Shown here: positions 1 to 64,000 of the stretch, piece after piece
Position numbering within the stretch: position 1 is the stretch's first letter
Layout: each line of letters starts with the position of its first letter
Assembly: GCA_013372975.1 (NCBI GenBank)
Contig: JABXIS010000017.1
Location: 62,001 to 126,000, forward strand
Source of the DNA: Alphaproteobacteria bacterium
GTDB taxonomy: Bacteria > Pseudomonadota > Alphaproteobacteria > Sphingomonadales > Kordiimonadaceae
DNA: 64,000 nucleotides
Reading direction: 5' to 3'
Position numbers and translations under genes: made by a program
Notes under the pieces: generated by a model
Database searches by the model: none
Told to the model about the DNA's origin: nothing
The model's input: only the letters and a program-made list of their open reading frames with translations

Positions 1-2
1 GC

Positions 3-1100
3 CAATTTGAAGATACTTTGGTCAGCCACGCCTCTGCGCTCGAAGAAGCAGGCATCCCACTCTACATTGCCCAAAACCGAAATCTGGACGAGATTTTTTC
101 CCAGCCATCAGCGGCGATTATCACCGACGCTCACGAAGGCTCCGCAGGCAACGATATTTTGCGGGGCGATTTTGGCCGGGATATCATCATGGGTGCCGCG
201 GGACATGATCAAATTTGGGCAGGCGCCGATGACGCCGGCGATGACCTGTTTGTCGGCGGCGCGGGCAATGACAAGATAGGTGGTGGCCGCGGCGATGATT
301 TCATCATTGGGGGCGGCGCAACTGAGGGCGCCACTGAGGATTGGTTGCCCTTCAATGAAAACACCTCACTGGCCGGTGCAGATACCCTTTTTGGCGGAAG
401 CGGCAATGACACTTTGCTTGGGGGCGGCTGGAACGATGCATTAATAGCTGACAATGGCCAATATGATGATGGTGAAGCAGACACGACCGCATCAGGAGAG
501 AACAAAATTTGGGCTGGGGCTGGCGATGATATTGCCATTGGTGCGGCGGACAATGACGCAATAGGTGGCGGCGTAGGTTCTGACACCCTCTCCGGGCATG
601 GCGGCAACGACTCAATTTATGGATCAACTGACGGGGACAAGATTACAGGCGGCGATGGCAACGACAAACTGTTTGGCGGCACCGGCGAGCATAGCGATAG
701 CATATGGGGGAACGAGGGTGATGATACACTCTTCGGCGGCGCCGGCGACGACTTGATTGACGGCGGCCAGGGAAACAATCTGGTTTATGGCGGCAGCGGT
801 GATGACCAGATATCTTCTTCGGGGAATGACACCCTTTACGGGGGCGCAGGAAGCGATAGCTTTTCTTTCTCTGGTGAAGATTCAAACGCAATCATCATGG
901 ACTTTGACCTTGATGCCGACTTTCTATCGCTGGCGGATATACAGAATCCTTTTACGGGCCTAGCAGAACTAGTCAATGCTTCGACAAATGCTGTGCAGAA
1001 TGGCCAGCAGGGCGTATTGGTTGACCTGGGAGAAAATGGCGTCCTGTTCCTGGTGGGACTAACAACAGATGACCTGCAAGAAATTGCTATCACGCTATAA
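3..1100 (+). CDS. RTX-type calcium-binding repeat protein, 3' part (5' end outside window)
   Basis: The reading frame is open to the left edge, so the gene begins upstream; about 365 codons are visible. Most of the visible product is a run of nonapeptide RTX repeats of the GGxGxDxLx type (for example GGSGNDTLLGG, GGDGNDKLFGG and GNEGDDTLFGGAGDD). In this family such repeats bind calcium and fold as parallel beta-rolls in proteins exported by type I secretion. The last 80 or so residues leave the repeat pattern (phrases SFSFSGED, IIMDFDLDADFLSLADI, VLVDLGENGVLFLVGLT) and resemble the C-terminal secretion region of such proteins. No catalytic domain is visible, so its activity is unknown. The TAA stop is directly followed by the stop of the convergent TonB receptor gene. 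No type I secretion genes lie in the window. Confidence 0.85.
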   Translation, partial: QFEDTLVSHASALEEAGIPLYIAQNRNLDEIFSQPSAAIITDAHEGSAGNDILRGDFGRDIIMGAAGHDQIWAGADDAGDDLFVGGAGNDKIGGGRGDDFIIGGGATEGATEDWLPFNENTSLAGADTLFGGSGNDTLLGGGWNDALIADNGQYDDGEADTTASGENKIWAGAGDDIAIGAADNDAIGGGVGSDTLSGHGGNDSIYGSTDGDKITGGDGNDKLFGGTGEHSDSIWGNEGDDTLFGGAGDDLIDGGQGNNLVYGGSGDDQISSSGNDTLYGGAGSDSFSFSGEDSNAIIMDFDLDADFLSLADIQNPFTGLAELVNASTNAVQNGQQGVLVDLGENGVLFLVGLTTDDLQEIAITL

Positions 1101-3956
1101 CTAAAACTGGAATCCGGCACGCACATACCAGAGCCCGCCGTTAAAACCAAATGGCGCGGCCCTGCGCGAGAAGGTAAATACACCGTCAGATTGGATGATG
1201 CCCGGTAAAACGCCAGCACCCGCCTGCCCAATCAGATTCCTGTCAGGGTAGGTATCAAACAGATTGTTGACACCAACTGTCAGTTCGACACCCAAAGCCC
1301 CAACCAGATAACTTGCCTGAAGATCAACCAGCCATTTGGGTGAGAAAGTTTGCACATTCTGCCCTTCACCCACGGGCCGGTCACAGGCCCCTTCACACAC
1401 AGTATATTCGCCATATCTGTTGGCTCGTGCAATTAACGAAAATCCACCGCGCCGATAGATCGCACCGAAACTGGCACGGCTCTTTGGCTGCCAGTCCTCA
1501 AGGATTGATATATCCTGCCGGGAAAAAAGCGGTCCAATGTCTCGCCCTCTGATCGATGATGTGATGCTTTCCTTTACCACCCGTGTAGATGTCCATGTGG
1601 CGGCTGCCGTTACCTCCAGCGTGCTCTTCTCCCCGACTTGCCAGTCATAGGAGGCCACAACATCCAGTCCCTTTGTATGAGTATCTGCCGCATTCATGAA
1701 AAACTGTGCATTGGTGATACCGGTTCGGTCCCGGACATCAGGAAACAGCTTAGCGATATCGATGGCGCTAGAGATTGCGATACGGTCCTTAATATTGATC
1801 CTGTAAACGTCAGCGCTCAGGGTGAAATGAGGACGTGCAAAAACTACACCTGCACTCAGATTATAAGATGTTTCCTCATTCAGTTCAGGTACGCCAAGTA
1901 GGCCGGCGATTTCACTATCGTTTCGATAGGTTCCGCGCTCCTGAGCCACAGAGGCACCGTCAATCTCAACAAACTGCGTGGAAATGCTGTTAAAATATTT
2001 CTGCTGGATAGACGGTGCACGGAAGCCACTAGAAACAGATGCCCTTATGGACATAGCAGGCAATACCTGAGCCCTACCCGCAAGCTTGCCTGTAATTTTG
2101 CTGCCGAAGTCGCCATAGGCCTCGAAACGCGCCGCTGCCGATATAACAAACCTGTTTGCGACAGAGGCATCCACCTCCCCATAAAGCGCCAAATTATCCC
2201 TAGCCTCGTCGAGCGCATTTTCGGGTGAAAACCCCCTGAAAACCTGAAAACCTTGTTGATACCGCACGGGGGCTTCAGTGCAAGCAGGACAGACTTCGTT
2301 ATAGGCGCCGCCGTCTGCATAGGAGGCGGTGTCACCTTCGCGAATACTGAATCGTTCCCGCCTCAGTTCTCCGCCAAATGCCAAAGTTAATGCGACTGAC
2401 TTTCCCGGCACTTCTTTTACAAAATTGCCAACAAGTGCGGCCTGAGACACGAACAACCCACCTGCATCCGCTTCTGTCGGGCTGGTGATACCCAGCGACG
2501 CATTGAGAGAATTGCGAACAGCATAGTCAAACCGGTTGCGGCCATAGTTGATACCAATATCGGCATCAAATCCGCCGATTGTGACACCACGCACCCCAAA
2601 AGCGCTCGACACATCTTCGATTTCGGTTTCGATCAACGGCAAAAAGCCGTCTGGATAGAGCGCCTCAACAGTCCGGTCCACCTGCGTAACCCGGCGATAA
2701 AAGCCTGCGGAGATATTGTCGCGATTGGAATAGGTGGAAAATGCATAAAAAAGACTTTCGCTCGCAATCGGAAGTTCGGCATTGAGGACCACAGCAACCT
2801 GTTCGCTGTCAGCATCCCCAATGCGGAAATTCCGTCGGTCAAATTCATACTCGCGCGGATCATAACAGGCTTGAGCATTTTCCATCTCCGCACAATTCAA
2901 AACGCCATCTACGCCAAAATACTGCTGTTCAGCGCTGAGGCCTGCGCGATTTGTTGCGCCACGATCGCGATATTCCGCACTCAGCCGCACAAACCCACGT
3001 TCCTTAAGCGGCAAGCCAACACTGGATGCCACGGCAAGAACATCGCCATCCCCCTCATAGGTGGCACCACGGTAAACAGAAAACTCCTGACCCTCAGAAC
3101 CACGTTTCAGGGAAAGACTGATCACACCCGCAATTGCGTCGGAACCATATTGTGCGGACGCACCGTCCCGCAGTACTTCGACCCGGTCCAGCGCAATAGC
3201 AGGAACCGCATTCATATCTGTACCGGTGGCACCACGCCCTACTGACGTATTCACATGTACAAGCGCGCTGGTATGACGCCGTTTACCCCCAAGCAGGACC
3301 AATGTCTGGTCGGGCCCTAATCCACGAAGGGTGGCCGGGCGCAGTGCATCTGTACCATCTGAAACTGAAGAACTTGAAAAATTGAAGCTTGGCAACACCG
3401 ACTGCAATGCTCGTCCGATTTCCGATTGCCCCGTTGCGGAAAGGGAGGCCCCCGAAATTACATCGACAGGCACAGGGGTCTCCGCGGCAGTCCTGCTCCG
3501 CATCCGTGTACCAACAGAAATTATCTCTTCAAATGCAGAAGGGGCAACTGCTATCGGCTCAATAGCCAGTTGCCCCTCCGTGCCTTTTTCTTCTGTTTCT
3601 ATGTTCGCGTCTTCCGCACGACGCCTGATGGTCACTGTGTTCTCGCTTGAGAAATGATATTCGAGCCCTGTGCCTTGTGTGAGCCGGTCCAATGCCTGTC
3701 TGGCATCCATCACACCTTTCACGCCGGGGCTTCTGGGCAGTCGCCTTACATCTACAGCAACAATCAACTGCACCCTGGCTTGTTCCGAGAAAGCAAGAAG
3801 AGCCTTTGAAAGAGATTGTGGGGGAATATTGAAGTTAACTTCATCCGCCTTGGCAGGGATTGCAATGCAAACAAGCAAGCTCAGGCATGCCAAGACACGC
3901 CAACGCTGCCCTAGAAATCGACCAAACCCCTCAGCAATCACATTGGGAACGTCCAT
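1101..3956 (-). CDS. TonB-dependent receptor with N-terminal STN domain (first of tandem pair)
   Basis: Outer-membrane, TonB-energised uptake receptor of 951 residues. After an N-terminal signal segment (about residues 18-38, ending AKA) comes an STN domain (about 39-112, with NIPPQSLSKALLAFSEQA), the module that contacts FecR-type anti-sigma factors. The plug follows (about 150-290, with RGLGPDQTLVLLGGKRRH, GTDMNAVPAIALDRVEVLRDG and AQYGSDAIAGV), then the barrel, which ends in the aromatic residues FQF expected for BAM insertion. A TonB-box-like EEIISVG lies just before the plug. The ATG at 3956 has a GGAGG Shine-Dalgarno 6-8 nt upstream. It lies 96 bp downstream of a second receptor of identical length and is probably in the same regulon. 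The substrate cannot be told; ferric siderophore, haem or organic ligands are all possible. Confidence 0.93.
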   Translation of the reverse strand: MDVPNVIAEGFGRFLGQRWRVLACLSLLVCIAIPAKADEVNFNIPPQSLSKALLAFSEQARVQLIVAVDVRRLPRSPGVKGVMDARQALDRLTQGTGLEYHFSSENTVTIRRRAEDANIETEEKGTEGQLAIEPIAVAPSAFEEIISVGTRMRSRTAAETPVPVDVISGASLSATGQSEIGRALQSVLPSFNFSSSSVSDGTDALRPATLRGLGPDQTLVLLGGKRRHTSALVHVNTSVGRGATGTDMNAVPAIALDRVEVLRDGASAQYGSDAIAGVISLSLKRGSEGQEFSVYRGATYEGDGDVLAVASSVGLPLKERGFVRLSAEYRDRGATNRAGLSAEQQYFGVDGVLNCAEMENAQACYDPREYEFDRRNFRIGDADSEQVAVVLNAELPIASESLFYAFSTYSNRDNISAGFYRRVTQVDRTVEALYPDGFLPLIETEIEDVSSAFGVRGVTIGGFDADIGINYGRNRFDYAVRNSLNASLGITSPTEADAGGLFVSQAALVGNFVKEVPGKSVALTLAFGGELRRERFSIREGDTASYADGGAYNEVCPACTEAPVRYQQGFQVFRGFSPENALDEARDNLALYGEVDASVANRFVISAAARFEAYGDFGSKITGKLAGRAQVLPAMSIRASVSSGFRAPSIQQKYFNSISTQFVEIDGASVAQERGTYRNDSEIAGLLGVPELNEETSYNLSAGVVFARPHFTLSADVYRINIKDRIAISSAIDIAKLFPDVRDRTGITNAQFFMNAADTHTKGLDVVASYDWQVGEKSTLEVTAAATWTSTRVVKESITSSIRGRDIGPLFSRQDISILEDWQPKSRASFGAIYRRGGFSLIARANRYGEYTVCEGACDRPVGEGQNVQTFSPKWLVDLQASYLVGALGVELTVGVNNLFDTYPDRNLIGQAGAGVLPGIIQSDGVFTFSRRAAPFGFNGGLWYVRAGFQF

Positions 3957-4052
3957 AACGTACCTCCAATATTTACTGAAACGGTGATTACACCACCATA
4001 ATTGAGACGAACGATAGCCCAGACGTGGGAATAGCGATTAGCTTGGCACAGA

Positions 4053-6908
4053 CTAAAACTCGAATGACATGCGGGCATAATAGTAGCCCCCCATAATACC
4101 CCATGGCATCACAACCCAAGGATACCGGAAATTCCCGAATGCCCCTGGCGCACGGCCATCTGAAATCCAACGCGACATTGCATTATCTTCCAGTTCGTCG
4201 GGAAACTTGTCAAACAGGTTATTGGCACCAAATGCGATAGTCATGCTATCCGATAGGTCGTAGGAAAATTCCAGATCTACAATTGCCGCCGTACCTGGCG
4301 ACGTGGTGCGTTCAATGGCAAGGCCATAATCGTTGGCCGCAACTGCATCAGGTATATTGTTGCCAAATGGTGTGTAAAACGCAGATTCTGTATTCCCGTA
4401 GAAATTTACCCGCATCACCATGCCGAATGCATTACGCGTATAATCCGCAGATACAGACGCCCTTAGGCGCGGTTGCGATTTCTCAACATTCACACGCTCT
4501 GCATAGGGGAAGAAAACATCCTCAGACACCCCAACGGGGGCATTGATGTTTTGAATGGTAGTTTTGTTCCAACTGACAGATCCAGTGAGATCCAGTTCTC
4601 CACCAGCGAGCGGGTGCTTATAGCATGCGACCAGGTCGATCCCACGGGTAAGCGTGTCGATACCGTTTGAGAAAAAAGAGCCAGCTTCGATGGCTCCCAG
4701 GTCTATGCCATCGGGGATCGGCAAAGTAGGCCCCAGAACAATGCGGTCATCGATATCGATCTGGTAGGCGTCCAGTGTTACCCTCATCTGATCACTGGGC
4801 GTCCAGACCAAACCAAGGGATATATTGGTGTTGCTTTCGTGGTGTAGTTGATCAACGCCATAAGCCGCCGGAATTTCATGGCCTTCCGGAGCCACCAGCG
4901 TTTGTGTCAGCCCTTCCGCACTCGTGTTGGTAATTACTGACGTGAAAGCACGCTGAGCAAGCGCCGGCGCACGAAATCCTGTTGAAAGAGCCGTCCGCAG
5001 CGCAACCTGTTCTGACACCTGATGCCTGGACGACAGTTTGCCCGTCAGTTTACTGCCCGTGCGCTCATAGTTTTCAAACCTTACGGCGGCTGTAACGAAC
5101 CAATCCTCCGCCGGTTCAAACTCAGAATCTATGTATAAGGCAACACTGGAACGAGACTTGGAGCCCGCAACACCGGGGCTGTAGCCCGGAAAGCCCTGAA
5201 AGCCACACACAGCCGTTACCGTGGCGTCCAGAATAGAAGGAGCCAAATCTCCATTCACATGCCCACAGGCATAAGACGCGGTGTCACCAGCTTTGATTTC
5301 ATAGTCTTCCAGCCGATATTCGAACCCGAACGCCAAGTTGACAGGTGACCTACCGATTTCGGTTGCACCAGCTACATCAAGATTGGCAGTGAGTTGTTCA
5401 AACTGAAGTGCCCCTGAATTGCCGGAAGTTATTGCATTTTCTGACGGATCATCACCTGCATAATAAGCCTCCGAGGCCAGCGAAACATTGACTGTATTCT
5501 CTGCACCAAAAGCAAATCGCGCCCGTCCATATGTTGCGCTCAGGTCATAGTTCCAACCATTGGTGTCGCTGAACCGAAATCCAATGGCCTGATTGAAATC
5601 CTGCACGTCAGTGCGCTGCAAAGGCAGAAAACCCTGCGGGTAAAGCTGTGGCACACTCCGCGGCGCCTGATGAATATGCCGATAGAAACCACCAGAAAGG
5701 CCATTTCGCTCCATAAGGCCGCCAAAGGCGTATAGCTCTTTGCTCGCATTGCCCCAAAGCCCCATGTTCCAGCTAAGGGCCGTGGCCTCAACATCGGTTT
5801 CCCCGATACGCATCACCACTGTGTCGGTTAGCGAACTTGGGTCTGCGCGGTTGGTTGCTGCACTACTTTGATATTCGCCGGTTAAATTCAGAAATCCACC
5901 GCTTGGCAAGGGCAGGCCAATCGAGGAAGAGACTGCATAGCTGTCGCCATCACCTTTATAGGTTTGGCCCCATTTGGCTGTCGCGGAAAAACCGTCATCA
6001 TAGTCCTTGAGAACAATATTCACGACCCCGGCAATTGCGTCAGATCCGTATTGTGCGGCCGCGCCATCACGCAATATCTCAACTCGTTTGATCGCATTGA
6101 TAGGAATGGTGTTCATATCGGTGCCAACTGCACCCTTTCCAACGGTATTTTGAACATTGACCCACGATTGATTGTGTCTTCTTTTTCCGTTCACAAGCAC
6201 CAGTACCTGATCGGGCCCAAGCCCCCTGAGTGTTGCGGGCCGTACGATATCAGTACCGTCAGAAATTGTGGTTTCGGCAAAATTGAAGCTAGGGGCCAAG
6301 GCCTGCAACAATCGGCCTGTTTGGGTATAACCGTTGCGCCGAAGAGACGACGAGCCGATCACATCCACAGGCACAGCCGTTTCTGTGACAGTGCGGCCTG
6401 GATTTCGGGTGCCTATTGTCACCAACTCTTCCAAAATGACGTCTTCATCTTCACGTGGCCTTGGTGTGGCCTCCACCACCGCCTTTTCGTCAACGTGTGC
6501 TGGCTCTGCAAGGACGACTTCTTCAACTTCCCGAGCCAATACAGTCGACGCCCGAACAACAACTGTATTACGGCCGCTGAAGTGAAACTCGAACCCCGTA
6601 CCGTCCAACAGCGTCTGAAGTGCAGCGACAATATCACGCTCCCCTACCAGTCGCCTTCGTACATTGGAGGTTGCCATCGCTGCAGGCAAAATGATCTGAA
6701 CACCAGCTTGTTCTGAATATTCCAGGAGCGCCTGTTGAAGCGGCAAGCCCCGGATATCAAATTGGACAATACGAGGAATAGTGTCCGAATTCCGGGCGGA
6801 CGCAGGCAATGCAAAAGCCGCCGTGCCAAAAGCCACGACAGCAGTTACCGCAAAAAGCTTGCGCTCCCATGTCCGAGCCGACACAGTGGCGGACACTCTC
6901 GAATGCAT
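4053..6908 (-). CDS. TonB-dependent receptor with N-terminal STN domain (second of tandem pair)
   Basis: This is a 951-residue paralogue of the downstream neighbour with the same architecture. A signal segment is followed by an STN domain (about 45-120, with DIRGLPLQQALLEYSEQAG), a long acidic linker, a TonB-box-like LEELVTIG, the plug (RGLGPDQVLVLVNGKRRH, GTDMNTIPINAIKRVEILRDG, AQYGSDAIAGVVNIVLKD) and a beta-barrel ending SFEF. The start at 6908 is preceded by GGGAGGAA at good spacing. It lies 117 bp downstream of the FecR-type gene and carries a strong hairpin in its leader. The STN domain and position after sigma/anti-sigma genes suggest it transduces its own ligand signal, as FecA does; that role is inferred. 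The two receptors probably arose by duplication and differ mostly in the barrel. Ligand unknown. Confidence 0.93.
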   Translation of the reverse strand: MHSRVSATVSARTWERKLFAVTAVVAFGTAAFALPASARNSDTIPRIVQFDIRGLPLQQALLEYSEQAGVQIILPAAMATSNVRRRLVGERDIVAALQTLLDGTGFEFHFSGRNTVVVRASTVLAREVEEVVLAEPAHVDEKAVVEATPRPREDEDVILEELVTIGTRNPGRTVTETAVPVDVIGSSSLRRNGYTQTGRLLQALAPSFNFAETTISDGTDIVRPATLRGLGPDQVLVLVNGKRRHNQSWVNVQNTVGKGAVGTDMNTIPINAIKRVEILRDGAAAQYGSDAIAGVVNIVLKDYDDGFSATAKWGQTYKGDGDSYAVSSSIGLPLPSGGFLNLTGEYQSSAATNRADPSSLTDTVVMRIGETDVEATALSWNMGLWGNASKELYAFGGLMERNGLSGGFYRHIHQAPRSVPQLYPQGFLPLQRTDVQDFNQAIGFRFSDTNGWNYDLSATYGRARFAFGAENTVNVSLASEAYYAGDDPSENAITSGNSGALQFEQLTANLDVAGATEIGRSPVNLAFGFEYRLEDYEIKAGDTASYACGHVNGDLAPSILDATVTAVCGFQGFPGYSPGVAGSKSRSSVALYIDSEFEPAEDWFVTAAVRFENYERTGSKLTGKLSSRHQVSEQVALRTALSTGFRAPALAQRAFTSVITNTSAEGLTQTLVAPEGHEIPAAYGVDQLHHESNTNISLGLVWTPSDQMRVTLDAYQIDIDDRIVLGPTLPIPDGIDLGAIEAGSFFSNGIDTLTRGIDLVACYKHPLAGGELDLTGSVSWNKTTIQNINAPVGVSEDVFFPYAERVNVEKSQPRLRASVSADYTRNAFGMVMRVNFYGNTESAFYTPFGNNIPDAVAANDYGLAIERTTSPGTAAIVDLEFSYDLSDSMTIAFGANNLFDKFPDELEDNAMSRWISDGRAPGAFGNFRYPWVVMPWGIMGGYYYARMSFEF

Positions 6909-6918
6909 CTGTTCCTCC

Positions 6919-6946
6919 CGTTACTTCGGCATAGGCCGAAGTAACG
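6919..6946 (-). promoter_or_regulatory. Perfect 12-bp stem hairpin in the leader of the second receptor gene
   Basis: The arms CGTTACTTCGGC and GCCGAAGTAACG (6919-6930 and 6935-6946) are exact complements around a 4-nt loop. On the coding (minus) strand the hairpin ends immediately before the Shine-Dalgarno GGGAGGAA. No T-tract follows on either strand, so it does not look like an intrinsic terminator. It could be a stabilising 5' hairpin, a processing or translation-control element, or a DNA operator. Confidence 0.55.
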
Positions 6947-7025
6947 CCCGTTCTTTTCCGCAGGCGTCCCCCAATTGTTATCCTGATTTTTGAATTGTGC
7001 CTACTGGATTGTTTGGCAGTCTGCG

Positions 7026-8144
7026 TTATGACCGCTCATCTGCCACCATCAATATGGTGCTACCGCCCAATCGCACCACCTCAATGGGATAGCCTTCTTG
7101 AAGGCCTTCAAGCCAGGCTTCGATCTGATCAGGGTAAACTGTACCAGTGAAGCGCATGGTGCCCACCACTTCGTCCCCGATGGTGATTTCGTCCGTTACG
7201 TACCGGTTTAATTCGGCAATTACGTCAGAGATCGGCCAATCCACCATGGTCAGCACACCAACCCGCCAGGAAAGGCCGTCATAAACATCAGCCATCTCAA
7301 CAGGTGCCAAAGTGCCGTTCGGTGAATATTCAGTTTGGCTGCCAGCCGTAACAAGCGCCACAGGCTGGACCGCAACATCACTGCGTGATCGGCGATCACG
7401 GCCCTGTTCATCAACCGGACGCACAGCTACCGTGCCTTCAAGCACCCGCACCTGAACATTTGCTGCAGATTTGCGAACATTGAAGACAGTACCGATGGCC
7501 GTAACACTACCCTGCCCTGCATGAACCACAAAGGGACGCTTGGGGTTTTTGGCAACGGTGAATACCGCCTCGCCGCGATCCAGCGTAATACTGCGAGCTT
7601 CCTGAGTGTAGCGAACAGACATGGCGCTACCAGCACCTAGCTCTACAATGGAACCGTCCGCGAGGTTTACAATCTGCTGTTGGCTGGCCGCTGTTTCATA
7701 CCGCAGCGCCCGTACATCAGCACCATCAGGTGCCGAACCAAAAATCAGGAACGTGGTCACAAAAACCAGTGCAAATGTCGCAGCGATCGCGCCGTACCAG
7801 GCAACATTCATCCGTGGACGAGGCGTTTTGGCTTCACGGGCAACCGGAGCCACAAGGCTGAGCACGGACCCACCGGCAGCTTCCGCTGCGGGTGCTGGGT
7901 CCGCCTCACTTGCCTCCCCGCTATCCTGTGCAATCAACTGCCAATCAGATTCGTCAGCCACACCAAGAACACCCCAAAGCGTCTCCATCCGGGCAAAGGC
8001 CCGGCGATGAATGTCGCTTTCAGCCATCCAGCCTTGCCAGGCTTTAAGCTCTTCTGCGTTCATGGTGCCATCCTGAAGGCTGAGGTAATAATCCCCTGCC
8101 TGCTCCAGTGTCTTGGCGTCAATTTGGTTGCTGCTCATTGGCAT
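7026..8144 (-). CDS. FecR-family anti-sigma factor
   Basis: A 372-residue membrane-anchored regulator. The N-terminal cytoplasmic part (residues 5-60, with DAKTLEQAGDYYLSLQDG and AWQGWMAESDIHRRAFARME) is the DUF4880-like sigma-binding region. One transmembrane segment lies near 113-135 (AIAATFALVFVTTFLIFG). The periplasmic FecR domain follows at about 145-245 (YETAASQQQIVNLADGS, LDRGEAVFTVAKNPKRPFVVHAG, VTAIGTVFNVR). The C-terminus (about 290-365) is an STN-like segment. In this family the periplasmic part reads the receptor STN domain and the N-terminus holds or activates the ECF sigma factor. It starts 16 nt after the sigma gene, so the two are cotranscribed. Either ATG of the leading MPM could be the start. 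Confidence 0.9.
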   Translation of the reverse strand: MPMSSNQIDAKTLEQAGDYYLSLQDGTMNAEELKAWQGWMAESDIHRRAFARMETLWGVLGVADESDWQLIAQDSGEASEADPAPAAEAAGGSVLSLVAPVAREAKTPRPRMNVAWYGAIAATFALVFVTTFLIFGSAPDGADVRALRYETAASQQQIVNLADGSIVELGAGSAMSVRYTQEARSITLDRGEAVFTVAKNPKRPFVVHAGQGSVTAIGTVFNVRKSAANVQVRVLEGTVAVRPVDEQGRDRRSRSDVAVQPVALVTAGSQTEYSPNGTLAPVEMADVYDGLSWRVGVLTMVDWPISDVIAELNRYVTDEITIGDEVVGTMRFTGTVYPDQIEAWLEGLQEGYPIEVVRLGGSTILMVADERS

Positions 8145-8160
8145 CTACCGGTTCCTTAAC

Positions 8161-8754
8161 TCACAAACTCCATGCATCCAGTTCATCACCCATCTTGTCG
8201 GTGCAATGAACTAGCGCACGTAAAACATATTTTCTAACCATGCTAGACGTCAGGCCCATCTCTTCGGCGATATCGTCGTAGCTTCTGTTCTTAAACTTGT
8301 ACTCAACAAAGGCATGTCGGCATTTGGGCGGCAAGCTGGAAACACAATCCAACACCCGCTTCAAAGCCTGTTTGGCAGCAGTTGAACGCTCTGGCGTAAA
8401 GCCGAACATTTCATTGACCTGCTGAGGCGCCTCCTGATCAACATAGGCCTGCGCCAGCCCTTTTCGCCTGATCCGGTCAATCGCGATATTGGTTGCGGTC
8501 CGGAACAGGAAAGCCCGCAAAAAACCAATCGTGCTGGTATCATCCAGACGCAGCAGGCGCACATAGGCTTCCTGCGCCACTTCCACTGCTTCATCGTGCG
8601 ACTTGAGCCGCCCTGTCAAATACCGCACCAGCTCTTCGTTATGGTTCTTGAAGAGCATCTTGATATCTTCCTGCGACAAAGCGCGTGCGTCGTCTGCCGG
8701 GGTTTCCCCAACAGGCTTCACATGCTCCTCCCTTTGCCGCTTGGCCGATACCAT
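8161..8754 (-). CDS. ECF-family RNA polymerase sigma factor, FecI-like
   Basis: About 197 residues with region 2 (DEAVEVAQEAYVRLLRLDD, FLFRTATNIAIDRIRR) and a C-terminal region 4 helix-turn-helix (LPPKCRHAFVEYKF, YDDIAEEMGLTSSMVRKYV). These are the two parts of group IV sigma factors of the FecI type. Several in-frame ATGs precede 8754. I chose 8754 because GAGGAG lies 6 nt upstream; the longest frame starts at 8781. It is the first gene of the sigma/FecR/receptor set and probably directs transcription of the two receptors downstream, and perhaps more genes elsewhere. The inducing ligand is unknown. Confidence 0.9.
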   Translation of the reverse strand: MVSAKRQREEHVKPVGETPADDARALSQEDIKMLFKNHNEELVRYLTGRLKSHDEAVEVAQEAYVRLLRLDDTSTIGFLRAFLFRTATNIAIDRIRRKGLAQAYVDQEAPQQVNEMFGFTPERSTAAKQALKRVLDCVSSLPPKCRHAFVEYKFKNRSYDDIAEEMGLTSSMVRKYVLRALVHCTDKMGDELDAWSL

Positions 8755-8872
8755 ACGCATCTCCTCGAACATAAGACGCATAGCATACGGTGTTTGGGAA
8801 TTTTTTTTGACTAAAAAGACAGAAAAGAAGCCACAGCAAAGCCGCCAGCATTTACGCCGTTGATATCAATAA

Positions 8873-8906
8873 GAAAAAAGCGGCGGAACCAGTTGGTCTC
8901 CGCCGC
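8873..8906 (-). terminator. Intrinsic terminator of the RND/LolA-like/barrel operon
   Basis: The stem GCGGCGGA/TCCGCCGC (8880-8887 with 8899-8906) is extended inside by ACCA/TGGT with one bulged base. On the minus strand the hairpin is followed by TTTTTTCTT (8871-8879). It lies about 40 nt past the stop of the barrel gene, where a rho-independent terminator of that operon is expected. Confidence 0.75.
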
Positions 8907-8944
8907 ATCAAGTCAGGGTAAGCGAGGATACCCTGGAGGTTTGT

Positions 8945-10162
8945 CTAAAAATATCGTGTTACGCGCAGCGTTATGTGGCTATCACGACGGAACCCGTGAA
9001 GCAGATTGCCTGGGTCTGTGTTCATGAAGAAGCGGCCTTCAATTTCGCCCACCCAGTTTTGTCCAAAACGTCGAGACGCCTCAACAAGGCCAGACATGGA
9101 CCCATCTTTGGTGTCGGTTACAATGCCACCTAGAAAATCCGTATCTTCCGCGTCATTGAAGGCAAGGCGTGCCCCAATGAACAGATCATTGTCAGCAATT
9201 GTTTGAGGGGCTAGTAACGGATCGCTTGTTCGCCCATCGTATTGGTATTCCATCAGCACGCCCAGATCGGCGCCCGCATCTGTGATGCCATAGAATGTGT
9301 ATTCAAACCCGCCAACAGCTGCCGCGAAAGTTTCGAAGGCCGTATCGCGCACGATGCCTTCAAATTTCCAGAGCCAGGCATCTTTGGTATACTGGAGGTC
9401 AATGCCCGCCTGACTGATATCGTCATAATAGGGCGCGAACGCACCACGGTCAGCGTCAAAGACGAGACGGGCCTCACGGTCAGCGCCATGAAACAGGCTC
9501 ACACCAACATCCCAATCACCAAAATAATGGCTATAGCGCAGCGCGAAATCGACCCCTGCATTTTCATCCCTGCCTTCGTCAAACCGCGTCAGATCGTTAT
9601 CCACCAGAAAAGGTGCCCGCAGCCGACCCTTTTCGCCCGGGAATGTCCGTTTCCGGAAAGCAGGCATCACATAACCGGTAAGCTGCCCCCAATCCCGAAT
9701 GGTGGAAATCTCCAGCATGGGCTGGCCAAGTTTGTCTTCATCGTCGATATCTTCAACACTGTCAGACTGGTTGATAATATCCACCAGATGCCGGCTTTCC
9801 GCCACACCCCAATAGACCTTGGCAAGGCCCGCCCGCACGGTCCAGTCATCACCGTTCCAACGCACATAGGCTTCACGCATATCGAAATGGCTGCGACCGT
9901 CATCTTTGGCATCAATCCGGCCATAGGGGATCATTACAAAATCCCACATACGGTCGTCCGATTGCCATCTGGCGTCCATCTCCAATTCCAGCGAGGGCTG
10001 GAACGTGTCCAGCTGGCCGGGAAGCAAACCCTTCTCGAAGAAGGTGCGTGCTTCAACCCCGGCCGAGCCAGACACATCCCATTCACCCGCTTTGGCCTCT
10101 GGGGAGGTAAGGGCAAGGGCGGCCGTGAGCGGGAGGATACTCTGAACAAAAAGTCTGGACAT
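8945..10162 (-). CDS. Outer-membrane beta-barrel protein of an RND/LolA-like operon
   Basis: A predicted outer-membrane barrel of about 405 residues. It has a signal peptide (MSRLFVQSILPLTAALALTSPEAKA), then alternating amphipathic strands rich in W, Y and F (for example FDMREAYVRWNGDDWTVRAG and FALRYSHYFGDWDVGVSLFHG), and ends in ITLRVTRYF, a C-terminal aromatic as used for BAM recognition. It is the last gene of a tight three-gene operon after an MMPL exporter and a LolA-like protein. Similar triads (RND, outer membrane lipoprotein-sorting protein, DUF1302/alginate-export-like barrel) occur in many proteobacteria. I infer an envelope export or lipid transport role; the cargo is unknown. The ATG at 10162 is preferred over GTG at 10171 because AGGGTGA lies just upstream. 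Confidence 0.82.
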   Translation of the reverse strand: MSRLFVQSILPLTAALALTSPEAKAGEWDVSGSAGVEARTFFEKGLLPGQLDTFQPSLELEMDARWQSDDRMWDFVMIPYGRIDAKDDGRSHFDMREAYVRWNGDDWTVRAGLAKVYWGVAESRHLVDIINQSDSVEDIDDEDKLGQPMLEISTIRDWGQLTGYVMPAFRKRTFPGEKGRLRAPFLVDNDLTRFDEGRDENAGVDFALRYSHYFGDWDVGVSLFHGADREARLVFDADRGAFAPYYDDISQAGIDLQYTKDAWLWKFEGIVRDTAFETFAAAVGGFEYTFYGITDAGADLGVLMEYQYDGRTSDPLLAPQTIADNDLFIGARLAFNDAEDTDFLGGIVTDTKDGSMSGLVEASRRFGQNWVGEIEGRFFMNTDPGNLLHGFRRDSHITLRVTRYF

Positions 10163-10172
10163 CGCAGTCACC

Positions 10173-10988
10173 CTAGCGAACCCGCTTCAATACGCCTTTG
10201 ACAAAGTCCTTGTCTTCAAGGCCGGTGCCAAAACGATAGTCGCTATAGGTCAGCGTGGTGGATTTGCCAGTTTGATGGTTGACCATCTCAAGCGTGTGCG
10301 CACGCCAGACACCGCCTTCATATTCGCGGTAATCCTTGAGCATCAGGGTCTTCAAAAGCGCATCCTTGCGGTCATAGAAGTCGATCTTGCGCACCTGATA
10401 GACTTCCTGGTCAACCAGCGCCACCTGACGCACGTATCCTGAATTTTCATACCGAGGAAAACGCTCAACCACATCCACCTTCATGCCGTCGAATGTGTCT
10501 TCGCCAACAAACTTATAGTCATATTTGTTGAGCTCGGTGGAGGTGAAATCCTCAAACGCGAACTCTGAACCCACAAACGGGCCAGACTTGTTCGTGCTGG
10601 AGATCCGCTTCACGCGCTTCAACGCAGGCAGGAACAACCACTGGTCGTCAGCCTCTAGGATCTTGGCATGTGACAGTAGCGCAGTCCCTTCAACATCACG
10701 CGGCGTTTCAAAAACAGTGAGCGACTTGTCACCCACTTCTTCATTTTCCTTTTCCAGCGTCTTGAAATACATCTCGCGTGTGGATGTCTTCCCTGCCGCG
10801 TTGATCAAGGTCATCACCGCTGTTACTTCAGAGCTTTTGAAACCCAGATCGGACCTGTCGGACCGCGCCGCAATTTCAAAACCTTTATCCTCAGCTTCCC
10901 CGGCAAACGCCGGGGAAAGGGCTGCTACACCCATCACTGTCGCGACCAGGGCCGCGGTTACATTATTCTGCAGCTTGTGTTTGAACAT
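10173..10988 (-). CDS. LolA-like outer membrane lipoprotein-sorting protein
   Basis: 271 residues with a signal peptide ending SPAFA (about residue 29). The mature part matches the LolA-like family usually named outer membrane lipoprotein-sorting protein: SDLGFKSSEVTAVMTLIN, LTVFETPRDVEGTALLSHA, DDQWLFLPALKRVKRI, GPFVGSEFAFEDFT, YQVRKIDFYDRKDALLKTL. Such proteins are periplasmic carriers with a half-open hydrophobic barrel. They regularly accompany MMPL-type RND pumps, which suggests they carry a lipid or other hydrophobic cargo released by the pump. Its start overlaps the end of the RND gene by 26 nt, with GGAGTAG as Shine-Dalgarno, and the barrel gene follows directly. It is not the housekeeping LolA. 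Confidence 0.87.
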   Translation of the reverse strand: MFKHKLQNNVTAALVATVMGVAALSPAFAGEAEDKGFEIAARSDRSDLGFKSSEVTAVMTLINAAGKTSTREMYFKTLEKENEEVGDKSLTVFETPRDVEGTALLSHAKILEADDQWLFLPALKRVKRISSTNKSGPFVGSEFAFEDFTSTELNKYDYKFVGEDTFDGMKVDVVERFPRYENSGYVRQVALVDQEVYQVRKIDFYDRKDALLKTLMLKDYREYEGGVWRAHTLEMVNHQTGKSTTLTYSDYRFGTGLEDKDFVKGVLKRVR

Positions 10989-13341
10989 TTTTTTCTACTC
11001 CATCGCTATCTTTGTTCTGGCCGGCAAACATTTTGCCGGAACCGCGCAGCATCAGGGCTGGCAGGAAAAGGAAATCGAAGATCAGGGCAAAGGTGATCGC
11101 AAGCGCAGTCAGAAGCCCCATATCTGCGTTCATCTTGAAGTGGGATGTGGCAAGATAAGCAAAGCCGATCACCAGTACCACGGTGTTGACCACAAGGGCT
11201 GTACCCACAGTTTCAAACGCGTATTTGATGGCGCCTGCCCGGTCGTATCCTTTTTCACGAATACCGCGAACATATTTGGCCAGGAAGTGCACCGTATCAT
11301 CAACAACGATACCCAATGACACACTTGCTACTGCCGCTACAGAGAAACCAACGGTTCCAACCATCAACGCCCAGGCACCAAATGCCACCACAATCGGCAA
11401 GCCGTTCGGGATCATGGACAGGGCCCCAAGGCGGGCAGACTTCAGCGCAAACATCATCACAATACCGATTGCGACAATCGCGATAATATTGCCCAGGATC
11501 ATGCTTTCCACGTTGCGCTCGGCAACATAAGTGAACATCACCTGTGCGCTTGTCGGTACTGTTGTCTGCATATAGTCAGGCGCATTGTTCGCAATCCAGC
11601 CACGAGCGGCATCCAGAAACACCTTGGTTTCGAGTGTTGAGGTATTCGTGAGCGTTGCCGTTACACGGGTTGCAGACTTGTCGATATTGATCCGGTCATT
11701 GAGGTCAAGACCGTACGGCAGTGACAGTTCATAAAGAAGCAGATACTGCGCCGAAAGCTCGCGATCATCCGGCAGCCTGTACCAGGATGCATCATCACTG
11801 TGCATATTGCGGTTCAGACGCTTCATGATGTCAGTCAACGAATACACATGTGTTACATTTGGCTGCGCACGCAGGAATTCGGTGAATTCGTCCAGCTTCT
11901 GCAGGAACTCGGGTTCGCTAACACCGCCCTCACCGGTCGACTGCACGGAAAATTCAATCGGATAGAACCCAAAATATTCGGTGCTGTCATCTGCATCACG
12001 GCGGAATTCGATGCTTTCATCAAAATACTCGGTCCACTGATCATTGAACTCGATCTGCGGCACCGCTGAAATCAACAGCACAGCGCCAAGGCCGATGCCG
12101 TAAAACAGCTTCTTGTTATGTGCCACGACAAAGTCAGCCAGCTTGCCAAAGAAACTTTCACCTGTTGTCTGCGCTTTCTTGGGCGCGCGGGCCGGCAGCA
12201 TGCTCATCATCGCAGGCAGGAAAGTCACCGACATCAACCACGCCGCAACAATACCAACTGCCGAAATATTGCCCAGATGCCAGAACGGAGGTGCATCACT
12301 GAAGTTCAGCGCAAGGAAACCGATCGCCGTCGTCAGCGACGTGATCATCACTGCAAGGAAATTTACGCGCACGGCCTCGATGATGGCATCATGCTTGGTC
12401 ATACCTTCTTTCATGCCGTTACGCATGGTGATCAGGATATGCACGGCGTCTGCAATCGCCAGCGTCAGAATGATTGTGGGCGCAGACATGGCGATCGGCG
12501 TCAACGCCACACCATAGTAGCCAGCGGCCCCCATACCAATCATGGACGCAAAGGCGATCATCAGCAGCGTTACCACCGTACCCGCTACAGACCGCACGGT
12601 CACAGCCATCAGCACCAGCAACAACACATACATGAAAGGAATCATTGTCGTCACGTCTGCCATGCCAGCTTCCTGGAACGCCATATTCAACATCGAAACG
12701 CCGGTGATATAGATTTTATGGCCTTCATATTTCTCAAGAAGGTCATCACGCAGTGCACGAACAAATGCCGCCGCCTCAGGGGCTTCGAACGGTGAAAGCT
12801 GCGGATACTGTAGCACCACATTCACTGATATCGCGCGGCCATCACGAGATACCAACTGGTTTTTCAGGAGCGGTTCGGTGAGTGCAATCTGGCTCTTTTC
12901 AGCCAATTCCTCGGCCGTCATTGCCTCGGCACCCTTAACCAGATCCTCAACGATCAGATCATCTTCTTCTGACCATGTGTGCTGGAAATTGGTAATGCTG
13001 TCCACACGCAGGGAAAAGGGCACCTGCCACGCGCGTTCTGTCAGCTCTTCCACCATCGCCATTGTCTTGTTGTTAAAGACATCGCCACTTTCGGGAACGA
13101 TGGTAAAGAAGAAGTTGTCGTTTTTCGTGTAGGTATCCTGGAACTCTTCAAAAGCACGAAGTTCCGGGTTGGATTCCGAGAAGAAATCCCGGTAGTTGTT
13201 GGACATCTGCAGATATTGGCCGCCATATGTCACGGCCACTGTCGCCAAAAGCGTGGCAAAAATCACCAGCCAGCGCTTCGCGATCACAAATCTTGCCAGC
13301 TTGACGGCAAATTCGTCCATCGCTGTCATGGTTTTAGGCAT
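10963..13341 (-). CDS. RND-superfamily exporter, MMPL type
   Basis: A 792-residue inner-membrane protein with the duplicated RND layout: one N-terminal membrane helix (about 18-38), a periplasmic loop, a five-helix bundle (about 225-385), a second helix near 410, a second loop, and a second bundle (about 620-775). Intramembrane acidic residues typical of proton relays are visible in both halves (IADAVHILITMRNG and IVVDDTVHFLAKY). MMPL-type pumps export lipids or other hydrophobic molecules using the proton gradient. It is the first gene of an operon with a LolA-like carrier and an outer-membrane barrel, which suggests a trans-envelope route. The ATG at 13341 has GAGGAG upstream. A LysR gene is divergent and may regulate it. 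Confidence 0.9.
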   Translation of the reverse strand: MPKTMTAMDEFAVKLARFVIAKRWLVIFATLLATVAVTYGGQYLQMSNNYRDFFSESNPELRAFEEFQDTYTKNDNFFFTIVPESGDVFNNKTMAMVEELTERAWQVPFSLRVDSITNFQHTWSEEDDLIVEDLVKGAEAMTAEELAEKSQIALTEPLLKNQLVSRDGRAISVNVVLQYPQLSPFEAPEAAAFVRALRDDLLEKYEGHKIYITGVSMLNMAFQEAGMADVTTMIPFMYVLLLVLMAVTVRSVAGTVVTLLMIAFASMIGMGAAGYYGVALTPIAMSAPTIILTLAIADAVHILITMRNGMKEGMTKHDAIIEAVRVNFLAVMITSLTTAIGFLALNFSDAPPFWHLGNISAVGIVAAWLMSVTFLPAMMSMLPARAPKKAQTTGESFFGKLADFVVAHNKKLFYGIGLGAVLLISAVPQIEFNDQWTEYFDESIEFRRDADDSTEYFGFYPIEFSVQSTGEGGVSEPEFLQKLDEFTEFLRAQPNVTHVYSLTDIMKRLNRNMHSDDASWYRLPDDRELSAQYLLLYELSLPYGLDLNDRINIDKSATRVTATLTNTSTLETKVFLDAARGWIANNAPDYMQTTVPTSAQVMFTYVAERNVESMILGNIIAIVAIGIVMMFALKSARLGALSMIPNGLPIVVAFGAWALMVGTVGFSVAAVASVSLGIVVDDTVHFLAKYVRGIREKGYDRAGAIKYAFETVGTALVVNTVVLVIGFAYLATSHFKMNADMGLLTALAITFALIFDFLFLPALMLRGSGKMFAGQNKDSDGVEKNVQTQAAE

Positions 13342-13484
13342 TGTGCGTCTCCTCGCGTATCGTCTTATTCAAACGTTTCAGGCCCGGTTTTGGTTCGGCC
13401 TAAACCTATCTGGTTGCCCTGACAAAGGCTGGCAGGATACTTTACTGCCGATGATTTAACGTTCGAACTCTTGCGCTATATGGG

Positions 13485-13507
13485 AATTTACCTACATAAT
13501 GGAAATT
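13485..13507. promoter_or_regulatory. Possible LysR operator between RND operon and LysR gene
   Basis: AATTT and AAATT arms (13485-13489 and 13503-13507), flanked inside by ACC and GG, form an imperfect dyad about 30 nt upstream of the LysR ATG. LysR regulators commonly bind such interrupted AT-rich dyads near their own promoter. The arms are short, so this is only a candidate. Confidence 0.3.
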
Positions 13508-13535
13508 GATATTTCGTAATTTGGATATTCACGCC

Positions 13536-14507
13536 ATGAATTTAGCTGGTACAGATCTCAATCTCCTTCTTGTGTTTGACGCTGTGATGACAGAGCGGAA
13601 CGCCACGCGCGCCGGGCGCAAGATCGGCATGTCGCAGCCCGCGGTGTCAAACGCCCTCAACCGCCTGCGGCATCTGATGAAGGACGATCTTTTTGTACGC
13701 GGCCCCGAGGGCATGCGCCCAACCGCCCGGGCACTTGAGCTGGAGATCCCAATCCGCCGTGCCCTTGGCGAAATTGAAGACGCCCTCAGCCCTATGGCAT
13801 TTGATCCGGGCAAAGCCGAGCGTACATTCACAATCGCAACAACCGACTATGTGGCCATGACCTTGCTGCCCTACATCGCCGGTTATATCACAAATGAAGC
13901 GCCGGGCGTGAACATCCACACCGTCCCCATCGAAGGCCGCATGTTCGAGAAGCTGGATCATCAGGAAGCGGACTATGGCCTCACAGCGCTCAGCGACGTG
14001 CCGGACCGATTTGGCCGCCTGAGCATTTCAAGCGACCATTTCGTTTGTATGATGCGTAAGGATCATCCGCTCGCTGCCTACAAGGATCAGATCCCGGCAG
14101 AGGAATATGCAGCAGCCCGCCATGTTTTGGTATCCCCACGCGGCGATGCCCACGGCTTTGTGGATGATCAGTTGGCTGATATGGGTCTCAAACGGCGTAT
14201 CGTGATGATGGTAAATAACTTTGGTTCGGCCCCCATGCTGGTTGCCTCATCGGATATGGTTGTGACCATGCCCAGCCGTGTTGCCGACAAATGCTCGGAA
14301 TTCTTTGATCTGCATATTGTGCCCAGCCCGATTTCACCGCCATCGCACATGATTGGCGGCGTGCTTGTCTGGCACAAAAGGCTCACCAATCATCCCGCTC
14401 ACACCTGGTTCCGCAATCTGATGTTGCGCGCTGGCGAAGACCTTACGACACATGGTGTGAAGATGCCTGAGCCAAAGCCTTTCATGGTTGAAGGCATGCC
14501 GTCATGA
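13536..14507 (+). CDS. LysR-family transcriptional regulator
   Basis: About 323 residues. The N-terminal winged HTH is clear (DLNLLLVFDAVMTERNATRA, IGMSQPAVSNALNRLRHLMKDDLFVR), followed by a periplasmic-binding-protein-like effector domain from about residue 95 (FTIATTDYVAMTLLP). The NodD/SyrM-like start DLNLL and the DLFVRGPEGM phrase place it in the branch that often senses aromatic or hydrophobic compounds; the ligand is not deducible. The ATG at 13536 fits the family start; an in-frame TTG at 13506 would add ten residues. Its stop overlaps the nitroreductase start (ATGA), so the two are cotranscribed and the nitroreductase is a likely target, as may be the divergent RND operon. Confidence 0.92.
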   Translation: MNLAGTDLNLLLVFDAVMTERNATRAGRKIGMSQPAVSNALNRLRHLMKDDLFVRGPEGMRPTARALELEIPIRRALGEIEDALSPMAFDPGKAERTFTIATTDYVAMTLLPYIAGYITNEAPGVNIHTVPIEGRMFEKLDHQEADYGLTALSDVPDRFGRLSISSDHFVCMMRKDHPLAAYKDQIPAEEYAAARHVLVSPRGDAHGFVDDQLADMGLKRRIVMMVNNFGSAPMLVASSDMVVTMPSRVADKCSEFFDLHIVPSPISPPSHMIGGVLVWHKRLTNHPAHTWFRNLMLRAGEDLTTHGVKMPEPKPFMVEGMPS

Positions 14508-15235
14508 ACGACACGCGCGCTATTCAAACCGCCCTTGAAAACCGGCGCAGCATTCGGGCCTTCAAGCCAGACCCTGTGCCTGAGGACCTTCTGGCAGAAA
14601 TTCTGAAAGCCGCACTAGAAGCCCCCTCCTGGGGCAATGTTCAGCCCTACCGGGTTGCCATCGCCAGCGGTGATCAAGCCATTGCAATCGCAAGAGAACT
14701 GAACGCGAAGTTTGAAACGGCGACACGGGTCAGAAAGGCAAACCTCGTCACAAAGCTGGCAGCCCTCCTGAAAGGCGGCGTTAAGCCGGACGGCGATTTC
14801 AATACGGTGATAAAATATCCGGAAGAGCTGCGGGCCCGCTATCGCGACACCGGCATGGGGCTATATGGCGTATTAGGGATTGACCGGGCTGATACGGCGG
14901 CCAGGCACGCCCAGATGGCCCGTAACTTCAGCTTCTTTGGCGCGCCCACAGCCTTGTTCATTTTTTGCGAGGAAAACCTCGGTGCCTATGGCGCGCTCGA
15001 CACCGGCGCTTTCATCCAATCCCTCGCTCTGGCGGCACAGGAACGCGGTCTGGGCACCTGCATTCAGGCGGCCCTTGCCACGTGGGCAAGCCCTGTTCGC
15101 ACCCGATTTGATGTGCCGGAAAATTATAAACTGATCTGCGGTGTATCAATTGGCTATCCGGAAGATGAGCCTGTAAACAGCTTCAAACCGAAACGGCGTG
15201 CGCTTTCGGAGCTGACGCTCAAGGCAAAGGCCTAG
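14504..15235 (+). CDS. Nitroreductase-family flavoenzyme
   Basis: 243 residues of the FMN-dependent nitroreductase fold: RRSIRAFKPDPVPEDLLAEIL (residues 14-34) carries the FMN-phosphate arginines, followed by APSWGNVQPYRV, and later GLGTCIQAAL and SIGYPEDEPVNSF near the C-terminus. The family reduces nitro groups, quinones or enones with NAD(P)H. It is translationally coupled to the LysR gene, and the pair may form a response to a reducible xenobiotic; the substrate is unknown. Its TAG stop shares the four bases CTAG with the stop of the convergent fdhD. Confidence 0.9.
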   Translation: MNDTRAIQTALENRRSIRAFKPDPVPEDLLAEILKAALEAPSWGNVQPYRVAIASGDQAIAIARELNAKFETATRVRKANLVTKLAALLKGGVKPDGDFNTVIKYPEELRARYRDTGMGLYGVLGIDRADTAARHAQMARNFSFFGAPTALFIFCEENLGAYGALDTGAFIQSLALAAQERGLGTCIQAALATWASPVRTRFDVPENYKLICGVSIGYPEDEPVNSFKPKRRALSELTLKAKA

Positions 15236-16008
15236 AAGACAGTCAACCGATCATCGGACCAGTTGGCCAACATCAGGTTAGCCGCCTTCGCGCGCCTGAT
15301 GGCAAACCCCGTGGGGGCAGACAGGGCAATCACCCGCTGCATCCCGAACCGCAGGGCTTTTTCCACAATTTCGAACGATGCCCTGCTGGTAATCAGCATA
15401 AATCCATCCGACGGTTCCATACCAACGCGTGCCATGGCACCGATAAGCTTGTCCGCAGCATTGTGCCGCCCCACATCTTCCCGCACCAGCTTCAAGGACC
15501 CGGTCATATCCGCCCAGGCGGCGCCATGCACTGACCGGTTCAGGGCCTTCAAGGGCTGGGCATCGGCAAGCTGATGAATTGCCACACTAACGGCACCATA
15601 GGGGATGGTTGCCGGGGCTGCCGCCACCGATTTGGGCGTTTCAAACAGGCGCTCGGCGCTGTCGATGCCACAAAGGCCGCAACTTGTCCGGCCCTCCAGG
15701 CTGCGCCGCCCCTGTCTGAGTTTGAGACGTTCAAAACAGCGCTCTGAGATATTGATCGATACATCGATACCCTGCTGCCGCTCGTTCACATCAATGGACC
15801 GCACATCACCGCAGGCATCAATAATGCCCTCGGTGAGCGAAAAGCCATAAACGAAATCCCAAATATCGGCAGGTGTGGCAAGCATCACAGCAAACGTCAG
15901 GCCGTTATAGATAAGCGCAACAGGGGCTTCTTCGGGCACATGCCATTCCACACCTGCCTCATCCTGGCGGGCTTCAATCCGGATATCGGTTTCCCAGTGT
16001 TTCGCCAC
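15232..16008 (-). CDS. fdhD: Formate dehydrogenase accessory sulfurtransferase FdhD
   Basis: 258 residues matching FdhD, the sulfurtransferase that moves sulfur from IscS to the molybdenum cofactor so that formate dehydrogenase is active. Visible family features are GYLTEGII-like FSLTEGII (about 75-82), the redox CxxC in GRTSCGLCG (about residues 106-114), the AAW segment, VREDVGRHNAADKLIG (about 175-190) and LITSRASFEIVEKA. The start appears to be GTG at 16008, one base after the fdsA stop, so it is cotranscribed with the formate dehydrogenase genes it serves. It is also called fdsC in fds operons. Confidence 0.95.
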   Translation of the reverse strand: MAKHWETDIRIEARQDEAGVEWHVPEEAPVALIYNGLTFAVMLATPADIWDFVYGFSLTEGIIDACGDVRSIDVNERQQGIDVSINISERCFERLKLRQGRRSLEGRTSCGLCGIDSAERLFETPKSVAAAPATIPYGAVSVAIHQLADAQPLKALNRSVHGAAWADMTGSLKLVREDVGRHNAADKLIGAMARVGMEPSDGFMLITSRASFEIVEKALRFGMQRVIALSAPTGFAIRRAKAANLMLANWSDDRLTVF

Positions 16009-16009
16009 C

Positions 16010-18850
16010 CTATTCAGCCGCCGCGGGCGCTTTCACACGCCGCATCACGGGGGTTTCCGCTGCATATTGCTCCTGCCAGCTGGACCGGTGGTTTGCGGGG
16101 CCAACCTCTACTGCTGTCACCTTATATTCGGGGCAGTTGGTGGCCCAGTCACTCAGCTCCGTGGTCACCACATTGGCCCCGGTTTCAGGGTGGTGGAAGG
16201 TTGTATACACCACGCCCGGCGCCATGCGGGTGGAAACTTCGGCCCGAAGCGTGGTTTCCCCCTTCCGGGAGCGCACAGCCACCCAGTCGCCTGTCCGGAT
16301 GCCGCGCATCTCCGCGTCAGATGGGTGTATCTCCAGCACATCCTCCTCCATCCAGCGGTTATTGTCCGTCCGGCGGGTTTGCGCCCCCACATTATACTGG
16401 CTGAGGATACGCCCTGTTGTCAGGATAAGCGGGAACTTGCGGTTGGTTTTCTCTTCCGTCGGTACATATTCGGTCACAACGAACAAGCCCTTGCCGCGCA
16501 CAAAACCATCCACATGCATGATGGGGGTGCCATCGGGTGCAGCGTCATTCACTGGCCACTGCAGGCTGCCTTCCCGGTCGAGCCGATCGAAGGATACGCC
16601 TGCGAATGTGGGTGTAAGCGCCGCGATTTCATCCATAATGGCTGCCGCATCCGGATAATCCATTTCATATCCAAGCGCCGCAGACAATTTCGCTGTCACT
16701 TCCCATTCATCAAGGCCGGTTTTGGATTTCATCGCAGGCCGCACCCGCCCGATCCGGCGTTCGGCATTGATGAAGGTACCATCCTTTTCAAGGAAACTGG
16801 TGCCCGGCAGGAACACATGGGCAAAACGCGCGGTTTCATTCAGGAACAGGTCCTGCACCACCAAACACTCCATGGACCGAAGCGCTGCTTCCACATGAAG
16901 GGTATTGGGGTCAGACTGGGCCACATCCTCACCCTGGATATACATGCCCTTATAATTGCCCGCACAAGCCTCATCAAACATATTAGGAATGCGGTAGCCC
17001 GGCTCGGCATCCAAGGTTACACCCCAGGCCTCTTCAAAGCTTTTGCGCGTGGCATCATCCGACACATGGCGATAACCGGAGAATTCATGCGGGAACGAGC
17101 CCATATCACACGAGCCCTGCACGTTATTCTGCCCGCGAAGCGGGTTGAGACCCACACCCCGGCGACCAATATTGCCCGTGGCCATCACAAGGTTGGCCAT
17201 GCCCATCACCATGGTAGAGCCCTGGCTATGCTCTGTGACACCCAGACCATAATAGATGGCTGCATTGCCCCCAGTGGCATAAAGGCGTGCCGCCGCACGG
17301 ATGTCTGCCGCTGGCACACCTGAGATTTTTTCAACTTCTTCCGGCGAATTCACCGGATCAAGCACGAAGGCTTTCCATTCGTCAAACGCGTCTGCCTCAC
17401 AGCGTTCGCGCACGAAATTCTCGTCAACCAGCCCTTCGGAAACCACCGTATGGGCCAGTGCGTTGATCACCGCCACATTGGTGCCCGGCAGAAGCGGCAA
17501 ATGATAATCCGCCTTCACATGCGGCATCTCCACCAGATCAATCTGGCGCGGGTCCAGCACGATCAGTTTGGCGCCCTGCCGCAGCCGACGCTTCATCTGG
17601 CTCGCGAACACCGGATGCGCATCTGTCGGATTGGCGCCGATCACCATGATCACATCCGCCTCTTCAACGGAATCAAAATCCTGCGTGCCCGCAGACGTGC
17701 CGAAGGTTTGCTTCAGGCCATACCCGGTGGGCGAATGACAAACGCGGGCGCAGGTATCCACATTGTTGTTACCAAAGGCCGTGCGGATCAGCTTCTGAAC
17801 CAGCCAGACTTCCTCGATGGTGCAACGGCTTGAGGTGATACCCCCCACCGATTTACGGCCATATTTCTCCTGAATGCCTTTGAAGCGCTTGGCTGCAAAG
17901 GCGATCGCCTCATCCCAGCTAACCTCGCGCCATTCATCAGTGATCTGCTCTCGGATCATTGGCTTAGTCAGTCGGTCCTTGTGGGTCGCGTACCCCCAGG
18001 CAAAACGCCCTTTCACACAGCTATGGCCATGGTTGGCCTTACCGTCCTTATAGGGGATCATGCGCACCACTTGCTCGCCCTTGAGTTCAGCCTTGAAGCT
18101 GCAGCCCACGCCACAATAAGCGCATGTGGTAATGACAGACCTGTCAGGCACCCCGTGCGCGATCAGGTCGTTTTCTGCCAACGTCGCTGTTGGGCAGGCC
18201 TGCACGCAGGCGCCACACGACACACATTCAGAACTGAAGAAATCTTCCGTACCCGTCGCAACGCGGGAGCCAAACCCCCGCCCTTCAATGGTAAGCGCAA
18301 GCGTGCCCTGCACCTCATCACACGCCCGCACACAGCGCGAGCAAACAATGCATTTTGATGGGTCATAGGTGAAATAAGGTGTGCTTTCGTCCTTGCCCAA
18401 ATCCAGATGGTTTTCACCCTCATATCCATAACGCACATCCCGGAGGCCCACGGCACCCGCCATATCCTGCAATTCGCAATCGCCATTTGTAGGGCATGTG
18501 AGGCAATCAAGCGGGTGATCAGAGATATAAAGTTCCATCACCCCGCGCCTAAGGCGCGCCAACCGGTCCGTCTGGGTTTTCACCACCATGCCGTCTTCGG
18601 CGTGGGTCGTGCAGCTTGACGGTGTACCCTTCCGGCCATCAACTTCCACGAGGCACAAGCGGCAGGACCCAAAGCTTTTCACCATATCGGTGGCACACAG
18701 TTTCGGAATAGATATACCTGCTTCCGCCGCTGCCCGCATCAGGCTGGTGCCCTTGGGCACACTCACGCGCTGGCCGTCAACTTCAAGCGTGACAGTTTCT
18801 TCCGATTTGGATTTCGGGGTTCCGTAATCTGTTTCTTTCAGGAGCGCCAT
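16010..18850 (-). CDS. fdsA: NAD-dependent formate dehydrogenase, alpha (molybdenum) subunit
   Basis: The 946-residue catalytic subunit oxidises formate to CO2 at a bis-MGD molybdenum centre. Order of parts: a NuoG-like 2Fe-2S domain (C52, C63, C66, C80), a His-Cys ligated 4Fe-4S region (H112, C116, C119, C125), two 4Fe-4S clusters (C167-C177 and C209-C219), then the Mo-enzyme core with its own 4Fe-4S ligands (C243, C246, C250, C278). The active-site residue is cysteine (C371 in RVCHSPTG), not selenocysteine. Domain order and length match FdsA/FdhA of soluble oxygen-tolerant formate dehydrogenases. ATG at 18850 follows GGAGG. The operon is fdsG-fdsB-fdsA-fdhD. The small delta subunit FdsD of some operons is not found nearby. 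Confidence 0.96.
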   Translation of the reverse strand: MALLKETDYGTPKSKSEETVTLEVDGQRVSVPKGTSLMRAAAEAGISIPKLCATDMVKSFGSCRLCLVEVDGRKGTPSSCTTHAEDGMVVKTQTDRLARLRRGVMELYISDHPLDCLTCPTNGDCELQDMAGAVGLRDVRYGYEGENHLDLGKDESTPYFTYDPSKCIVCSRCVRACDEVQGTLALTIEGRGFGSRVATGTEDFFSSECVSCGACVQACPTATLAENDLIAHGVPDRSVITTCAYCGVGCSFKAELKGEQVVRMIPYKDGKANHGHSCVKGRFAWGYATHKDRLTKPMIREQITDEWREVSWDEAIAFAAKRFKGIQEKYGRKSVGGITSSRCTIEEVWLVQKLIRTAFGNNNVDTCARVCHSPTGYGLKQTFGTSAGTQDFDSVEEADVIMVIGANPTDAHPVFASQMKRRLRQGAKLIVLDPRQIDLVEMPHVKADYHLPLLPGTNVAVINALAHTVVSEGLVDENFVRERCEADAFDEWKAFVLDPVNSPEEVEKISGVPAADIRAAARLYATGGNAAIYYGLGVTEHSQGSTMVMGMANLVMATGNIGRRGVGLNPLRGQNNVQGSCDMGSFPHEFSGYRHVSDDATRKSFEEAWGVTLDAEPGYRIPNMFDEACAGNYKGMYIQGEDVAQSDPNTLHVEAALRSMECLVVQDLFLNETARFAHVFLPGTSFLEKDGTFINAERRIGRVRPAMKSKTGLDEWEVTAKLSAALGYEMDYPDAAAIMDEIAALTPTFAGVSFDRLDREGSLQWPVNDAAPDGTPIMHVDGFVRGKGLFVVTEYVPTEEKTNRKFPLILTTGRILSQYNVGAQTRRTDNNRWMEEDVLEIHPSDAEMRGIRTGDWVAVRSRKGETTLRAEVSTRMAPGVVYTTFHHPETGANVVTTELSDWATNCPEYKVTAVEVGPANHRSSWQEQYAAETPVMRRVKAPAAAE

Positions 18851-18851
18851 G

Positions 18852-20399
18852 TCAGTCGCCTCCCTTTCCTGCTTCTCGGCCAGTTTCCCTGCCCACGGCT
18901 TCGGGGAAATATTTTAGCACACTTTTCACCGGTACCGGCGTCATACCGCCCATGGCGCACAAGGACCCATCTTCCATGACTTCAAGAAGATCCTCAATCA
19001 GGGTGAGGTTGGCCTCAACCTCCTCGCCCGCGATCACCTTCGCCATTACTTCGGAACCGCGCACAGCACCGATGCGGCATGGCGTGCATTTGCCGCAGCT
19101 TTCATGGGCGCAGAAATCAAAGGCATATTTGGCCTGCGCCGCCATATCGGCCGTATCATCGAACAGAACGATACCACCGTGGCCCACACCCGCGCCGATC
19201 CCCATGAAGGTTTCATAGTCCATCGGCATATCCAGCTTGTCAGCCGGGATATAGGCCCCAAGAGGCCCGCCCACCTGCACGGCTTTTAGGGGCCTGCCGG
19301 AGCGCGTGCCACCGCCAAATGTTTCCACCAAATCACGCAGGGTTACGCCAAAGGCCTTCTCAACAAGGCCGCCACGGGCCACATTCCCCGCAATCTGGAA
19401 CGGCATGGTGCCAGTGGACTTGCCCATACCGTGATCCCGGTAAAATGCTCCGCCTTTCGCCAGAATGGTAGGAATAGCGCACAGGCTGATCACATTATGC
19501 ACAAGGGTTGGCTTGGCATCCAGGCCCTCAAGAGCCGGCAGTGGCGGCTTGGCGCGCACCTGCCCGCGTTTGCCTTCAAGGCTTTCCAAAAGCGAGGTTT
19601 CCTCACCACAGATATAGGCCCCCGCGCCCATAAAGACTTCCAGATGAAAGGCCTTGCCCGAGCCCATGACATCGTCCCCGAGCAGGCCTTTCCAATAGGC
19701 ACGGTCGATCGCGGCGGTAAGCACTTCTTGTGCAATCGGATATTCAGACCGAAGATAGATATAGCCCTTTGTGGCCCCGACCCCGAGACCTGCAATCACC
19801 ATACCTTCGATCAGCAAGAAAGGATCGCCTTCCATGATCATGCGGTCGGCGAAGGTGCCGCTATCGCCCTCGTCGGCGTTGCAGACAATATATTTCTGGT
19901 CTGCTTTGGCGCCTCTCACGGTGCTCCACTTGATGCCCGCCGGGAAGGCTGCCCCGCCCCGGCCACGTAGCCCTGATGTTATCACTTCGTCGCAGATGGC
20001 TTCCGCTGTCATGCCAACAGCCTTCAACACACCCGCAAGCCCGCCATGGGTTTCATAGTCTGCCATCGACAATGGATTTGTGATACCGCAACGTGCAAAG
20101 GTCAGGCGCTCCTGCGCCTTGATGAAAGGCATCTCTTCAACCAGGCCATGGCACAGCGGGTGCGCCCGGCCTTCCAGCATGCCGTCTTCGATCAGCGTTT
20201 GCACATCATCCAATGTTACGGGGCCGTAACCAACCCTGCCCGTCGCTGTTTCCACTTCAACAAAAGGTTCCAGCCACGCCATGCCGCGGCTACCATTGCG
20301 GACCACGTCAAAACCCGTGATAGCGTGGATTTTCCTAGCCACCTCATCGGCCCCCATGGCCACGGCGCTGCTATCAAGCGGTACATAAATCTTGGTCAT
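18852..20399 (-). CDS. fdsB: NAD-dependent formate dehydrogenase, beta (diaphorase) subunit
   Basis: 515 residues, homologous to NuoF: it binds FMN and NAD+ and passes formate electrons to NAD+. Visible are the nucleotide/FMN-binding glycine-rich SGLRGRGGAAFPAG (about 145-158), NADEGDSGTFADR, GAGAYICGEETSLLESLEG, and the C-terminal 4Fe-4S site ESCGKCTPCRIG with the fourth cysteine in LCAMGGMTP. The N-terminal 110 residues form an extra, degenerate thioredoxin-like extension, usual in FdsB. Its ATG overlaps the fdsG stop (ATGA) and its TGA lies one base before fdsA, so expression is tightly coupled. Confidence 0.96.
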   Translation of the reverse strand: MTKIYVPLDSSAVAMGADEVARKIHAITGFDVVRNGSRGMAWLEPFVEVETATGRVGYGPVTLDDVQTLIEDGMLEGRAHPLCHGLVEEMPFIKAQERLTFARCGITNPLSMADYETHGGLAGVLKAVGMTAEAICDEVITSGLRGRGGAAFPAGIKWSTVRGAKADQKYIVCNADEGDSGTFADRMIMEGDPFLLIEGMVIAGLGVGATKGYIYLRSEYPIAQEVLTAAIDRAYWKGLLGDDVMGSGKAFHLEVFMGAGAYICGEETSLLESLEGKRGQVRAKPPLPALEGLDAKPTLVHNVISLCAIPTILAKGGAFYRDHGMGKSTGTMPFQIAGNVARGGLVEKAFGVTLRDLVETFGGGTRSGRPLKAVQVGGPLGAYIPADKLDMPMDYETFMGIGAGVGHGGIVLFDDTADMAAQAKYAFDFCAHESCGKCTPCRIGAVRGSEVMAKVIAGEEVEANLTLIEDLLEVMEDGSLCAMGGMTPVPVKSVLKYFPEAVGRETGREAGKGGD

Positions 20400-20869
20400 T
20401 GCCCCGCCTCCTCAATGGCTTTATCGAGGCAGGTCGCAGAGACGCGTCCTTTCAGCTGACCGCCGACCATCGCGGCGGGCCCACTGGCGCACAGGCCAAG
20501 GCAATAGACAGCTTCAACCGTGATTTTTCCGTCAGCTGTGGTATCGCCAAGGCCAATACCCAGCTTCTCCAGGGCATGGGCCGTAAGGCCGCGCGCACCC
20601 ACGGCCTGGCAGGCTTCCGCCTGACAAATGCGGATAACGTGCTCGCCCTTCGGTGCCTTGGTGAAATCATCATAAAAGCTGATCACGCCTTTCACTTCGG
20701 CCTTGGTGACATTGAAGGCCTTGGCAAGCAGCGGCACATTGGCAGCATCAACATAGCCGTCACGCGCTTGCAGGGCGTTCAGCGCGCGCATCAGGCCGCC
20801 AGTTTCACCCACAAATTTTGTTATCAGGTCGTCGCCTTGGCGACGTGGCTGGAAATGATCGTCCGCCAC
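20396..20869 (-). CDS. fdsG: NAD-dependent formate dehydrogenase, gamma (2Fe-2S) subunit
   Basis: 157 residues, homologous to NuoE. It has a helical N-terminus (GETGGLMRALNALQARDGYVDA) and a thioredoxin-like 2Fe-2S domain with cysteines in ICQAEACQAVG and YCLGLCASGPA, the C-x4-C and C-x3-C spacing of this family. It transfers electrons within the NAD-reducing module. It is the first gene of the operon and starts with GTG at 20869 behind GAGGGGGC. The promoter should lie within 20870-21070; I see no convincing operator there. Confidence 0.94.
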   Translation of the reverse strand: MADDHFQPRRQGDDLITKFVGETGGLMRALNALQARDGYVDAANVPLLAKAFNVTKAEVKGVISFYDDFTKAPKGEHVIRICQAEACQAVGARGLTAHALEKLGIGLGDTTADGKITVEAVYCLGLCASGPAAMVGGQLKGRVSATCLDKAIEEAGQ

Positions 20870-21070
20870 TTTTGCCCCCTCTCAGGATTTTGGTGCCTAT
20901 TTTAGCACATATTTTCCGGGAGGGTGCGATTTGCCGCCCGCCAAATCAATCAAAAAATCATGGAGTCTGGCGATTAATTCTCTCTGCTCAAGCGTGTTGG
21001 GGTAATGTAGAACGCAAGATTGGATTATCGGAAATATGTAATTTCTGGATTGCGGACGCCTACGGCGACC

Positions 21071-22612
21071 TTAGGAGGTCATCATCTCAGGCGCATCTTC
21101 AACCGCCACGGTGATGCCCAGCTCCTGCGCCAGTGTCTTCATGTCATAGTCCGGCAGATCAGCCGATACCACGCGCACGTTCATCGCCTGCCATGTGGCC
21201 ACAAGCTGGCTCATCATTTCCTTGCCGTCGAAATGGCCGGCCAGCTTTTTCATCAAAGGCGGCGGCATCTCGATCATGCCACCCTTGAGGCATTTGAGGG
21301 CTTCCGGCGCCACCACCGCATCGCCAAAACGGTCAATCCATATGGGGTGCCCAAGGGCCGCCAGCTTATTGAGTGCATCCCAGTGCAACCCACCGCGCCT
21401 GACAGGCGGCATACCCTTGATGCGGAAGCCGATCTTGTCAGGGACTTCACCATGCCGACCAAGCATCACCTCAAGTTCTTCCGTAAAACGGTCCTGAATC
21501 ATTGTGGACCGGCACAACTCGTAATAATCAGGCTTTTCGCGTTCGTCCGCCGGTTTGCGAACCCGCATGCGGATCAGATCCTCCAACTGTGCCAAATCAT
21601 GCTCGATAGAGATATCGGGATGTTCCGCCAGCGCGATGATATCGTCAGGCCGCCTGATCTGGCCTTCAAGATTCACCTTGCCCTGCTGCAACACAGCAAT
21701 AGAAACTGACGCCAGATTGTCTGCCACCATGCGCGGGCTGGTACGGTATTTGTAGCGCTTGATCGCGTCCTGGATCAGTTTGCGATTATGTTCGATACCA
21801 TCGATAACACCCGAGAGCTTCTCGATGCCTTGTTCATCTTCGATTTCACCAACGAACACGCCGCGTGCCTGATGCAGGGCCTGATGCAGTTTTTCTGGCG
21901 CTACATCCCGATCATCGATTGCCATATTGGCTTTGGTAAGAGCCAGTTTCTCAGGCGCGATATTCAGCCGCGCCGCAACATTCTGCATCTCCAGATCAAA
22001 GGCATCTTCATCAAAGCCCGTAGCAGTCAACAATCCGTAGGAAGCTTCATCCAGCTTGCCAACCTTGCCGCCCACAGCGTGTCGCTGAAGGTTAGCTTCA
22101 AATTCGGTTCGGGCAGAGGCTTTTTCTTCATCCGTGAGGCCGGCATCACTGTTGTCTTTTAGGGCATCCATGCTGACCATGGTGAGGTCAAGGTCCCCTT
22201 CGAACGGCGATGCCAGCAAGTCCTCTACAAAGTTGAAGAAGCTATACATGTCGGCAGGCGCTTCGGCCTTTGCGCCATCGCTGGCCTGAGGCTGCTCTCC
22301 GCGTCCGGGTTTGAAAAACTCAAGCAACCGCTCGCCGCCAGACTTTTCAGTCACCCGCATATCAAAGTTGATGTAGCCACCGGTTTTGAGGCGCAGCGGC
22401 ACCTGCGGGAACATCACATTCTGGAAAATGGAAACATCATCGCGGTCCAGCAGGCGTTCCACTCTGTCGTGTGCATCGGCCGGAAAAAGAAAGCTGAGAG
22501 GCTGTCGGAACAGGTCTACATCGCGCCAGCGCATGATCGTTTTGAACCGATCATCGGCCTTGTCGATGAAACTTTTTTTAACCAGGAATAGGCTGAATTC
22601 TGGCTCGCTCAC
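21071..22612 (-). CDS. PAS-like / degenerate EAL-like protein of unknown function
   Basis: 513 residues, not recognised as a named gene. The N-terminus (about 1-105) has a PAS-like course: LSFLFPADAHDRVERLL, then VPLRLKTGGYINFDMRVTEK and LLEFFKPG. A low-complexity linker and a helical middle part (about 140-400) follow. The last 110 residues look like an eroded EAL phosphodiesterase domain: LGHPIWIDRFGDAVVAPEAL stands where EAL proteins have the DDFG loop, and the tail ends in LAQELGITV. Metal-binding acidic residues are mostly missing, so a catalytic role is unlikely; a signalling or scaffold role is possible. It begins with GTG behind GAGGGACAG and stands 200 bp from the fds operon on the same strand, as a separate unit. 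Confidence 0.6.
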   Translation of the reverse strand: MSEPEFSLFLVKKSFIDKADDRFKTIMRWRDVDLFRQPLSFLFPADAHDRVERLLDRDDVSIFQNVMFPQVPLRLKTGGYINFDMRVTEKSGGERLLEFFKPGRGEQPQASDGAKAEAPADMYSFFNFVEDLLASPFEGDLDLTMVSMDALKDNSDAGLTDEEKASARTEFEANLQRHAVGGKVGKLDEASYGLLTATGFDEDAFDLEMQNVAARLNIAPEKLALTKANMAIDDRDVAPEKLHQALHQARGVFVGEIEDEQGIEKLSGVIDGIEHNRKLIQDAIKRYKYRTSPRMVADNLASVSIAVLQQGKVNLEGQIRRPDDIIALAEHPDISIEHDLAQLEDLIRMRVRKPADEREKPDYYELCRSTMIQDRFTEELEVMLGRHGEVPDKIGFRIKGMPPVRRGGLHWDALNKLAALGHPIWIDRFGDAVVAPEALKCLKGGMIEMPPPLMKKLAGHFDGKEMMSQLVATWQAMNVRVVSADLPDYDMKTLAQELGITVAVEDAPEMMTS

Positions 22613-22754
22613 CTGTCCCTCGCCTGCATTTTGGGTTACTGACCGTTTCTCTTAAGAACAGTCATATCACACTGAATTTAAGGCCCTGTAAAATTTTCCT
22701 TCAAATTTGAGGGAATTCACCCGAACCCTCGTCCGGGCGAAACTTTATTTGGCA

Positions 22755-24176
22755 CTATTCCGTTTTGGCGAGATCAGCACGGATTTTTTCCGCTACTGCT
22801 TCAACACGTGCCCGAAGCGCGTCCTCATCGATGGTTAGCATCTTGCCATCACGCATCAGTACCTTGCCTTCCACTACCGTTGTCACCACATCATGCGAGC
22901 CCGCGGCATACACAAGATGGGACATCACATCATAAAGCGGCGCAAGGCGCAGGCTATCAAGCGATACCTGTATCATATCGGCTTTCATCCCCGGCTTGAG
23001 TGCGCCCGTTACATCCCCGAGGCCCACAGCTTCTGCACCACCCGATGTGGCCATCTTCAGTGCGGCAGACGCTGGCACAACAGTTGGGTCGTTTTGTTTG
23101 CCCTTGTTGAGAAGGGCTGCAAGCCGCATCTCTTCCCACATATCCAGATCATTGTTGGAGGCTGCCCCATCAGTGCCCAACCCTACCTTCACGCCGGCTT
23201 CCAGCATCTGCGGAATGGGCGCAATACCTGCTGCAGTCTTGAGGTTGGATGTTGGGTTATGAATGGCACCCACAGGCGCGCCCGCAAGTGCTTTCATATC
23301 GCTGTCTGTTGGCCAAACCACGTGTGCGGCCACGGTGGTTACGTCCAAAAGCCCGGTCTCGGCCATCAATTCGATTGATGTCATACCCTGCTCGGCAGCG
23401 ATCTTTTTCACTTCGGCCTGATCCTCGGCAATATGGATCGAGATGGGTGCGCCCAGCTCCTTGGCCTTGGCTGCTACCTGCGAGAGATGCTCTTTTGACA
23501 CTGTATAAGGTGCGTGCGGTGCCAGGCCCGGCGTGATGCGTGGATGTTTGCCCTGCCAGTCTTCCACAAATTTTACGCCTGCGGCATAACTGTCTTCCCA
23601 GCCCTTGAACCCAGGGCTCGGGAAATCAATCATCGGCGCGGTGATCACAGCCCTGAGGCCACATTTGTCCACGACACCTGCGATCACGTCGGGATAGAAA
23701 TACATATCCACAAAACTGGTGGTGCCGCCCCTGATCATTTCCCAACAAGCGAGCTCAGAGCCTACGGCGATAAAATCAGGGTCCACATACCGACCTTCCA
23801 TGGGGAAGATATATTTGGTCAGCCACGTCATCAGGTCCAGATCATCCGCCATGCCGCGAAATAGCACCATGGCAGAGTGGGTATGCCCGTTCACCATACC
23901 CGGCATCAGGACCCGGTTTTCACCTGCAAGGATATCGTCTGCGCTATAGGTTGCAGTAATTTCAGCTGCAGTTCCAACCGCGACGATGGCACCATCTTTC
24001 ACTGCTACAGCGCCAAATTCCACAACACCGCGCGCATCATCCATTGTCACCACATACCGGCCATGGGCAATCATATCCACATGGGTTTTATCCTCGGCAC
24101 CAGCCATAATCACCTGTCCTTCAATCATTATCAGAGCAGCCATCATTGCTGCCGCCCTTTTCATTTTTTTAAACAT
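22755..24176 (-). CDS. Exported amidohydrolase, MTA/SAH-deaminase or TRZ/ATZ type
   Basis: About 473 residues of the metal-dependent amidohydrolase superfamily. HxH of the metal site is in VNGHTHSAMVLFRG, further ligands lie in LAPHAPYTVS and ISIHIAEDQAEV, and the catalytic aspartate is in VGLGTDGAASNNDLDM. These match the S-adenosylhomocysteine/5-methylthioadenosine deaminase and chlorohydrolase group. Unlike most of that cytoplasmic group, the chosen start (ATG at 24176, AGGA upstream) gives a signal peptide MFKKMKRAAAMMAALIM...AGAED, so it is probably periplasmic. The true substrate is uncertain; deamination of a purine- or triazine-like ring is the family activity. The AraC regulator upstream on the same strand may control it. 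Confidence 0.85.
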   Translation of the reverse strand: MFKKMKRAAAMMAALIMIEGQVIMAGAEDKTHVDMIAHGRYVVTMDDARGVVEFGAVAVKDGAIVAVGTAAEITATYSADDILAGENRVLMPGMVNGHTHSAMVLFRGMADDLDLMTWLTKYIFPMEGRYVDPDFIAVGSELACWEMIRGGTTSFVDMYFYPDVIAGVVDKCGLRAVITAPMIDFPSPGFKGWEDSYAAGVKFVEDWQGKHPRITPGLAPHAPYTVSKEHLSQVAAKAKELGAPISIHIAEDQAEVKKIAAEQGMTSIELMAETGLLDVTTVAAHVVWPTDSDMKALAGAPVGAIHNPTSNLKTAAGIAPIPQMLEAGVKVGLGTDGAASNNDLDMWEEMRLAALLNKGKQNDPTVVPASAALKMATSGGAEAVGLGDVTGALKPGMKADMIQVSLDSLRLAPLYDVMSHLVYAAGSHDVVTTVVEGKVLMRDGKMLTIDEDALRARVEAVAEKIRADLAKTE

Positions 24177-24255
24177 GCTCAAAAATCCTGCCCAATACGT
24201 TTTCTTGTTTCTTAAGTCCAACCTATCCCATGTGGCGAGGGGAGCCAATCGGCTT

Positions 24256-25257
24256 TCAAGATTTGTGCCCCTGCCTGCGCCACTGCGCTGGTGTCTGCCC
24301 TGTCCACTTTCTGAAGGCGCGAATGAACGCGGCAGGTTCAGAATAGCCTAGCCGGATCGCCACCTCCGATACCGCCAGCCCCTGCCCCAGATATCTCTCA
24401 GCCACCTTACACCGCGCGGTGGCGGCAATATCCCTGAAGCTTTGCCCACCCTCGGCAAGCGCCCGCTGCAAGCTTCGTTCCGATTGGCCAAGCAGGCGGG
24501 AAATGCCCTTCACTGTGGGGCTGTTACCCTTTTCGAACGATGCTTCCAACAGGCCGGAGACACGCGCAACCATCCCTTCTTCCTTTGGGATTTCAGCCTC
24601 GACATGCTGACGCAGCATGTCATTAAGCGCAGGATTCGCATCTGTCATGGGTCGCGCGAGCGCCTCAAGGCTCCAGGTCATTTCGTGCCGGCGTGCGCCA
24701 AAATGAACCGGCGCACAGAAGGCCTGCTCGAAGGTGTCTGCCGCGTCAGGTTTCGGGCGCATTAAGCAGACAGACAAAGGGGTGATACCGGGCGCCGCCC
24801 AACGGGCAAACCGCACCATCGGCAAAAGAATGGCTTCAGCCCGCAAAAATCCGGCACGCCAGTCTGGTCGCAAGGGTTGATAATGGATACGGCAGATATC
24901 GGCGTCCGTTTCCATATGCAGGCGTCCTGCGGCGCCAACATAAAAGGTAAAATCACACGCTGCCCTCAGGGCATCCCCCACTGTTGGGCTGGTGACCAGC
25001 AGATGCCCAAGGGACGCATAACTGCTGTAGCGCACCCTGCTGCCTACTTTCAGCCCCAGCTGATCATCGGCCATGCCTTCTGCAGCCACCCAAAGGGCTT
25101 CGGCATCGCGCTCGCTGACCCGTTCCCCCTTGAAGGACGCAACGCCGGCAACAGAAAAAAGTTCTTTTTCTTCAATACCATAATCATCCGTCACGGCATC
25201 GACGAGCGTGGCCAGATAGCGGGTGAGAACTGTGTCCTGTGCGGTTTCCTGCGGCAT
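24256..25257 (-). CDS. AraC-family transcriptional regulator
   Basis: 333 residues. The N-terminal 200 residues resemble the arabinose-binding-like domain of the OruR/ArgR-type AraC proteins (DDQLGLKVGSRVRYSSYASLGHLLVTSPTVGDAL). The C-terminal double HTH is clear (about 235-330): VKGISRLLGQSERSLQRALAEGGQSF, then VSEVAIRLGYSEPAAFIRAFRKWTGQTPAQWR. It lies 80 bp upstream of the exported amidohydrolase on the same strand and divergent from the symporter/D-aminoacylase/TauE genes, so either set could be its target. The effector is unknown. Confidence 0.92.
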   Translation of the reverse strand: MPQETAQDTVLTRYLATLVDAVTDDYGIEEKELFSVAGVASFKGERVSERDAEALWVAAEGMADDQLGLKVGSRVRYSSYASLGHLLVTSPTVGDALRAACDFTFYVGAAGRLHMETDADICRIHYQPLRPDWRAGFLRAEAILLPMVRFARWAAPGITPLSVCLMRPKPDAADTFEQAFCAPVHFGARRHEMTWSLEALARPMTDANPALNDMLRQHVEAEIPKEEGMVARVSGLLEASFEKGNSPTVKGISRLLGQSERSLQRALAEGGQSFRDIAATARCKVAERYLGQGLAVSEVAIRLGYSEPAAFIRAFRKWTGQTPAQWRRQGHKS

Positions 25258-25370
25258 ATACTTTGGCGTAAAATGTCAATTTTTAGACGCCGACTGTCAT
25301 TCACGCTTGCGCTTTGGTCAAGTAAATTCACAGTGTTCTTTGGGGAAGAAAGAACGGGAGAGAGGGGAAA

Positions 25371-26318
25371 ATGGATACCAGCGCCATCAATGACGCCGTA
25401 ATCACGCTTGAGCCGGGCACGCAGCTTGCGCTCGCCATATCCCTCGCCTTCACCATGTTCACGGTGGCTCTTGGCTTGAAAACAGATGACTTTTCCTTCC
25501 TCAAAAGCCACAAACGCAGCGTGGCCTATGGCCTTGCAGCGCAAATCATCGGATTGCCCCTTATCACCCTTGCGCTACTATGGGCCTTCAACCCTATGGC
25601 AGGCATAGCGCTTGGCATGCTGATTGTGGCCTGTTGCCCCGGTGGCAATGTATCAAACCTGTTCACCCGTCTCAGCCGTGGTGATGTGGCCTACAGCGTG
25701 TCGCTCACCACATGCTCGAGCGTTTTTTCGGCGGCGGTTTTGCCCGTTATGATATTGTTCTGGACCAGCCTGTATGCGCCCACGCGCAACCTTGTTGAGG
25801 CCATTCACCTGGACCGCACGGCTTTCGCGCTGAACACCAGCCTGACCCTTCTGCTGCCACTTGTCGCCGGCATTGGCCTGTCTCACAAATGGCCAAGCCT
25901 TGCACACCGGCTGCAGAAACTGTTCCTGCCGCTCGCGGTTTTGATCATTGCCGTGATTATAGTGCTGGGACTTTGGAGCAACATGGGCCTTCTCCAGGAT
26001 TTTGGCAGCCAGATCATGCCCTTTGTTGTTTTGCACAATGCCTCGGCCTTTGCGCTCGGCGCGATCATCGGCCTTCTCGGACTACGAACAAAAGCCTCCA
26101 AACGCGCCCTTGTTTTCGAAATCGGCATACAGAATTCGGGCCTCGGCCTCTTGATCATGCTTAGCCAGTTTGGCGGCCTTGGTTCCGGCGCCATGATCAT
26201 CGCCACCTGGGGCATCTGGCACTTCGTTGGCGGTTTCGCCGTGACCGGGCTTTACCGGTTGGCGGATCGTTTCATTCAATCCCCTTCCAAATTGCAGGAG
26301 GACCCTTATGGCCTATGA
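25371..26318 (+). CDS. Bile acid:sodium symporter (BASS/SBF) family transporter
   Basis: 315 residues with about nine to ten hydrophobic helices, matching the SBF/ACR3-like BASS fold. LGMLIVACCPGGNVSNLFTRLSRGD holds the broken-helix, sodium-binding region; later FEIGIQNSGLGLLIM is the second characteristic broken helix. The family imports organic anions (bile acids, pyruvate, pantoate and others) with sodium; the substrate here is unknown. Start ATG at 25371 follows GAGAGGGG. The gene overlaps the next one by 11 nt, so carrier and D-aminoacylase are cotranscribed and may handle the same amide-type compound. Confidence 0.9.
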   Translation: MDTSAINDAVITLEPGTQLALAISLAFTMFTVALGLKTDDFSFLKSHKRSVAYGLAAQIIGLPLITLALLWAFNPMAGIALGMLIVACCPGGNVSNLFTRLSRGDVAYSVSLTTCSSVFSAAVLPVMILFWTSLYAPTRNLVEAIHLDRTAFALNTSLTLLLPLVAGIGLSHKWPSLAHRLQKLFLPLAVLIIAVIIVLGLWSNMGLLQDFGSQIMPFVVLHNASAFALGAIIGLLGLRTKASKRALVFEIGIQNSGLGLLIMLSQFGGLGSGAMIIATWGIWHFVGGFAVTGLYRLADRFIQSPSKLQEDPYGL

Positions 26319-28077
26319 CCTTATCATTCGTGGCGGCACCCTCTATGACGGCACGGGCGGCGAACCTCAGAAAGCCGATGTGGCCGTATCGGATGGCATC
26401 ATTGTGGCTATCGGCACCGATCTGGGCGATGCCACGCGCGAGATTGACGCCACTGGCGCTATCGTGACCCCGGGTTTTCTGGATTTGCACACCCACTATG
26501 ACGGCCAGGTCTCATGGGACGCCGACCTTCAACCCAGTGTGAACCACGGCGTAACAACAGCCGTAATGGGCAGTTGTGGCGTGGGGTTTGCGCCGGTTCT
26601 GGAACAGGATCGCGACCGCCTTGTGCGCCTGATGGAAGGTGTGGAAGACATCCCGGGCACCGCCCTCACCGAGGGGCTGACGTGGCAGTGGGAAAGCTTC
26701 GCTGACTATATGACCGCCATTGATTTCCCGCACACCATAGATTTTGCCGCCCAGATTGTGCACGACCCCTTGCGGGTTTATGTGATGGGCGACCGGGCGG
26801 TCTCAGACGAGCCTGCTACAGACGATGACATCGCCAGGATGCGGGACCTGACACGCGCCGCCCTGGAAGCTGGTGCCGTCGGTTTTTCGACCGGCCGTTC
26901 TGATGTGCACCGAACCGCCGATGGGGACTGGACTCCGGCCTCGGAAGCGACACGCGAGGAGCTTGTTGGCATTGCAGAAGCCTTCAAAGGTCTGGACCAC
27001 GGCGTTTTGCAGGCAGTGAATGATTTTGACCTCGAGCGCGGTGATCCAGCGGCATTTGACCGCGAGTTTGATCTTCTTGAAGCCTTTGCAGATGCTTCTG
27101 GAGGGCGGCCCTTCTCCCTATCCCTGATGCAGCGAGATTTTGCGCCAAAACAGTGGAAAAACATCATGGCGCGCGCTGAAAGTGCGAAGGAAAAGGGCAT
27201 CAATATGCGCCTTCAAACTGCACCGCGCGGCATCGGTGTTATCCTGGGGCTGCAGTGCACCTTCCATCCCTTCATCGGTTTCCCGAGCTATAAAGCCATC
27301 AGCCATCTGTCGCTTGAAGAGCGGGTAGCGGCCATGCGAGATCCGGCCTTCAAGGAAAGACTGCTTGGCGAAACGTCGGAGAAGGTGGCGGGAGACGGCA
27401 CCGCAATTCCGCCATTGGCTGATATCCTGTTGCAGCAGATTGACTTCATTAGCTGCAAGATGTTCAAACTGGGCGAAAATCCGGACTATGAGCAAAACGT
27501 CGATCAATCCGTTTACAAGATGGCGCAGGCCGAAGGCAAAAGCCCGCTCAGCAAAATCTACGACATACTTCTGGAGAAAGAGGGGCAGGAATTCCTCTAT
27601 TTCCCTATCTATAACTATACCGATCTGAACTATTCGGCAGTGCATGAGATGATGACTCACCCGCAGGCAATCATGGGCCTGTCTGACGGTGGCGCCCATG
27701 TGGGCACGGTATGTGACGCCAGCTTCCCCACGTACCTTCTGTGCCACTGGACGCGGGACCGCACCCAGGGCCCGAAAATTGGCCTCAGCCGTGCCGTGCA
27801 AATGCTGACATCCGAAATCGCCGATTATGTAGGCTTCAAGGATCGCGGTCGCCTGCTGGTGGGCATGAAAGCCAACATCAATGTGATTGATCATAAAAAC
27901 TTGCGGCTTCACCCGCCCCATATGGTGAAAGACCTTCCAGCTGGCGGGCAACGCCTTTTGCAGGACGCTTCAGGATATATCGCCACAATCGTTGGCGGTG
28001 TGCCGGTGCTGGAACATGACAAGCTCACGGGCGCTTTACCCGGACGGCTGGTGCGACTGGGGCAGAAGGCGGCGTAG
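26308..28077 (+). CDS. D-aminoacylase / N-acyl-D-amino-acid deacylase family amidohydrolase
   Basis: 589 residues of the amidohydrolase_3 group. [15 protein letters not shown] opens the composite N-terminal beta domain. The metal site begins with [14 protein letters not shown], and the typical [21 protein letters not shown] follows. The C-terminal part has [18 protein letters not shown] with the family aspartate and a closing [14 protein letters not shown]. Enzymes of this group hydrolyse N-acyl-D-amino acids or related amides using zinc. It is cytoplasmic (no signal peptide) and coupled to a BASS-type importer upstream and a TauE-type permease two bases downstream, suggesting uptake and cleavage of an amide with removal of one product. 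The exact substrate cannot be told. Confidence 0.88.
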
Positions 28078-28079
28078 CC

Positions 28080-28832
28080 ATGCCAGATATTTTGGCAGAT
28101 ATCGGCCTCCTCACCCTTTTGGGGATGGCGCTGACGATCATGCTGGCGGCCATATTGCGTGCCTTCACCGGCTTCGGCTTTGCTCTGGCCGCCTTGCCGG
28201 TACTCAGCCTCACACTTGCGCCCACCACTGCTGCCAGTGTGATCGTCCTTCTGACGCTTGCAGTCTCGCTGCAAACCCTGCCAACCTATCGGAAAGATAT
28301 CCCTAAAAAGGATATGATGGGAATGGTGGTCACCTCCGCAATTGGTACGCTCCTGGGCACCTATCTTTTGTTACTGTTCAGCCCCAATGTGTTCCGCTTG
28401 CTGATTGGCGGAACGGTGATGGCAGCTTGCCTCCTTTTAGCCCGATACAAGCCCGCGCCCCACCGCGCCGGCGGTACGTTCGGGCTTGGATCTGGGCTAC
28501 TATCCGGCTTGTTAAACGGCGCCCTTGCCATCCCCGGCCCGCCGGTGATTATCTATTCCATGGCTGTCTATGAAAAAGCACGCAATGCCCGCGCATTCCT
28601 TATGGGCTTTTTTCTTTTTTCGGCAGCGTTCGCCGCCATCAGCTATTCACTGGAAGGCATAATAGGCATCAAGGAACTCACCCTTTTTGCGGTTTGCTAT
28701 CCAGCTATGCTGGCCGGGAACCGTACTGGCGACTGGCTATTTGAAAAATATGGCGATGCAAGCCATCGCCGCATCGCCATCTGGGCTTTGTTTGCCATCG
28801 GCCTCAGCGTTGCTGCGGCTGCAGTATTCTAA
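28080..28832 (+). CDS. TauE/SafE-family membrane permease
   Basis: 250 residues with about eight hydrophobic helices. The two internal repeats of the TauE/SafE family show in LRAFTGFGFALAALPVLSLTLAP (about 22-44) and in LGSGLLSGLLNGALAIPGPPVIIYSM (about 138-163). Members move sulfite, sulfoacetate or other small organic anions across the inner membrane. It starts two bases after the D-aminoacylase stop and is the last gene of that operon. It may export a by-product or import a related substrate; which one is unknown. It converges on the serine hydrolase with a 22-nt gap. Confidence 0.88.
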   Translation: MPDILADIGLLTLLGMALTIMLAAILRAFTGFGFALAALPVLSLTLAPTTAASVIVLLTLAVSLQTLPTYRKDIPKKDMMGMVVTSAIGTLLGTYLLLLFSPNVFRLLIGGTVMAACLLLARYKPAPHRAGGTFGLGSGLLSGLLNGALAIPGPPVIIYSMAVYEKARNARAFLMGFFLFSAAFAAISYSLEGIIGIKELTLFAVCYPAMLAGNRTGDWLFEKYGDASHRRIAIWALFAIGLSVAAAAVF

Positions 28833-28854
28833 CAAACCGGAGCTTGCCCATACT

Positions 28855-30567
28855 CTAGTCTCCTTGAAGGGATGCCATGCCCGACTGGAAGGCTTCATCC
28901 TCAGGGAAATAGTGCGCACCAATGCGGTAGAATGTCAGAGCCTCGTCGTTCCGTCCGCCGTCAACCGCAGCCCTGGCCAACCGCTTGAACGCCCGTACGC
29001 CCAGAAGCGCACTGTTGGGATCGCCTTCCTGCCAGGCTCTGTAGGCTTTGAGCCCAGCCTCAAACCCCTTCGAGCGCGCCACCTCATGGGGCGGGATATC
29101 GCCTTCCGCCATTTTCTCAAGCGCAATGCCTGCCCCCACCACATCCGGATGATAAAAGGCCAGATACTCTTTGCCACCTTTCCGGTAGGCGCCAAAAGCT
29201 TTGCCTCTGAACCCGCTCACCCGAAAAGTGCCGCCCCCCATATGAACGAGGGCTCTGGCTGCCTGTGCCCCCAGCGAATTATCAATCATCAGGACACCAT
29301 CGGTTTCAAAGATACGCACCACCGTATTGAAGGGCGAAAAATAGCCAGTATTGATGTTCCGGTAGTAGCCAACCAGCCTGTCTTTCACCGCGGCACGCGG
29401 CCCCGCTTTTTCCGGCAAGTCAGTGCGCCATTGGCGGCTTTCCATCACATGTTTCATCACCGCATCCATTACCGGCAATCGCACGCGTGGTGTGCCGCTT
29501 CCAAACAGGGCAATCGCCCGCCCGTCTTCCATTGTTGCCACCACAAGTCCGCCGATGCCTGAGTTGAAACCGCTGTGGGAGAACCAGTCCAGATTGCCGA
29601 ACTTCTCAAAACGCATCCAGCCAAGCCCCCAGCCGCCCGCTTTCAGAAGCGTTTGTACACGCGTGACCTCTCTTGCCACTGCGCGTGAAATCACGCGTCC
29701 CCCGCCATCCGCGAGCGCCTTCTGGATATCAATCACCAGCTTTGCCATATCGGTGGGTGTGGTCCAAAGGCCCGATGCCGCCGTTTGCGGATAGATGGGG
29801 ACGCCGCCCGCGCCAACCAACGACAGGTCATCATTATGTGCACTGGAAACATTCTGCAGAAACCGGGGATGGCCATTTTGATGCATGGTGCTGTCTGCCA
29901 TACCGAGCGGCTCGAAAATCAACTCCGCAGCCAGATCAGCCAGTGATTTCCCGGTTACATCCTCGATCGCCACCTGCGCAATCACGAACCCACCGCCACT
30001 GTATTTGAAGCGGCTGCCCGGCTGCCACATCACCTCGATCGGCTTTTTATATCGCTCAAGCTTCTCGCCGTTCAGGCTTTCGACAAGGGTGGGAATATCA
30101 TCACCGGGAAAAAAGTCTGCAAACCCGCTTTGGCTGGTTCCTGCCGTGTGGGTCAGAAGATGCCGCAGGGTGATTGGTGTCTCGCGGGTATAGGCAGACT
30201 GCGGCAATTGCCACCGTTTCAGATAGCCGCTCACCGGTGCATCCAGGTCAATCTGTCCCTTCTCGGCCAGCATCGCGGCAATCATACCCGTGATCGCTTT
30301 TGAAATGGAGGCTGCAGAAAAGGCGGTATGCCCATCTACCCGTGCGGGCTGACCCGCCTGCCGAACACCATAGGCACCGGTTTCAACAATTTGGTAATTG
30401 TCCACCACGGCGTAGCTGAAACCCGCCAGATTGTGATCCGCCATCATGGTTTCTACATCCAGTGTAGGCGCATCGTCCGCGCATAGGGCGGCCACCGAGA
30501 CCACTGCCAATGTCAAAGACGCCATCATTTGCCGGGACGGTCCGGCCAGAAATTTCCATAAACCCAT
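28855..30567 (-). CDS. Serine beta-lactamase-like hydrolase with C-terminal extension
   Basis: About 570 residues. The N-terminus holds a signal peptide (MGLWKFLAGPSRQMMASLTLAVVSVAALCA), placing the enzyme in the periplasm. The class C beta-lactamase/esterase fold shows the nucleophile motif SISK (in AFSAASISKAITGMIA), the second motif YSG in RFKYSGGGFVIAQVA, and a later HSGFNSGIGG that stands for KTG. The last 200 residues are an extension with a beta-rich part and a helical TPR-like tail, as in many family esterases or peptidases of unknown substrate. I chose ATG at 30567 (AGGA upstream); a longer frame begins at 30612. It lies alone, divergent from the LytTR gene. Confidence 0.85.
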   Translation of the reverse strand: MGLWKFLAGPSRQMMASLTLAVVSVAALCADDAPTLDVETMMADHNLAGFSYAVVDNYQIVETGAYGVRQAGQPARVDGHTAFSAASISKAITGMIAAMLAEKGQIDLDAPVSGYLKRWQLPQSAYTRETPITLRHLLTHTAGTSQSGFADFFPGDDIPTLVESLNGEKLERYKKPIEVMWQPGSRFKYSGGGFVIAQVAIEDVTGKSLADLAAELIFEPLGMADSTMHQNGHPRFLQNVSSAHNDDLSLVGAGGVPIYPQTAASGLWTTPTDMAKLVIDIQKALADGGGRVISRAVAREVTRVQTLLKAGGWGLGWMRFEKFGNLDWFSHSGFNSGIGGLVVATMEDGRAIALFGSGTPRVRLPVMDAVMKHVMESRQWRTDLPEKAGPRAAVKDRLVGYYRNINTGYFSPFNTVVRIFETDGVLMIDNSLGAQAARALVHMGGGTFRVSGFRGKAFGAYRKGGKEYLAFYHPDVVGAGIALEKMAEGDIPPHEVARSKGFEAGLKAYRAWQEGDPNSALLGVRAFKRLARAAVDGGRNDEALTFYRIGAHYFPEDEAFQSGMASLQGD

Positions 30568-30710
30568 ACCAAAATCCTGCTGTTCGTTTATCGTTGATTG
30601 CAGGTCTGTCATGAGCGGTTATGATAGATATTTCATGATCTTATCTGCGAGCGGTCTGTTTCTGCCTGCAAACGGCAAGGGCAGCCACGTACTTTGGGGC
30701 ACGGCATTTG

Positions 30711-32207
30711 ATGGCATTTCACATTGTGGCATTTCTCATTTTTATGCTCTGTGCGCCTTCTACGGTGGCGCAGGATATGCCCTTCCTTTTCATGAAGATA
30801 AACACGGTCTGCGAAGATTTGCCCGCGAGTGACATTCCGTCATTCACAGAACCCGAATGTAAACCAAACGATCGCTACAGACCTGATACCCAAGGGCGTT
30901 TCCTATGGATCAAGGGCACCGTAAATATCCCTGCCAGCATGATGGAAAGCGCTTACCCCCTTGGCCTGAATATTTCCGGGAAGGCGTCCATGGCCGCCTA
31001 TATTGGCGGGAAGGAAATTGGCAGAAACGGTACACCGCACGATCGGGCTGACAGGGAAATCCCCGGCCTGATTGATACCATCATCCCCCTAAACCGAGCG
31101 CTTCTGCACGAAGGGGAGAATGAAATCGTCATCGCCATGTCGGGCCACAAGGGATTCCTTTCCCTGCCCAACCCGATTGCGGTGCTGGCCGTTGGGCCCT
31201 TTCGCGATCCGACAGATTATGTGCTGCATCGTTATCTGCCTGCACTGCCTTTGCTCGGCCTCCTGATCGCGGGTTCGCTATATTTCGGCTTGCTCGCTTA
31301 CCGCCACGGTGACGACAGGACCAACCTGCTGCCCCCTCTGATCGCCCTGTTCGCCAGCATGCAAATGCTGACAGAAATCTCGCGCGGTTTTGTTGCCTAT
31401 AGCTACCAGTTTCATGACATCCGACTGGCCCTGATTATCCTGTTTGCGACACTGGGCGGCACCTGTTTGCTGGCCCATGTTGCCGCACGGTTTGCAAGGC
31501 CGCAGATGCGCACGATTGTGTTTGCCGGTACGCTGGCCACTCTTGCCGTCATCTATGTTACCCAGTCGTACGACAGCAAGGCGGCTTTCGCGCTCATGAC
31601 ACCGGCAATCATGGGGGCAATCATTTCCCTCGTTGGCATTCGCAAGGGGCTTCCAAGGTCAAAAGCCTATGCGGCAACGCTGACGGTTGGTGCATTCGCC
31701 ATTTTCAAAACCACATCAGACTTTCTGGACGTGTATTTCTATTATGTAGTCGCGGCCCTTTTGCTGTTTCTGTTTTTCCAGCAATTGCAGGATATGGCTG
31801 CCATCAAAGCCCAGCAAGCAGCGGATCAGGCCCGAACAGACAGGCTTGAGCTGGCGCTCGCCGAAGCCCGGCAGAAACAGGTGCCCAGTGCGGTCGCGGT
31901 GAAAACCAGCGGCGAAGTTGAAATGGTGCAAACGGAAGAACTGGTTTATTGCCAGGGTGCACGCGATTATGTGGAACTGGTTGTCACAGATGGCAGCCGC
32001 AAACTTCATGGCGGCAGCCTCACCGAGCTTGAAAAATCGCTCCCCATCACCTTCCTGCGTGTTCACCGGTCTTATATCGTGAACACCCGCTTTGTTGAAA
32101 AGCTGGAACGCGATGCGTCGGGTTCCGGCACACTTTCCCTTTCCGGGGGGGAGACTATTCCCGTCAGCCGCAGGATCATGCCAACGGTCAGGAAAGCCCT
32201 TTCATAA
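30711..32207 (+). CDS. Membrane-anchored LytTR-domain transcriptional regulator
   Basis: About 498 residues. It has a signal peptide (MAFHIVAFLIFMLCAPSTVAQ), a periplasmic beta-sandwich-like part (about 25-160) like the sensor domains paired with 7TM-DISM modules, seven or so membrane helices (about 170-355), a short coiled segment rich in A, Q and R, and a C-terminal LytTR DNA-binding domain (about 400-497, with ELVYCQGARDYVELVV and FLRVHRSYIVNTRFVEKLE). It would bind DNA while in the membrane and sense a periplasmic or membrane signal directly, without a histidine kinase. Target genes are unknown; the divergent serine hydrolase is a candidate. ATG at 30711 is preferred over the TTG just before it. 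Confidence 0.85.
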   Translation: MAFHIVAFLIFMLCAPSTVAQDMPFLFMKINTVCEDLPASDIPSFTEPECKPNDRYRPDTQGRFLWIKGTVNIPASMMESAYPLGLNISGKASMAAYIGGKEIGRNGTPHDRADREIPGLIDTIIPLNRALLHEGENEIVIAMSGHKGFLSLPNPIAVLAVGPFRDPTDYVLHRYLPALPLLGLLIAGSLYFGLLAYRHGDDRTNLLPPLIALFASMQMLTEISRGFVAYSYQFHDIRLALIILFATLGGTCLLAHVAARFARPQMRTIVFAGTLATLAVIYVTQSYDSKAAFALMTPAIMGAIISLVGIRKGLPRSKAYAATLTVGAFAIFKTTSDFLDVYFYYVVAALLLFLFFQQLQDMAAIKAQQAADQARTDRLELALAEARQKQVPSAVAVKTSGEVEMVQTEELVYCQGARDYVELVVTDGSRKLHGGSLTELEKSLPITFLRVHRSYIVNTRFVEKLERDASGSGTLSLSGGETIPVSRRIMPTVRKALS

Positions 32208-32209
32208 AA

Positions 32210-32234
32210 GAAGCCCCGGCAAAACCGGGGCTTC
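32210..32234 (-). terminator. Intrinsic terminator between LytTR and M3 peptidase genes
   Basis: A perfect 10-bp stem GAAGCCCCGG/CCGGGGCTTC with a CAAAA loop. On the minus strand the hairpin is followed by TTTTATG, so it best fits the M3 peptidase transcript, whose stop lies 25 nt earlier. It may also stop the convergent LytTR transcript, although no T-tract follows on the plus strand. Confidence 0.75.
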
Positions 32235-32258
32235 CAAAATCTCAAACTCTCAGACCTG

Positions 32259-34373
32259 TTAGTCTGTAAGACCGCGTGCCTCAAGGATTGCATCCAGCTT
32301 GTATGGCCGGCCTTTGAATTCCTCGAACATTTCCATCGGATCGCGTGCACCGCGTGGCTCCAGAATACTGGTGCGTAAGCGTGCAGCCACTTCCTGATTG
32401 AAGAGGCCTTCTTCCGAGAAAGTGGCATAGGCATCTGCCGACAATACTTCCGACCACAGGTAGGTATAATAGCCCGCCGCATAGGCAGCCCCACCAAAGG
32501 CATGGTTGAAGTATGGCGTACGGTAGCGCACGACAATCTCGTCAATCAGGCCGATTTCATCCAGAAGCGACTTTTCAAATGCGGCAACATCTGTGTCGTC
32601 CGAGATTTTCCGCGTGTGCCACATCATGTCCATCAAGGCGGCAGATACATATTCCACGGTCGCAAAACCCTGATTGAATTTGGACGCCGCTTCCATGCGC
32701 TCGATCATGCTTTCAGGGAGCACTTCGCCGGTTTTATAGTGTTTTGCATATTCGCGCAGCATTTCAGGCTCAAACGCCCAGCCCTCAAAAATCTGGCTAG
32801 GGAACTCAACAAAGTCCCACGCCAGGCTATTCAAGCGGCCATAAGTAACTTCAGACATCAGCGTATGCATGGCGTGGCCGAATTCGTGGAACAGTGTGCT
32901 CGCATTGTCTGCCGACAACAGCGGCGGTACGTCGCCTGAGCCTTTCGGGAAGCTCATCACATTCACTACGATCGGCGTTACCTTGCCATCAACCTTGGTT
33001 TGGGCACGGAAGCTGTTGTTCCAGGCACCACCGCGCTTCGACGCGCGCGGGTGATAGTCCGCGAGGAACAGGCCAAGGTAAGAACCATCCTTTTCATACA
33101 CTTCAAACACCTGCACATCTTCATGATAGGTGTCGATGTCAGTGCGCTGCTTGAAGGTCAGGCCCCACAATTTATTGGCTGTTTTGAAGGCACCGTCGCG
33201 CACGTTATTGAGCACGAAATAGGGCTTCACGGCCTGCTCATCCAGGTCATATTTGGCCTTGCGTACCTTTTCGGCATAGTGCCACCAGTCCCATGGCTGA
33301 AGGTCAAAATCATGGCCTTCCTCGCGCACCATGGCCTGAAGCATTGCGCGTTCTTCCTTGGCTTTTTCAAGCGCAGGCGCCCAGATACGATTGAGAAGCT
33401 CAAACGCCCGATCCGGATGGCCCATCATGCGATCCGCCATCTGGAATTCTGCATGGTTCTTGTAGCCCAACAGCTCGGCCCGCTTTTGCCGCGCCTTCAG
33501 GATTTGTTTCACAAGGCCTGTGTTGTCATGGGCGCTGCCCTTCTCGCCGCGCGCCATATAGCCCTTGTGCATTTTCTCCCGCAGGTCTCTGCGCGTGGAA
33601 AAGGTCATGAAGGGTGTGAAGGACGACCGTGTGCTTGTGAACATCCATTTGCCCGGTTGGCCCCGGTCTTCCGCCGTGGAGGCAGCGGCTGCAATTACAA
33701 AGTCAGGCAGTCCTGCCAGATCGGCTTCTTTGTCCACAACCATTTCAAATGCATTGGTCGCCGCCAATACATTCTGGCCGAACTTGATCGTAAGGCCCGA
33801 AATTTCCTCATTCAGTTTTGCCAATTCCGCTTTTGCGGCTTCGTCCAAATTGGCGCCTGCACGGGTGAAATCCAGATGTGTACGCCACAGCATACGCTGC
33901 TGCTCGGCATTCAGGCCCAGGCTGTCACGCTTCTGGTAAAGCGCATCCACACGGTCAAACAGCTTCTTGTTAAAGAGCGTATCGTTGGTGTGACGAGAGA
34001 ACATGGCGGAAATTTCGCTCTGGATTGCCCGCATCTCGTCGTTCGAGTGCGAACTGGTCAGGTTGTAGAAAACACCGGAAACCTTGTTGAGAAGCTTGCC
34101 ACCCTTATCAAGCGCCGCGATGGTGTTCTCAAACGTAGGTGCCGCCGGATTATTGGCAATTGCATTAATTTCAGCCCGGTTTTCTGCAAAGGCACGCTCG
34201 AATGCAGGTTTGTAATGAGCGTTTTCAATGTTGCTGAACGGGGGCGCACCGTGTGGTGTAGTCCATTCTTCAAAAAACGGGTTGTTGTCCTCTGCTGTCG
34301 TCATTGGCGCCATCATCGGCAATGCGAGGCCCATAAGCGCCGCAGCCATGGCTGCTCTTCCAATTTTTTTCAT
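32259..34373 (-). CDS. Exported M3-family metallopeptidase (peptidyl-dipeptidase Dcp-like)
   Basis: 704 residues. The zinc-binding motif HEFGHAMH (about residue 490) with a downstream glutamate region (EFPSQIFEGWAFEPEML) defines the M3 thimet-oligopeptidase family. Overall length and the start FFEEWTTPHGAPPFSNI match Dcp, which removes dipeptides from peptide C-termini. A signal peptide (MKKIGRAAMAAALMGLALPMM...TTA) points to a periplasmic enzyme, unlike the cytoplasmic oligopeptidase A. Start at 34373 with AAGGGGAAA upstream. It is monocistronic with its own terminator and probably scavenges peptides. Confidence 0.93.
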   Translation of the reverse strand: MKKIGRAAMAAALMGLALPMMAPMTTAEDNNPFFEEWTTPHGAPPFSNIENAHYKPAFERAFAENRAEINAIANNPAAPTFENTIAALDKGGKLLNKVSGVFYNLTSSHSNDEMRAIQSEISAMFSRHTNDTLFNKKLFDRVDALYQKRDSLGLNAEQQRMLWRTHLDFTRAGANLDEAAKAELAKLNEEISGLTIKFGQNVLAATNAFEMVVDKEADLAGLPDFVIAAAASTAEDRGQPGKWMFTSTRSSFTPFMTFSTRRDLREKMHKGYMARGEKGSAHDNTGLVKQILKARQKRAELLGYKNHAEFQMADRMMGHPDRAFELLNRIWAPALEKAKEERAMLQAMVREEGHDFDLQPWDWWHYAEKVRKAKYDLDEQAVKPYFVLNNVRDGAFKTANKLWGLTFKQRTDIDTYHEDVQVFEVYEKDGSYLGLFLADYHPRASKRGGAWNNSFRAQTKVDGKVTPIVVNVMSFPKGSGDVPPLLSADNASTLFHEFGHAMHTLMSEVTYGRLNSLAWDFVEFPSQIFEGWAFEPEMLREYAKHYKTGEVLPESMIERMEAASKFNQGFATVEYVSAALMDMMWHTRKISDDTDVAAFEKSLLDEIGLIDEIVVRYRTPYFNHAFGGAAYAAGYYTYLWSEVLSADAYATFSEEGLFNQEVAARLRTSILEPRGARDPMEMFEEFKGRPYKLDAILEARGLTD

Positions 34374-34530
34374 GATTTCCCCTTTGGTGTCTTATGTGGG
34401 CGGCTGCCTATCCCAAGGCATCTGGCCCTTGTCATTTTTTCAGGCGCACAGTTATAGCGGGGTGATTTCCATGCGCACAAGGATTGCGGCGAAAAGGATG
34501 AAAAACACGATAAACCGCAGAAATGCTAGG

Positions 34531-35133
34531 CTATAACGTCAGAAAATTCGCCAAAACTTCATCAGCCAAATCAGTCAGTGTCAGCTTCCCATCTGTCTGG
34601 AACCAGTTTTTTGACCAGGCGTTGGCACCCCGGATCAACTGCCGAGCAATGCGCGGATCCGATTTGATCAAACCGGCCGCCGCACACCCGTCAAGCGCCT
34701 CTGCCCAGCAGCGTTCATAACTAGTATCCCGGATCGCGAGCACGGCTTCGCGGTATTCTTCATCAAGGCTGCGCCATTCGTCCACCAACACATAGGCGGC
34801 ATGCTCCCCATCCCGGTGCACATGGCTCAGCTCACACAGCACCAACGCCCGCAACTGATCAACCGGATCATCAAGGCCATCCACTGCTTTTTCCGCGGCT
34901 TCCCCCATGCCGCGAGTCGTCAGTGCCATAGCGGTAAAGAGGATTTCCTGCTTGCTTTTGAAATGATGAAACAGGCTGCCCGACAAGATGCCTGCGCGCG
35001 CGGCAATGTCCCGCACGGTCGTTCGTTCGAAGCCTTTTTCATAAAATAAATCAATGGCTACGCGCAAAAGCCGTTCTTTTGCAGGGCTTATGTTTTCCAC
35101 ATCTGGCAGCAATTGTTTCAGGGCTTCGGTCAT
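34531..35133 (-). CDS. TetR-family repressor of the adjacent acyl-CoA operon
   Basis: 200 residues. The N-terminal HTH is typical: RLLRVAIDLFYEKGFERTTV, RDIAARAGILSGSLFHHFKSKQEIL. The C-terminal helical domain is variable and would bind the inducer. The gene is divergent from the carboxylase/BKACE operon with 93 bp between the start codons, and the intergenic dyad at 35165-35184 is its likely operator. By analogy with AtuR, LiuR or KstR2-type regulators the inducer could be an acyl-CoA of the pathway; this is inferred from context only. Confidence 0.9.
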   Translation of the reverse strand: MTEALKQLLPDVENISPAKERLLRVAIDLFYEKGFERTTVRDIAARAGILSGSLFHHFKSKQEILFTAMALTTRGMGEAAEKAVDGLDDPVDQLRALVLCELSHVHRDGEHAAYVLVDEWRSLDEEYREAVLAIRDTSYERCWAEALDGCAAAGLIKSDPRIARQLIRGANAWSKNWFQTDGKLTLTDLADEVLANFLTL

Positions 35134-35161
35134 GCGGCAAAGCTATCTTTTTCTATCGCGC

Positions 35162-35191
35162 TTGACAACCAAGCGCTTGCTTGTTTTTAAT
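35162..35191 (+). promoter_or_regulatory. Operon promoter with overlapping TetR-type operator
   Basis: TTGACA (35162-35167) is a consensus -35 box, with an AT-rich -10 candidate near 35185-35191. Over the -35 and spacer lies a 20-bp dyad (35165-35184) with 18 of 20 positions symmetric and a perfect 10-bp core CAAGCGCTTG (35170-35179). The core and flanks fit A-N-CAAG-N2-CTTG-N-T, the pattern reported for the TetR-family regulator KstR2. Binding here would block RNA polymerase. The transcript start and the binding are not shown by the sequence. Confidence 0.65.
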
Positions 35192-35226
35192 TAATGAAAG
35201 AAATTAAATCAAGTGGAAGGGCGCAT

Positions 35227-36108
35227 ATGTCTGGGGAGGCAGGGTATCAGTCCGTTTTTCGTGCCGGGCTGTTTGGCGGCAAACGCATTATCGTCACGGG
35301 TGGCGGCAGCGGCATCGGGCGCTGCACCGCGCATGAGTTGGCGTCCCTCGGGGCCGAGGTTATCATCACCGGTCGCACGCAGGAAAAGCTGGATAGGGTT
35401 CAGGCCGAAATCATCGAGGATGGCGGCAAATGCACCACCCGCGCTTTCGATATACGGGATGAAGAGGCGGTGGCGGCCACCATTGCAGCCATTCTTGAGG
35501 ATGGGCCTGTCCACGGCCTTGTGAACAATGCGGGCGGCCAATATCCCTCCCCCCTTGAAGCCATCTCAACCAAAGGCTTTGAAACGGTGCTCAGAACCAA
35601 TGTGGTCGGCGCCTTCAACATGACACGCGAGCTTGTCACCCAGTCCATGAAGGATACGGGCGGCGCGGTTGTGAATATCACGGCTGATTTCCATGATGGC
35701 ATGCCCACCATGGGGCACTCCGGGGCCGCACGGGCCGCTTGCGAGAATTTCACAAAAACAGCCGCTGTGGAATGGGGCCGCTTCGGTGTGCGCATCAATT
35801 CGGTCGCGCCCGGCTGGGTGGCATCCTCCGGCTTCGACAGCTATGAAGACCCAACCTCCAAGGCGATGATCCCGCAACTCAAGAATCTGGTGCCCTTGGG
35901 CCGCATTGCCACTGAAGCGGAAATCGCCAGCGCGATTGTGTTTCTGCTGAGCGACGGCGCTGCCTTTATCTCGGGCGCCAGCCTGCGGGTTGATGGCGCC
36001 AGCAGCCTCTTCAGCCCGCTATTTCCACCACAGGGCGCCAAAAACAGCGAAAGCTATCAGGGCTTCCACCGCTACAAAGTGCCCAAAATTCTGGGTGGGG
36101 GAGACTGA
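35227..36108 (+). CDS. PECR-like short-chain dehydrogenase/reductase
   Basis: About 293 residues with a Rossmann TGGGSGIG cofactor motif (about 24-31) and NNAGG. The usual YxxxK catalytic pair is absent. At that place the protein has GHSGAARAACENFTKTAAVEW, the signature of peroxisomal trans-2-enoyl-CoA reductase (PECR)-type SDRs, so an NADPH-linked enoyl-CoA or dienoyl-CoA reductase is the best guess. First gene of an eight-gene operon of acyl-CoA enzymes; atu clusters also carry SDR genes (atuB, atuG). I chose ATG at 35227, behind GGAAGG, over the earlier ATG at 35194, which lies close to the predicted -10. Confidence 0.85.
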   Translation: MSGEAGYQSVFRAGLFGGKRIIVTGGGSGIGRCTAHELASLGAEVIITGRTQEKLDRVQAEIIEDGGKCTTRAFDIRDEEAVAATIAAILEDGPVHGLVNNAGGQYPSPLEAISTKGFETVLRTNVVGAFNMTRELVTQSMKDTGGAVVNITADFHDGMPTMGHSGAARAACENFTKTAAVEWGRFGVRINSVAPGWVASSGFDSYEDPTSKAMIPQLKNLVPLGRIATEAEIASAIVFLLSDGAAFISGASLRVDGASSLFSPLFPPQGAKNSESYQGFHRYKVPKILGGGD

Positions 36109-36109
36109 T

Positions 36110-37717
36110 ATGCCCGCACTTGTCAGCACAATCGACGCCGGTTCAGACACCTTCCAGAAAAACGCCGCTGCGATGCAGGCCGCAATGGACGAAATCGCCG
36201 CCATTGAGGAACTGAAAGCGGCAGCGCAGGAAAAGGCCCGCGCGCTGTTTGACAAACGCGGCAAGCTCCTGCCCAAGGAACGATTGGCACTGCTTCTTGA
36301 TCCCGGCGCACCATTCCTCGAACTGTCTGCCCTTGCGGGATACAAAATGTATGACGACCGGGATGGCTCGGGCGCTGGCGGCTCCATCGCGGGCATTGGT
36401 TATGTGTCAGGCAAGCGCTGCATGGTGATCGTGTCCAACAGCGCGGTCAAAGGTGGCACGGTAACACCCGCCGGGCTCAACAAATCCCTGCGCCTGCAGA
36501 ATATCGCCATGGAAAACAGGCTGCCTGTTGTTGGCCTGATGGAAGGCGGCGGCGCCAACCTGCAGCATGTGTCTGACATGTTCGTCGAAGGTGCGCGTAG
36601 CTTTGCAAATCAGGCACGGCTTTCAGCCGCTGGCATGCCGCAGATCACTGTAGTGCATGGCAGCAGCACGGCGGGCGGCGCTTACCAACCGGGCCTGTCG
36701 GACTATGTGGTGATGGTGCGCGGGCGGTCGAAAGTTTTCCTCGCGGGCCCACCGCTTTTGAAGGCAGCCACCGGCGAAATCGCCAAGGATGAAGAGCTTG
36801 GCGGTGCCGAGCTGCATGCAGAGGTAACCGGCACCGCCGAATATCTGGCGGAAGACGACGCAGACGGTATCCGTTATGCCCGCGAAATTATGTCACGCCT
36901 GCCATGGAAAGCGCCAAATACCAGCCAAGATGACTACCCCGCACCCGCATATCCGACCGAAGATCTGATCGGCGTGGTGCCCGCAGACGCCAAAACACCC
37001 TATGACGTGCGCGAGGTGATCGCCCGGCTGGTGGACGCGTCAGACTTCCTTGATTTCAAAAATGATTACGACAGCCAAACCGTGTGCGGGCACGCCAGCA
37101 TCGCAGGCCAAACCGTGGGCATCATTGGCAACAATGGCCCCATCACACCCATCGGCGCCACCAAGGCCGCCCAATTTGTGCAGCTCTGTGATCAGGCGGG
37201 CATTCCGATCCTGTTCCTCCATAACACCACCGGCTTTATGGTGGGCAAGGACGCCGAGGCAGGCGGTATTGTCAAACACGGGTCAAAGCTTATTCAGGCG
37301 GTCACCAACGCGCGGGTGCCGCGCATCTCCATTCATATCGGCGGCAGCTACGGTGCAGGCAACTATGCCATGTGTGGCCGGGGCGTGGACCCCCGTTTTG
37401 TCTTTTCCTGGCCCAATGCCAAAACCGCCGTCATGGGTGGCGCGCAGGCAGGCATGGTGCTCCGGATCGTGGGCACCGAAAAAGCCAAACGCATGGGCGA
37501 AGAGCCTGACGAAGTCGCGCTCAAGGCCATGGAACAGGCCACAGCAAGCCAGATGGATGCCTGTTCGACAGCCCTTTATGGCACCGCGCGCCTGTGGGAC
37601 GACGGCATCATAGACCCGCGCGATACCCGTAACCTTTTGATTTACCTGCTTGATGTCTGCCGGGACGCGGACACCCGCGAAACCCGGCCAAACACATTCG
37701 GCGTTGCACGCTTCTAG
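36110..37717 (+). CDS. Acyl-CoA carboxylase, carboxyltransferase (beta) subunit
   Basis: 535 residues with the two crotonase-like carboxyltransferase halves: the N-terminal half has RERL-like KERLALLLDPGAPFLEL and GSSTAGGAYQPGLSDYVVMV, and the C-terminal half has GNNGPITPIGATKAAQFVQLCD, LFLHNTTGFMVG and GAGNYAMCGRGVDPRF. It transfers CO2 from biotin to an acyl-CoA. Sequence and context fit the methylcrotonyl-CoA/geranyl-CoA carboxylase branch (LiuB/AtuC); which substrate is used cannot be fixed by eye. ATG at 36110, one base after the SDR stop, with GGGGGAG upstream. Partner: the biotin-carrying alpha subunit at 39662. Confidence 0.93.
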   Translation: MPALVSTIDAGSDTFQKNAAAMQAAMDEIAAIEELKAAAQEKARALFDKRGKLLPKERLALLLDPGAPFLELSALAGYKMYDDRDGSGAGGSIAGIGYVSGKRCMVIVSNSAVKGGTVTPAGLNKSLRLQNIAMENRLPVVGLMEGGGANLQHVSDMFVEGARSFANQARLSAAGMPQITVVHGSSTAGGAYQPGLSDYVVMVRGRSKVFLAGPPLLKAATGEIAKDEELGGAELHAEVTGTAEYLAEDDADGIRYAREIMSRLPWKAPNTSQDDYPAPAYPTEDLIGVVPADAKTPYDVREVIARLVDASDFLDFKNDYDSQTVCGHASIAGQTVGIIGNNGPITPIGATKAAQFVQLCDQAGIPILFLHNTTGFMVGKDAEAGGIVKHGSKLIQAVTNARVPRISIHIGGSYGAGNYAMCGRGVDPRFVFSWPNAKTAVMGGAQAGMVLRIVGTEKAKRMGEEPDEVALKAMEQATASQMDACSTALYGTARLWDDGIIDPRDTRNLLIYLLDVCRDADTRETRPNTFGVARF

Positions 37718-37732
37718 GGGGAAGGAAACACC

Positions 37733-38881
37733 ATGCTTTTTACAGACCAGCACAATGAACTGAGGCGCACAGTCGCCCGTTTTGTCGCCGAAGAGGTGAA
37801 CCCACATGTGGACGAATGGGAAGAAGCGGGCATTTTCCCGGCCCACGAATTGTTCAAAAAAATGGGCAACCTGGGCCTTCTGGGCATTTCCAAACCGGAA
37901 GAATTTGGCGGCCTCGGCCTCGATTATTCCTACGAAATGGTGCTGGCCGAAGAACTGGGCGGCATCAACTGTGGTGGCGTGCCCATGGGTATCAGCGTGC
38001 AAACCAATATGGCCACCCCTGCCCTTGCACGCTTCGGCTCTGATGAGCTGCGGCACGAGTTCCTCGCCCCCGCCATCGCGGGCGATATGGTGTGTTCGAT
38101 TGCCGTATCCGAACCCCATGCGGGCTCAGACGTGGCAGCGATCAAAACCACCGCAGTGAAGGACGGCGATGACTATGTAATCAATGGCACCAAAATGTGG
38201 ATCACCAATTCCACACAAGCCGATTTCCTCTGCCTTCTGGCCAACACGGGCGAAGCCCCCGCCCACAAGAACAAATCGTTGATCGTGGTGCCAACAGATA
38301 CGCCCGGCGTCAGTTTCTCGGAAAAACTGAACAAACTGGGGATGCGCTCGTCCGACACCGCACAGATATTCCTTGATGATGTGCGGGTACCGCAACGTCA
38401 CCTGATCGGGCGCGAAGGCGACGGTTTCCGCATGCAGATGATGCAGTTTCAGGAAGAACGCCTGTGTGCGGCCATGTTGGGCCCCAAAGGCCTGTCCGAC
38501 ACCATCCAGCGCACCATCGACTATACACGTGACCGGCAAATCTTTGGTGGCGCCGTGCTCGATAATCAAGTGGTGCAATATCGGCTGGCCGAACTGCAAA
38601 CCGAAGTGGAGGCGCTGCGGGCGCTGGTGTGGCACGCCACCGAACAATATATCAACGGCGTGGACGTTACCAAGCTCGCCACCATGGCCAAGCTGAAAGC
38701 CGGCCGGCTTGCACGCGAAGTGCCGGATGCCTGCCTCCAATATTGGGGTGGCATGGGCTTCATGTGGGACAATCTGGTTGCCCGGTCCTACCGCGACGGA
38801 CGGTTGAGCTCTATCGGTGGCGGGTCCGACGAAACCATGCTTCGCATCCTGACCAAGATCATGGGTATGTCCAATGGTTGA
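37733..38881 (+). CDS. Acyl-CoA dehydrogenase (citronellyl-CoA dehydrogenase-like)
   Basis: 382 residues of the FAD acyl-CoA dehydrogenase family: CSIAVSEPHAGSDVAAIKT (first signature, about 121-139), MWITNS, LGMRSSDTAQIFLDDVRVP and a C-terminal QYWGGMGFMWDNLVARSYRDGR, followed by SSIGGGSDETML, where the catalytic glutamate would lie. The GGGxDE ending differs from the EGTNQI ending of straight-chain enzymes and resembles those acting on branched or terpenoid acyl-CoAs. Its place between carboxylase beta and a hydratase mirrors atuD between atuC and atuE. It would make the alpha,beta-unsaturated CoA ester that the carboxylase needs. The stop overlaps the next start. Confidence 0.9.
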   Translation: MLFTDQHNELRRTVARFVAEEVNPHVDEWEEAGIFPAHELFKKMGNLGLLGISKPEEFGGLGLDYSYEMVLAEELGGINCGGVPMGISVQTNMATPALARFGSDELRHEFLAPAIAGDMVCSIAVSEPHAGSDVAAIKTTAVKDGDDYVINGTKMWITNSTQADFLCLLANTGEAPAHKNKSLIVVPTDTPGVSFSEKLNKLGMRSSDTAQIFLDDVRVPQRHLIGREGDGFRMQMMQFQEERLCAAMLGPKGLSDTIQRTIDYTRDRQIFGGAVLDNQVVQYRLAELQTEVEALRALVWHATEQYINGVDVTKLATMAKLKAGRLAREVPDACLQYWGGMGFMWDNLVARSYRDGRLSSIGGGSDETMLRILTKIMGMSNG

Positions 38882-39665
38882 TGAAGCCCCGATCCTGATC
38901 AGCCAGGCTGGCGGCGTGATGTATGTCACCCTCAACCGGCCCCATGCGCGAAACGCCATGAATGGCGCCATGGTTGAGGCCCTTATGGCGGCTTTTGATA
39001 GCGCCGAGGCCGACCCCGGCGTGCGCATCATGGTGCTTCGGGGGGCAGGCGGCGTTTTCTGCGCGGGTGGTGACCTCAAAGGCTTTGCCACAGGCCCCAA
39101 AACGCCTGATGCCATCACCAAAGGCAACCGCCTGTTCGGCACGTTGCTTGAGCGCGCACAGGCTTTCCCCAAGCTTCTGATCAGCTTCTGCCGCGGGGCC
39201 GCTATGGGCGGCGGGTTTGGCCTTGTGTGTGTATCCGATATCGCCATTGCAGACGCTGATTGCCGCTTTGGCATGCCTGAAGTAACGCTTGGGCTGGTAC
39301 CGGCCCAGATCGCGCCTTTCGTGTGCGCCCGCATTGGCCTGACGCACACACGCAATCTTGCCCTCACTGGCGCCATCATTTCTGGCAAGAAAGCCCGCAA
39401 GCTGGGGCTGGTGCATTATGCTGAAGCTGGCGCCCTGGCGATGGACCAGAGGCTGACTGATATTCTCAAACAGGCGCATAAAGCTGCGCCCGAAGCTCTG
39501 GCCGCAACCAAACAAATGCTGATCGGCATGGGGAACACTGTTACCCCCGAAACGCTCGATAAGGCGGCAGAGCTGTTCACGGCCTCGCTCGGGGGTGAAG
39601 GGCGCGAGGGCACGCAGGCGTTTGCAGAAAAACGGTTACCTGCATGGGCGGAGGGCCACGCATGA
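38874..39665 (+). CDS. Enoyl-CoA hydratase, methylglutaconyl- or isohexenylglutaconyl-CoA type
   Basis: 263 residues of the crotonase fold: LNRPHARNAMNGAMVEAL, the oxyanion-hole segment FCAGGDLKGFA, and GAAMGGGFGLVCVSDIAIA, then CRFGMPEVTLGLVPAQIAPFV with the remaining catalytic glutamate. The GGGFGL wording (no glutamate at the first catalytic site) is usual for hydratases of the LiuC/AtuE type that act on carboxylated glutaconyl-CoA esters. It would hydrate the product of the carboxylase. It overlaps the preceding gene by 8 nt and the next gene's ribosome-binding region lies inside its end. Confidence 0.88.
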   Translation: MVDEAPILISQAGGVMYVTLNRPHARNAMNGAMVEALMAAFDSAEADPGVRIMVLRGAGGVFCAGGDLKGFATGPKTPDAITKGNRLFGTLLERAQAFPKLLISFCRGAAMGGGFGLVCVSDIAIADADCRFGMPEVTLGLVPAQIAPFVCARIGLTHTRNLALTGAIISGKKARKLGLVHYAEAGALAMDQRLTDILKQAHKAAPEALAATKQMLIGMGNTVTPETLDKAAELFTASLGGEGREGTQAFAEKRLPAWAEGHA

Positions 39666-41614
39666 TCAAGCGTCTTCTGATCGCCAACCGGAGTGAAATT
39701 GCAGTGCGGATCATGCGCACGGCAAAAGCCATGGGCATTCATACCATCGCAGTTTATTCAGAGGCCGACAAAGCCGTGCAGCATGTGAAATTGGCTGACA
39801 GCAGCATCTGTATAGGCCCGGGGCCCGCGACAGAATCCTACCTCAGCATCGGCGCTATCCTGAATGCCGCCCGTGAAACTGGCGCGGATGCCATCCATCC
39901 GGGTTATGGTTTCCTGTCTGAAAATCCGGACTTTGCGGAAGCGGTGACGAACGCTGGGTTAATCTTCGTGGGGCCAACCGCCGATGTGATCCGGCAGATG
40001 GGGTGCAAACGTACCGCGCGCCAAATCGCCGACAAGGCAGGCGTACCGGTGGTGCCGGGCTTTGACGGTACAGATACAGACGATGCCGTCCTTTTGGCCG
40101 AAGCAAAAAGCATCGGCGTGCCCTTGATGATCAAAGCCACAGCGGGTGGTGGTGGGCGCGGCCTGCGCCGTGTGGACAGGCTGGACGACTTCACTGACGC
40201 CCTCGCCAGCGCCCGGCGGGAAGCCGGATCAGCCTTCGGTGATAGCGGGATCATCCTTGAAAAACTGATCGAGGATGCCCGCCATGTGGAAGTGCAGATA
40301 TTGGCCGATAGCCAAGGCACCGTCTTGCATTTGTTTGAACGGGATTGTTCGAGCCAGCGGCGTCATCAGAAAGTAATAGAAGAAGCCCCCTGCGCCACGA
40401 TTTCCGATGAAACACGCGCAGCCCTCACATCGGCAGCCGTCAAACTGGCAAGCGAAGTTGGCTATACGGGGGCCGGCACGGTTGAATTTTTGGTAGATGA
40501 AAAAGGCGCCATCTATTTCCTTGAAATGAACACCCGCCTGCAGGTGGAACATCCTGTGACCGAACTGGTGACAGGCCTTGATCTGGTGGCGGAACAGCTG
40601 CGGATTGCAAGCGGCCAGGCCTTGGCGCTCACGCAAAGCGATGTTTCGATCTCAGGGCATGCCATCGAAGCCCGCCTTTATGCCGAGGACCCGGCCCAAC
40701 ACTTTATGCCACAAACAGGCACATTGGGCGTGTTCGATATTCCCACGCCCGCAGGCGCGCGGCTGGATAGTGGCGTAATCGCGGGTGATACGGTCAGCCC
40801 CTATTACGACCCGATGCTGGCGAAACTGATCGCCCACGGTCAAACGCGGGAAGACGCACGCCTGCGCCTTCTTGCCATGCTGGCGGGCAGCCGTATTGCG
40901 GGCCTTGGCACCAATAAAGCCTGGCTGTCCCATCTGCTGAAAAGTGAGCCTTTCAGCACGGGCGCCACGCGAACCCATACGCTGGAACATTCAGCCACGT
41001 TCCTTCCCGTGCCCGCCATCAAACAGGCATTGGCCATTGCGCTGATCATGCAGGCAAATGCGCTGAAGGAAAGCCCGATGCCGGGCCTTGGTGGCTGGAC
41101 CAATCTTTCGGGCGCAAAAACACGCCGTATCCTTGAGGTTGCAGGGGAACGTATTTCTGTTGAAACCCGGCAAACCAAAACCGCACAAGGTTGGGATATC
41201 ACGGTTGCTGCAGAGGGAGAGACACGCATTGCGTCTTTTGACGGCGAGATTTTCACATACAAAGGTGAAAAGGTGCATGCCCGCCACTGGACAGATGGTA
41301 ACCACCATTATGCCGACCTGGGCCGCTGGCATTTTGCCGCAATCGATATCACCCACGCGCCAGCCGAAAAATCAGGCGGCGCAGGCACAGGCAAACTGGC
41401 GGCCCCGATGGATGGCCAGATTGTTGCCGTTGCCACCGCAAACGGCGAAAACGTCAGCGCGGGGGACCTGATCTGCGTGATCGAAGCCATGAAAATGGAA
41501 CATCACATCCGCGCCGATATGGACGGCACAATATCAGAATTGACCGCAAGCGTGGGCGCACAGGTGAAAGCCAGAGCACCCCTTGCCACCATTACACCGG
41601 GGGAACCATCATGA
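39662..41614 (+). CDS. Acyl-CoA carboxylase, biotin carboxylase / biotin carrier (alpha) subunit
   Basis: 650 residues. The biotin carboxylase part (1-450) has IKRLLIANRSEIAVRIMRT, HPGYGFLSENPDFA, the ATP-grasp glycine loop IKATAGGGGRGLR and EMNTRLQVEHPVTEL. A carboxylase-association region follows, and the C-terminal biotinyl domain carries the biotin lysine in EAMKMEHHIRA. With the beta subunit at 36110 it forms a methylcrotonyl/geranyl-CoA-type carboxylase (LiuD/AtuF). I chose ATG at 39662 because GGAGGG lies 6 nt upstream and MIKR is the family start; an earlier ATG at 39644 would add six residues. It overlaps BKACE by 4 nt. Confidence 0.93.
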   Translation: MIKRLLIANRSEIAVRIMRTAKAMGIHTIAVYSEADKAVQHVKLADSSICIGPGPATESYLSIGAILNAARETGADAIHPGYGFLSENPDFAEAVTNAGLIFVGPTADVIRQMGCKRTARQIADKAGVPVVPGFDGTDTDDAVLLAEAKSIGVPLMIKATAGGGGRGLRRVDRLDDFTDALASARREAGSAFGDSGIILEKLIEDARHVEVQILADSQGTVLHLFERDCSSQRRHQKVIEEAPCATISDETRAALTSAAVKLASEVGYTGAGTVEFLVDEKGAIYFLEMNTRLQVEHPVTELVTGLDLVAEQLRIASGQALALTQSDVSISGHAIEARLYAEDPAQHFMPQTGTLGVFDIPTPAGARLDSGVIAGDTVSPYYDPMLAKLIAHGQTREDARLRLLAMLAGSRIAGLGTNKAWLSHLLKSEPFSTGATRTHTLEHSATFLPVPAIKQALAIALIMQANALKESPMPGLGGWTNLSGAKTRRILEVAGERISVETRQTKTAQGWDITVAAEGETRIASFDGEIFTYKGEKVHARHWTDGNHHYADLGRWHFAAIDITHAPAEKSGGAGTGKLAAPMDGQIVAVATANGENVSAGDLICVIEAMKMEHHIRADMDGTISELTASVGAQVKARAPLATITPGEPS

Positions 41615-42486
41615 CAGACAAAGCCATCCTGACCTGTGCGCTCACAGGCGTACTGACGGACCCGACCCAACATAATGTGCCGGTAACGCCCGAACAAATG
41701 GCGGCTGAGGCCAAGGCAGCTTATGATCAGGGTGCCACGATCATGCATTGCCATTACAGGCAACAGGAAGCGGGCAAAGGCCACCTGCCTAGCTGGGATG
41801 GGGCATTGGCGCTTGAAATCAATGACGCCATTCGCGCCGCCTGCCCTGACGTGGTGATCAATATGACCACAGGTGTCGTGGGCCGGGACCAGTCAGACGT
41901 GCTGGACTATCTCGCCCACTGCAAACCAGAAATGGCTGCGATGAACGCGGGCACGCTCAATTACCTGAAAACCCGGCGCGACGGCAACTGGGCGTGGCCG
42001 CCAATGACCTTCCAGAACCCGGTGGACAAAGTGGCTGAGATGCTTGAGTGCATGCGCACATACAATATCGTGCCCGAGTTTGAATGTTTCGATATCGGCA
42101 TCTTGCGGTCCGTGGGCCTTTATATCGAGAACGGCATGGTCAGCCGCGCCGACGTGAATTTTGTGATGGGAGTGGCGTCCGGTATGCCGTGTGACGCTGA
42201 CCTCTTGCCACTTCTCGTGAAATACCGTCCCGAAGGCAGCCCCTGGCAGGCCACATTGATTGGCCGCCAAAACGTCTGGCCGGTGCATCAGCGGGTGGCG
42301 GAGCTGGGCGGTAACCTGCGCACGGGACTTGAGGATTGCTTCTATCTGCCAAATGGCGACAAGGCGCGGTCAAACGGCGAGATGATCGAAGCCCTTGCCG
42401 CCTGCGCCCGTAATGCCGGACGGGAGGTCATGACACCCGCCGAAACCCGCGCCCATGTGGCAGAACTGGGCTGGAGCCAGGCATGA
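41611..42486 (+). CDS. BKACE-family beta-keto acid cleavage enzyme (DUF849)
   Basis: 291 residues. The family (3-keto-5-aminohexanoate cleavage enzyme and relatives) is a zinc TIM barrel that converts a beta-keto acid plus acetyl-CoA into acetoacetate and a new acyl-CoA. Visible are LTCALTGVLTDP at the start, the metal HxH in TIMHCHYRQ (about residue 46), INMTTGVVGRD, MAAMNAGTLNY and the catalytic glutamate in LRTGLEDCFYL. It is coupled by ATGA overlaps to both neighbours in the carboxylase operon. Classic atu/liu operons carry AtuA or HMG-CoA lyase instead, so this step may differ here; the substrate is unknown. Confidence 0.88.
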   Translation: MTDKAILTCALTGVLTDPTQHNVPVTPEQMAAEAKAAYDQGATIMHCHYRQQEAGKGHLPSWDGALALEINDAIRAACPDVVINMTTGVVGRDQSDVLDYLAHCKPEMAAMNAGTLNYLKTRRDGNWAWPPMTFQNPVDKVAEMLECMRTYNIVPEFECFDIGILRSVGLYIENGMVSRADVNFVMGVASGMPCDADLLPLLVKYRPEGSPWQATLIGRQNVWPVHQRVAELGGNLRTGLEDCFYLPNGDKARSNGEMIEALAACARNAGREVMTPAETRAHVAELGWSQA

Positions 42487-43661
42487 TCCCGAACCTGCAA
42501 TCCTTTGGTTTCTCAGCCGAGCAGCAAGCCCTGTATGACACCGCCTACCGCTATGGAGAGAAAGAGCTTTGGCCGCTTCTGCCCAAAATGGATGATGAAG
42601 ACTGGTTCCCGGCCGAGGCCTATCGCGCCATGGCAGACACCGGCTTTCTAGGCACCACTGTGCCGGAAAACTTTGGCGGCGCGGCGCTTGATTTCACAAG
42701 TCAGGCCCTGCTTGCCGAGGCCTTCAGCTATTGGAACCACTGCCTTTCGGCCAGTTGGGGCGCCAGCGAAAACCTGTGCATCAACAATATTGTCAGAAAC
42801 GCGAACGAAGCCCAGAAGGCCAAATATCTGCCCATGTTCACCGCGGGTGCCATCGGCGCCTTGGGGCTGACAGAGCCGGGGGCCGGGTCAGACGCGCTTG
42901 GTTCCATGGCTACCACCGCCCGGCGGGATGGTGACCACTATGTGCTCAATGGCCGCAAGATGTTCATCACCAATGGCCCTGTGGCCGATATCCTTCTGGT
43001 GTATGCCAAAACCAATCCCGAGGCGGGCGCACACGGCATCTCGGCCTTCATCGTGGAGAAGGAGTTTCCCGGTTTTGAAGTGGCCCAGAAGCTGGACAAA
43101 ATGGGCTGGCGCGGCAGCCCAACGGGCGAACTGGTATTTAATGATTGCCATGTGCCTGCAGAAAACCTGATAGGTGCGGAAAACCACGGTGTGGCTGTGG
43201 TGATGAGCGGACTCAATATCGAGCGGGTGTTCCTGTGCGCGTCCTCAATTGGTGTAGCCCAGCGCGCGCTGGACCTGAGCCTTGACTACGCCAAGGAACG
43301 CGCCCAGTTCGGCAAACCGATCGGGCATTTCCAACTGGTGCAGGGCCTTCTGGCAGACATGTATACCGACGTAGAGACCATGCGCGCCACATCCTACCAG
43401 CTCCTTAAGGAAGTGAATGATCTGGAACGCGGCGGCGGTGGGCGCGGCCCTGTGCATATGCGTAGCGCCATGGCGGCCCTGCACACGGGACGGGCCATGA
43501 TGCGGGTGCTGGATAACGCCGTGCAAATCCATGGCGGCATGGGCTTTATGCGGGAAACAGAAGTGAACCGGCTGTATCGGTCCGGCAAAGTGATCGAGAT
43601 TGGCGCGGGCACCAACCAGATCAGGCAATCCATTATCGCGCAGGAACTATTGAAAGCTTGA
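42483..43661 (+). CDS. Acyl-CoA dehydrogenase (isovaleryl-CoA dehydrogenase-like)
   Basis: 392 residues. FAD acyl-CoA dehydrogenase motifs: GALGLTEPGAGSDALGSM, MFITNGPVADILLVYAKT, MGWRGSPTGELVFNDCHVP, and a C-terminal AVQIHGGMGFMRETEVNRLYR followed by IEIGAGTNQIRQ. The catalytic glutamate appears to lie in GLNIERVFLCAS, the position used by isovaleryl-CoA dehydrogenase, and TNQI replaces the usual EGTxQI glutamate. It fits branched acyl-CoA substrates. As the second dehydrogenase of the operon it may act before or after the chain shortening done by the other enzymes. ATG overlaps the BKACE stop. Confidence 0.92.
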   Translation: MIPNLQSFGFSAEQQALYDTAYRYGEKELWPLLPKMDDEDWFPAEAYRAMADTGFLGTTVPENFGGAALDFTSQALLAEAFSYWNHCLSASWGASENLCINNIVRNANEAQKAKYLPMFTAGAIGALGLTEPGAGSDALGSMATTARRDGDHYVLNGRKMFITNGPVADILLVYAKTNPEAGAHGISAFIVEKEFPGFEVAQKLDKMGWRGSPTGELVFNDCHVPAENLIGAENHGVAVVMSGLNIERVFLCASSIGVAQRALDLSLDYAKERAQFGKPIGHFQLVQGLLADMYTDVETMRATSYQLLKEVNDLERGGGGRGPVHMRSAMAALHTGRAMMRVLDNAVQIHGGMGFMRETEVNRLYRSGKVIEIGAGTNQIRQSIIAQELLKA

Positions 43662-43671
43662 GGGGGCAGCT

Positions 43672-45351
43672 ATGTGGGGAGGCAATCACGTGCAGGCAGG
43701 CATAAGAACAGCACTTGAGGATTTGGGCCATTGGGCAAACGTAAAAGCTGATACGCCTTTTCTGATAGATCTTGCGGCGGGTCAGCAATCCCCCATCAGT
43801 TGGGCGGAAGCGCATGAGATGGTGGGCCAGATGGCGGCAGCCCTTCACGCCCGGCTGGGGCACGGCAAGAAAGCGGCTATCTTGTCAAAAAACCGGGCAC
43901 ACTGGATATTGGCAGACCTTGCAATCCTTGCGGCAGGCAACCTCACGGTACCGGTGTTCACCACCATGCGCCCTGACACCTTCAATTATGTGCTGGATTT
44001 CGCTGATGTAGAGCTGCTGTTTCTGGGGGAAAGCACCAACTGGGCCGACGTGAAACCGTACCTGCCTGACGGCATTACTGTGGTTACGTTGCCCGGCATT
44101 GATCCCGCCGAAGGTGACCTGACATGGGATACCCTGCTGGCCGAAGGACAAACCACCCCTGCCCCGAAGGGGCACGAAAAAGAAGATATCGCCACCTTGA
44201 TCTTCACCTCTGGCACAACGGGCAAACCAAAGGGGGTGATGCATTCCCTCGGCAGTTTGGGCCGCGCCACCCATGCGCTTGTCACGGAGACCAAATCGGA
44301 AGACGGTTGGCGCTTCATATCCTATCTGCCGCTGGCCCATCTGGCGGAACGGCTGATCATCGAACTGCACTGCCTGCATGTGGGTGGCACCATCTATTTC
44401 AACGAAAGCCTGGAAACATTCGCGGCTGATCTTTCCGTGGCGGAACCGGATTATTTCTTCGGTGTGCCGCGCATCTGGGACAAACTGAGCCAAGCCGTAA
44501 TCGCGGGCACTGACGGTGGCGCCGATACACTCAAGGCCGCACTCACAGGCCCGAACGCAAACATGGTGGCTGCCATGGTGCGGGATAAACTCGGGCTATC
44601 CAGCGTGAAGAAGATGGTATCCACCACCGCGCCAGTGCCGCCCCATATCAAGGAATGGTTCAAACTGTTTGGCCTGCCCCTGATGGACGGGTATGGCCAA
44701 ACCGAAATCCTGCCCATTGCCACCACGCCCGAAGGCAGCAACAAGCCGGAAAGTGTGGGCAAACCGATCCCCGGCGTGGAAGTGCGCATAACGGAAGAAG
44801 GCGAGTTGGTCGCGCGCGGCCCCGGTTGCAGCTTGGGCTATTACAAGATGCCCGAGAAAACAGCCGAAACATTCAGGGACGGCTGGGTCCATACCGGTGA
44901 CAGGGCCGAACTGGACGAGGACGGCTTTGTTATCCTCAAAGGCCGAGTTAAGGAAACCTTCAAAACCGCCAAGGGCAAATATGTGGCCCCCATGCCGATT
45001 GAGGCCCGTTTCCTGGAAAGCGACCTTCTTGATCAGGCCTGCCTTGTGGGCCATGGCCTTGCCCAGCCCGTGTTGCTCTTGGTGATTGCGGAAACCGCCA
45101 CAGGTGAAACAGAGGCCTCGCTTGAGGCCCATATCCGCCAGCAGGTAGCAGACATAAACCGCTCGCTGGAACGCCATGCACAGATGGGAGCGGTTTTGGT
45201 GGCACCAGAACCCTGGACGATCGAGAACGCCATCCTTACCCACACCATGAAAGTGCGGCGGGAGCGGGTGCTGGAACGTTTTGGTGCAGATATCGAAAAG
45301 GCCGCCCAAAGCATCAGCAGCGGGGCGGCCCTGTCGGTAACCTTCCTGTAG
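43672..45351 (+). CDS. AMP-forming acyl-CoA ligase
   Basis: 559 residues of the adenylate-forming family. The ATP-binding P-loop-like TLIFTSGTTGKPKGVMHS (about 176-193), DGYGQTEILPIA (A5 motif), GWVHTGDRAELDEDGFVILKGR (A7-A8) and FKTAKGKYVAPMPIE (A10 region with lysine) are present. The layout is that of long-chain type ligases. As the last gene of the operon it probably activates the free acid that enters the pathway, the role of AtuH in atu clusters. ATG at 43672 with GAGGGGGC upstream, 10 nt after the dehydrogenase stop. It meets the convergent oxidase gene with a single base between stops. Confidence 0.9.
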   Translation: MWGGNHVQAGIRTALEDLGHWANVKADTPFLIDLAAGQQSPISWAEAHEMVGQMAAALHARLGHGKKAAILSKNRAHWILADLAILAAGNLTVPVFTTMRPDTFNYVLDFADVELLFLGESTNWADVKPYLPDGITVVTLPGIDPAEGDLTWDTLLAEGQTTPAPKGHEKEDIATLIFTSGTTGKPKGVMHSLGSLGRATHALVTETKSEDGWRFISYLPLAHLAERLIIELHCLHVGGTIYFNESLETFAADLSVAEPDYFFGVPRIWDKLSQAVIAGTDGGADTLKAALTGPNANMVAAMVRDKLGLSSVKKMVSTTAPVPPHIKEWFKLFGLPLMDGYGQTEILPIATTPEGSNKPESVGKPIPGVEVRITEEGELVARGPGCSLGYYKMPEKTAETFRDGWVHTGDRAELDEDGFVILKGRVKETFKTAKGKYVAPMPIEARFLESDLLDQACLVGHGLAQPVLLLVIAETATGETEASLEAHIRQQVADINRSLERHAQMGAVLVAPEPWTIENAILTHTMKVRRERVLERFGADIEKAAQSISSGAALSVTFL

Positions 45352-45352
45352 G

Positions 45353-46018
45353 CTAGTGCGCGCCTGAACCCGCGCCTTTCGGCAGCTTGCCTTCGGCCAA
45401 CTGGTCGGCGAACAGGTGATTGCGGTCCCGGTGGCCGGCTTCATCTTCGCGTACAACCAGAACCACATCTCGCAGGGTGGCCGCGGCCCCAAGGCCCCAA
45501 TAATCAATGGCGATCTGGGGTGCTGGCACATTTTCATGCCGCCCGGCGTCGATCTCAGCCAGATAGTGGGTATAGCTTGTAACCGCTTCTTCCTCGAAAT
45601 ATCCCACCACCCGGTGGGCAGTCTTGGGCGCAAACAGATAGAGGAAGAAATAAAGGTTATAGAAAATCGCCTGTGTGATCATGATCACCGCGCGTTCAAA
45701 CAAAGTGGGCTGCGCCACATGGATGAAGGTCATCAGATGCATGCGCTCGTTGTCTGCTTCCTCGAGCAGTTCCTTCACCCAACCTTCGTCATCGCGAATT
45801 TGCCGAAGGGCCTTCAGGTGTTGCAGCAAACCTCCCACCATGCCTGGCACCGCCGCCACGGTTTCCAGCACCACAGCCCGGTGGCCATAGCGTTTGGCGA
45901 AGAAGGTATCAGCGAAGAAGCGCAAAAGCTTCACAAAGCCGAAGGCAACGTGGTCGGATATGCCCTTCGGCACATAATGCGGGTTTTGATATTCCTTTGG
46001 GGCAGTTTGTTGGGCCAT
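45353..46018 (-). CDS. aox: Alternative oxidase (AOX), cyanide-insensitive ubiquinol oxidase
   Basis: 221 residues. All AOX di-iron ligand motifs are present: [13 protein letters not shown] (E52), [11 protein letters not shown] (E91, H94), [12 protein letters not shown] (E143) and [12 protein letters not shown] (E193, H196), with the two hydrophobic stretches of a monotopic membrane protein (about 50-65 and 108-130). AOX takes electrons from ubiquinol and reduces oxygen to water without pumping protons. It is common in plants and fungi and patchy in bacteria. The N-terminus is short, without a mitochondrial leader, as expected for a bacterial form. Start at 46018 behind GGGAGAG. It stands alone; flavoprotein electrons from the neighbouring acyl-CoA dehydrogenases could reach it through ubiquinol, which is inference. 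Confidence 0.95.
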
Positions 46019-46188
46019 CTCATCTCTCCCATACTTTCATACCATCGGGCCCTGCGTGTTCCAGTCGCTGCGCCCATGGCCTGAATATAGGAGAAGTATG
46101 GTCAGATTACCCTGCGACAACCCGCCGCTGCGACAGAACGCGCACCTGGCTTCCTCTTCACGCCCCGTTTCGCAAATCATTTTTTCAC

Positions 46189-46749
46189 CTAAGGAAACTT
46201 CCGACGTGCTTTCGCTCTTTTCGTAACCGAGTAGATGACCACCAGTAACAAGGCAAAGAGAACCACAATGGTGACTTGCCCGCGATACACACTCTTCCAT
46301 TCGCGAGTAAAATCCTGATAGGAATAGATCTGCCCTGAGGCGGCTTCAATGGTCATTGGCACAAGGTGTCGGCTTTGGTCCCAAATCGGCCCAAAGGTCT
46401 CTTGAGCACTTGTTAAAACGGCAACCACTTCGCCGATGGAAAATTCCTCGTCCCTTCTTTTTGCCAGATATTTCGGTAACAGAATGCTAACCTCATCTTC
46501 TTCCAAATGAATGATCCGCCGATGATAGTCTTTCGCGCCAAGTGCCACCCTCTCTGAGATAACGCCTTGTATCCATACGCCATTTTCCAGGGGCGTCGGC
46601 CCCTTAGAAAGGCGAACAGCCGCCGAAACACCCAGCCAGCCCATTGCCATTGCAAGGGCTACAGCGACAGAAAGAAAACCATATTTGATAGAACGGGATG
46701 TGAGCTCGCGTTTTCGCTTCTTGGTAAAATATTTCCGGCGCCTGGCCAA
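46189..46749 (-). CDS. Uncharacterised membrane protein with two membrane helices
   Basis: 186 residues, not recognised. A very basic N-terminus (MARRRKYFTKKRKREL) is followed by a membrane helix (about 22-48), a soluble, probably periplasmic beta-rich domain (about 50-150, with WIQGVISERVALG and YLAKRRDEEFSIGEVVAVL), and a second membrane helix (about 155-178) with a basic tail. The fold may be a small SH3/OB-like domain held between helices, in the manner of DUF3592-type proteins, but that is only suggestive. It lies 9 bp downstream of the paraoxonase-like gene on the same strand, so the two may be cotranscribed. Confidence 0.7.
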   Translation of the reverse strand: MARRRKYFTKKRKRELTSRSIKYGFLSVAVALAMAMGWLGVSAAVRLSKGPTPLENGVWIQGVISERVALGAKDYHRRIIHLEEDEVSILLPKYLAKRRDEEFSIGEVVAVLTSAQETFGPIWDQSRHLVPMTIEAASGQIYSYQDFTREWKSVYRGQVTIVVLFALLLVVIYSVTKRAKARRKFP

Positions 46750-46758
46750 TCTGACACC

Positions 46759-47826
46759 CTACATGCCGCAGTCGAGGATATAGGGCTCAAACACGCTGCC
46801 AATCAGCAACCGTTTACCAAACGGCGCCGCGACGCTGGAGCCTGACAAAGGGTTACCGTCGTTGAGATACACTTCAGTGACATCAAAGACTGCACCGTCG
46901 AATGTTACCTTCAAAACCTGGCTGGGAGAGCGATTGAGCGGATCTGCCGCGTGGCCAGGGAAATCGATGGCACGTGGGTGCGCACCAATCCACAGGTTTC
47001 CGTCGGTATCCCATTCAAGGTTATCAAGGCCGCTATCAATATCTGTTTTCGCCACAAGCTTCAGGTCGGTGGGCTCTAGCCCTTGCTTGAAAGCCAGGAG
47101 CCTTTCGCCTGTGGTTTCGGCCACCATCAGATGCACACCATCCCACTGTATGCCGTTCGGATACACCAGCCCGTCAGTCAGCTTTTGCATACCGTTTTTG
47201 TCACCGTAGGCAATGCCCCCGCGGGACAAACGACCATAACTTTCAAGTTGGCGCCCAAAGCGCGTTTCGCTACCCTTGTCGATGCTGGCATAGAAGCTGT
47301 CCGGGCCAATTGCCACCACATCATTCAGGCTATAGGGAGCCTCAGGCGTGACGGTACGGATGTGCTTAAGCGTGCCCCCATCAATATCGAAAATCTCGAT
47401 CTGGCTAGAAATCAACACTCCCTTCAACGGGCCATCTGCTGTATCCGGATGGTTGACCACAAACAATCTGTCAGGCCCAGTTTCATCACGCCAGATGGCG
47501 ATACCATGGGGGTGGAATGGGCCTTCAAAATCATGCGGCATGGGAAGCGGACGCGCGAGACTGCCGGGCCGATAAAGGAAGATGTTGCCGTCAGCACTAC
47601 CGGTCCGCGTCCATGTCCGACGGTCATGGCTCGATATATAGGCGAAACCGCTGTCTGGATCGATCGTAATATCTTCCGCGCCCACAACTCCGCGTACAGT
47701 GTCACACTGGCCATGAAAATGAGGTTCAATATCCTTCAGGGCACCAGCATCTATCACTGTATCGGCCAGAAAACCGCCAACAACAGCTACGGCGACGCCA
47801 CCGCCAATCATAATTTTCTTGAGCAT
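46759..47826 (-). CDS. Paraoxonase/arylesterase-like lactonase
   Basis: About 355 residues with an N-terminal membrane/signal segment (MLKKIMIGGGVAVAVVGGFLADTVI). The rest matches the six-bladed propeller of the paraoxonase family: VGAEDITIDPDSGFAYIS, HPHGIAIW, LFVVNHPD, YSLNDVVAIGPDSFYASID, VYPNGIQWD, LDNLEWDTDGNLWIGAHP and the closing LSGSSVAAPFGKRLLIGSVFEPYILDC. Calcium-ligand positions (E, N, D, N, D) and the cysteine pair (early C in HGQCD and the last C) of PON1 are kept. Such enzymes are calcium-dependent lactonases, some active on acyl-homoserine lactones. It is probably periplasmic or membrane-anchored. GGGGAG lies before ATG 47826. Confidence 0.85.
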   Translation of the reverse strand: MLKKIMIGGGVAVAVVGGFLADTVIDAGALKDIEPHFHGQCDTVRGVVGAEDITIDPDSGFAYISSHDRRTWTRTGSADGNIFLYRPGSLARPLPMPHDFEGPFHPHGIAIWRDETGPDRLFVVNHPDTADGPLKGVLISSQIEIFDIDGGTLKHIRTVTPEAPYSLNDVVAIGPDSFYASIDKGSETRFGRQLESYGRLSRGGIAYGDKNGMQKLTDGLVYPNGIQWDGVHLMVAETTGERLLAFKQGLEPTDLKLVAKTDIDSGLDNLEWDTDGNLWIGAHPRAIDFPGHAADPLNRSPSQVLKVTFDGAVFDVTEVYLNDGNPLSGSSVAAPFGKRLLIGSVFEPYILDCGM

Positions 47827-47899
47827 CGGATATCTCCCCATCAATCTCGATGGGGTAGAACAACCGATTTGCTAGCGGATTGCAAAGAGAAATTGCGGA

Positions 47900-48700
47900 T
47901 CAAAGTGCCAAAGCAAGTGCTGCAATCATCAAGGAGAAATAGGCAAACATGCCAAAACCAACACCAAATACAGCACCGAAAAGCCTGCTTTCGCCGCCCA
48001 AAGTACGGCCCCAATAGGTTCTGCCACTGCTGACAGGCAAAAGCGGGCTCGCAACGCGCCGCATGATAACGGGCGCCTTGAGATAGTGCCCCACATTCAC
48101 ATAAACGGGCCAAAGAAGAAGGAACATCACCAAGGCAACTGCACCAATTTCCAGATAGGATATCTGGGGCTTGGCAAGGCAGGCATAAATGAAGGGCGCA
48201 CCCAATGTGACTACCAGGCCAACGTAAAAGCCTTGAAAACCCCGCGCATCCTGCTCGAAATGACGGCGACAATTGCTACAGCGATAAACCCGAACAAACC
48301 GCAACAGGCTGCGTCGATAACGCGTGGCACTCATGCTGCTGCCGCAACTGAAACAGCGACGAACTTCACAATTTTCGCTGTTGCGTGCGGAAGACGGCTT
48401 GGCTGCCTTGCGACGCGCCTGTGAAGCCGCTTGCACGCGCAACCTGCGTTCTTCGGCATACCCTTTCCTAACCGTCGGCTGGGATGCGCCCGCCACCGAA
48501 GCGGCGGGCGCGTGCTGCACAACCGGGTCATTGGAACGTGCAGCAGCTGGGGTCTTGTTATGATTTACTGACCGTCTGATGGGTTCCTCATCAAATTCGG
48601 GAACAGCGTTCCGGCTCTGGACAAGGCGAATAGGAGCAGTTTCCTCACGTTTCATATCCGCATCAAATTGAGCGCGCGCACCTTTAAGAATTTCAGGCAT
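47900..48700 (-). CDS. Zinc-ribbon and membrane-helix protein of unknown function
   Basis: About 266 residues, not recognised. The N-terminal 100 residues are polar, basic and low in complexity. A zinc ribbon follows with two CxxC knuckles (RRCFSCGSSM and YRCSNCRRHF, about 115-150). Four hydrophobic segments then fill the C-terminus (about 155-178, 185-205, and two from 235 on, ending AYFSLMIAALALAL). The ribbon should face the cytoplasm. The ATG at 48700 (GAGG upstream) overlaps the end of the PAS-REC gene by 8 nt, so it is the second gene of that operon and may be part of its signalling output. No function is assigned. Confidence 0.7.
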   Translation of the reverse strand: MPEILKGARAQFDADMKREETAPIRLVQSRNAVPEFDEEPIRRSVNHNKTPAAARSNDPVVQHAPAASVAGASQPTVRKGYAEERRLRVQAASQARRKAAKPSSARNSENCEVRRCFSCGSSMSATRYRRSLLRFVRVYRCSNCRRHFEQDARGFQGFYVGLVVTLGAPFIYACLAKPQISYLEIGAVALVMFLLLWPVYVNVGHYLKAPVIMRRVASPLLPVSSGRTYWGRTLGGESRLFGAVFGVGFGMFAYFSLMIAALALAL

Positions 48701-49526
48701 GGGATACCTCACCGGTCATTAAACTCTGCCGCTGACCGAGGAAATTACGGCAGACCCTGGGCAGACATGTTTTGAAATAGGGTTTGATAAAATAGTCGCT
48801 AAAGCCCGCGTTAAGCAGGCGATCACGATCTTGAAAAGAACCGTCTGAAACCAATGCAACGGCGGGAATATGCCCTTTATCAGACGGCAGGGACCGTATC
48901 TGCATCATGGCATCAAAGCCGCCAAGATGTGGATCACAGATATCGGCCAAAAATAGATCGAAGCGATCGGAAAGCTGAATTATGCGTATTGCTTCCGTGC
49001 CCGTTTTTGCCACACACACCTGACATCCCTGAACCTGCAGGATTGATGTAATCTCAGGCCTGATCTCCGTGTCCCCTTCTAGCAGAAGGACTTTCGGGGA
49101 CACGGAGGCAGGTGCCTGAAGCGGTGAGAAAAGGGTGGTGTCGGGCGTTTTATACTGCATAGGGTAGGAAGAACTGAATTCCACCATGCAATAGGCCTGT
49201 AGCGGTGATGCTTTCCGTCCCATCAGCCGCTTGAGGCTGTTGCGATCAAGCGGGCTAATGGACACCTGCAAGTCGTGGGCCCATGCCATCTGGGATATAT
49301 CCTGTGCCCTTACGACAGTCGTCTTGCCGGTATAAATAGCCTCAAGAATGTGCCTCTCAAGTACTGAGCCTCCCATCCCGGGCATCAGGTCAGGCAGCTG
49401 CTTGCCCTTTGTGCAGGCACTGCTGACACCCGAAACATGCTCAAGCCAGGAGTTCCACAGTTTGACTTCAAGCGTCTCGTCGACGATCACAACGCCGCGT
49501 TCTGCAATGCCGCCACTATCGAACAT
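48693..49526 (-). CDS. PAS-receiver (REC) protein without output domain
   Basis: About 277 residues. The N-terminus (1-110) is PAS-like (GVVIVDETLEVKLWNSWLEHVSG, then LQVSISPLDRNSL). A receiver domain follows (about 140-255): VLLLEGDTEIR, the phospho-acceptor aspartate in FDLFLADICDPHLGGFDAM, and the lysine in YFIKPYF. There is no DNA-binding or enzymatic output. It could pass phosphate or act by protein contact in the local two-component set (OmpR regulator divergent at 49730, hybrid kinase at 50443). ATG at 49526 has GGAGAG upstream; a longer frame to 49550 lacks such a site. Confidence 0.8.
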   Translation of the reverse strand: MFDSGGIAERGVVIVDETLEVKLWNSWLEHVSGVSSACTKGKQLPDLMPGMGGSVLERHILEAIYTGKTTVVRAQDISQMAWAHDLQVSISPLDRNSLKRLMGRKASPLQAYCMVEFSSSYPMQYKTPDTTLFSPLQAPASVSPKVLLLEGDTEIRPEITSILQVQGCQVCVAKTGTEAIRIIQLSDRFDLFLADICDPHLGGFDAMMQIRSLPSDKGHIPAVALVSDGSFQDRDRLLNAGFSDYFIKPYFKTCLPRVCRNFLGQRQSLMTGEVSHA

Positions 49527-49729
49527 GTTTGCTCTCCAACTACCAACCAAATGTCAGACAAAACCAGTGCCAAAGTTCTCTCAATGGATAGCACTCGAGG
49601 AGCGGATAAGTTTGCCGCGGCTGTAAAATTTTGTATTAAATTGTATCGTGACTTGATAAGTCTGGCGCCTCCCGATAACAGGGCAAAAAACACGCCGACT
49701 AATACGGCGGTTGAAACAGGAGTGCAGAG

Positions 49730-50446
49730 GTGATCACCAAACCTCATATTCTGGTAGTCGATGACGAACCGGACATCCGGGAGCCTGTGGCTGCATACCT
49801 GGAAATGAACGGATATTCTGCGTGCATGGCGGCAGACTCAGCTTCTGCGCTCGCTGCTGTTCGCACCAAAAAACCTGACCTTGCCATCCTTGATATTATG
49901 CTGGGCAAGGACGACGGCATTCAGCTATGCAAGACACTGCAAAGCCAAGCAGAAATTCCTGTTATTTTCCTTTCAGGTCGTACAGAGGAAACTGAACGGA
50001 TTATAGGCCTTGAGGTCGGGGCTGACGACTATGTGACCAAGCCTTTTAACCCCCGCGAACTGCTGGCAAGAGTTAAAGCCGTTTTGCGCCGCAGTTCAGG
50101 CAGGCCCGCACAATCCCGGCGCGGGACCGCAAAGGTCCGGTTCGGCCCTTGGACATTCTCTGCGGCAAGTCACGAGATCATCCATGAAGATGGCCGAACA
50201 GTTGAGTTAAGCACAGGCGAGGCCAAACTTCTGCAAGCGCTGATCGACAACCCTCATACTGTTCTCAATCGCGATCAATTGATGGATATTACGCAAGGCA
50301 GGCAGGCGGACGTATTTGACCGAAGCATCGATAATGGCATTGCCCGGCTGCGCAAGAAAGTTGAGGAAAATCCAAGGTCTCCAAAGCTGATCAAAACCTA
50401 TTGGGGTGGCGGCTATGCATTGGTGTGCGACATAGAACAGGCCTAG
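49730..50446 (+). CDS. OmpR-family response regulator
   Basis: 238 residues. Receiver domain (about 5-118): acidic pair in VDDEPDIR, phospho-acceptor in LAILDIMLGKDDG, and VTKPFNPREL. The OmpR-type winged helix is at about 135-235 (LSTGEAKLLQALIDNPHTVLNRDQLM and DRSIDNGIARLRKKVE). It starts with GTG behind AGGAG. It is convergent with the large hybrid histidine kinase, with which it probably works, and divergent from the PAS-REC gene. Stop codons of regulator and kinase share CTAG. Signal and target genes are unknown. Confidence 0.93.
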   Translation: MITKPHILVVDDEPDIREPVAAYLEMNGYSACMAADSASALAAVRTKKPDLAILDIMLGKDDGIQLCKTLQSQAEIPVIFLSGRTEETERIIGLEVGADDYVTKPFNPRELLARVKAVLRRSSGRPAQSRRGTAKVRFGPWTFSAASHEIIHEDGRTVELSTGEAKLLQALIDNPHTVLNRDQLMDITQGRQADVFDRSIDNGIARLRKKVEENPRSPKLIKTYWGGGYALVCDIEQA

Positions 50447-53418
50447 GTGTCGGCCTGTTCCTTTTCGATGCCGTAAATAAGCGCCCTGATATCAGCCGGT
50501 GAAAACGGCTTGTTTACAACAGGCCGCGCACAACTTTCCAAAAACTGCTGAGCTTCCGCGGACAGGCTATCGCCTGTCATGAAAGCTATTGACCGCACCA
50601 GCTCCGGGTGCTCTTGTGAAAGTGCCTCAAACAATTCCTGGCCTGAAAGTCCTGGCATACGAAGGTCGCTGATAATCACATCGAACGTTTGACTTTTCAG
50701 GATTTCCAGCGCCTTTCCACCTGAGGAAACTGCTCTTACCTTATGCCCGTCAAGTTCCAGAATATCGCTCAATGACGTCAGGATTTCCGGCTCATCATCT
50801 ACGATAAGAACGCTGCTTACCCCTTTGGGTTTGCCTGTGGCCTTGACTTTCTGCACTTCACCGACATCGGTGCCTAATGGCAACCGCAACCGGAAATGTG
50901 CACCGCGATATAATGCATTCTCAGGCGTTGGTGGCATCAGATCAATTGTGCCGCCATGAGACCGTACACTGCCGCGAACAAGAAATAGACCAAGCCCGGT
51001 GCCACTTCCCACGTCTTTAGTCGTGAAGAACGGGTCAAATATACGCCCTTGAGTATTCTCCGGAATGCCAGGCCCATTATCTAGAACATCCACCTGAATT
51101 TCTTTGGTTGCGGCATCGAATATGCATTCCAGCCGTACTTTCTTTGCACCGTCCTGACTGGCTAATGCGTGCTGGGCATTGAGAAACAGGTTGATAAATA
51201 CCTGGCTGAACTGGTCTGCATCCCCGATCATTTCGGGAACATCCGGAGCTATCGAAATATCCATGTCCACTTTGTCAGTTTTATAGCCAAAACTGCAAAT
51301 ATCCCGAGCGCTTCGAATACAATCATCAATTTTGAACGGCCTTTTCTCCCCCTGGCCCTTCCTGGCCATCGAAAGAAATGTGCGCACAATACGCGAGCAA
51401 CGATCTGCCGCGTCGGTAATCTTCTGAACGCGTTCCGCAAGCGCAGGATCATCGGAAGACATGGAAAGCACATGCGCATTCGCGACAACAACCGTCAGCG
51501 GATTATTCAATTCATGGGCCACACCTGCCAGCAACGTCCCAAGCGCGTTCAGTTTCTCGCTTTGGAACAAAGCTTCCCTTTGGGCCTTCAGTTCGGCTTC
51601 CAACTGCGCCTTGTCTTCAACATCAATGAAGCTCATCACAGTGGCGTCGTTGCCCTGAAAAACCATCTTCAGGCCTGAATAGAGGGCCGGGAAACTATCG
51701 CCATTCATACGCTGGAATGTCGCTTCCCTGAGCGTGCCCTGACGCCCCGAAACCGACCCTAGCAAAGGCAAGGCGGCGGCATCGCCCTTTTCCATGAAAC
51801 GGCCGATCATTGACCCAATCAACTCGTTCCGGCCGGCCCCCAGGACACTTTCCGCCGCGTTACTGGCAAACAGAATACAGCCATCGCTGTTTCTGAGAAT
51901 AAGCACGGGGAACGGTTGCCCCTTCAGCACATCCCGCAGCTGGGCCTCATTGCGTTCAAGGTTCATTTCAAGCTGACGACGCTGTGTTACATCATGAGCA
52001 ATTACAACGAACCCGCCACCGTCAACTTTACGGCTGCTGATCTGGTACCAGCTGCCATCTTTCAATTCACCAAGGAAACTGGTGTAGCCCGTGGTCAACG
52101 CCTCAATCACACCTGCTTCGTGCCATCCATCCTGCATGTCGGTAGGCACACCGTTCACCGACTTCAGCCGGGACAGAAGATCATACAACAGGCTTTCCAT
52201 GCTTTGAGAGGCGATCCAGCTGCGATCCTGCTCATGCAGGCGTTCCATATCGCGGTTGCACGCAATCATCTTGCCATCAGCATCAAAGAAGGAGAAGGCC
52301 ATCGGCATTGAGGTGATCGCATCATCAAGCTGGGTTTTGGCTGCCAGAATATCTGTAACATCACGGGCCAGAAGAATATTGCCTCCGGCCTCTACCGACG
52401 CACAATCCACCATAAACGTTCTGTCATCCTTGAGGCGAACTGTTAGTTGGTGCCCTTCCTTGAGCGCGCGATATAACCCTGCGGCAACAACATTGCCTTC
52501 AGCGTCGGCTTCCTTGCCATCCACGCTGTGGAAAAGGCTTCCATACCGACTGATGGTGGAAAGGATGCTTTTCCCCATCAGATCTTCTTTTTTGGCGCCG
52601 AGGATTTCCGCGAATTTATCATTGCAAGCAACGGTCCTGCCCGTGCCGTCATCGATGGCTACCATGTCAGGTATTACGCCGATAACATCCTGCAAAATTT
52701 CCCAATATTTGTCAGCCCGTGCCTTCAAACGATTCTGTTCCCGCACTGCCATAGCCTGAACTTTCTCGGCCAAATCAGAGGCAAGTACCGTGACCATAAA
52801 GAGGCCACATGCAGTGAAGGCTGTGGGCAATGTCAGGAACATTACCGTACCGAACATGCGCTGTATCTCGGGATCACGCTCATATCCGTTCGACAATGCT
52901 ATTGCTGCCATTGTCACCTGCGTCAGACAGAAAAGGGTATTTGCGCCAATCGCACCCCATTCTGCGGCATTTTTCCTTTTCTTGGCGCTATACAGGACCC
53001 AGGCTGCCATGCCTGTTGTAAAGGAGGTCACCATGGGGCTTAAAGCCACCGTTATGCCAAAATGGCCGCCCGGCGGGATACTCAGATAGGTAATGACGTC
53101 GGCAACAACCACCGCAATCGCCATCCAGCGCAATGGCACATGGCGGCCCGCGCGCAACAGATAGCCGGTCAGCCCCATCAGGGCCGCAGTGTAGGAAAGG
53201 CCGCTTACGATCATCCAATATGTGGTGAAATTTGGGAAAAAGTCAGGAACGCGATTTAGGATATTGCCTGCCCACTGGACTGTGGCGACACCAAAAGTGA
53301 CACTCCAGGCAAGTGCATGCAACCGCCGCCCGAATGAACGCCACGAGATGTAAAAAATAATCGTCAGACTGGCACTGATCATTGTCAGTGCCAGGATCAC
53401 AAAGGTGGCTCCGTCCAC
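50443..53418 (-). CDS. Hybrid sensor histidine kinase (7TM, PAS, HisKA, HATPase, REC)
   Basis: 991 residues. About seven membrane helices fill residues 5-225. At least three PAS domains follow (about 245-355, 365-475, 490-600), then HisKA with the phospho-histidine in GVAHELNNPLTVVVANA (about 640), HATPase (NLFLNAQHAL, DNGPGIPENTQGRIFDPFFTT, GTGLGLFLV) and a C-terminal receiver (VLIVDDEPEIL, phospho-acceptor in FDVIISDLRMPGLSG, VVNKPFSP). The start is GTG at 53418. The 7TM plus several PAS domains suggest it senses a membrane or cytoplasmic redox/metabolic signal. The adjacent OmpR protein is the likely partner, and the PAS-REC protein may be a side branch. Confidence 0.93.
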   Translation of the reverse strand: MDGATFVILALTMISASLTIIFYISWRSFGRRLHALAWSVTFGVATVQWAGNILNRVPDFFPNFTTYWMIVSGLSYTAALMGLTGYLLRAGRHVPLRWMAIAVVVADVITYLSIPPGGHFGITVALSPMVTSFTTGMAAWVLYSAKKRKNAAEWGAIGANTLFCLTQVTMAAIALSNGYERDPEIQRMFGTVMFLTLPTAFTACGLFMVTVLASDLAEKVQAMAVREQNRLKARADKYWEILQDVIGVIPDMVAIDDGTGRTVACNDKFAEILGAKKEDLMGKSILSTISRYGSLFHSVDGKEADAEGNVVAAGLYRALKEGHQLTVRLKDDRTFMVDCASVEAGGNILLARDVTDILAAKTQLDDAITSMPMAFSFFDADGKMIACNRDMERLHEQDRSWIASQSMESLLYDLLSRLKSVNGVPTDMQDGWHEAGVIEALTTGYTSFLGELKDGSWYQISSRKVDGGGFVVIAHDVTQRRQLEMNLERNEAQLRDVLKGQPFPVLILRNSDGCILFASNAAESVLGAGRNELIGSMIGRFMEKGDAAALPLLGSVSGRQGTLREATFQRMNGDSFPALYSGLKMVFQGNDATVMSFIDVEDKAQLEAELKAQREALFQSEKLNALGTLLAGVAHELNNPLTVVVANAHVLSMSSDDPALAERVQKITDAADRCSRIVRTFLSMARKGQGEKRPFKIDDCIRSARDICSFGYKTDKVDMDISIAPDVPEMIGDADQFSQVFINLFLNAQHALASQDGAKKVRLECIFDAATKEIQVDVLDNGPGIPENTQGRIFDPFFTTKDVGSGTGLGLFLVRGSVRSHGGTIDLMPPTPENALYRGAHFRLRLPLGTDVGEVQKVKATGKPKGVSSVLIVDDEPEILTSLSDILELDGHKVRAVSSGGKALEILKSQTFDVIISDLRMPGLSGQELFEALSQEHPELVRSIAFMTGDSLSAEAQQFLESCARPVVNKPFSPADIRALIYGIEKEQADT

Positions 53419-53533
53419 GCGGGCAGTTCCTTTTCTCGCATTAAACCCAGCTAAAAAGCGATCCTGCCAGTGTCAGAGGTTACTCCTTCAAACTCAATCA
53501 AAAAAATGTCGTAATTTGTAACAAGGCCATAGA

Positions 53534-54475
53534 CTAACGTGGTGGCAAATGGATACCGGCAAGCATGCATCGCGCACTGCCGCCAGCCAATTCAATCGTG
53601 GGCACACTAAAAGGCAGTATGGGCATTTCAGCCTCAATCGTGCCGCGCTGTTCGGTTGTCAGGCTTCGAGAGGCCGTTTCTGACATAACCAGAAACAGGC
53701 CATCTTTTCCCCGGACTTCAAAGGCATTGCCCGCAAACTGGTTTATCTGGTCAGGTCCAAGGTCCACTATTGTGCGCCCCGTAGCTTCCAACCTTTGTCG
53801 AACAGTCTGGCGGCGATTAGGGTCAGTTATTGTTTCAAAACCCACCAAAGCAAGCTTGGTGCCCACATTCATCATCACATTGGTATGATAGATGGCATTC
53901 CCATCTGGCCCCACGGTCTCGAACATGACGGGTTCATAATTGAATTCCTGCCCGAACCGTCGCGCCAGCGTTTCGTCGGCGCGGTGAGACAAGGAAATAT
54001 AGGCGATCCGGTCCAGATGATCGAGCACCATGGCGCCCGTGCCTTCGAGGAACAAATCATCCGCTTCAGCACCCGAATAATCAACGATACCGGACACGCT
54101 ATATTCGGCCTTCAGCGCATCAACTATGTCAGCGCGTCGCTCCGGCCTGCGGGAAGGTGCATACATAGGATACAAGGCAATCCGGCCATCCCTGTGCGTG
54201 GAGAACCAGTTGTTGGGGAAGACAGAATCTGGCGTCGCTGTGCCTTTATCCTCAAATAGGTGAACGGTCACGCCAACGGCCCGAAGTTTTTCTGCCGCCG
54301 CAACCACCTCGTCATAGGCCTGCTGTGCAACCTTGGCTCTATCGCTTCCGGCATCATGTTGAAAGGCATTGTCGGCTGCTGTTTCGTCATTTGGATAAAA
54401 GTGATGTGGCAACACCATCACTACGGCACTTGGTGCCTGGCCCAAACGTCCAGCCGTTTTGAGTGTATCTGTCAT
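53534..54475 (-). CDS. ctlX: Citrulline-utilisation hydrolase CtlX-like amidinotransferase-family enzyme
   Basis: About 313 residues of the guanidino-modifying (arginine deiminase/amidinotransferase) fold. Family features: VMVLPHHFYPNDETAADNAF near the start, SVFPNNWFSTHRDGRIALYPM, LFLEGTGAMVLDHLDRIAY, the catalytic histidine in IYHTNVMMNVG and the C-terminal nucleophile cysteine in GGSARCMLAGIHLP. It is annotated in many genomes as CtlX or arginine deiminase-related protein; it should hydrolyse arginine or citrulline. An Lrp/AsnC gene is divergent and astA lies beyond it, which supports an arginine/citrulline role. ATG at 54475 with AGGGA upstream; the long open frame to 54577 is not needed. 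Confidence 0.88.
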   Translation of the reverse strand: MTDTLKTAGRLGQAPSAVVMVLPHHFYPNDETAADNAFQHDAGSDRAKVAQQAYDEVVAAAEKLRAVGVTVHLFEDKGTATPDSVFPNNWFSTHRDGRIALYPMYAPSRRPERRADIVDALKAEYSVSGIVDYSGAEADDLFLEGTGAMVLDHLDRIAYISLSHRADETLARRFGQEFNYEPVMFETVGPDGNAIYHTNVMMNVGTKLALVGFETITDPNRRQTVRQRLEATGRTIVDLGPDQINQFAGNAFEVRGKDGLFLVMSETASRSLTTEQRGTIEAEMPILPFSVPTIELAGGSARCMLAGIHLPPR

Positions 54476-54555
54476 AATCTTCCCTGCATGAATGCAAATC
54501 CCGAAAACAGAAAAGCACAAAAGATACAGAATGAAAGTTTGAAGACCGTGCTTTC

Positions 54556-54572
54556 GCCGCATTCTGTGCGGC
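54556..54572. promoter_or_regulatory. Inverted repeat between ctlX and the Lrp-type gene
   Basis: GCCGCA and TGCGGC (54556-54561 and 54567-54572) are perfect 6-bp arms around TTCTG, between the two divergent start codons. Lrp/AsnC proteins bind such interrupted dyads near their own genes. It is a candidate operator only. Confidence 0.4.
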
Positions 54573-54646
54573 AGCATGACCGAACTTCTGACAAAAATTT
54601 GGTCTGCAGCATGCTATGACTATTCATGGGAAATGAGGGAAACAGC

Positions 54647-55144
54647 ATGGCAAACACAATCAAGCTGGACCGGATAAACCGGCGCATATTGGAGCATCTG
54701 CAGTCTGATGCCCGTATCAGCAACCTAGCCTTGGCGGAAGCCGTTCATCTGTCGCCAAGCGCTTGCCTGGAACGCGTTCGAAAACTGGAACAGCAAGGAC
54801 TTGTAGGGCGCTATATCGGCGAAATAAATGTCACCAAGGCGGCTCCACTTCTGGAAGCTTATGCTGAGATCACACTTCTGAACCATCGACCAGAGGATTT
54901 CCTTCGTTTCAATGACCATATTCAGGACGAACCTGCCATCATTCAAAGCCACAAGGTCAGTGGCAGGTATGACTTTCTGGTACGCATTGCCGTGCGAGAC
55001 ATGGCTGCCCTGAGCGCTCTGACAGACAATCTTCTGGCTGCCGATATTGGCATCGCAAAATTCACCACCGTGCCCATTATCGAAAATGCAAAGGCCTATT
55101 CGGGCTATCCGCTTGCAAGCCTGATCGACGAACAACACCCATAG
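54647..55144 (+). CDS. Lrp/AsnC-family transcriptional regulator
   Basis: About 165 residues. The N-terminal HTH (LDRINRRILEHLQSDARISNLALAEAVHLSPSACLERVRKLEQ as a family-typical segment, with LSPSACLERVRKLE as recognition helix) is followed by the RAM ligand domain (HKVSGRYDFLVRIAVRDM). Such regulators respond to amino acids. Its place between ctlX and astA suggests control of arginine/citrulline catabolism in response to one of those. ATG at 54647 follows GAGGGAAA. Transcription is divergent from ctlX, and astA follows 23 bp downstream. Confidence 0.92.
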   Translation: MANTIKLDRINRRILEHLQSDARISNLALAEAVHLSPSACLERVRKLEQQGLVGRYIGEINVTKAAPLLEAYAEITLLNHRPEDFLRFNDHIQDEPAIIQSHKVSGRYDFLVRIAVRDMAALSALTDNLLAADIGIAKFTTVPIIENAKAYSGYPLASLIDEQHP

Positions 55145-55167
55145 CCTGACAAGGAACTACAACAGCC

Positions 55168-56148
55168 ATGATCGTTCGCGCCGCCCACCATGATGACCTG
55201 GAAGCCTTGATGACACTCGCCGCCAAAGCGGGTAAAGGGTTGACTACTATTCCGCGAGACAAAAACGCCATGGCCGACCGTATTGACGCATCTGTCAGTT
55301 CTTTCGCAAGGCCAACAAAAAATCTAACAGCCGAAACATACTTGATGGTGCTTGAGGAAGCCGACAGCAGCATCAGCGGACTTTCTGCCATCTACACCAA
55401 TCTGGGGCACGACCAACCTTTTTACAGCTATCGGCTTTCCCGCCATGCTGCCCATGCGCCCGAAATTGGCGTGAAAGCAGAGGCTTCAGTGCTTTCACTT
55501 GTAAATGACTTTCACGGCTATGACGAAATTGGCACCCTGTTCCTGGACCCTGCCCGAAGGGGCGGCGGGCGCGGCAAACTTTTATCTTTCAGCCGGTTCA
55601 TGTTGATGGCGGCTTTCCCGGAACGTTTCAGCACGCGTGTGATGGCGGAAATGCGTGGCTGGACAGATGAGCAGGGCCGCTCGCCATTCTGGGAAGCGGT
55701 TGGCCGTAAATTCTTCCATATGGAGTTTTCTGATGCCGATGTGAAATCCGGAATCTCAAACCGCTTCATTGCCGACTTGATGCCCAAAGTTCCTATTTAC
55801 ACAACTTTGCTGCCACAAGAGGCGCAGGATGTGATTGGCATCACGCATGAGAAAACCCGTCCCGCCCGTGCCTTGCTTGAAAAACAGGGTTTTCTCTTCC
55901 GGGAGCAAGTGGATGTATTTGATGCAGGGCCCTGCCTTGAAGTTGACCTGGCAAATATTCCGCTGGTACGTGGCACAAGACAAACCACTCTCGCGAATTT
56001 GCCCGATGAAGCCCTTGGCGCGCCCGCACTTGTCGCCAAAACAGAAAACAATACAGTTACAGTCAGCTATTCGATGGCGGCCAAAGGCGATATAGCGCGC
56101 GCCCTCGGTGTCACTGAAGATGCACCTGTTCTTTATTCAGGACTTTAG
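55168..56148 (+). CDS. astA: Arginine N-succinyltransferase
   Basis: 326 residues of the AstA family. It transfers succinyl from succinyl-CoA to the alpha-amino group of arginine, the first step of the AST arginine catabolic pathway. Visible features are the N-terminal IVRAAHHDDLEALMTLAAKAG, the middle FHGYDEIGTLFLDPARRGGGRGKLLSFSRFMLMA (GNAT-like acetyl/succinyl-CoA binding), and FIADLMPKVPIYTTLLPQEAQ near residue 205. Length fits the family. The other ast genes (astB, C, D, E) are not in the window. It follows the Lrp-type gene by 23 bp and is probably cotranscribed with it. Confidence 0.92.
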   Translation: MIVRAAHHDDLEALMTLAAKAGKGLTTIPRDKNAMADRIDASVSSFARPTKNLTAETYLMVLEEADSSISGLSAIYTNLGHDQPFYSYRLSRHAAHAPEIGVKAEASVLSLVNDFHGYDEIGTLFLDPARRGGGRGKLLSFSRFMLMAAFPERFSTRVMAEMRGWTDEQGRSPFWEAVGRKFFHMEFSDADVKSGISNRFIADLMPKVPIYTTLLPQEAQDVIGITHEKTRPARALLEKQGFLFREQVDVFDAGPCLEVDLANIPLVRGTRQTTLANLPDEALGAPALVAKTENNTVTVSYSMAAKGDIARALGVTEDAPVLYSGL

Positions 56149-56221
56149 AGCATTCGCCGATAACCGCTTGTTAAGACCATTCAGGTACCTTCCAACTTAT
56201 GGATGTTGAAAGGTTTATGTT

Positions 56222-57007
56222 TTGCGTTTTGTAGTTTTTATCTTGTGCCTGATTCCATGCTTTGTTGCGCAAGCTACTGCAGAAAATACCGATGCGCCCC
56301 TTACCATCGCCGCGCAGGAAACCCCTGGCCTCCTGATGGAAGGAGCTGACCTTCCCTACAATCGTTTGCTTGCCGCGTTTCTGGAAGGGACGCCGGTGCC
56401 CTACAGTATCAAGATCTACCCAGGACAAAGAGGGGTCATGCAATGGGCGCGCGAAGAAAGCCACTGCCTGTTCGGCAACATCACCCTTCCCGGCCACAAA
56501 CGTATCCCACATTCTGTCCTGTCAGAGCAGGAGTTTACAAACCTGATATTTGCAGGTCCTTTCAACACAGTATCCGTACATATGTTTGGCCTCCATGCCG
56601 CACCCCCAATAGATGCGCGGGCGATCGGTGGCGCCCTCGTGGGCGTGGATACAATCGCCCACACGGATACCAATCTTTATGCCCCGTCTCTCAGGCGTCT
56701 AAAATATCTGAAAGTCGATTCAGCTTTGGAAGCCTTCCGTCTTCTCGAACAGGGACGCGTCAGCATGGTAATGGCCTACGGCATCGACGCGGCATTTGCG
56801 CTGCGCACAATTTCGGCTCGCTCCCAAATCAGGTATAACAGGGATGCCCCGATCCTGTCGTTCGAGGAAAATCTGGCTTGTTGGCGCACACCACAAACAG
56901 AACCCCTGATCCGTCATGTCCAGCGCCGCATTGATAAATTGCGTCAGAGCGGTGAGCTCGCAAAATTAATTCCCACCGCCGATCTGAAGGCGCAGCAAAC
57001 CCCATGA
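56222..57007 (+). CDS. Orphan periplasmic solute-binding (SBP_bac_3-like) protein
   Basis: 261 residues. The only usable start in frame is TTG at 56222 behind GAAAGG; an ATG five bases earlier is out of frame and stops at once. A signal peptide (MRFVVFILCLIPCFVAQATA) precedes a type II periplasmic-binding fold (LTIAAQETPGLLMEGADLPYNRLLAAFLEG, CLFGNITLPGHKRIPHSVL, LLEQGRVSMVMAYG). No permease or ATPase gene is near, so it may be an orphan binding protein or sensor rather than an ABC component. A paralogue-like gene lies at 62409. It follows astA by 73 bp, but a link to arginine is not shown. Confidence 0.75.
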   Translation: MRFVVFILCLIPCFVAQATAENTDAPLTIAAQETPGLLMEGADLPYNRLLAAFLEGTPVPYSIKIYPGQRGVMQWAREESHCLFGNITLPGHKRIPHSVLSEQEFTNLIFAGPFNTVSVHMFGLHAAPPIDARAIGGALVGVDTIAHTDTNLYAPSLRRLKYLKVDSALEAFRLLEQGRVSMVMAYGIDAAFALRTISARSQIRYNRDAPILSFEENLACWRTPQTEPLIRHVQRRIDKLRQSGELAKLIPTADLKAQQTP

Positions 57008-57008
57008 C

Positions 57009-58766
57009 CTAGGCGCCTGAGCCATACCATGCTTCCAGATACCTGATGATGTCTCCGGTCAATCGGTCAGCCACTTCTGTCTCACGCCAGAAAGGGTTCA
57101 TAAACACGCAACGGATTAGCACCAGCCGGTCGTCATCCACTACGCCACCAAAAGCCTTCACGTGACGATCAATCACTTTGCGATGTGCTTTATTGGAAAG
57201 AGTGGTTTTGGAGACTGAAAAATCAGGGCACTCAACGAACCGGTCAAACACAGCCTCTGTCGTCGCATTTGAGGCCTTCAGGCTGCCGCCTGTTTCCGCC
57301 AACGAATAACACAGGATGTTGGTCTCGGATGGATTGAGGAAGCGCACAAACGGTAGTTCAGCACCCACACGCTTCTTGAACACCCGGCAGGCGACGATGG
57401 TTTCCTCGATCACACCGCCCAAACCTGCTGTATCAAACCCCATAGTTTTGCCCGTTAGCCAGGTGGCCGCTGCGCCCGCCGCCGAGCGTGACCCTTCAAG
57501 CGTTGTCGACCATTTATCAGGCACCTCTAGCTGACGCTCCAGATAGGGCGCCTTGAAGGACGAGACCGCATAGGCCTGCTCGTTGCGGGTGATGATGGCA
57601 CCACAGCTATAGGGCACATATCCAAGCTTATGGGGGTCAATGGTCACCGAATGGGCCTCGCCAATCGCTCCGAGCGCTGCCGCGTTCGATACGCTCAATA
57701 CTGACGATGGTTTGCCCCGCAGCAGGCTGCACAGAAAGCCGCCATAGGCCGCATCTACATGGTGCCAGATATCCCAACCGTGTCTGCGCTTCGCGGCATT
57801 CAATATGCCTTGCACCTGATCAACCGGGTCTATCTCCCCCGTCTCTGTTGTGCCCGCCACGCTCACAACCATGCTGATTGGTCGGCCTTCGATTTTTGCC
57901 TGTTCAATCAACAGCTCAAGGGCTGCGACATCCATCTTGCCCTGACCGTCGAGCGGAACAGGCCAAAATGCGTGTTCCCCATATCCAAAAATATTGGTCG
58001 CTTTGGTCCAGGAAAAGTGTTTGTTCTCGGGCACCAGCATCACGGGGCCACGATAGGGCTGCCCGAAGGCTTTGGTCATGCGTTCGCCAAATTCATAGGG
58101 GTTGGTGGCGACACAGCTGAATTCCCGAAGATCATCCAGTGGCACTTCATGTTCGGCCAACAGTTCGCCAAACCTTTGCCAGCCCATGTGGGCGCCCTCA
58201 AACAAATCCAGCGTTATATTCCGTTTCTCGGCCAGATATAACATCAGACTAAGCCAATGATCCTGCCTGAAGCGCGCACGCCACACAGCTTCAAAGTTAG
58301 CCACCGTTCCGCCCCCGGTGATATGCCCGGTCGCTTGGCTGGGGTCAAACCCGAGCATCTCGGCCAACATGGCGATCACTTCAACCTCAATAACCGACCC
58401 GATCCTCGAAGCATCCCGGCTGGTATTGTTGGGATTATGCAACAGCATGGCAAAATGCCCCATCAGTGCCGGCAGGGTTAGTTCAGACACCATATGGCCG
58501 ATATACCGCGGCGTGAATTTGGGTACCTCACCCTCAAGAAGTTCTGTTAGTTCTTCAAGTCCGGCAATCATACGCTCGCGGGCTTCCAGATAGGCCGGCG
58601 TGCGGCGTTCTGGCTTCTCTGACACGCGCGCATCACCCGGAAACAACTGCTTCCGCCACTGAAACCAATGTTCCAGGATGCCCTGAAATTCGCCTCTTAC
58701 CCATGCTTCATTTTCGGCCATGGGCCCCAGGAAATAGGCTTTGTAGGCCTGAGATTTCTGATCCAT
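57009..58766 (-). CDS. Group II pyridoxal-dependent decarboxylase
   Basis: About 585 residues of the aspartate-aminotransferase-fold decarboxylases (GAD/AADC group). HVDAAYGGF (about residue 345) and the PLP-binding lysine in VTIDPHKLGYVPYSCGAII (about 385) are clear. GHITGGGTVANFEAVWRARF lies in the cofactor phosphate region. The N-terminal 60 residues are longer than in glutamate decarboxylase GadB. The substrate (glutamate, tyrosine, or another amino acid) is not deducible by eye. It is divergent from an XRE-cupin regulator, and an FNR/FixK-type box stands 70 bp upstream of its start, suggesting induction at low oxygen. ATG at 58766; the in-frame GTG just before is also possible. Confidence 0.88.
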   Translation of the reverse strand: MDQKSQAYKAYFLGPMAENEAWVRGEFQGILEHWFQWRKQLFPGDARVSEKPERRTPAYLEARERMIAGLEELTELLEGEVPKFTPRYIGHMVSELTLPALMGHFAMLLHNPNNTSRDASRIGSVIEVEVIAMLAEMLGFDPSQATGHITGGGTVANFEAVWRARFRQDHWLSLMLYLAEKRNITLDLFEGAHMGWQRFGELLAEHEVPLDDLREFSCVATNPYEFGERMTKAFGQPYRGPVMLVPENKHFSWTKATNIFGYGEHAFWPVPLDGQGKMDVAALELLIEQAKIEGRPISMVVSVAGTTETGEIDPVDQVQGILNAAKRRHGWDIWHHVDAAYGGFLCSLLRGKPSSVLSVSNAAALGAIGEAHSVTIDPHKLGYVPYSCGAIITRNEQAYAVSSFKAPYLERQLEVPDKWSTTLEGSRSAAGAAATWLTGKTMGFDTAGLGGVIEETIVACRVFKKRVGAELPFVRFLNPSETNILCYSLAETGGSLKASNATTEAVFDRFVECPDFSVSKTTLSNKAHRKVIDRHVKAFGGVVDDDRLVLIRCVFMNPFWRETEVADRLTGDIIRYLEAWYGSGA

Positions 58767-58835
58767 CACTTTCTGTCCACACTGAATGGTCCAAGTTTCT
58801 TGCCTTGGTATTACCTGCCCAGGTGCCGCTGTTGT

Positions 58836-58849
58836 TTGACGCAGGTCAA
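58836..58849 (-). promoter_or_regulatory. FNR/FixK-type binding box upstream of the PLP decarboxylase
   Basis: TTGACGCAGGTCAA is an exact match to TTGAY-N4-RTCAA, the alphaproteobacterial FnrL/FixK consensus, within the larger dyad TTTGAC-N4-GTCAAA (58835-58850). Its centre lies about 76 nt upstream of the decarboxylase ATG. A weak -10 candidate (TAATAC on the minus strand, 58808-58813) would place the box near -41.5, the class II activator position. Confidence 0.6.
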
Positions 58850-58853
58850 AGAT

Positions 58854-58867
58854 CGGGAAATTTCCCG
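58854..58867. promoter_or_regulatory. 14-bp perfect palindrome in the decarboxylase/XRE intergenic region
   Basis: CGGGAAATTTCCCG is its own reverse complement over 14 bases. It lies five bases beyond the FNR-type box, between the two divergent genes. The likely role is a second regulator site; the protein that binds it is not known. Confidence 0.45.
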
Positions 58868-58885
58868 CTGGATCACTGATAAAAA

Positions 58886-58900
58886 TTCAATATAGTGAAC
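58886..58900. promoter_or_regulatory. Putative XRE-cupin operator overlapping its own -10 box
   Basis: TTCAATATAGTGAAC, with arms TTCA and TGAA around six bases, lies 23 bases before the XRE-cupin ATG. It contains TATAGT (58891-58896), a good -10 box. Thirteen of its bases recur with one mismatch upstream of kbl at 59531-59543, which suggests one regulator acts at both. Confidence 0.5.
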
Positions 58901-58922
58901 AAAACCGGTTAAGGACCAAACT

Positions 58923-59495
58923 ATGACACGCAATTCACCCCCTGATGTTGGCCGCCGCATCAAAGCTTTGCGCGCGCAGGAAAACCTCACACTGGACGGC
59001 CTTGCGAAAATGTCTGGCGTGTCAAAATCCATGCTGTCACAAATTGAGCGGGGCCTTACGAACCCGACCCTTGGTACGCTTTGGAGCCTGACCCAATCGC
59101 TGGGCATTGATATCGCCAGCCTTTTGGGTGATCCCGACGCAGAAGCCGAAGACGGCGCCGATATGGATGTGGTAAAATCCCACCAGACACCGGAGATACA
59201 AAGCGCTGATGGCAAGTGCGCCCTGCGCATTCTGGGGCCTGTGGACCTGGTATCAAAAACCGAATGGTATGATATGCGGCTGGAAGCGGGTGGCATCCTC
59301 GAATCAGAGGGCCATGCAAGCGGAACAAAGGAGCATCTGACTGTCCTTGAGGGTAGTCTAATCGTACGCGTCGGCGGCCGGGAACAGATCATCGAAGTGG
59401 GTGACACCGCCCGTTATGATGCCGACGTGCCGCATGACATTGAAAATAAAGGGCAAATGCCCGCACGCGCGCTGATGCTGGTTCTGGCACCATAG
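58923..59495 (+). CDS. XRE-family regulator with C-terminal cupin domain
   Basis: 190 residues. An N-terminal XRE HTH (about 10-65: [42 protein letters not shown]) is joined by an acidic linker to a cupin sensor domain (about 110-188: [38 protein letters not shown]). The same layout is found in regulators of amino-acid and polyamine metabolism. It lies between the divergent PLP decarboxylase and the kbl-tdh genes and carries a motif at its own promoter that recurs at kbl, so it probably controls threonine catabolism and itself. The ligand could be an amino acid or metabolite. Confidence 0.92.
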
Positions 59496-59512
59496 AAATT
59501 CAGTATCACGGA

Positions 59513-59543
59513 ATATATTGGCTATTGACCAATATATTGAACA
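59513..59543 (+). promoter_or_regulatory. kbl promoter dyad and putative XRE-cupin operator
   Basis: AATATATTGG and CCAATATATT (59513-59522 and 59530-59539) are perfect 10-bp arms around seven bases. The right arm is part of CAATATATTGAAC (59531-59543), which matches the XRE-cupin promoter element in 12 of 13 bases. A -35 candidate TTGACC (59526-59531) with TATCTA 16 bases later would lie in the dyad. The region is 60-90 nt upstream of the kbl ATG. Confidence 0.55.
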
Positions 59544-59602
59544 TTGTATCTAGTATATCGAATTTTGCTCCAGCAGGGAGCCGGGAACAAAGGGATTTGG
59601 GC

Positions 59603-60799
59603 ATGACTGATCGCTATAAAGCGTACCTTCAGGAACAACTGGCAGACGTTAAGGAAGCCGGCCTTTATAAAAGCGAGCGCGTGATCACCACGCCGCAATC
59701 TTCGGCCGTGCATGTGGCCGGTGCGGGCGACACAGATTATATCAACTTCTGCGCCAACAACTATCTCGGGCTTTCCAACGACCAGATCCTGGTGGAAACG
59801 GCAAAGGAAGCGCTCGACAAACAAGGTTACGGCATGTCCAGTGTGCGCTTCATTTGCGGCACGCAGGATGTACACAAAGAACTGGAAGGCAAGCTTGCCA
59901 AATTCCTGAAAACCGAAGATGTGATCCTTTACCCAAGCTGCTTTGATGCCAACGCAGGCCTGTTTGAAACCCTTCTGGGCCCCGAGGATGCCATCATTTC
60001 GGATGCGCTCAACCATGCGTCTATCATTGACGGCGTGCGCCTCTGCAAGGCCAAGCGCTTCCGCTATGCCAACAACGATATGGCGGAGCTGGAAAAATGC
60101 CTTCAGGAAGCCCAAGACGCGCGTTTTCGCCTGATCGCCACAGATGGTGTATTCTCCATGGACGGCATTCTGGCGAACCTGCCGGCTATCTGTGACCTCG
60201 CCGAAAAATACGACGCCATGGTGATGGTAGACGATAGCCACGCTGTTGGCTTTATCGGTGAAACCGGTGCCGGCACACCGGAACATTTCGGCGTGCAGGA
60301 CAGGGTGCATATCATCACCGGCACGCTCGGCAAGGCACTGGGCGGCGCTTCTGGCGGCTATACCGCGGCAAGCGCCGAGGTGGTGGATTGGCTGCGCCAG
60401 CGCTCGCGCCCGTACCTCTTCTCCAACACTCTTGCCCCTGTGATCGCAGCCACCTCAATCAAGGTGCTCGAGCTTCTGGAACAAGGGTCTGAACTCAGAG
60501 ACCGTGTTCATGCCAACTCAAAGCAGTTCCGCGACGGCATGGAAAAGCTTGGCTTCACGCTCGCGGGCGCCGACCACCCGATCATCCCCGTGATGTTGGG
60601 TGACGCCAAGCTGGCAGCAGACATGGCAGAGAAGCTGCTGGCAGAAGGCATCTTTGTGATCGGCTTCTCTTTCCCTGTGGTGCCAAAGGGGCAAGCACGC
60701 ATCCGCACCCAGATGTCTGCCGGCCACACGCCAGAACAGATTGACCGCGCTGTCGCTGCCTTTGGAAAAGTGGGCCGCGAGCTGGGCATTATTGAGTAA
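59603..60799 (+). CDS. kbl: Glycine C-acetyltransferase (2-amino-3-ketobutyrate CoA ligase)
   Basis: About 398 residues of the alpha-oxoamine synthase family. It cleaves 2-amino-3-ketobutyrate with CoA to glycine and acetyl-CoA. Visible are [17 protein letters not shown], the cofactor region [19 protein letters not shown], the PLP lysine in [16 protein letters not shown] (about residue 245) and the substrate-side [13 protein letters not shown] segment. Identity is strengthened by tdh, which makes its substrate, 29 bp downstream. ATG at 59603 gives the normal family length; the frame extends upstream to 59525 without a ribosome site. Confidence 0.95.
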
Positions 60800-60828
60800 G
60801 CCAACAAGGCATTCGAAGGGACAACATC

Positions 60829-61857
60829 ATGAAAGCACTGGTGAAAGCAAAGGCCGAAAAGGGCATCTGGATGGAAGATGTGCCAATGCCGGAAGTTGGC
60901 CACAATGACGTGCTGGTAAAGGTGAAGAAAACCGCCATCTGTGGCACCGATGTGCATATTTATAACTGGGACAAATGGGCCCAAGGCACCATCCCAGTAC
61001 CCATGCATGTTGGCCATGAATTCGCAGGTGAAATCGTTGAGCTTGGCAGCGAGGTAAAAGGCCTTGAGATTGGCCAACGAGTTTCCGCTGAAGGCCACAT
61101 CACCTGTGGCCACTGCCGAAACTGCCGGGCGGGCCAGCGCCACCTGTGCCGCAACACCGAAGGTGTAGGTGTTAACCGCCCGGGTGCCTTTGCCGAATAT
61201 ATCTCAGTACCTGCCGTGAACATCTGCCCGCTGCCTGAAGGCGTTTCAGACGAACTGGGCGCGATCCTCGATCCGCTTGGCAATGCCACCCACACCGCGC
61301 TGTCGTTCGATTTGGTGGGCGAAGATGTGCTGATCACAGGCGCTGGCCCTATTGGCATCATGGCCGTGGCCATTGCCCGCAAGGTGGGTGCACGCAATAT
61401 CGTGATTACGGACGTAAACGACTTCCGCCTTGATCTGGCGCGCCAGATGGGCGCCACAAAGGCCGTGAATGTGATGAACGAAAGCCTGCGCGACACCATG
61501 GCTGATCTACGCATGACGGAAGGCTTTGACGTGGGGCTTGAGATGTCTGGCGTGCCGCAGGCGTTCGACAACATGCTCGACACCATCAACCACGGCGGCA
61601 AGGTTGCCTTGCTAGGCATTTTGCCTGAAGGCTCTGGTATCAACTGGAATCATGTGATCTTCAAGGGCCTGCAGGTGCACGGCATTTATGGCCGCCGCAT
61701 GTTCGAAACCTGGTACAAGATGATCGCCATGATCGAAAGCGGGCTGGACCTGAGCCCGATCCTCACCCACAATTTCCATGTGGATGATTTCCAGAAGGGT
61801 TTCGATGTAATGTGTTCGGGCCAATCAGGCAAAGTGATCCTGGACTGGGCGGCCTAA
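60829..61857 (+). CDS. tdh: L-threonine 3-dehydrogenase
   Basis: 342 residues of the zinc medium-chain dehydrogenase family. It oxidises L-threonine with NAD+ to 2-amino-3-ketobutyrate, the substrate of Kbl. The catalytic zinc site ([21 protein letters not shown]) and structural zinc cysteines ([15 protein letters not shown]) are present, as is the NAD site [14 protein letters not shown] (about 170-183). The C-terminal [14 protein letters not shown] is typical of Tdh. With kbl it forms an operon for threonine use as carbon and nitrogen. The last base pairs overlap the stop of the convergent BLUF gene (CTAA). Confidence 0.96.
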
Positions 61858-62270
61858 ACCGCCTGGTCACTCAGATCAAGGGACATCAACAGCCCTAACA
61901 TGCTTTCGGGGGACATTTCTTGGGGCGCCAGCTGGTCGTGCCCCGAGAACCTGAGAAGCCGTTCCCGGTTCAATTTGGTATCGCCGTGATACCCCATGCT
62001 CCATTTCGGGAAGGCGCGTTCCGATATCGCCTTGCATTCCACCAATTCGATATTCTGGTGGCGATGATCCCTGGCGATCATGTGATAGGTTTCGCTGACA
62101 TTGTGCCTGCCACCTTCAAGCACCTGCAGGAACAGGCTGCCATTGAACCATAACGCGCCTGTGATGCTGTTTGCCGCATTGCGCCTGCGTGCACTTTCCA
62201 GAATCTGCTGAATATCGCAATCAACGGATGGATTGCGCTCACTGAAGTAAATCAGCCTCGTCAAATACAT
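61854..62270 (-). CDS. BLUF-domain blue-light sensor
   Basis: 138 residues. The FAD-binding BLUF domain fills residues 1-95: TRLIYFS (Y8), [25 protein letters not shown] (N31, Q49) and FPKWSMGY (W90, M92). These match the Tyr, Asn, Gln and Trp/Met positions used in BLUF photoreceptors such as AppA and BlrB. About 40 residues follow with no known output domain ([21 protein letters not shown]), so it would signal by protein contact as in short BLUF proteins. ATG at 62270. It stands alone between tdh (convergent) and the binding-protein gene. Confidence 0.93.
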
Positions 62271-62408
62271 TCAAAGCCCTTCCCAATAACGAACCACCAG
62301 CCTAAGCACCGATGCATCAAGCCCCCCCGGAAAAACCATGCAAGGATAAGATAGGCTTGCCATCTTTCTGAAAGGTAAACAGACCAAACGATTCGCTATG
62401 AACCACTT

Positions 62409-63140
62409 TTAGAAATGACGCTGGATAATAGCGTAGCGGCGATCGCCCAGCATATGATTGGCATCATTCAGGCGCGCCATCACATCATCAGCCGTACCGT
62501 GCGAACAGCCCATCCCCACCTCTGCTGGCCGCCAGTGCATGACCAATTGAATGTCTTCAGACCGGCCTTTTTGGTTCACAATACTGCTGGCACCCAGAAG
62601 GCCCGCGAGCCAATAATCCCCCCTGCCCCTCATCAATAGCTGGAACGCCGCCTCTTCCGTACCCACCTCGATGACAGTAACGTCAGGTTTCTTCTTAAGT
62701 TCATTGATAGTCGCCGCCGCCGTTTGGGCAATCAATACCCGCCCTCTGATATCATCTTCCGTGGCTGGCGGTATTCCGGCATCAGCACGCTGATAGAAAG
62801 CCCAGCCGCCCCTATAGAAAGGCGTCACCCATTTAAAGAGCGGTTTTCGCTCCTCGGTAAAATTCATGGAAAAAAGGCATGTATTGGGCTGTTCCTGCGC
62901 GATCCGGAAAGCGCGCTTCCAGGGAAGAACCTGAATGTCGTAGGGGATACCCACTTCAGCCATTATTTCGGCCACAAGCTCGACGCTTGAGCCTTTCACT
63001 TCGCCCGTGATGGGATCACGGTAATTGAAGGGAGGATTATCCTCTGTCAGTAGCAACAGTTTTTCCGGCTCGGCACAAACCAACTGCCCTGCACAACAGC
63101 AAACCAGCAGGCCTGTCAAAACGGCTCTAAATCTGCGCAT
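62409..63140 (-). CDS. Orphan periplasmic solute-binding (SBP_bac_3-like) protein
   Basis: 243 residues. A signal peptide ending VCAE (about 1-24) is followed by LLLLTEDNPPFNYRDPITGEVKGSSVELVAEIMAEVGIPY, the start of the SBP_bac_3 type II binding fold, and later IAQTAAATINELKKKPDVTVIEV. As with the other binding protein at 56222, no ABC membrane or ATP-binding gene accompanies it, and it resembles orphan binding proteins of marine proteobacteria. The ligand is unknown. The ATG at 63140 has GGAGGAG upstream. Confidence 0.8.
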   Translation of the reverse strand: MRRFRAVLTGLLVCCCAGQLVCAEPEKLLLLTEDNPPFNYRDPITGEVKGSSVELVAEIMAEVGIPYDIQVLPWKRAFRIAQEQPNTCLFSMNFTEERKPLFKWVTPFYRGGWAFYQRADAGIPPATEDDIRGRVLIAQTAAATINELKKKPDVTVIEVGTEEAAFQLLMRGRGDYWLAGLLGASSIVNQKGRSEDIQLVMHWRPAEVGMGCSHGTADDVMARLNDANHMLGDRRYAIIQRHF

Positions 63141-63225
63141 TTTCTCCTCCAGCAGCTGATAAATGCAGCTGTTTTCCGGTGACGACGCGCAGTATACCGC
63201 GAAAGTTCTTAAGATTTTCTAGCAG

Positions 63226-63879
63226 TCAGAGCATCGCTGTTAACCGAAATAACGGTTGCCCGCTATCGCGGTATTTGCGTTCAAATGGCGTAAGCGGATG
63301 TGTGGCCTCAAAGGCTTCCAATTCCGCTTGATAGCCCGCAACACCCAGAGCAAGCGCAAACTCATCAAGATAGGTACGCCAGTTTGACCGTAGCTCCAGT
63401 TCACCACCAAGCCTCAGCATGAAAGGGAAAACGGGCGCACCATGCCATCGCCGTTTCAGGTGCACTGATTTCGGCCAGGGATTGGGGTACAAAATATAGT
63501 GGCGCGCCAGCGTCCAGCTCGCTTCGACCGCCAGGCGATAAAAGTCGTTCAGGTCTGCACGCATCAATATAAGATTGTCGCCCAACCCTCCTGGTCGCTC
63601 CTTAAGCAAACGATGTTCGGATTTATCAATACCGATAATCCAGTGATCAGGGTACTGGCGCGCCAGCTCACGACTGCTGTCCCCTACCCCGCAACAGGCA
63701 TCAAGGATGAGTGGGCGGTTGGGCGCATCGTCAATCCGGCGGCAAACCGCGGCAAACGCCCTTCTGGTGTGATCAGCTATTGGCTTCCTGAAATCTGAAT
63801 CGAGATGCTTTCGTACAAGCATCTCCAGATTTTCATGCACACCTTCCTGGTTGCTGACGATTTTTTTTGAAACGGACAT
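63226..63879 (-). CDS. TrmB-like SAM-dependent methyltransferase
   Basis: 217 residues of the class I methyltransferase fold. The SAM motif is LILDACCGVGDSSRELA (about 57-73), then HWIIGIDKSEHRL and ILMRADLNDFYRL. The TrmB-like signature is YILYPNPWPKSVHLKRRWHG (about 127-146) and the tail T-x-FERKYRDSG. Classic TrmB (tRNA m7G46) has PDPW with aspartate; here PNPW has asparagine, so this may be a paralogue with another substrate or altered activity. N-terminal residues 1-50 lack the usual TrmB lead. Start at 63879, with GAGTGCG upstream. Confidence 0.78.
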   Translation of the reverse strand: MSVSKKIVSNQEGVHENLEMLVRKHLDSDFRKPIADHTRRAFAAVCRRIDDAPNRPLILDACCGVGDSSRELARQYPDHWIIGIDKSEHRLLKERPGGLGDNLILMRADLNDFYRLAVEASWTLARHYILYPNPWPKSVHLKRRWHGAPVFPFMLRLGGELELRSNWRTYLDEFALALGVAGYQAELEAFEATHPLTPFERKYRDSGQPLFRLTAML

Positions 63880-64000
63880 CGCACTCTTTTTCTTTATCCG
63901 CCCATGTAGGCGCGCGGCACCCTATCAAATCGAAAGGCCAGCTGCCAAGTGTGATATTACGCCAAGTAGTTCAAAACAATCAACAAATGACGTTCCCGCC

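Follow-up and report, generated by a model that had tools for sequence, protein, structure and literature searches.

A geranyl-CoA-carboxylase-type operon of Kordiimonas that carries a BKACE gene and lacks AtuA

Introduction

An operon encountered in a 64,000-nucleotide stretch of Kordiimonas DNA (hereafter the window, meaning the whole stretch that was analyzed) raises the question of how a carboxylated, branched acyl-CoA is cut when no AtuA is at hand. The operon had been likened, from its letters alone, to those for the breakdown of acyclic terpenes (atu), and a gene of the BKACE family (DUF849, PF05853) had been recognized in place of AtuA or a lyase. This family is named for splitting beta-keto acids with acetyl-CoA; its member Kce forms aminobutyryl-CoA and acetoacetate, according to the available portion of the source (PMC4922564). 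Among the literature matches listed, a set outside which most subscription journals fall, the accessible text holds no link between BKACE enzymes and the breakdown of terpenes or geranyl-CoA.

The enzyme that cuts 3-hydroxy-3-isohexenylglutaryl-CoA, and the side on which it does so, are stated differently in the accessible parts of the literature: one review names LiuE (PMC4097962) and two other papers name AtuA, one of them as speculation. With AtuA in some operons and BKACE in others, the question lends itself to a direct test, since the presence of BKACE is chemically sensible chiefly when cleavage releases acetyl-CoA and a free beta-keto acid.

The operon and its genes

The operon was found, correctly placed, in the Kordiimonas genome G000 (3.6 Mb), where it extends from the start of the SDR gene (35227) to the end of the ligase gene (45351), downstream of a divergent TetR gene (Table 1). 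The order is TetR, SDR, carboxylase beta subunit, acyl-CoA dehydrogenase, hydratase, carboxylase alpha subunit, BKACE, a second acyl-CoA dehydrogenase and ligase. Open reading frames and Pfam families bear out the order originally read behind the TetR gene; the second dehydrogenase, which follows BKACE, was absent from that earlier list. Chance or a misreading of the operon is ruled out, because all ten proteins have one or more Pfam matches above the cut-off and because a search of the neighborhood in relatives, as had been proposed, found the order kept in related genomes. Both 4-base overlaps, one between the alpha subunit and BKACE and one between BKACE and dehydrogenase 2, are real.

An alternative ATG for the SDR at 35194 would give a longer protein. 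The start at 35227 is likelier, since the upstream ATG sits directly behind the -10 box. Searches against solved structures returned no specific match for dehydrogenase 1 and no relative of the ligase at E 1e-40. Dehydrogenase 2 matched 4o5m best (339 bits) and resembles isovaleryl-CoA dehydrogenase.

Table 1. Features of the operon and its upstream region, in positions of the window
Feature	Positions	Strand	Basis or remark
TetR-family regulator	34531..35133	-	PF00440, PF17932; divergent from operon
Promoter-like sequence: TTGACA 35162-35167, 18-base spacer, TTTAAT 35186-35191	35162..35191	+	read from sequence
Operator CCAAGCGCTTGCT	35169..35181	+	exact match to P. aeruginosa AtuR 13-base site
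SDR, AtuB/AtuG position	35227..36108	+	PF13561
Carboxyltransferase beta subunit, predicted geranyl-CoA carboxylase (AtuC) type	36110..37717	+	5ikl_B match; GCC-like loop without MCC insertion
Acyl-CoA dehydrogenase 1, AtuD position	37733..38881	+	PF00441, PF02770, PF02771
Hydratase (crotonase), AtuE-like	38874..39665	+	best solved relative 4zu2
Biotin carboxylase and carrier, alpha subunit	39662..41614	+	PF00289, PF02786, PF02785, PF00364
BKACE (DUF849), carboxylase-linked clade	41611..42486	+	PF05853; motifs; clade tree
Acyl-CoA dehydrogenase 2, isovaleryl-CoA dehydrogenase-like	42483..43661	+	best solved relative 4o5m
AMP-forming acyl-CoA ligase, AtuH position	43672..45351	+	PF00501

Type of the carboxylase and of the pathway

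Among solved carboxylases, the beta subunit scores 811 bits against the geranyl-CoA carboxylase (GCC) chain 5ikl_B and 509 bits against the methylcrotonyl-CoA carboxylase (MCC) 3u9r. The available portion of Jurado et al. (PMC4673880) states that Phe191 of MCC corresponds to Gly162 of GCC and that three extra residues are inserted at this place in MCC. In the window's beta subunit the loop is that of GCC (VEGAR, as in 5ikl) and the insertion is missing, so that the protein shows both the small pocket residue and the missing insertion expected of a GCC beta subunit (AtuC); the letter assigned to Gly162 was worked out from the chain count of the structure. LiuB of the same genome carries the MCC insertion, with a Phe inside it. 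By these features the beta subunit is assigned to the GCC (AtuC) type, and activity on geranyl-CoA is predicted.

The three matches of the alpha subunit within the E limit (9tps_G, 536.5; 3u9s_A, 529; 9yx0_D, 512 bits) do not separate GCC from MCC. For the hydratase, the best solved relative is 4zu2_A, the isohexenylglutaconyl-CoA hydratase AtuE (255.4 bits; the next, 4k3w, reaches 221.1), and its score lies below the NCBIfam cut-off for gamma-carboxygeranoyl-CoA hydratase (148.8 of 426 bits). Because of the GCC-type beta subunit, the AtuE-like hydratase and an exact AtuR operator, the sequence assigns the operon to the acyclic-terpene (atu) kind, of the GCC type, and the likeness first noticed from gene order is upheld. 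A leucine/isovalerate (liu) operon shares a dehydrogenase, both carboxylase subunits and a hydratase with it, but this identification is ruled out by the GCC-type beta subunit, which lacks the MCC insertion, and by the genome's own, separate liuB-C-D-A genes (L088).

The resemblance to the Pseudomonas atu cluster covers the TetR regulator, an identical 13-base operator, the SDR, the GCC-type beta subunit, a dehydrogenase, the AtuE-like hydratase, the alpha subunit, the ligase and the location of an HMG-CoA-type lyase outside the cluster. The window differs in that its genome is without AtuA, BKACE and a second dehydrogenase are in the operon, and one operator was found rather than two. Such an operon suggests a variant of the known pathway with AtuA absent and BKACE built in, which may be a second way to cut the branched chain.

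Regulation

The operator stands in the TetR-SDR gap, between TTGACA and TTTAAT. The available text of PMC9973270 quotes two AtuR sites of 13 bases for the atuA promoter of P. aeruginosa, one of which is CCAAGCGCTTGCT; a second, separate AtuR site of this kind was not found in the window's promoter. Two-mismatch matches discriminate little (5 in the window against 2.98 expected), and the weight of the operator therefore rests on its exactness and place. The TetR protein is likely to be an AtuR-like repressor of the operon, a putative assignment made from its families and the adjoining AtuR-type operator.

The core CAAGCGCTTG occurs in the TetR-SDR gap of all seven Kordiimonadaceae operon loci (the window, L033-L036, L085 and L086). 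Three gammaproteobacterial genomes, G068, G069 and G075, have BKACE without a carboxylase on its locus (L047, L048 and L055), and in all three the exact core lies upstream of the stand-alone BKACE gene. It is also found upstream of the separate carboxylase operons of these three genomes (L151, L152 and L084). The exact core was not found upstream of the remaining BKACE loci. A scan of 126 loci gave 14 with the core, at 15 sites, 10 of which are upstream sites and 5 inside genes. When one mismatch was allowed, 24 loci matched, several of them inside genes. Loci of more than 4200 bases held 18 core sites in 1.6 Mb.

The BKACE protein and its clade

With 264.5 bits against PF05853 (cut-off 24.8) and HxH and Glu-Asp motifs that are intact in an alignment with 2y7d, the window's protein is classed by sequence as a member of the BKACE family, and activity on a beta-keto acid and acetyl-CoA is predicted for it. 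We take HxH to be the metal motif and Glu/Asp to be the catalytic motifs. Alignment and 4-base overlap agree with the earlier description of a translationally coupled gene with intact motifs.

A quick tree of 45 BKACE proteins groups the 35 clade members with a support of 100 and sets them off from Kce and from nine distant ones, these being the 9 of 24 distant BKACEs aligned that were entered in the tree. The clade sits on a long stem, has its own motifs and is marked by NYLK-like and W-x-x-H stretches. It shares the family profile, HxH and the Glu-Asp motif with Kce, from which it differs by its separate position (the window's protein is identical to Kce at 89 of 261 aligned positions) and by its link to acyl-CoA carboxylases. 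All 35 members also have Leu where Kce has Glu, but this residue is ruled out as a hallmark, for it is common to 5 of the 24 distant relatives. The window's protein falls below the NCBIfam equivalog cut-offs for lysine keto acid (177.8 of 382 bits), 3-oxoadipate (154.8 of 350) and dioxohexanoate (142.7 of 430). A BKACE clade with an unrelated known substrate, which had been named as the finding that would speak against the original prediction, is thus so far supported neither by these cut-offs nor by the tree.

A scan of genome contigs yielded 32 BKACE loci, 26 of which also carry a carboxylase subunit. Six do not: L047, L048, L053, L055, L056 and L061. Two of these (L056 and L061) are contigs shorter than 8 kb, and the genomes of the remaining four have a GCC-type beta subunit elsewhere. 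Two genomes of the same genus, G010 and G011, hold the orthologue. Among clade members linked to a carboxylase, those that branch deepest (L060 and L062, in G079 and G080) come from genomes without a GCC-type beta subunit (best 45-47% identity), a point against the main model set out below.

The lyase and a possible route

The original prediction had described the operon as carrying no recognizable lyase, and had advised a search for atuA and liuE elsewhere. Neither AtuA nor HMG-CoA lyase is present within the operon, as claimed, and AtuA (PF07287) has no match in the whole genome G000. An HMG-CoA lyase of the LiuE type is, however, encoded elsewhere (G000:C51:96787-97722); it passes the family cut-off with 307.8 against 246 bits and shares a contig with the liuB-C-D-A genes, at a distance of about 88 kb. 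Of the 29 BKACE genomes counted, 25 were searched for a LiuE-like protein, and all 25 have one. A route lacking a lyase is therefore not borne out, and for Pseudomonas, too, the available part of PMC4097962 draws the published route with LiuE, a product of the liu genes. LiuE is also reported to cut the terpene intermediate (Chavez-Aviles et al.). The same portion of the review gives the LiuE product as a CoA ester and acetate, which counts against the main model.

The lyase is not visibly co-regulated with the operon, another point against that model, because the 32 BKACE loci yielded no LiuE-like gene and the region upstream of LiuE in G000 has no site of the operator pattern. As a guide to a co-regulated lyase the operator gave no result: a looser pattern matched G000 15 times, and among the 10 matches examined (two of which are one palindrome) the operon's own was alone in being intergenic.

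Because the hydratase yields a tertiary alcohol, which cannot be oxidized to a keto group, the carbon-carbon cut must precede BKACE or be its own reaction. Two sides of the intermediate HOOC-CH2-C(OH)(R)-CH2-CO-SCoA are open to cleavage. A beta-methyl-branched acid would be converted by ligase, dehydrogenase 1, carboxylase and hydratase to 3-hydroxy-3-R-glutaryl-CoA, which the LiuE-type lyase would cut on the CoA side to acetyl-CoA and a beta-keto acid in free form, R-CO-CH2-COOH. BKACE would then turn these into acetoacetate and R-CO-CoA, and the latter would return to beta-oxidation via dehydrogenase 2. This succession fits because a cut of the HMG-CoA-lyase type yields exactly both BKACE substrates. 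In the leucine case (R = methyl), BKACE would be futile.

We give an even chance to this main model, a GCC catabolic operon under an AtuR-like repressor in which LiuE and then BKACE lead to acetoacetate and a shortened acyl-CoA. Family membership, the operator, the linkage of the clade and the tendency toward exclusion described below are computed results; we infer the substrates, the products and the order of LiuE and BKACE, the last from chemistry rather than linkage. The cleavage to acetoacetate and a shorter acyl-CoA that was first proposed is thus supported as the best reading. Of the suggestion that a hydrated or oxidized intermediate is cleaved as a keto acid, the keto-acid cleavage is kept in this reading and the oxidation falls with the tertiary alcohol. 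G000 also has two pairs of CoA-transferase domains, which might activate acetoacetate.

In a relative that has no BKACE, cleavage of such an intermediate would fall to AtuA and take place on the carboxylate side, giving 3-oxoacyl-CoA and acetate. The AtuA-like ThnQ/ThnS cut on that side in anaerobic naphthalene breakdown, according to the available part of a source in which this is partly unpublished (PMC12016498). One solved protein matches AtuA, weakly (E 1.3e-4): 9erq, named AtuA family and citramalate lyase.

Distribution of AtuA and BKACE

Of the 61 genomes that have a carboxylase of this type, BKACE alone occurs in 26, AtuA alone in 31, both in 3 (G070, G075 and G082) and neither in 1; absences include genomes reached through contigs, whose completeness is unstated, and weak AtuA matches in G001, G081 and G135 were scored as absent. 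The Fisher test gives p 7e-13 over these genomes, a statistic that ignores descent. When descent is allowed for, there are seven independent pairs on starred branches, and most draws show five for exclusion, none against and two without difference (p 0.0625). BKACE and AtuA thus tend to exclude each other, a tendency short of significance once descent is allowed for. Both this p value and the three genomes with both genes count against the main model. The two groups of genomes were gathered differently, one by BKACE and one by the carboxylase; L064 and L118 (second cluster of G082) were omitted from the counts, and the AtuA search did not take in L038, L050, L056, L061 and L064. For L060 and L062, outside the 61 as having no GCC-type carboxylase, the AtuA search was without a match.

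The AtuA search within the genus covered 6 of the 15 genomes that lack the orthologue; all six have full-length AtuA, directly after the alpha subunit in four (L076, L078, L079 and L080). In the BKACE genomes of the genus, AtuA had no match in three of four and a weak match (27% identity) in G001. A class-wide draw of 387 genomes contained 28 with this carboxylase at E 1e-200. Of the 27 besides G000, 26 have full-length AtuA (G135 has the weak match only), G082 alone has a clade BKACE, and one carries AtuA on the carboxylase locus (L109). No locus among the 84 mapped has both AtuA and BKACE.

A quick carboxylase tree, in which long branches are present, needs nine changes of BKACE linkage, at least seven of them forced by the starred branches. 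The AtuA-linked carboxylases of Kordiimonas form two other subfamilies with other pocket loops, for which reason their substrates may differ from the window's, a further point against the main model. The same subfamilies weaken the idea that BKACE took AtuA's place within a single, strictly orthologous Kordiimonas operon.

Alternative readings

It is also conceivable, if unlikely, that the lyase is BKACE itself, which as a metal-dependent TIM-barrel enzyme would cut 3-hydroxy-3-R-glutaryl-CoA directly and do AtuA's job without LiuE. The tendency to exclude AtuA, the presence of AtuA in BKACE's place after the alpha subunit in the four Kordiimonas loci, the BKACE loci without LiuE and the long-stemmed clade with its own motifs all favor such a role, and the family does include other chemistry, such as the cis-epoxysuccinate hydrolase 5zmu. 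The invariance of HxH and Glu-Asp in 35 of 35 members argues against it, as a free beta-keto acid and acetyl-CoA require no new chemistry, and G075 has both an AtuA operon and a BKACE gene with the same operator core. Taken across the clade, this reading would make BKACE the carbon-carbon lyase of an acyclic-terpene-type pathway that repeatedly replaced AtuA, with unrelated enzymes opening the same tertiary-alcohol intermediate and ending in acetate or acetoacetate. We consider that history improbable as well.

Quite unlikely is an operon that degrades some other branched compound, such as a longer isoprenoid or a methyl-branched acid, and in which BKACE or AtuA would track the substrate rather than mark two routes for one intermediate. 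The different substrate-pocket loops of the AtuA-linked Kordiimonas subfamilies agree with this, as does G082, where BKACE and AtuA belong to separate clusters and the AtuA cluster has another carboxylase (L093 and L118). The operator, however, is identical to one site of the citronellol operon, and the BKACE-linked L049 lies inside an AtuA-linked carboxylase subfamily, though its genome, G070, also has AtuA. That BKACE merely salvages free 3-oxo acids from hydrolysis or a side reaction, another enzyme making the main cut, is very unlikely: AtuA and BKACE do occur together in G070, G075 and G082, but overlapping operon genes and 26 of 29 BKACE genomes without full-length AtuA suggest a main-line role.

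If the route through LiuE and then BKACE is true, it would give a natural role to an uncharacterized branch of the promiscuous BKACE family and a route for the breakdown of branched isoprenoid-type acids that has once been seen on a plasmid. That plasmid is from Haematobacter (Rhodobacterales) and carries a clade BKACE together with a carboxylase, hydratases, dehydrogenases and a thiolase. It was the sole match among 72,556 plasmid records at the limit applied, and its beta subunit is 51% identical to that of the window and 45% to LiuB.

Geranyl-type carboxylase loci across the class

Among the 27 class-level genomes whose geranyl-type carboxylase loci were compared (L091-L117), 25 have neither AtuA nor BKACE at that locus. 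The two exceptions are L093, which carries a BKACE gene, and L109, which carries AtuA. In nearly all of the 27, AtuA is encoded away from the carboxylase locus.

BKACE genes elsewhere

Besides the window copy, the Kordiimonas genome (G000) has a second BKACE gene of distant sequence (L002/L090), and the stretch retrieved around it holds no carboxylase. On a Haematobacter massiliensis plasmid (NZ_CP035514.1; L155), BKACE, carboxylase and beta-oxidation genes form an island with a GntR regulator in front. Three Rugamonas clusters (L051, L052 and L054) have an additional dehydrogenase and hydratase next to BKACE; in L051, a thiolase gene sits between these two.

Surroundings of the operon and the HMG-CoA lyase gene

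The ligase gene that closes the operon lies tail to tail with an alternative oxidase gene, and past the TetR gene are, judged by eye, genes for a metallopeptidase and a membrane protein. On contig C51 of G000 (L087, L088), the HMG-CoA lyase gene lies outside the liu operon, about 88 kb from liuB-C-D-A.

Features of the Kordiimonas genome, with window coordinates unless a contig is named
Feature	Position	Strand	Basis
Distant BKACE (L002/L090)	G000:C78:14244-15071		29% identity to window BKACE
Membrane protein, LytTR-like C-terminal domain	30708-32207	+	Judged by eye
M3-type metallopeptidase	32259-34373	-	HEFGH motif, judged by eye
Alternative oxidase	45353-46018	-	PF01786, 277.7 bits
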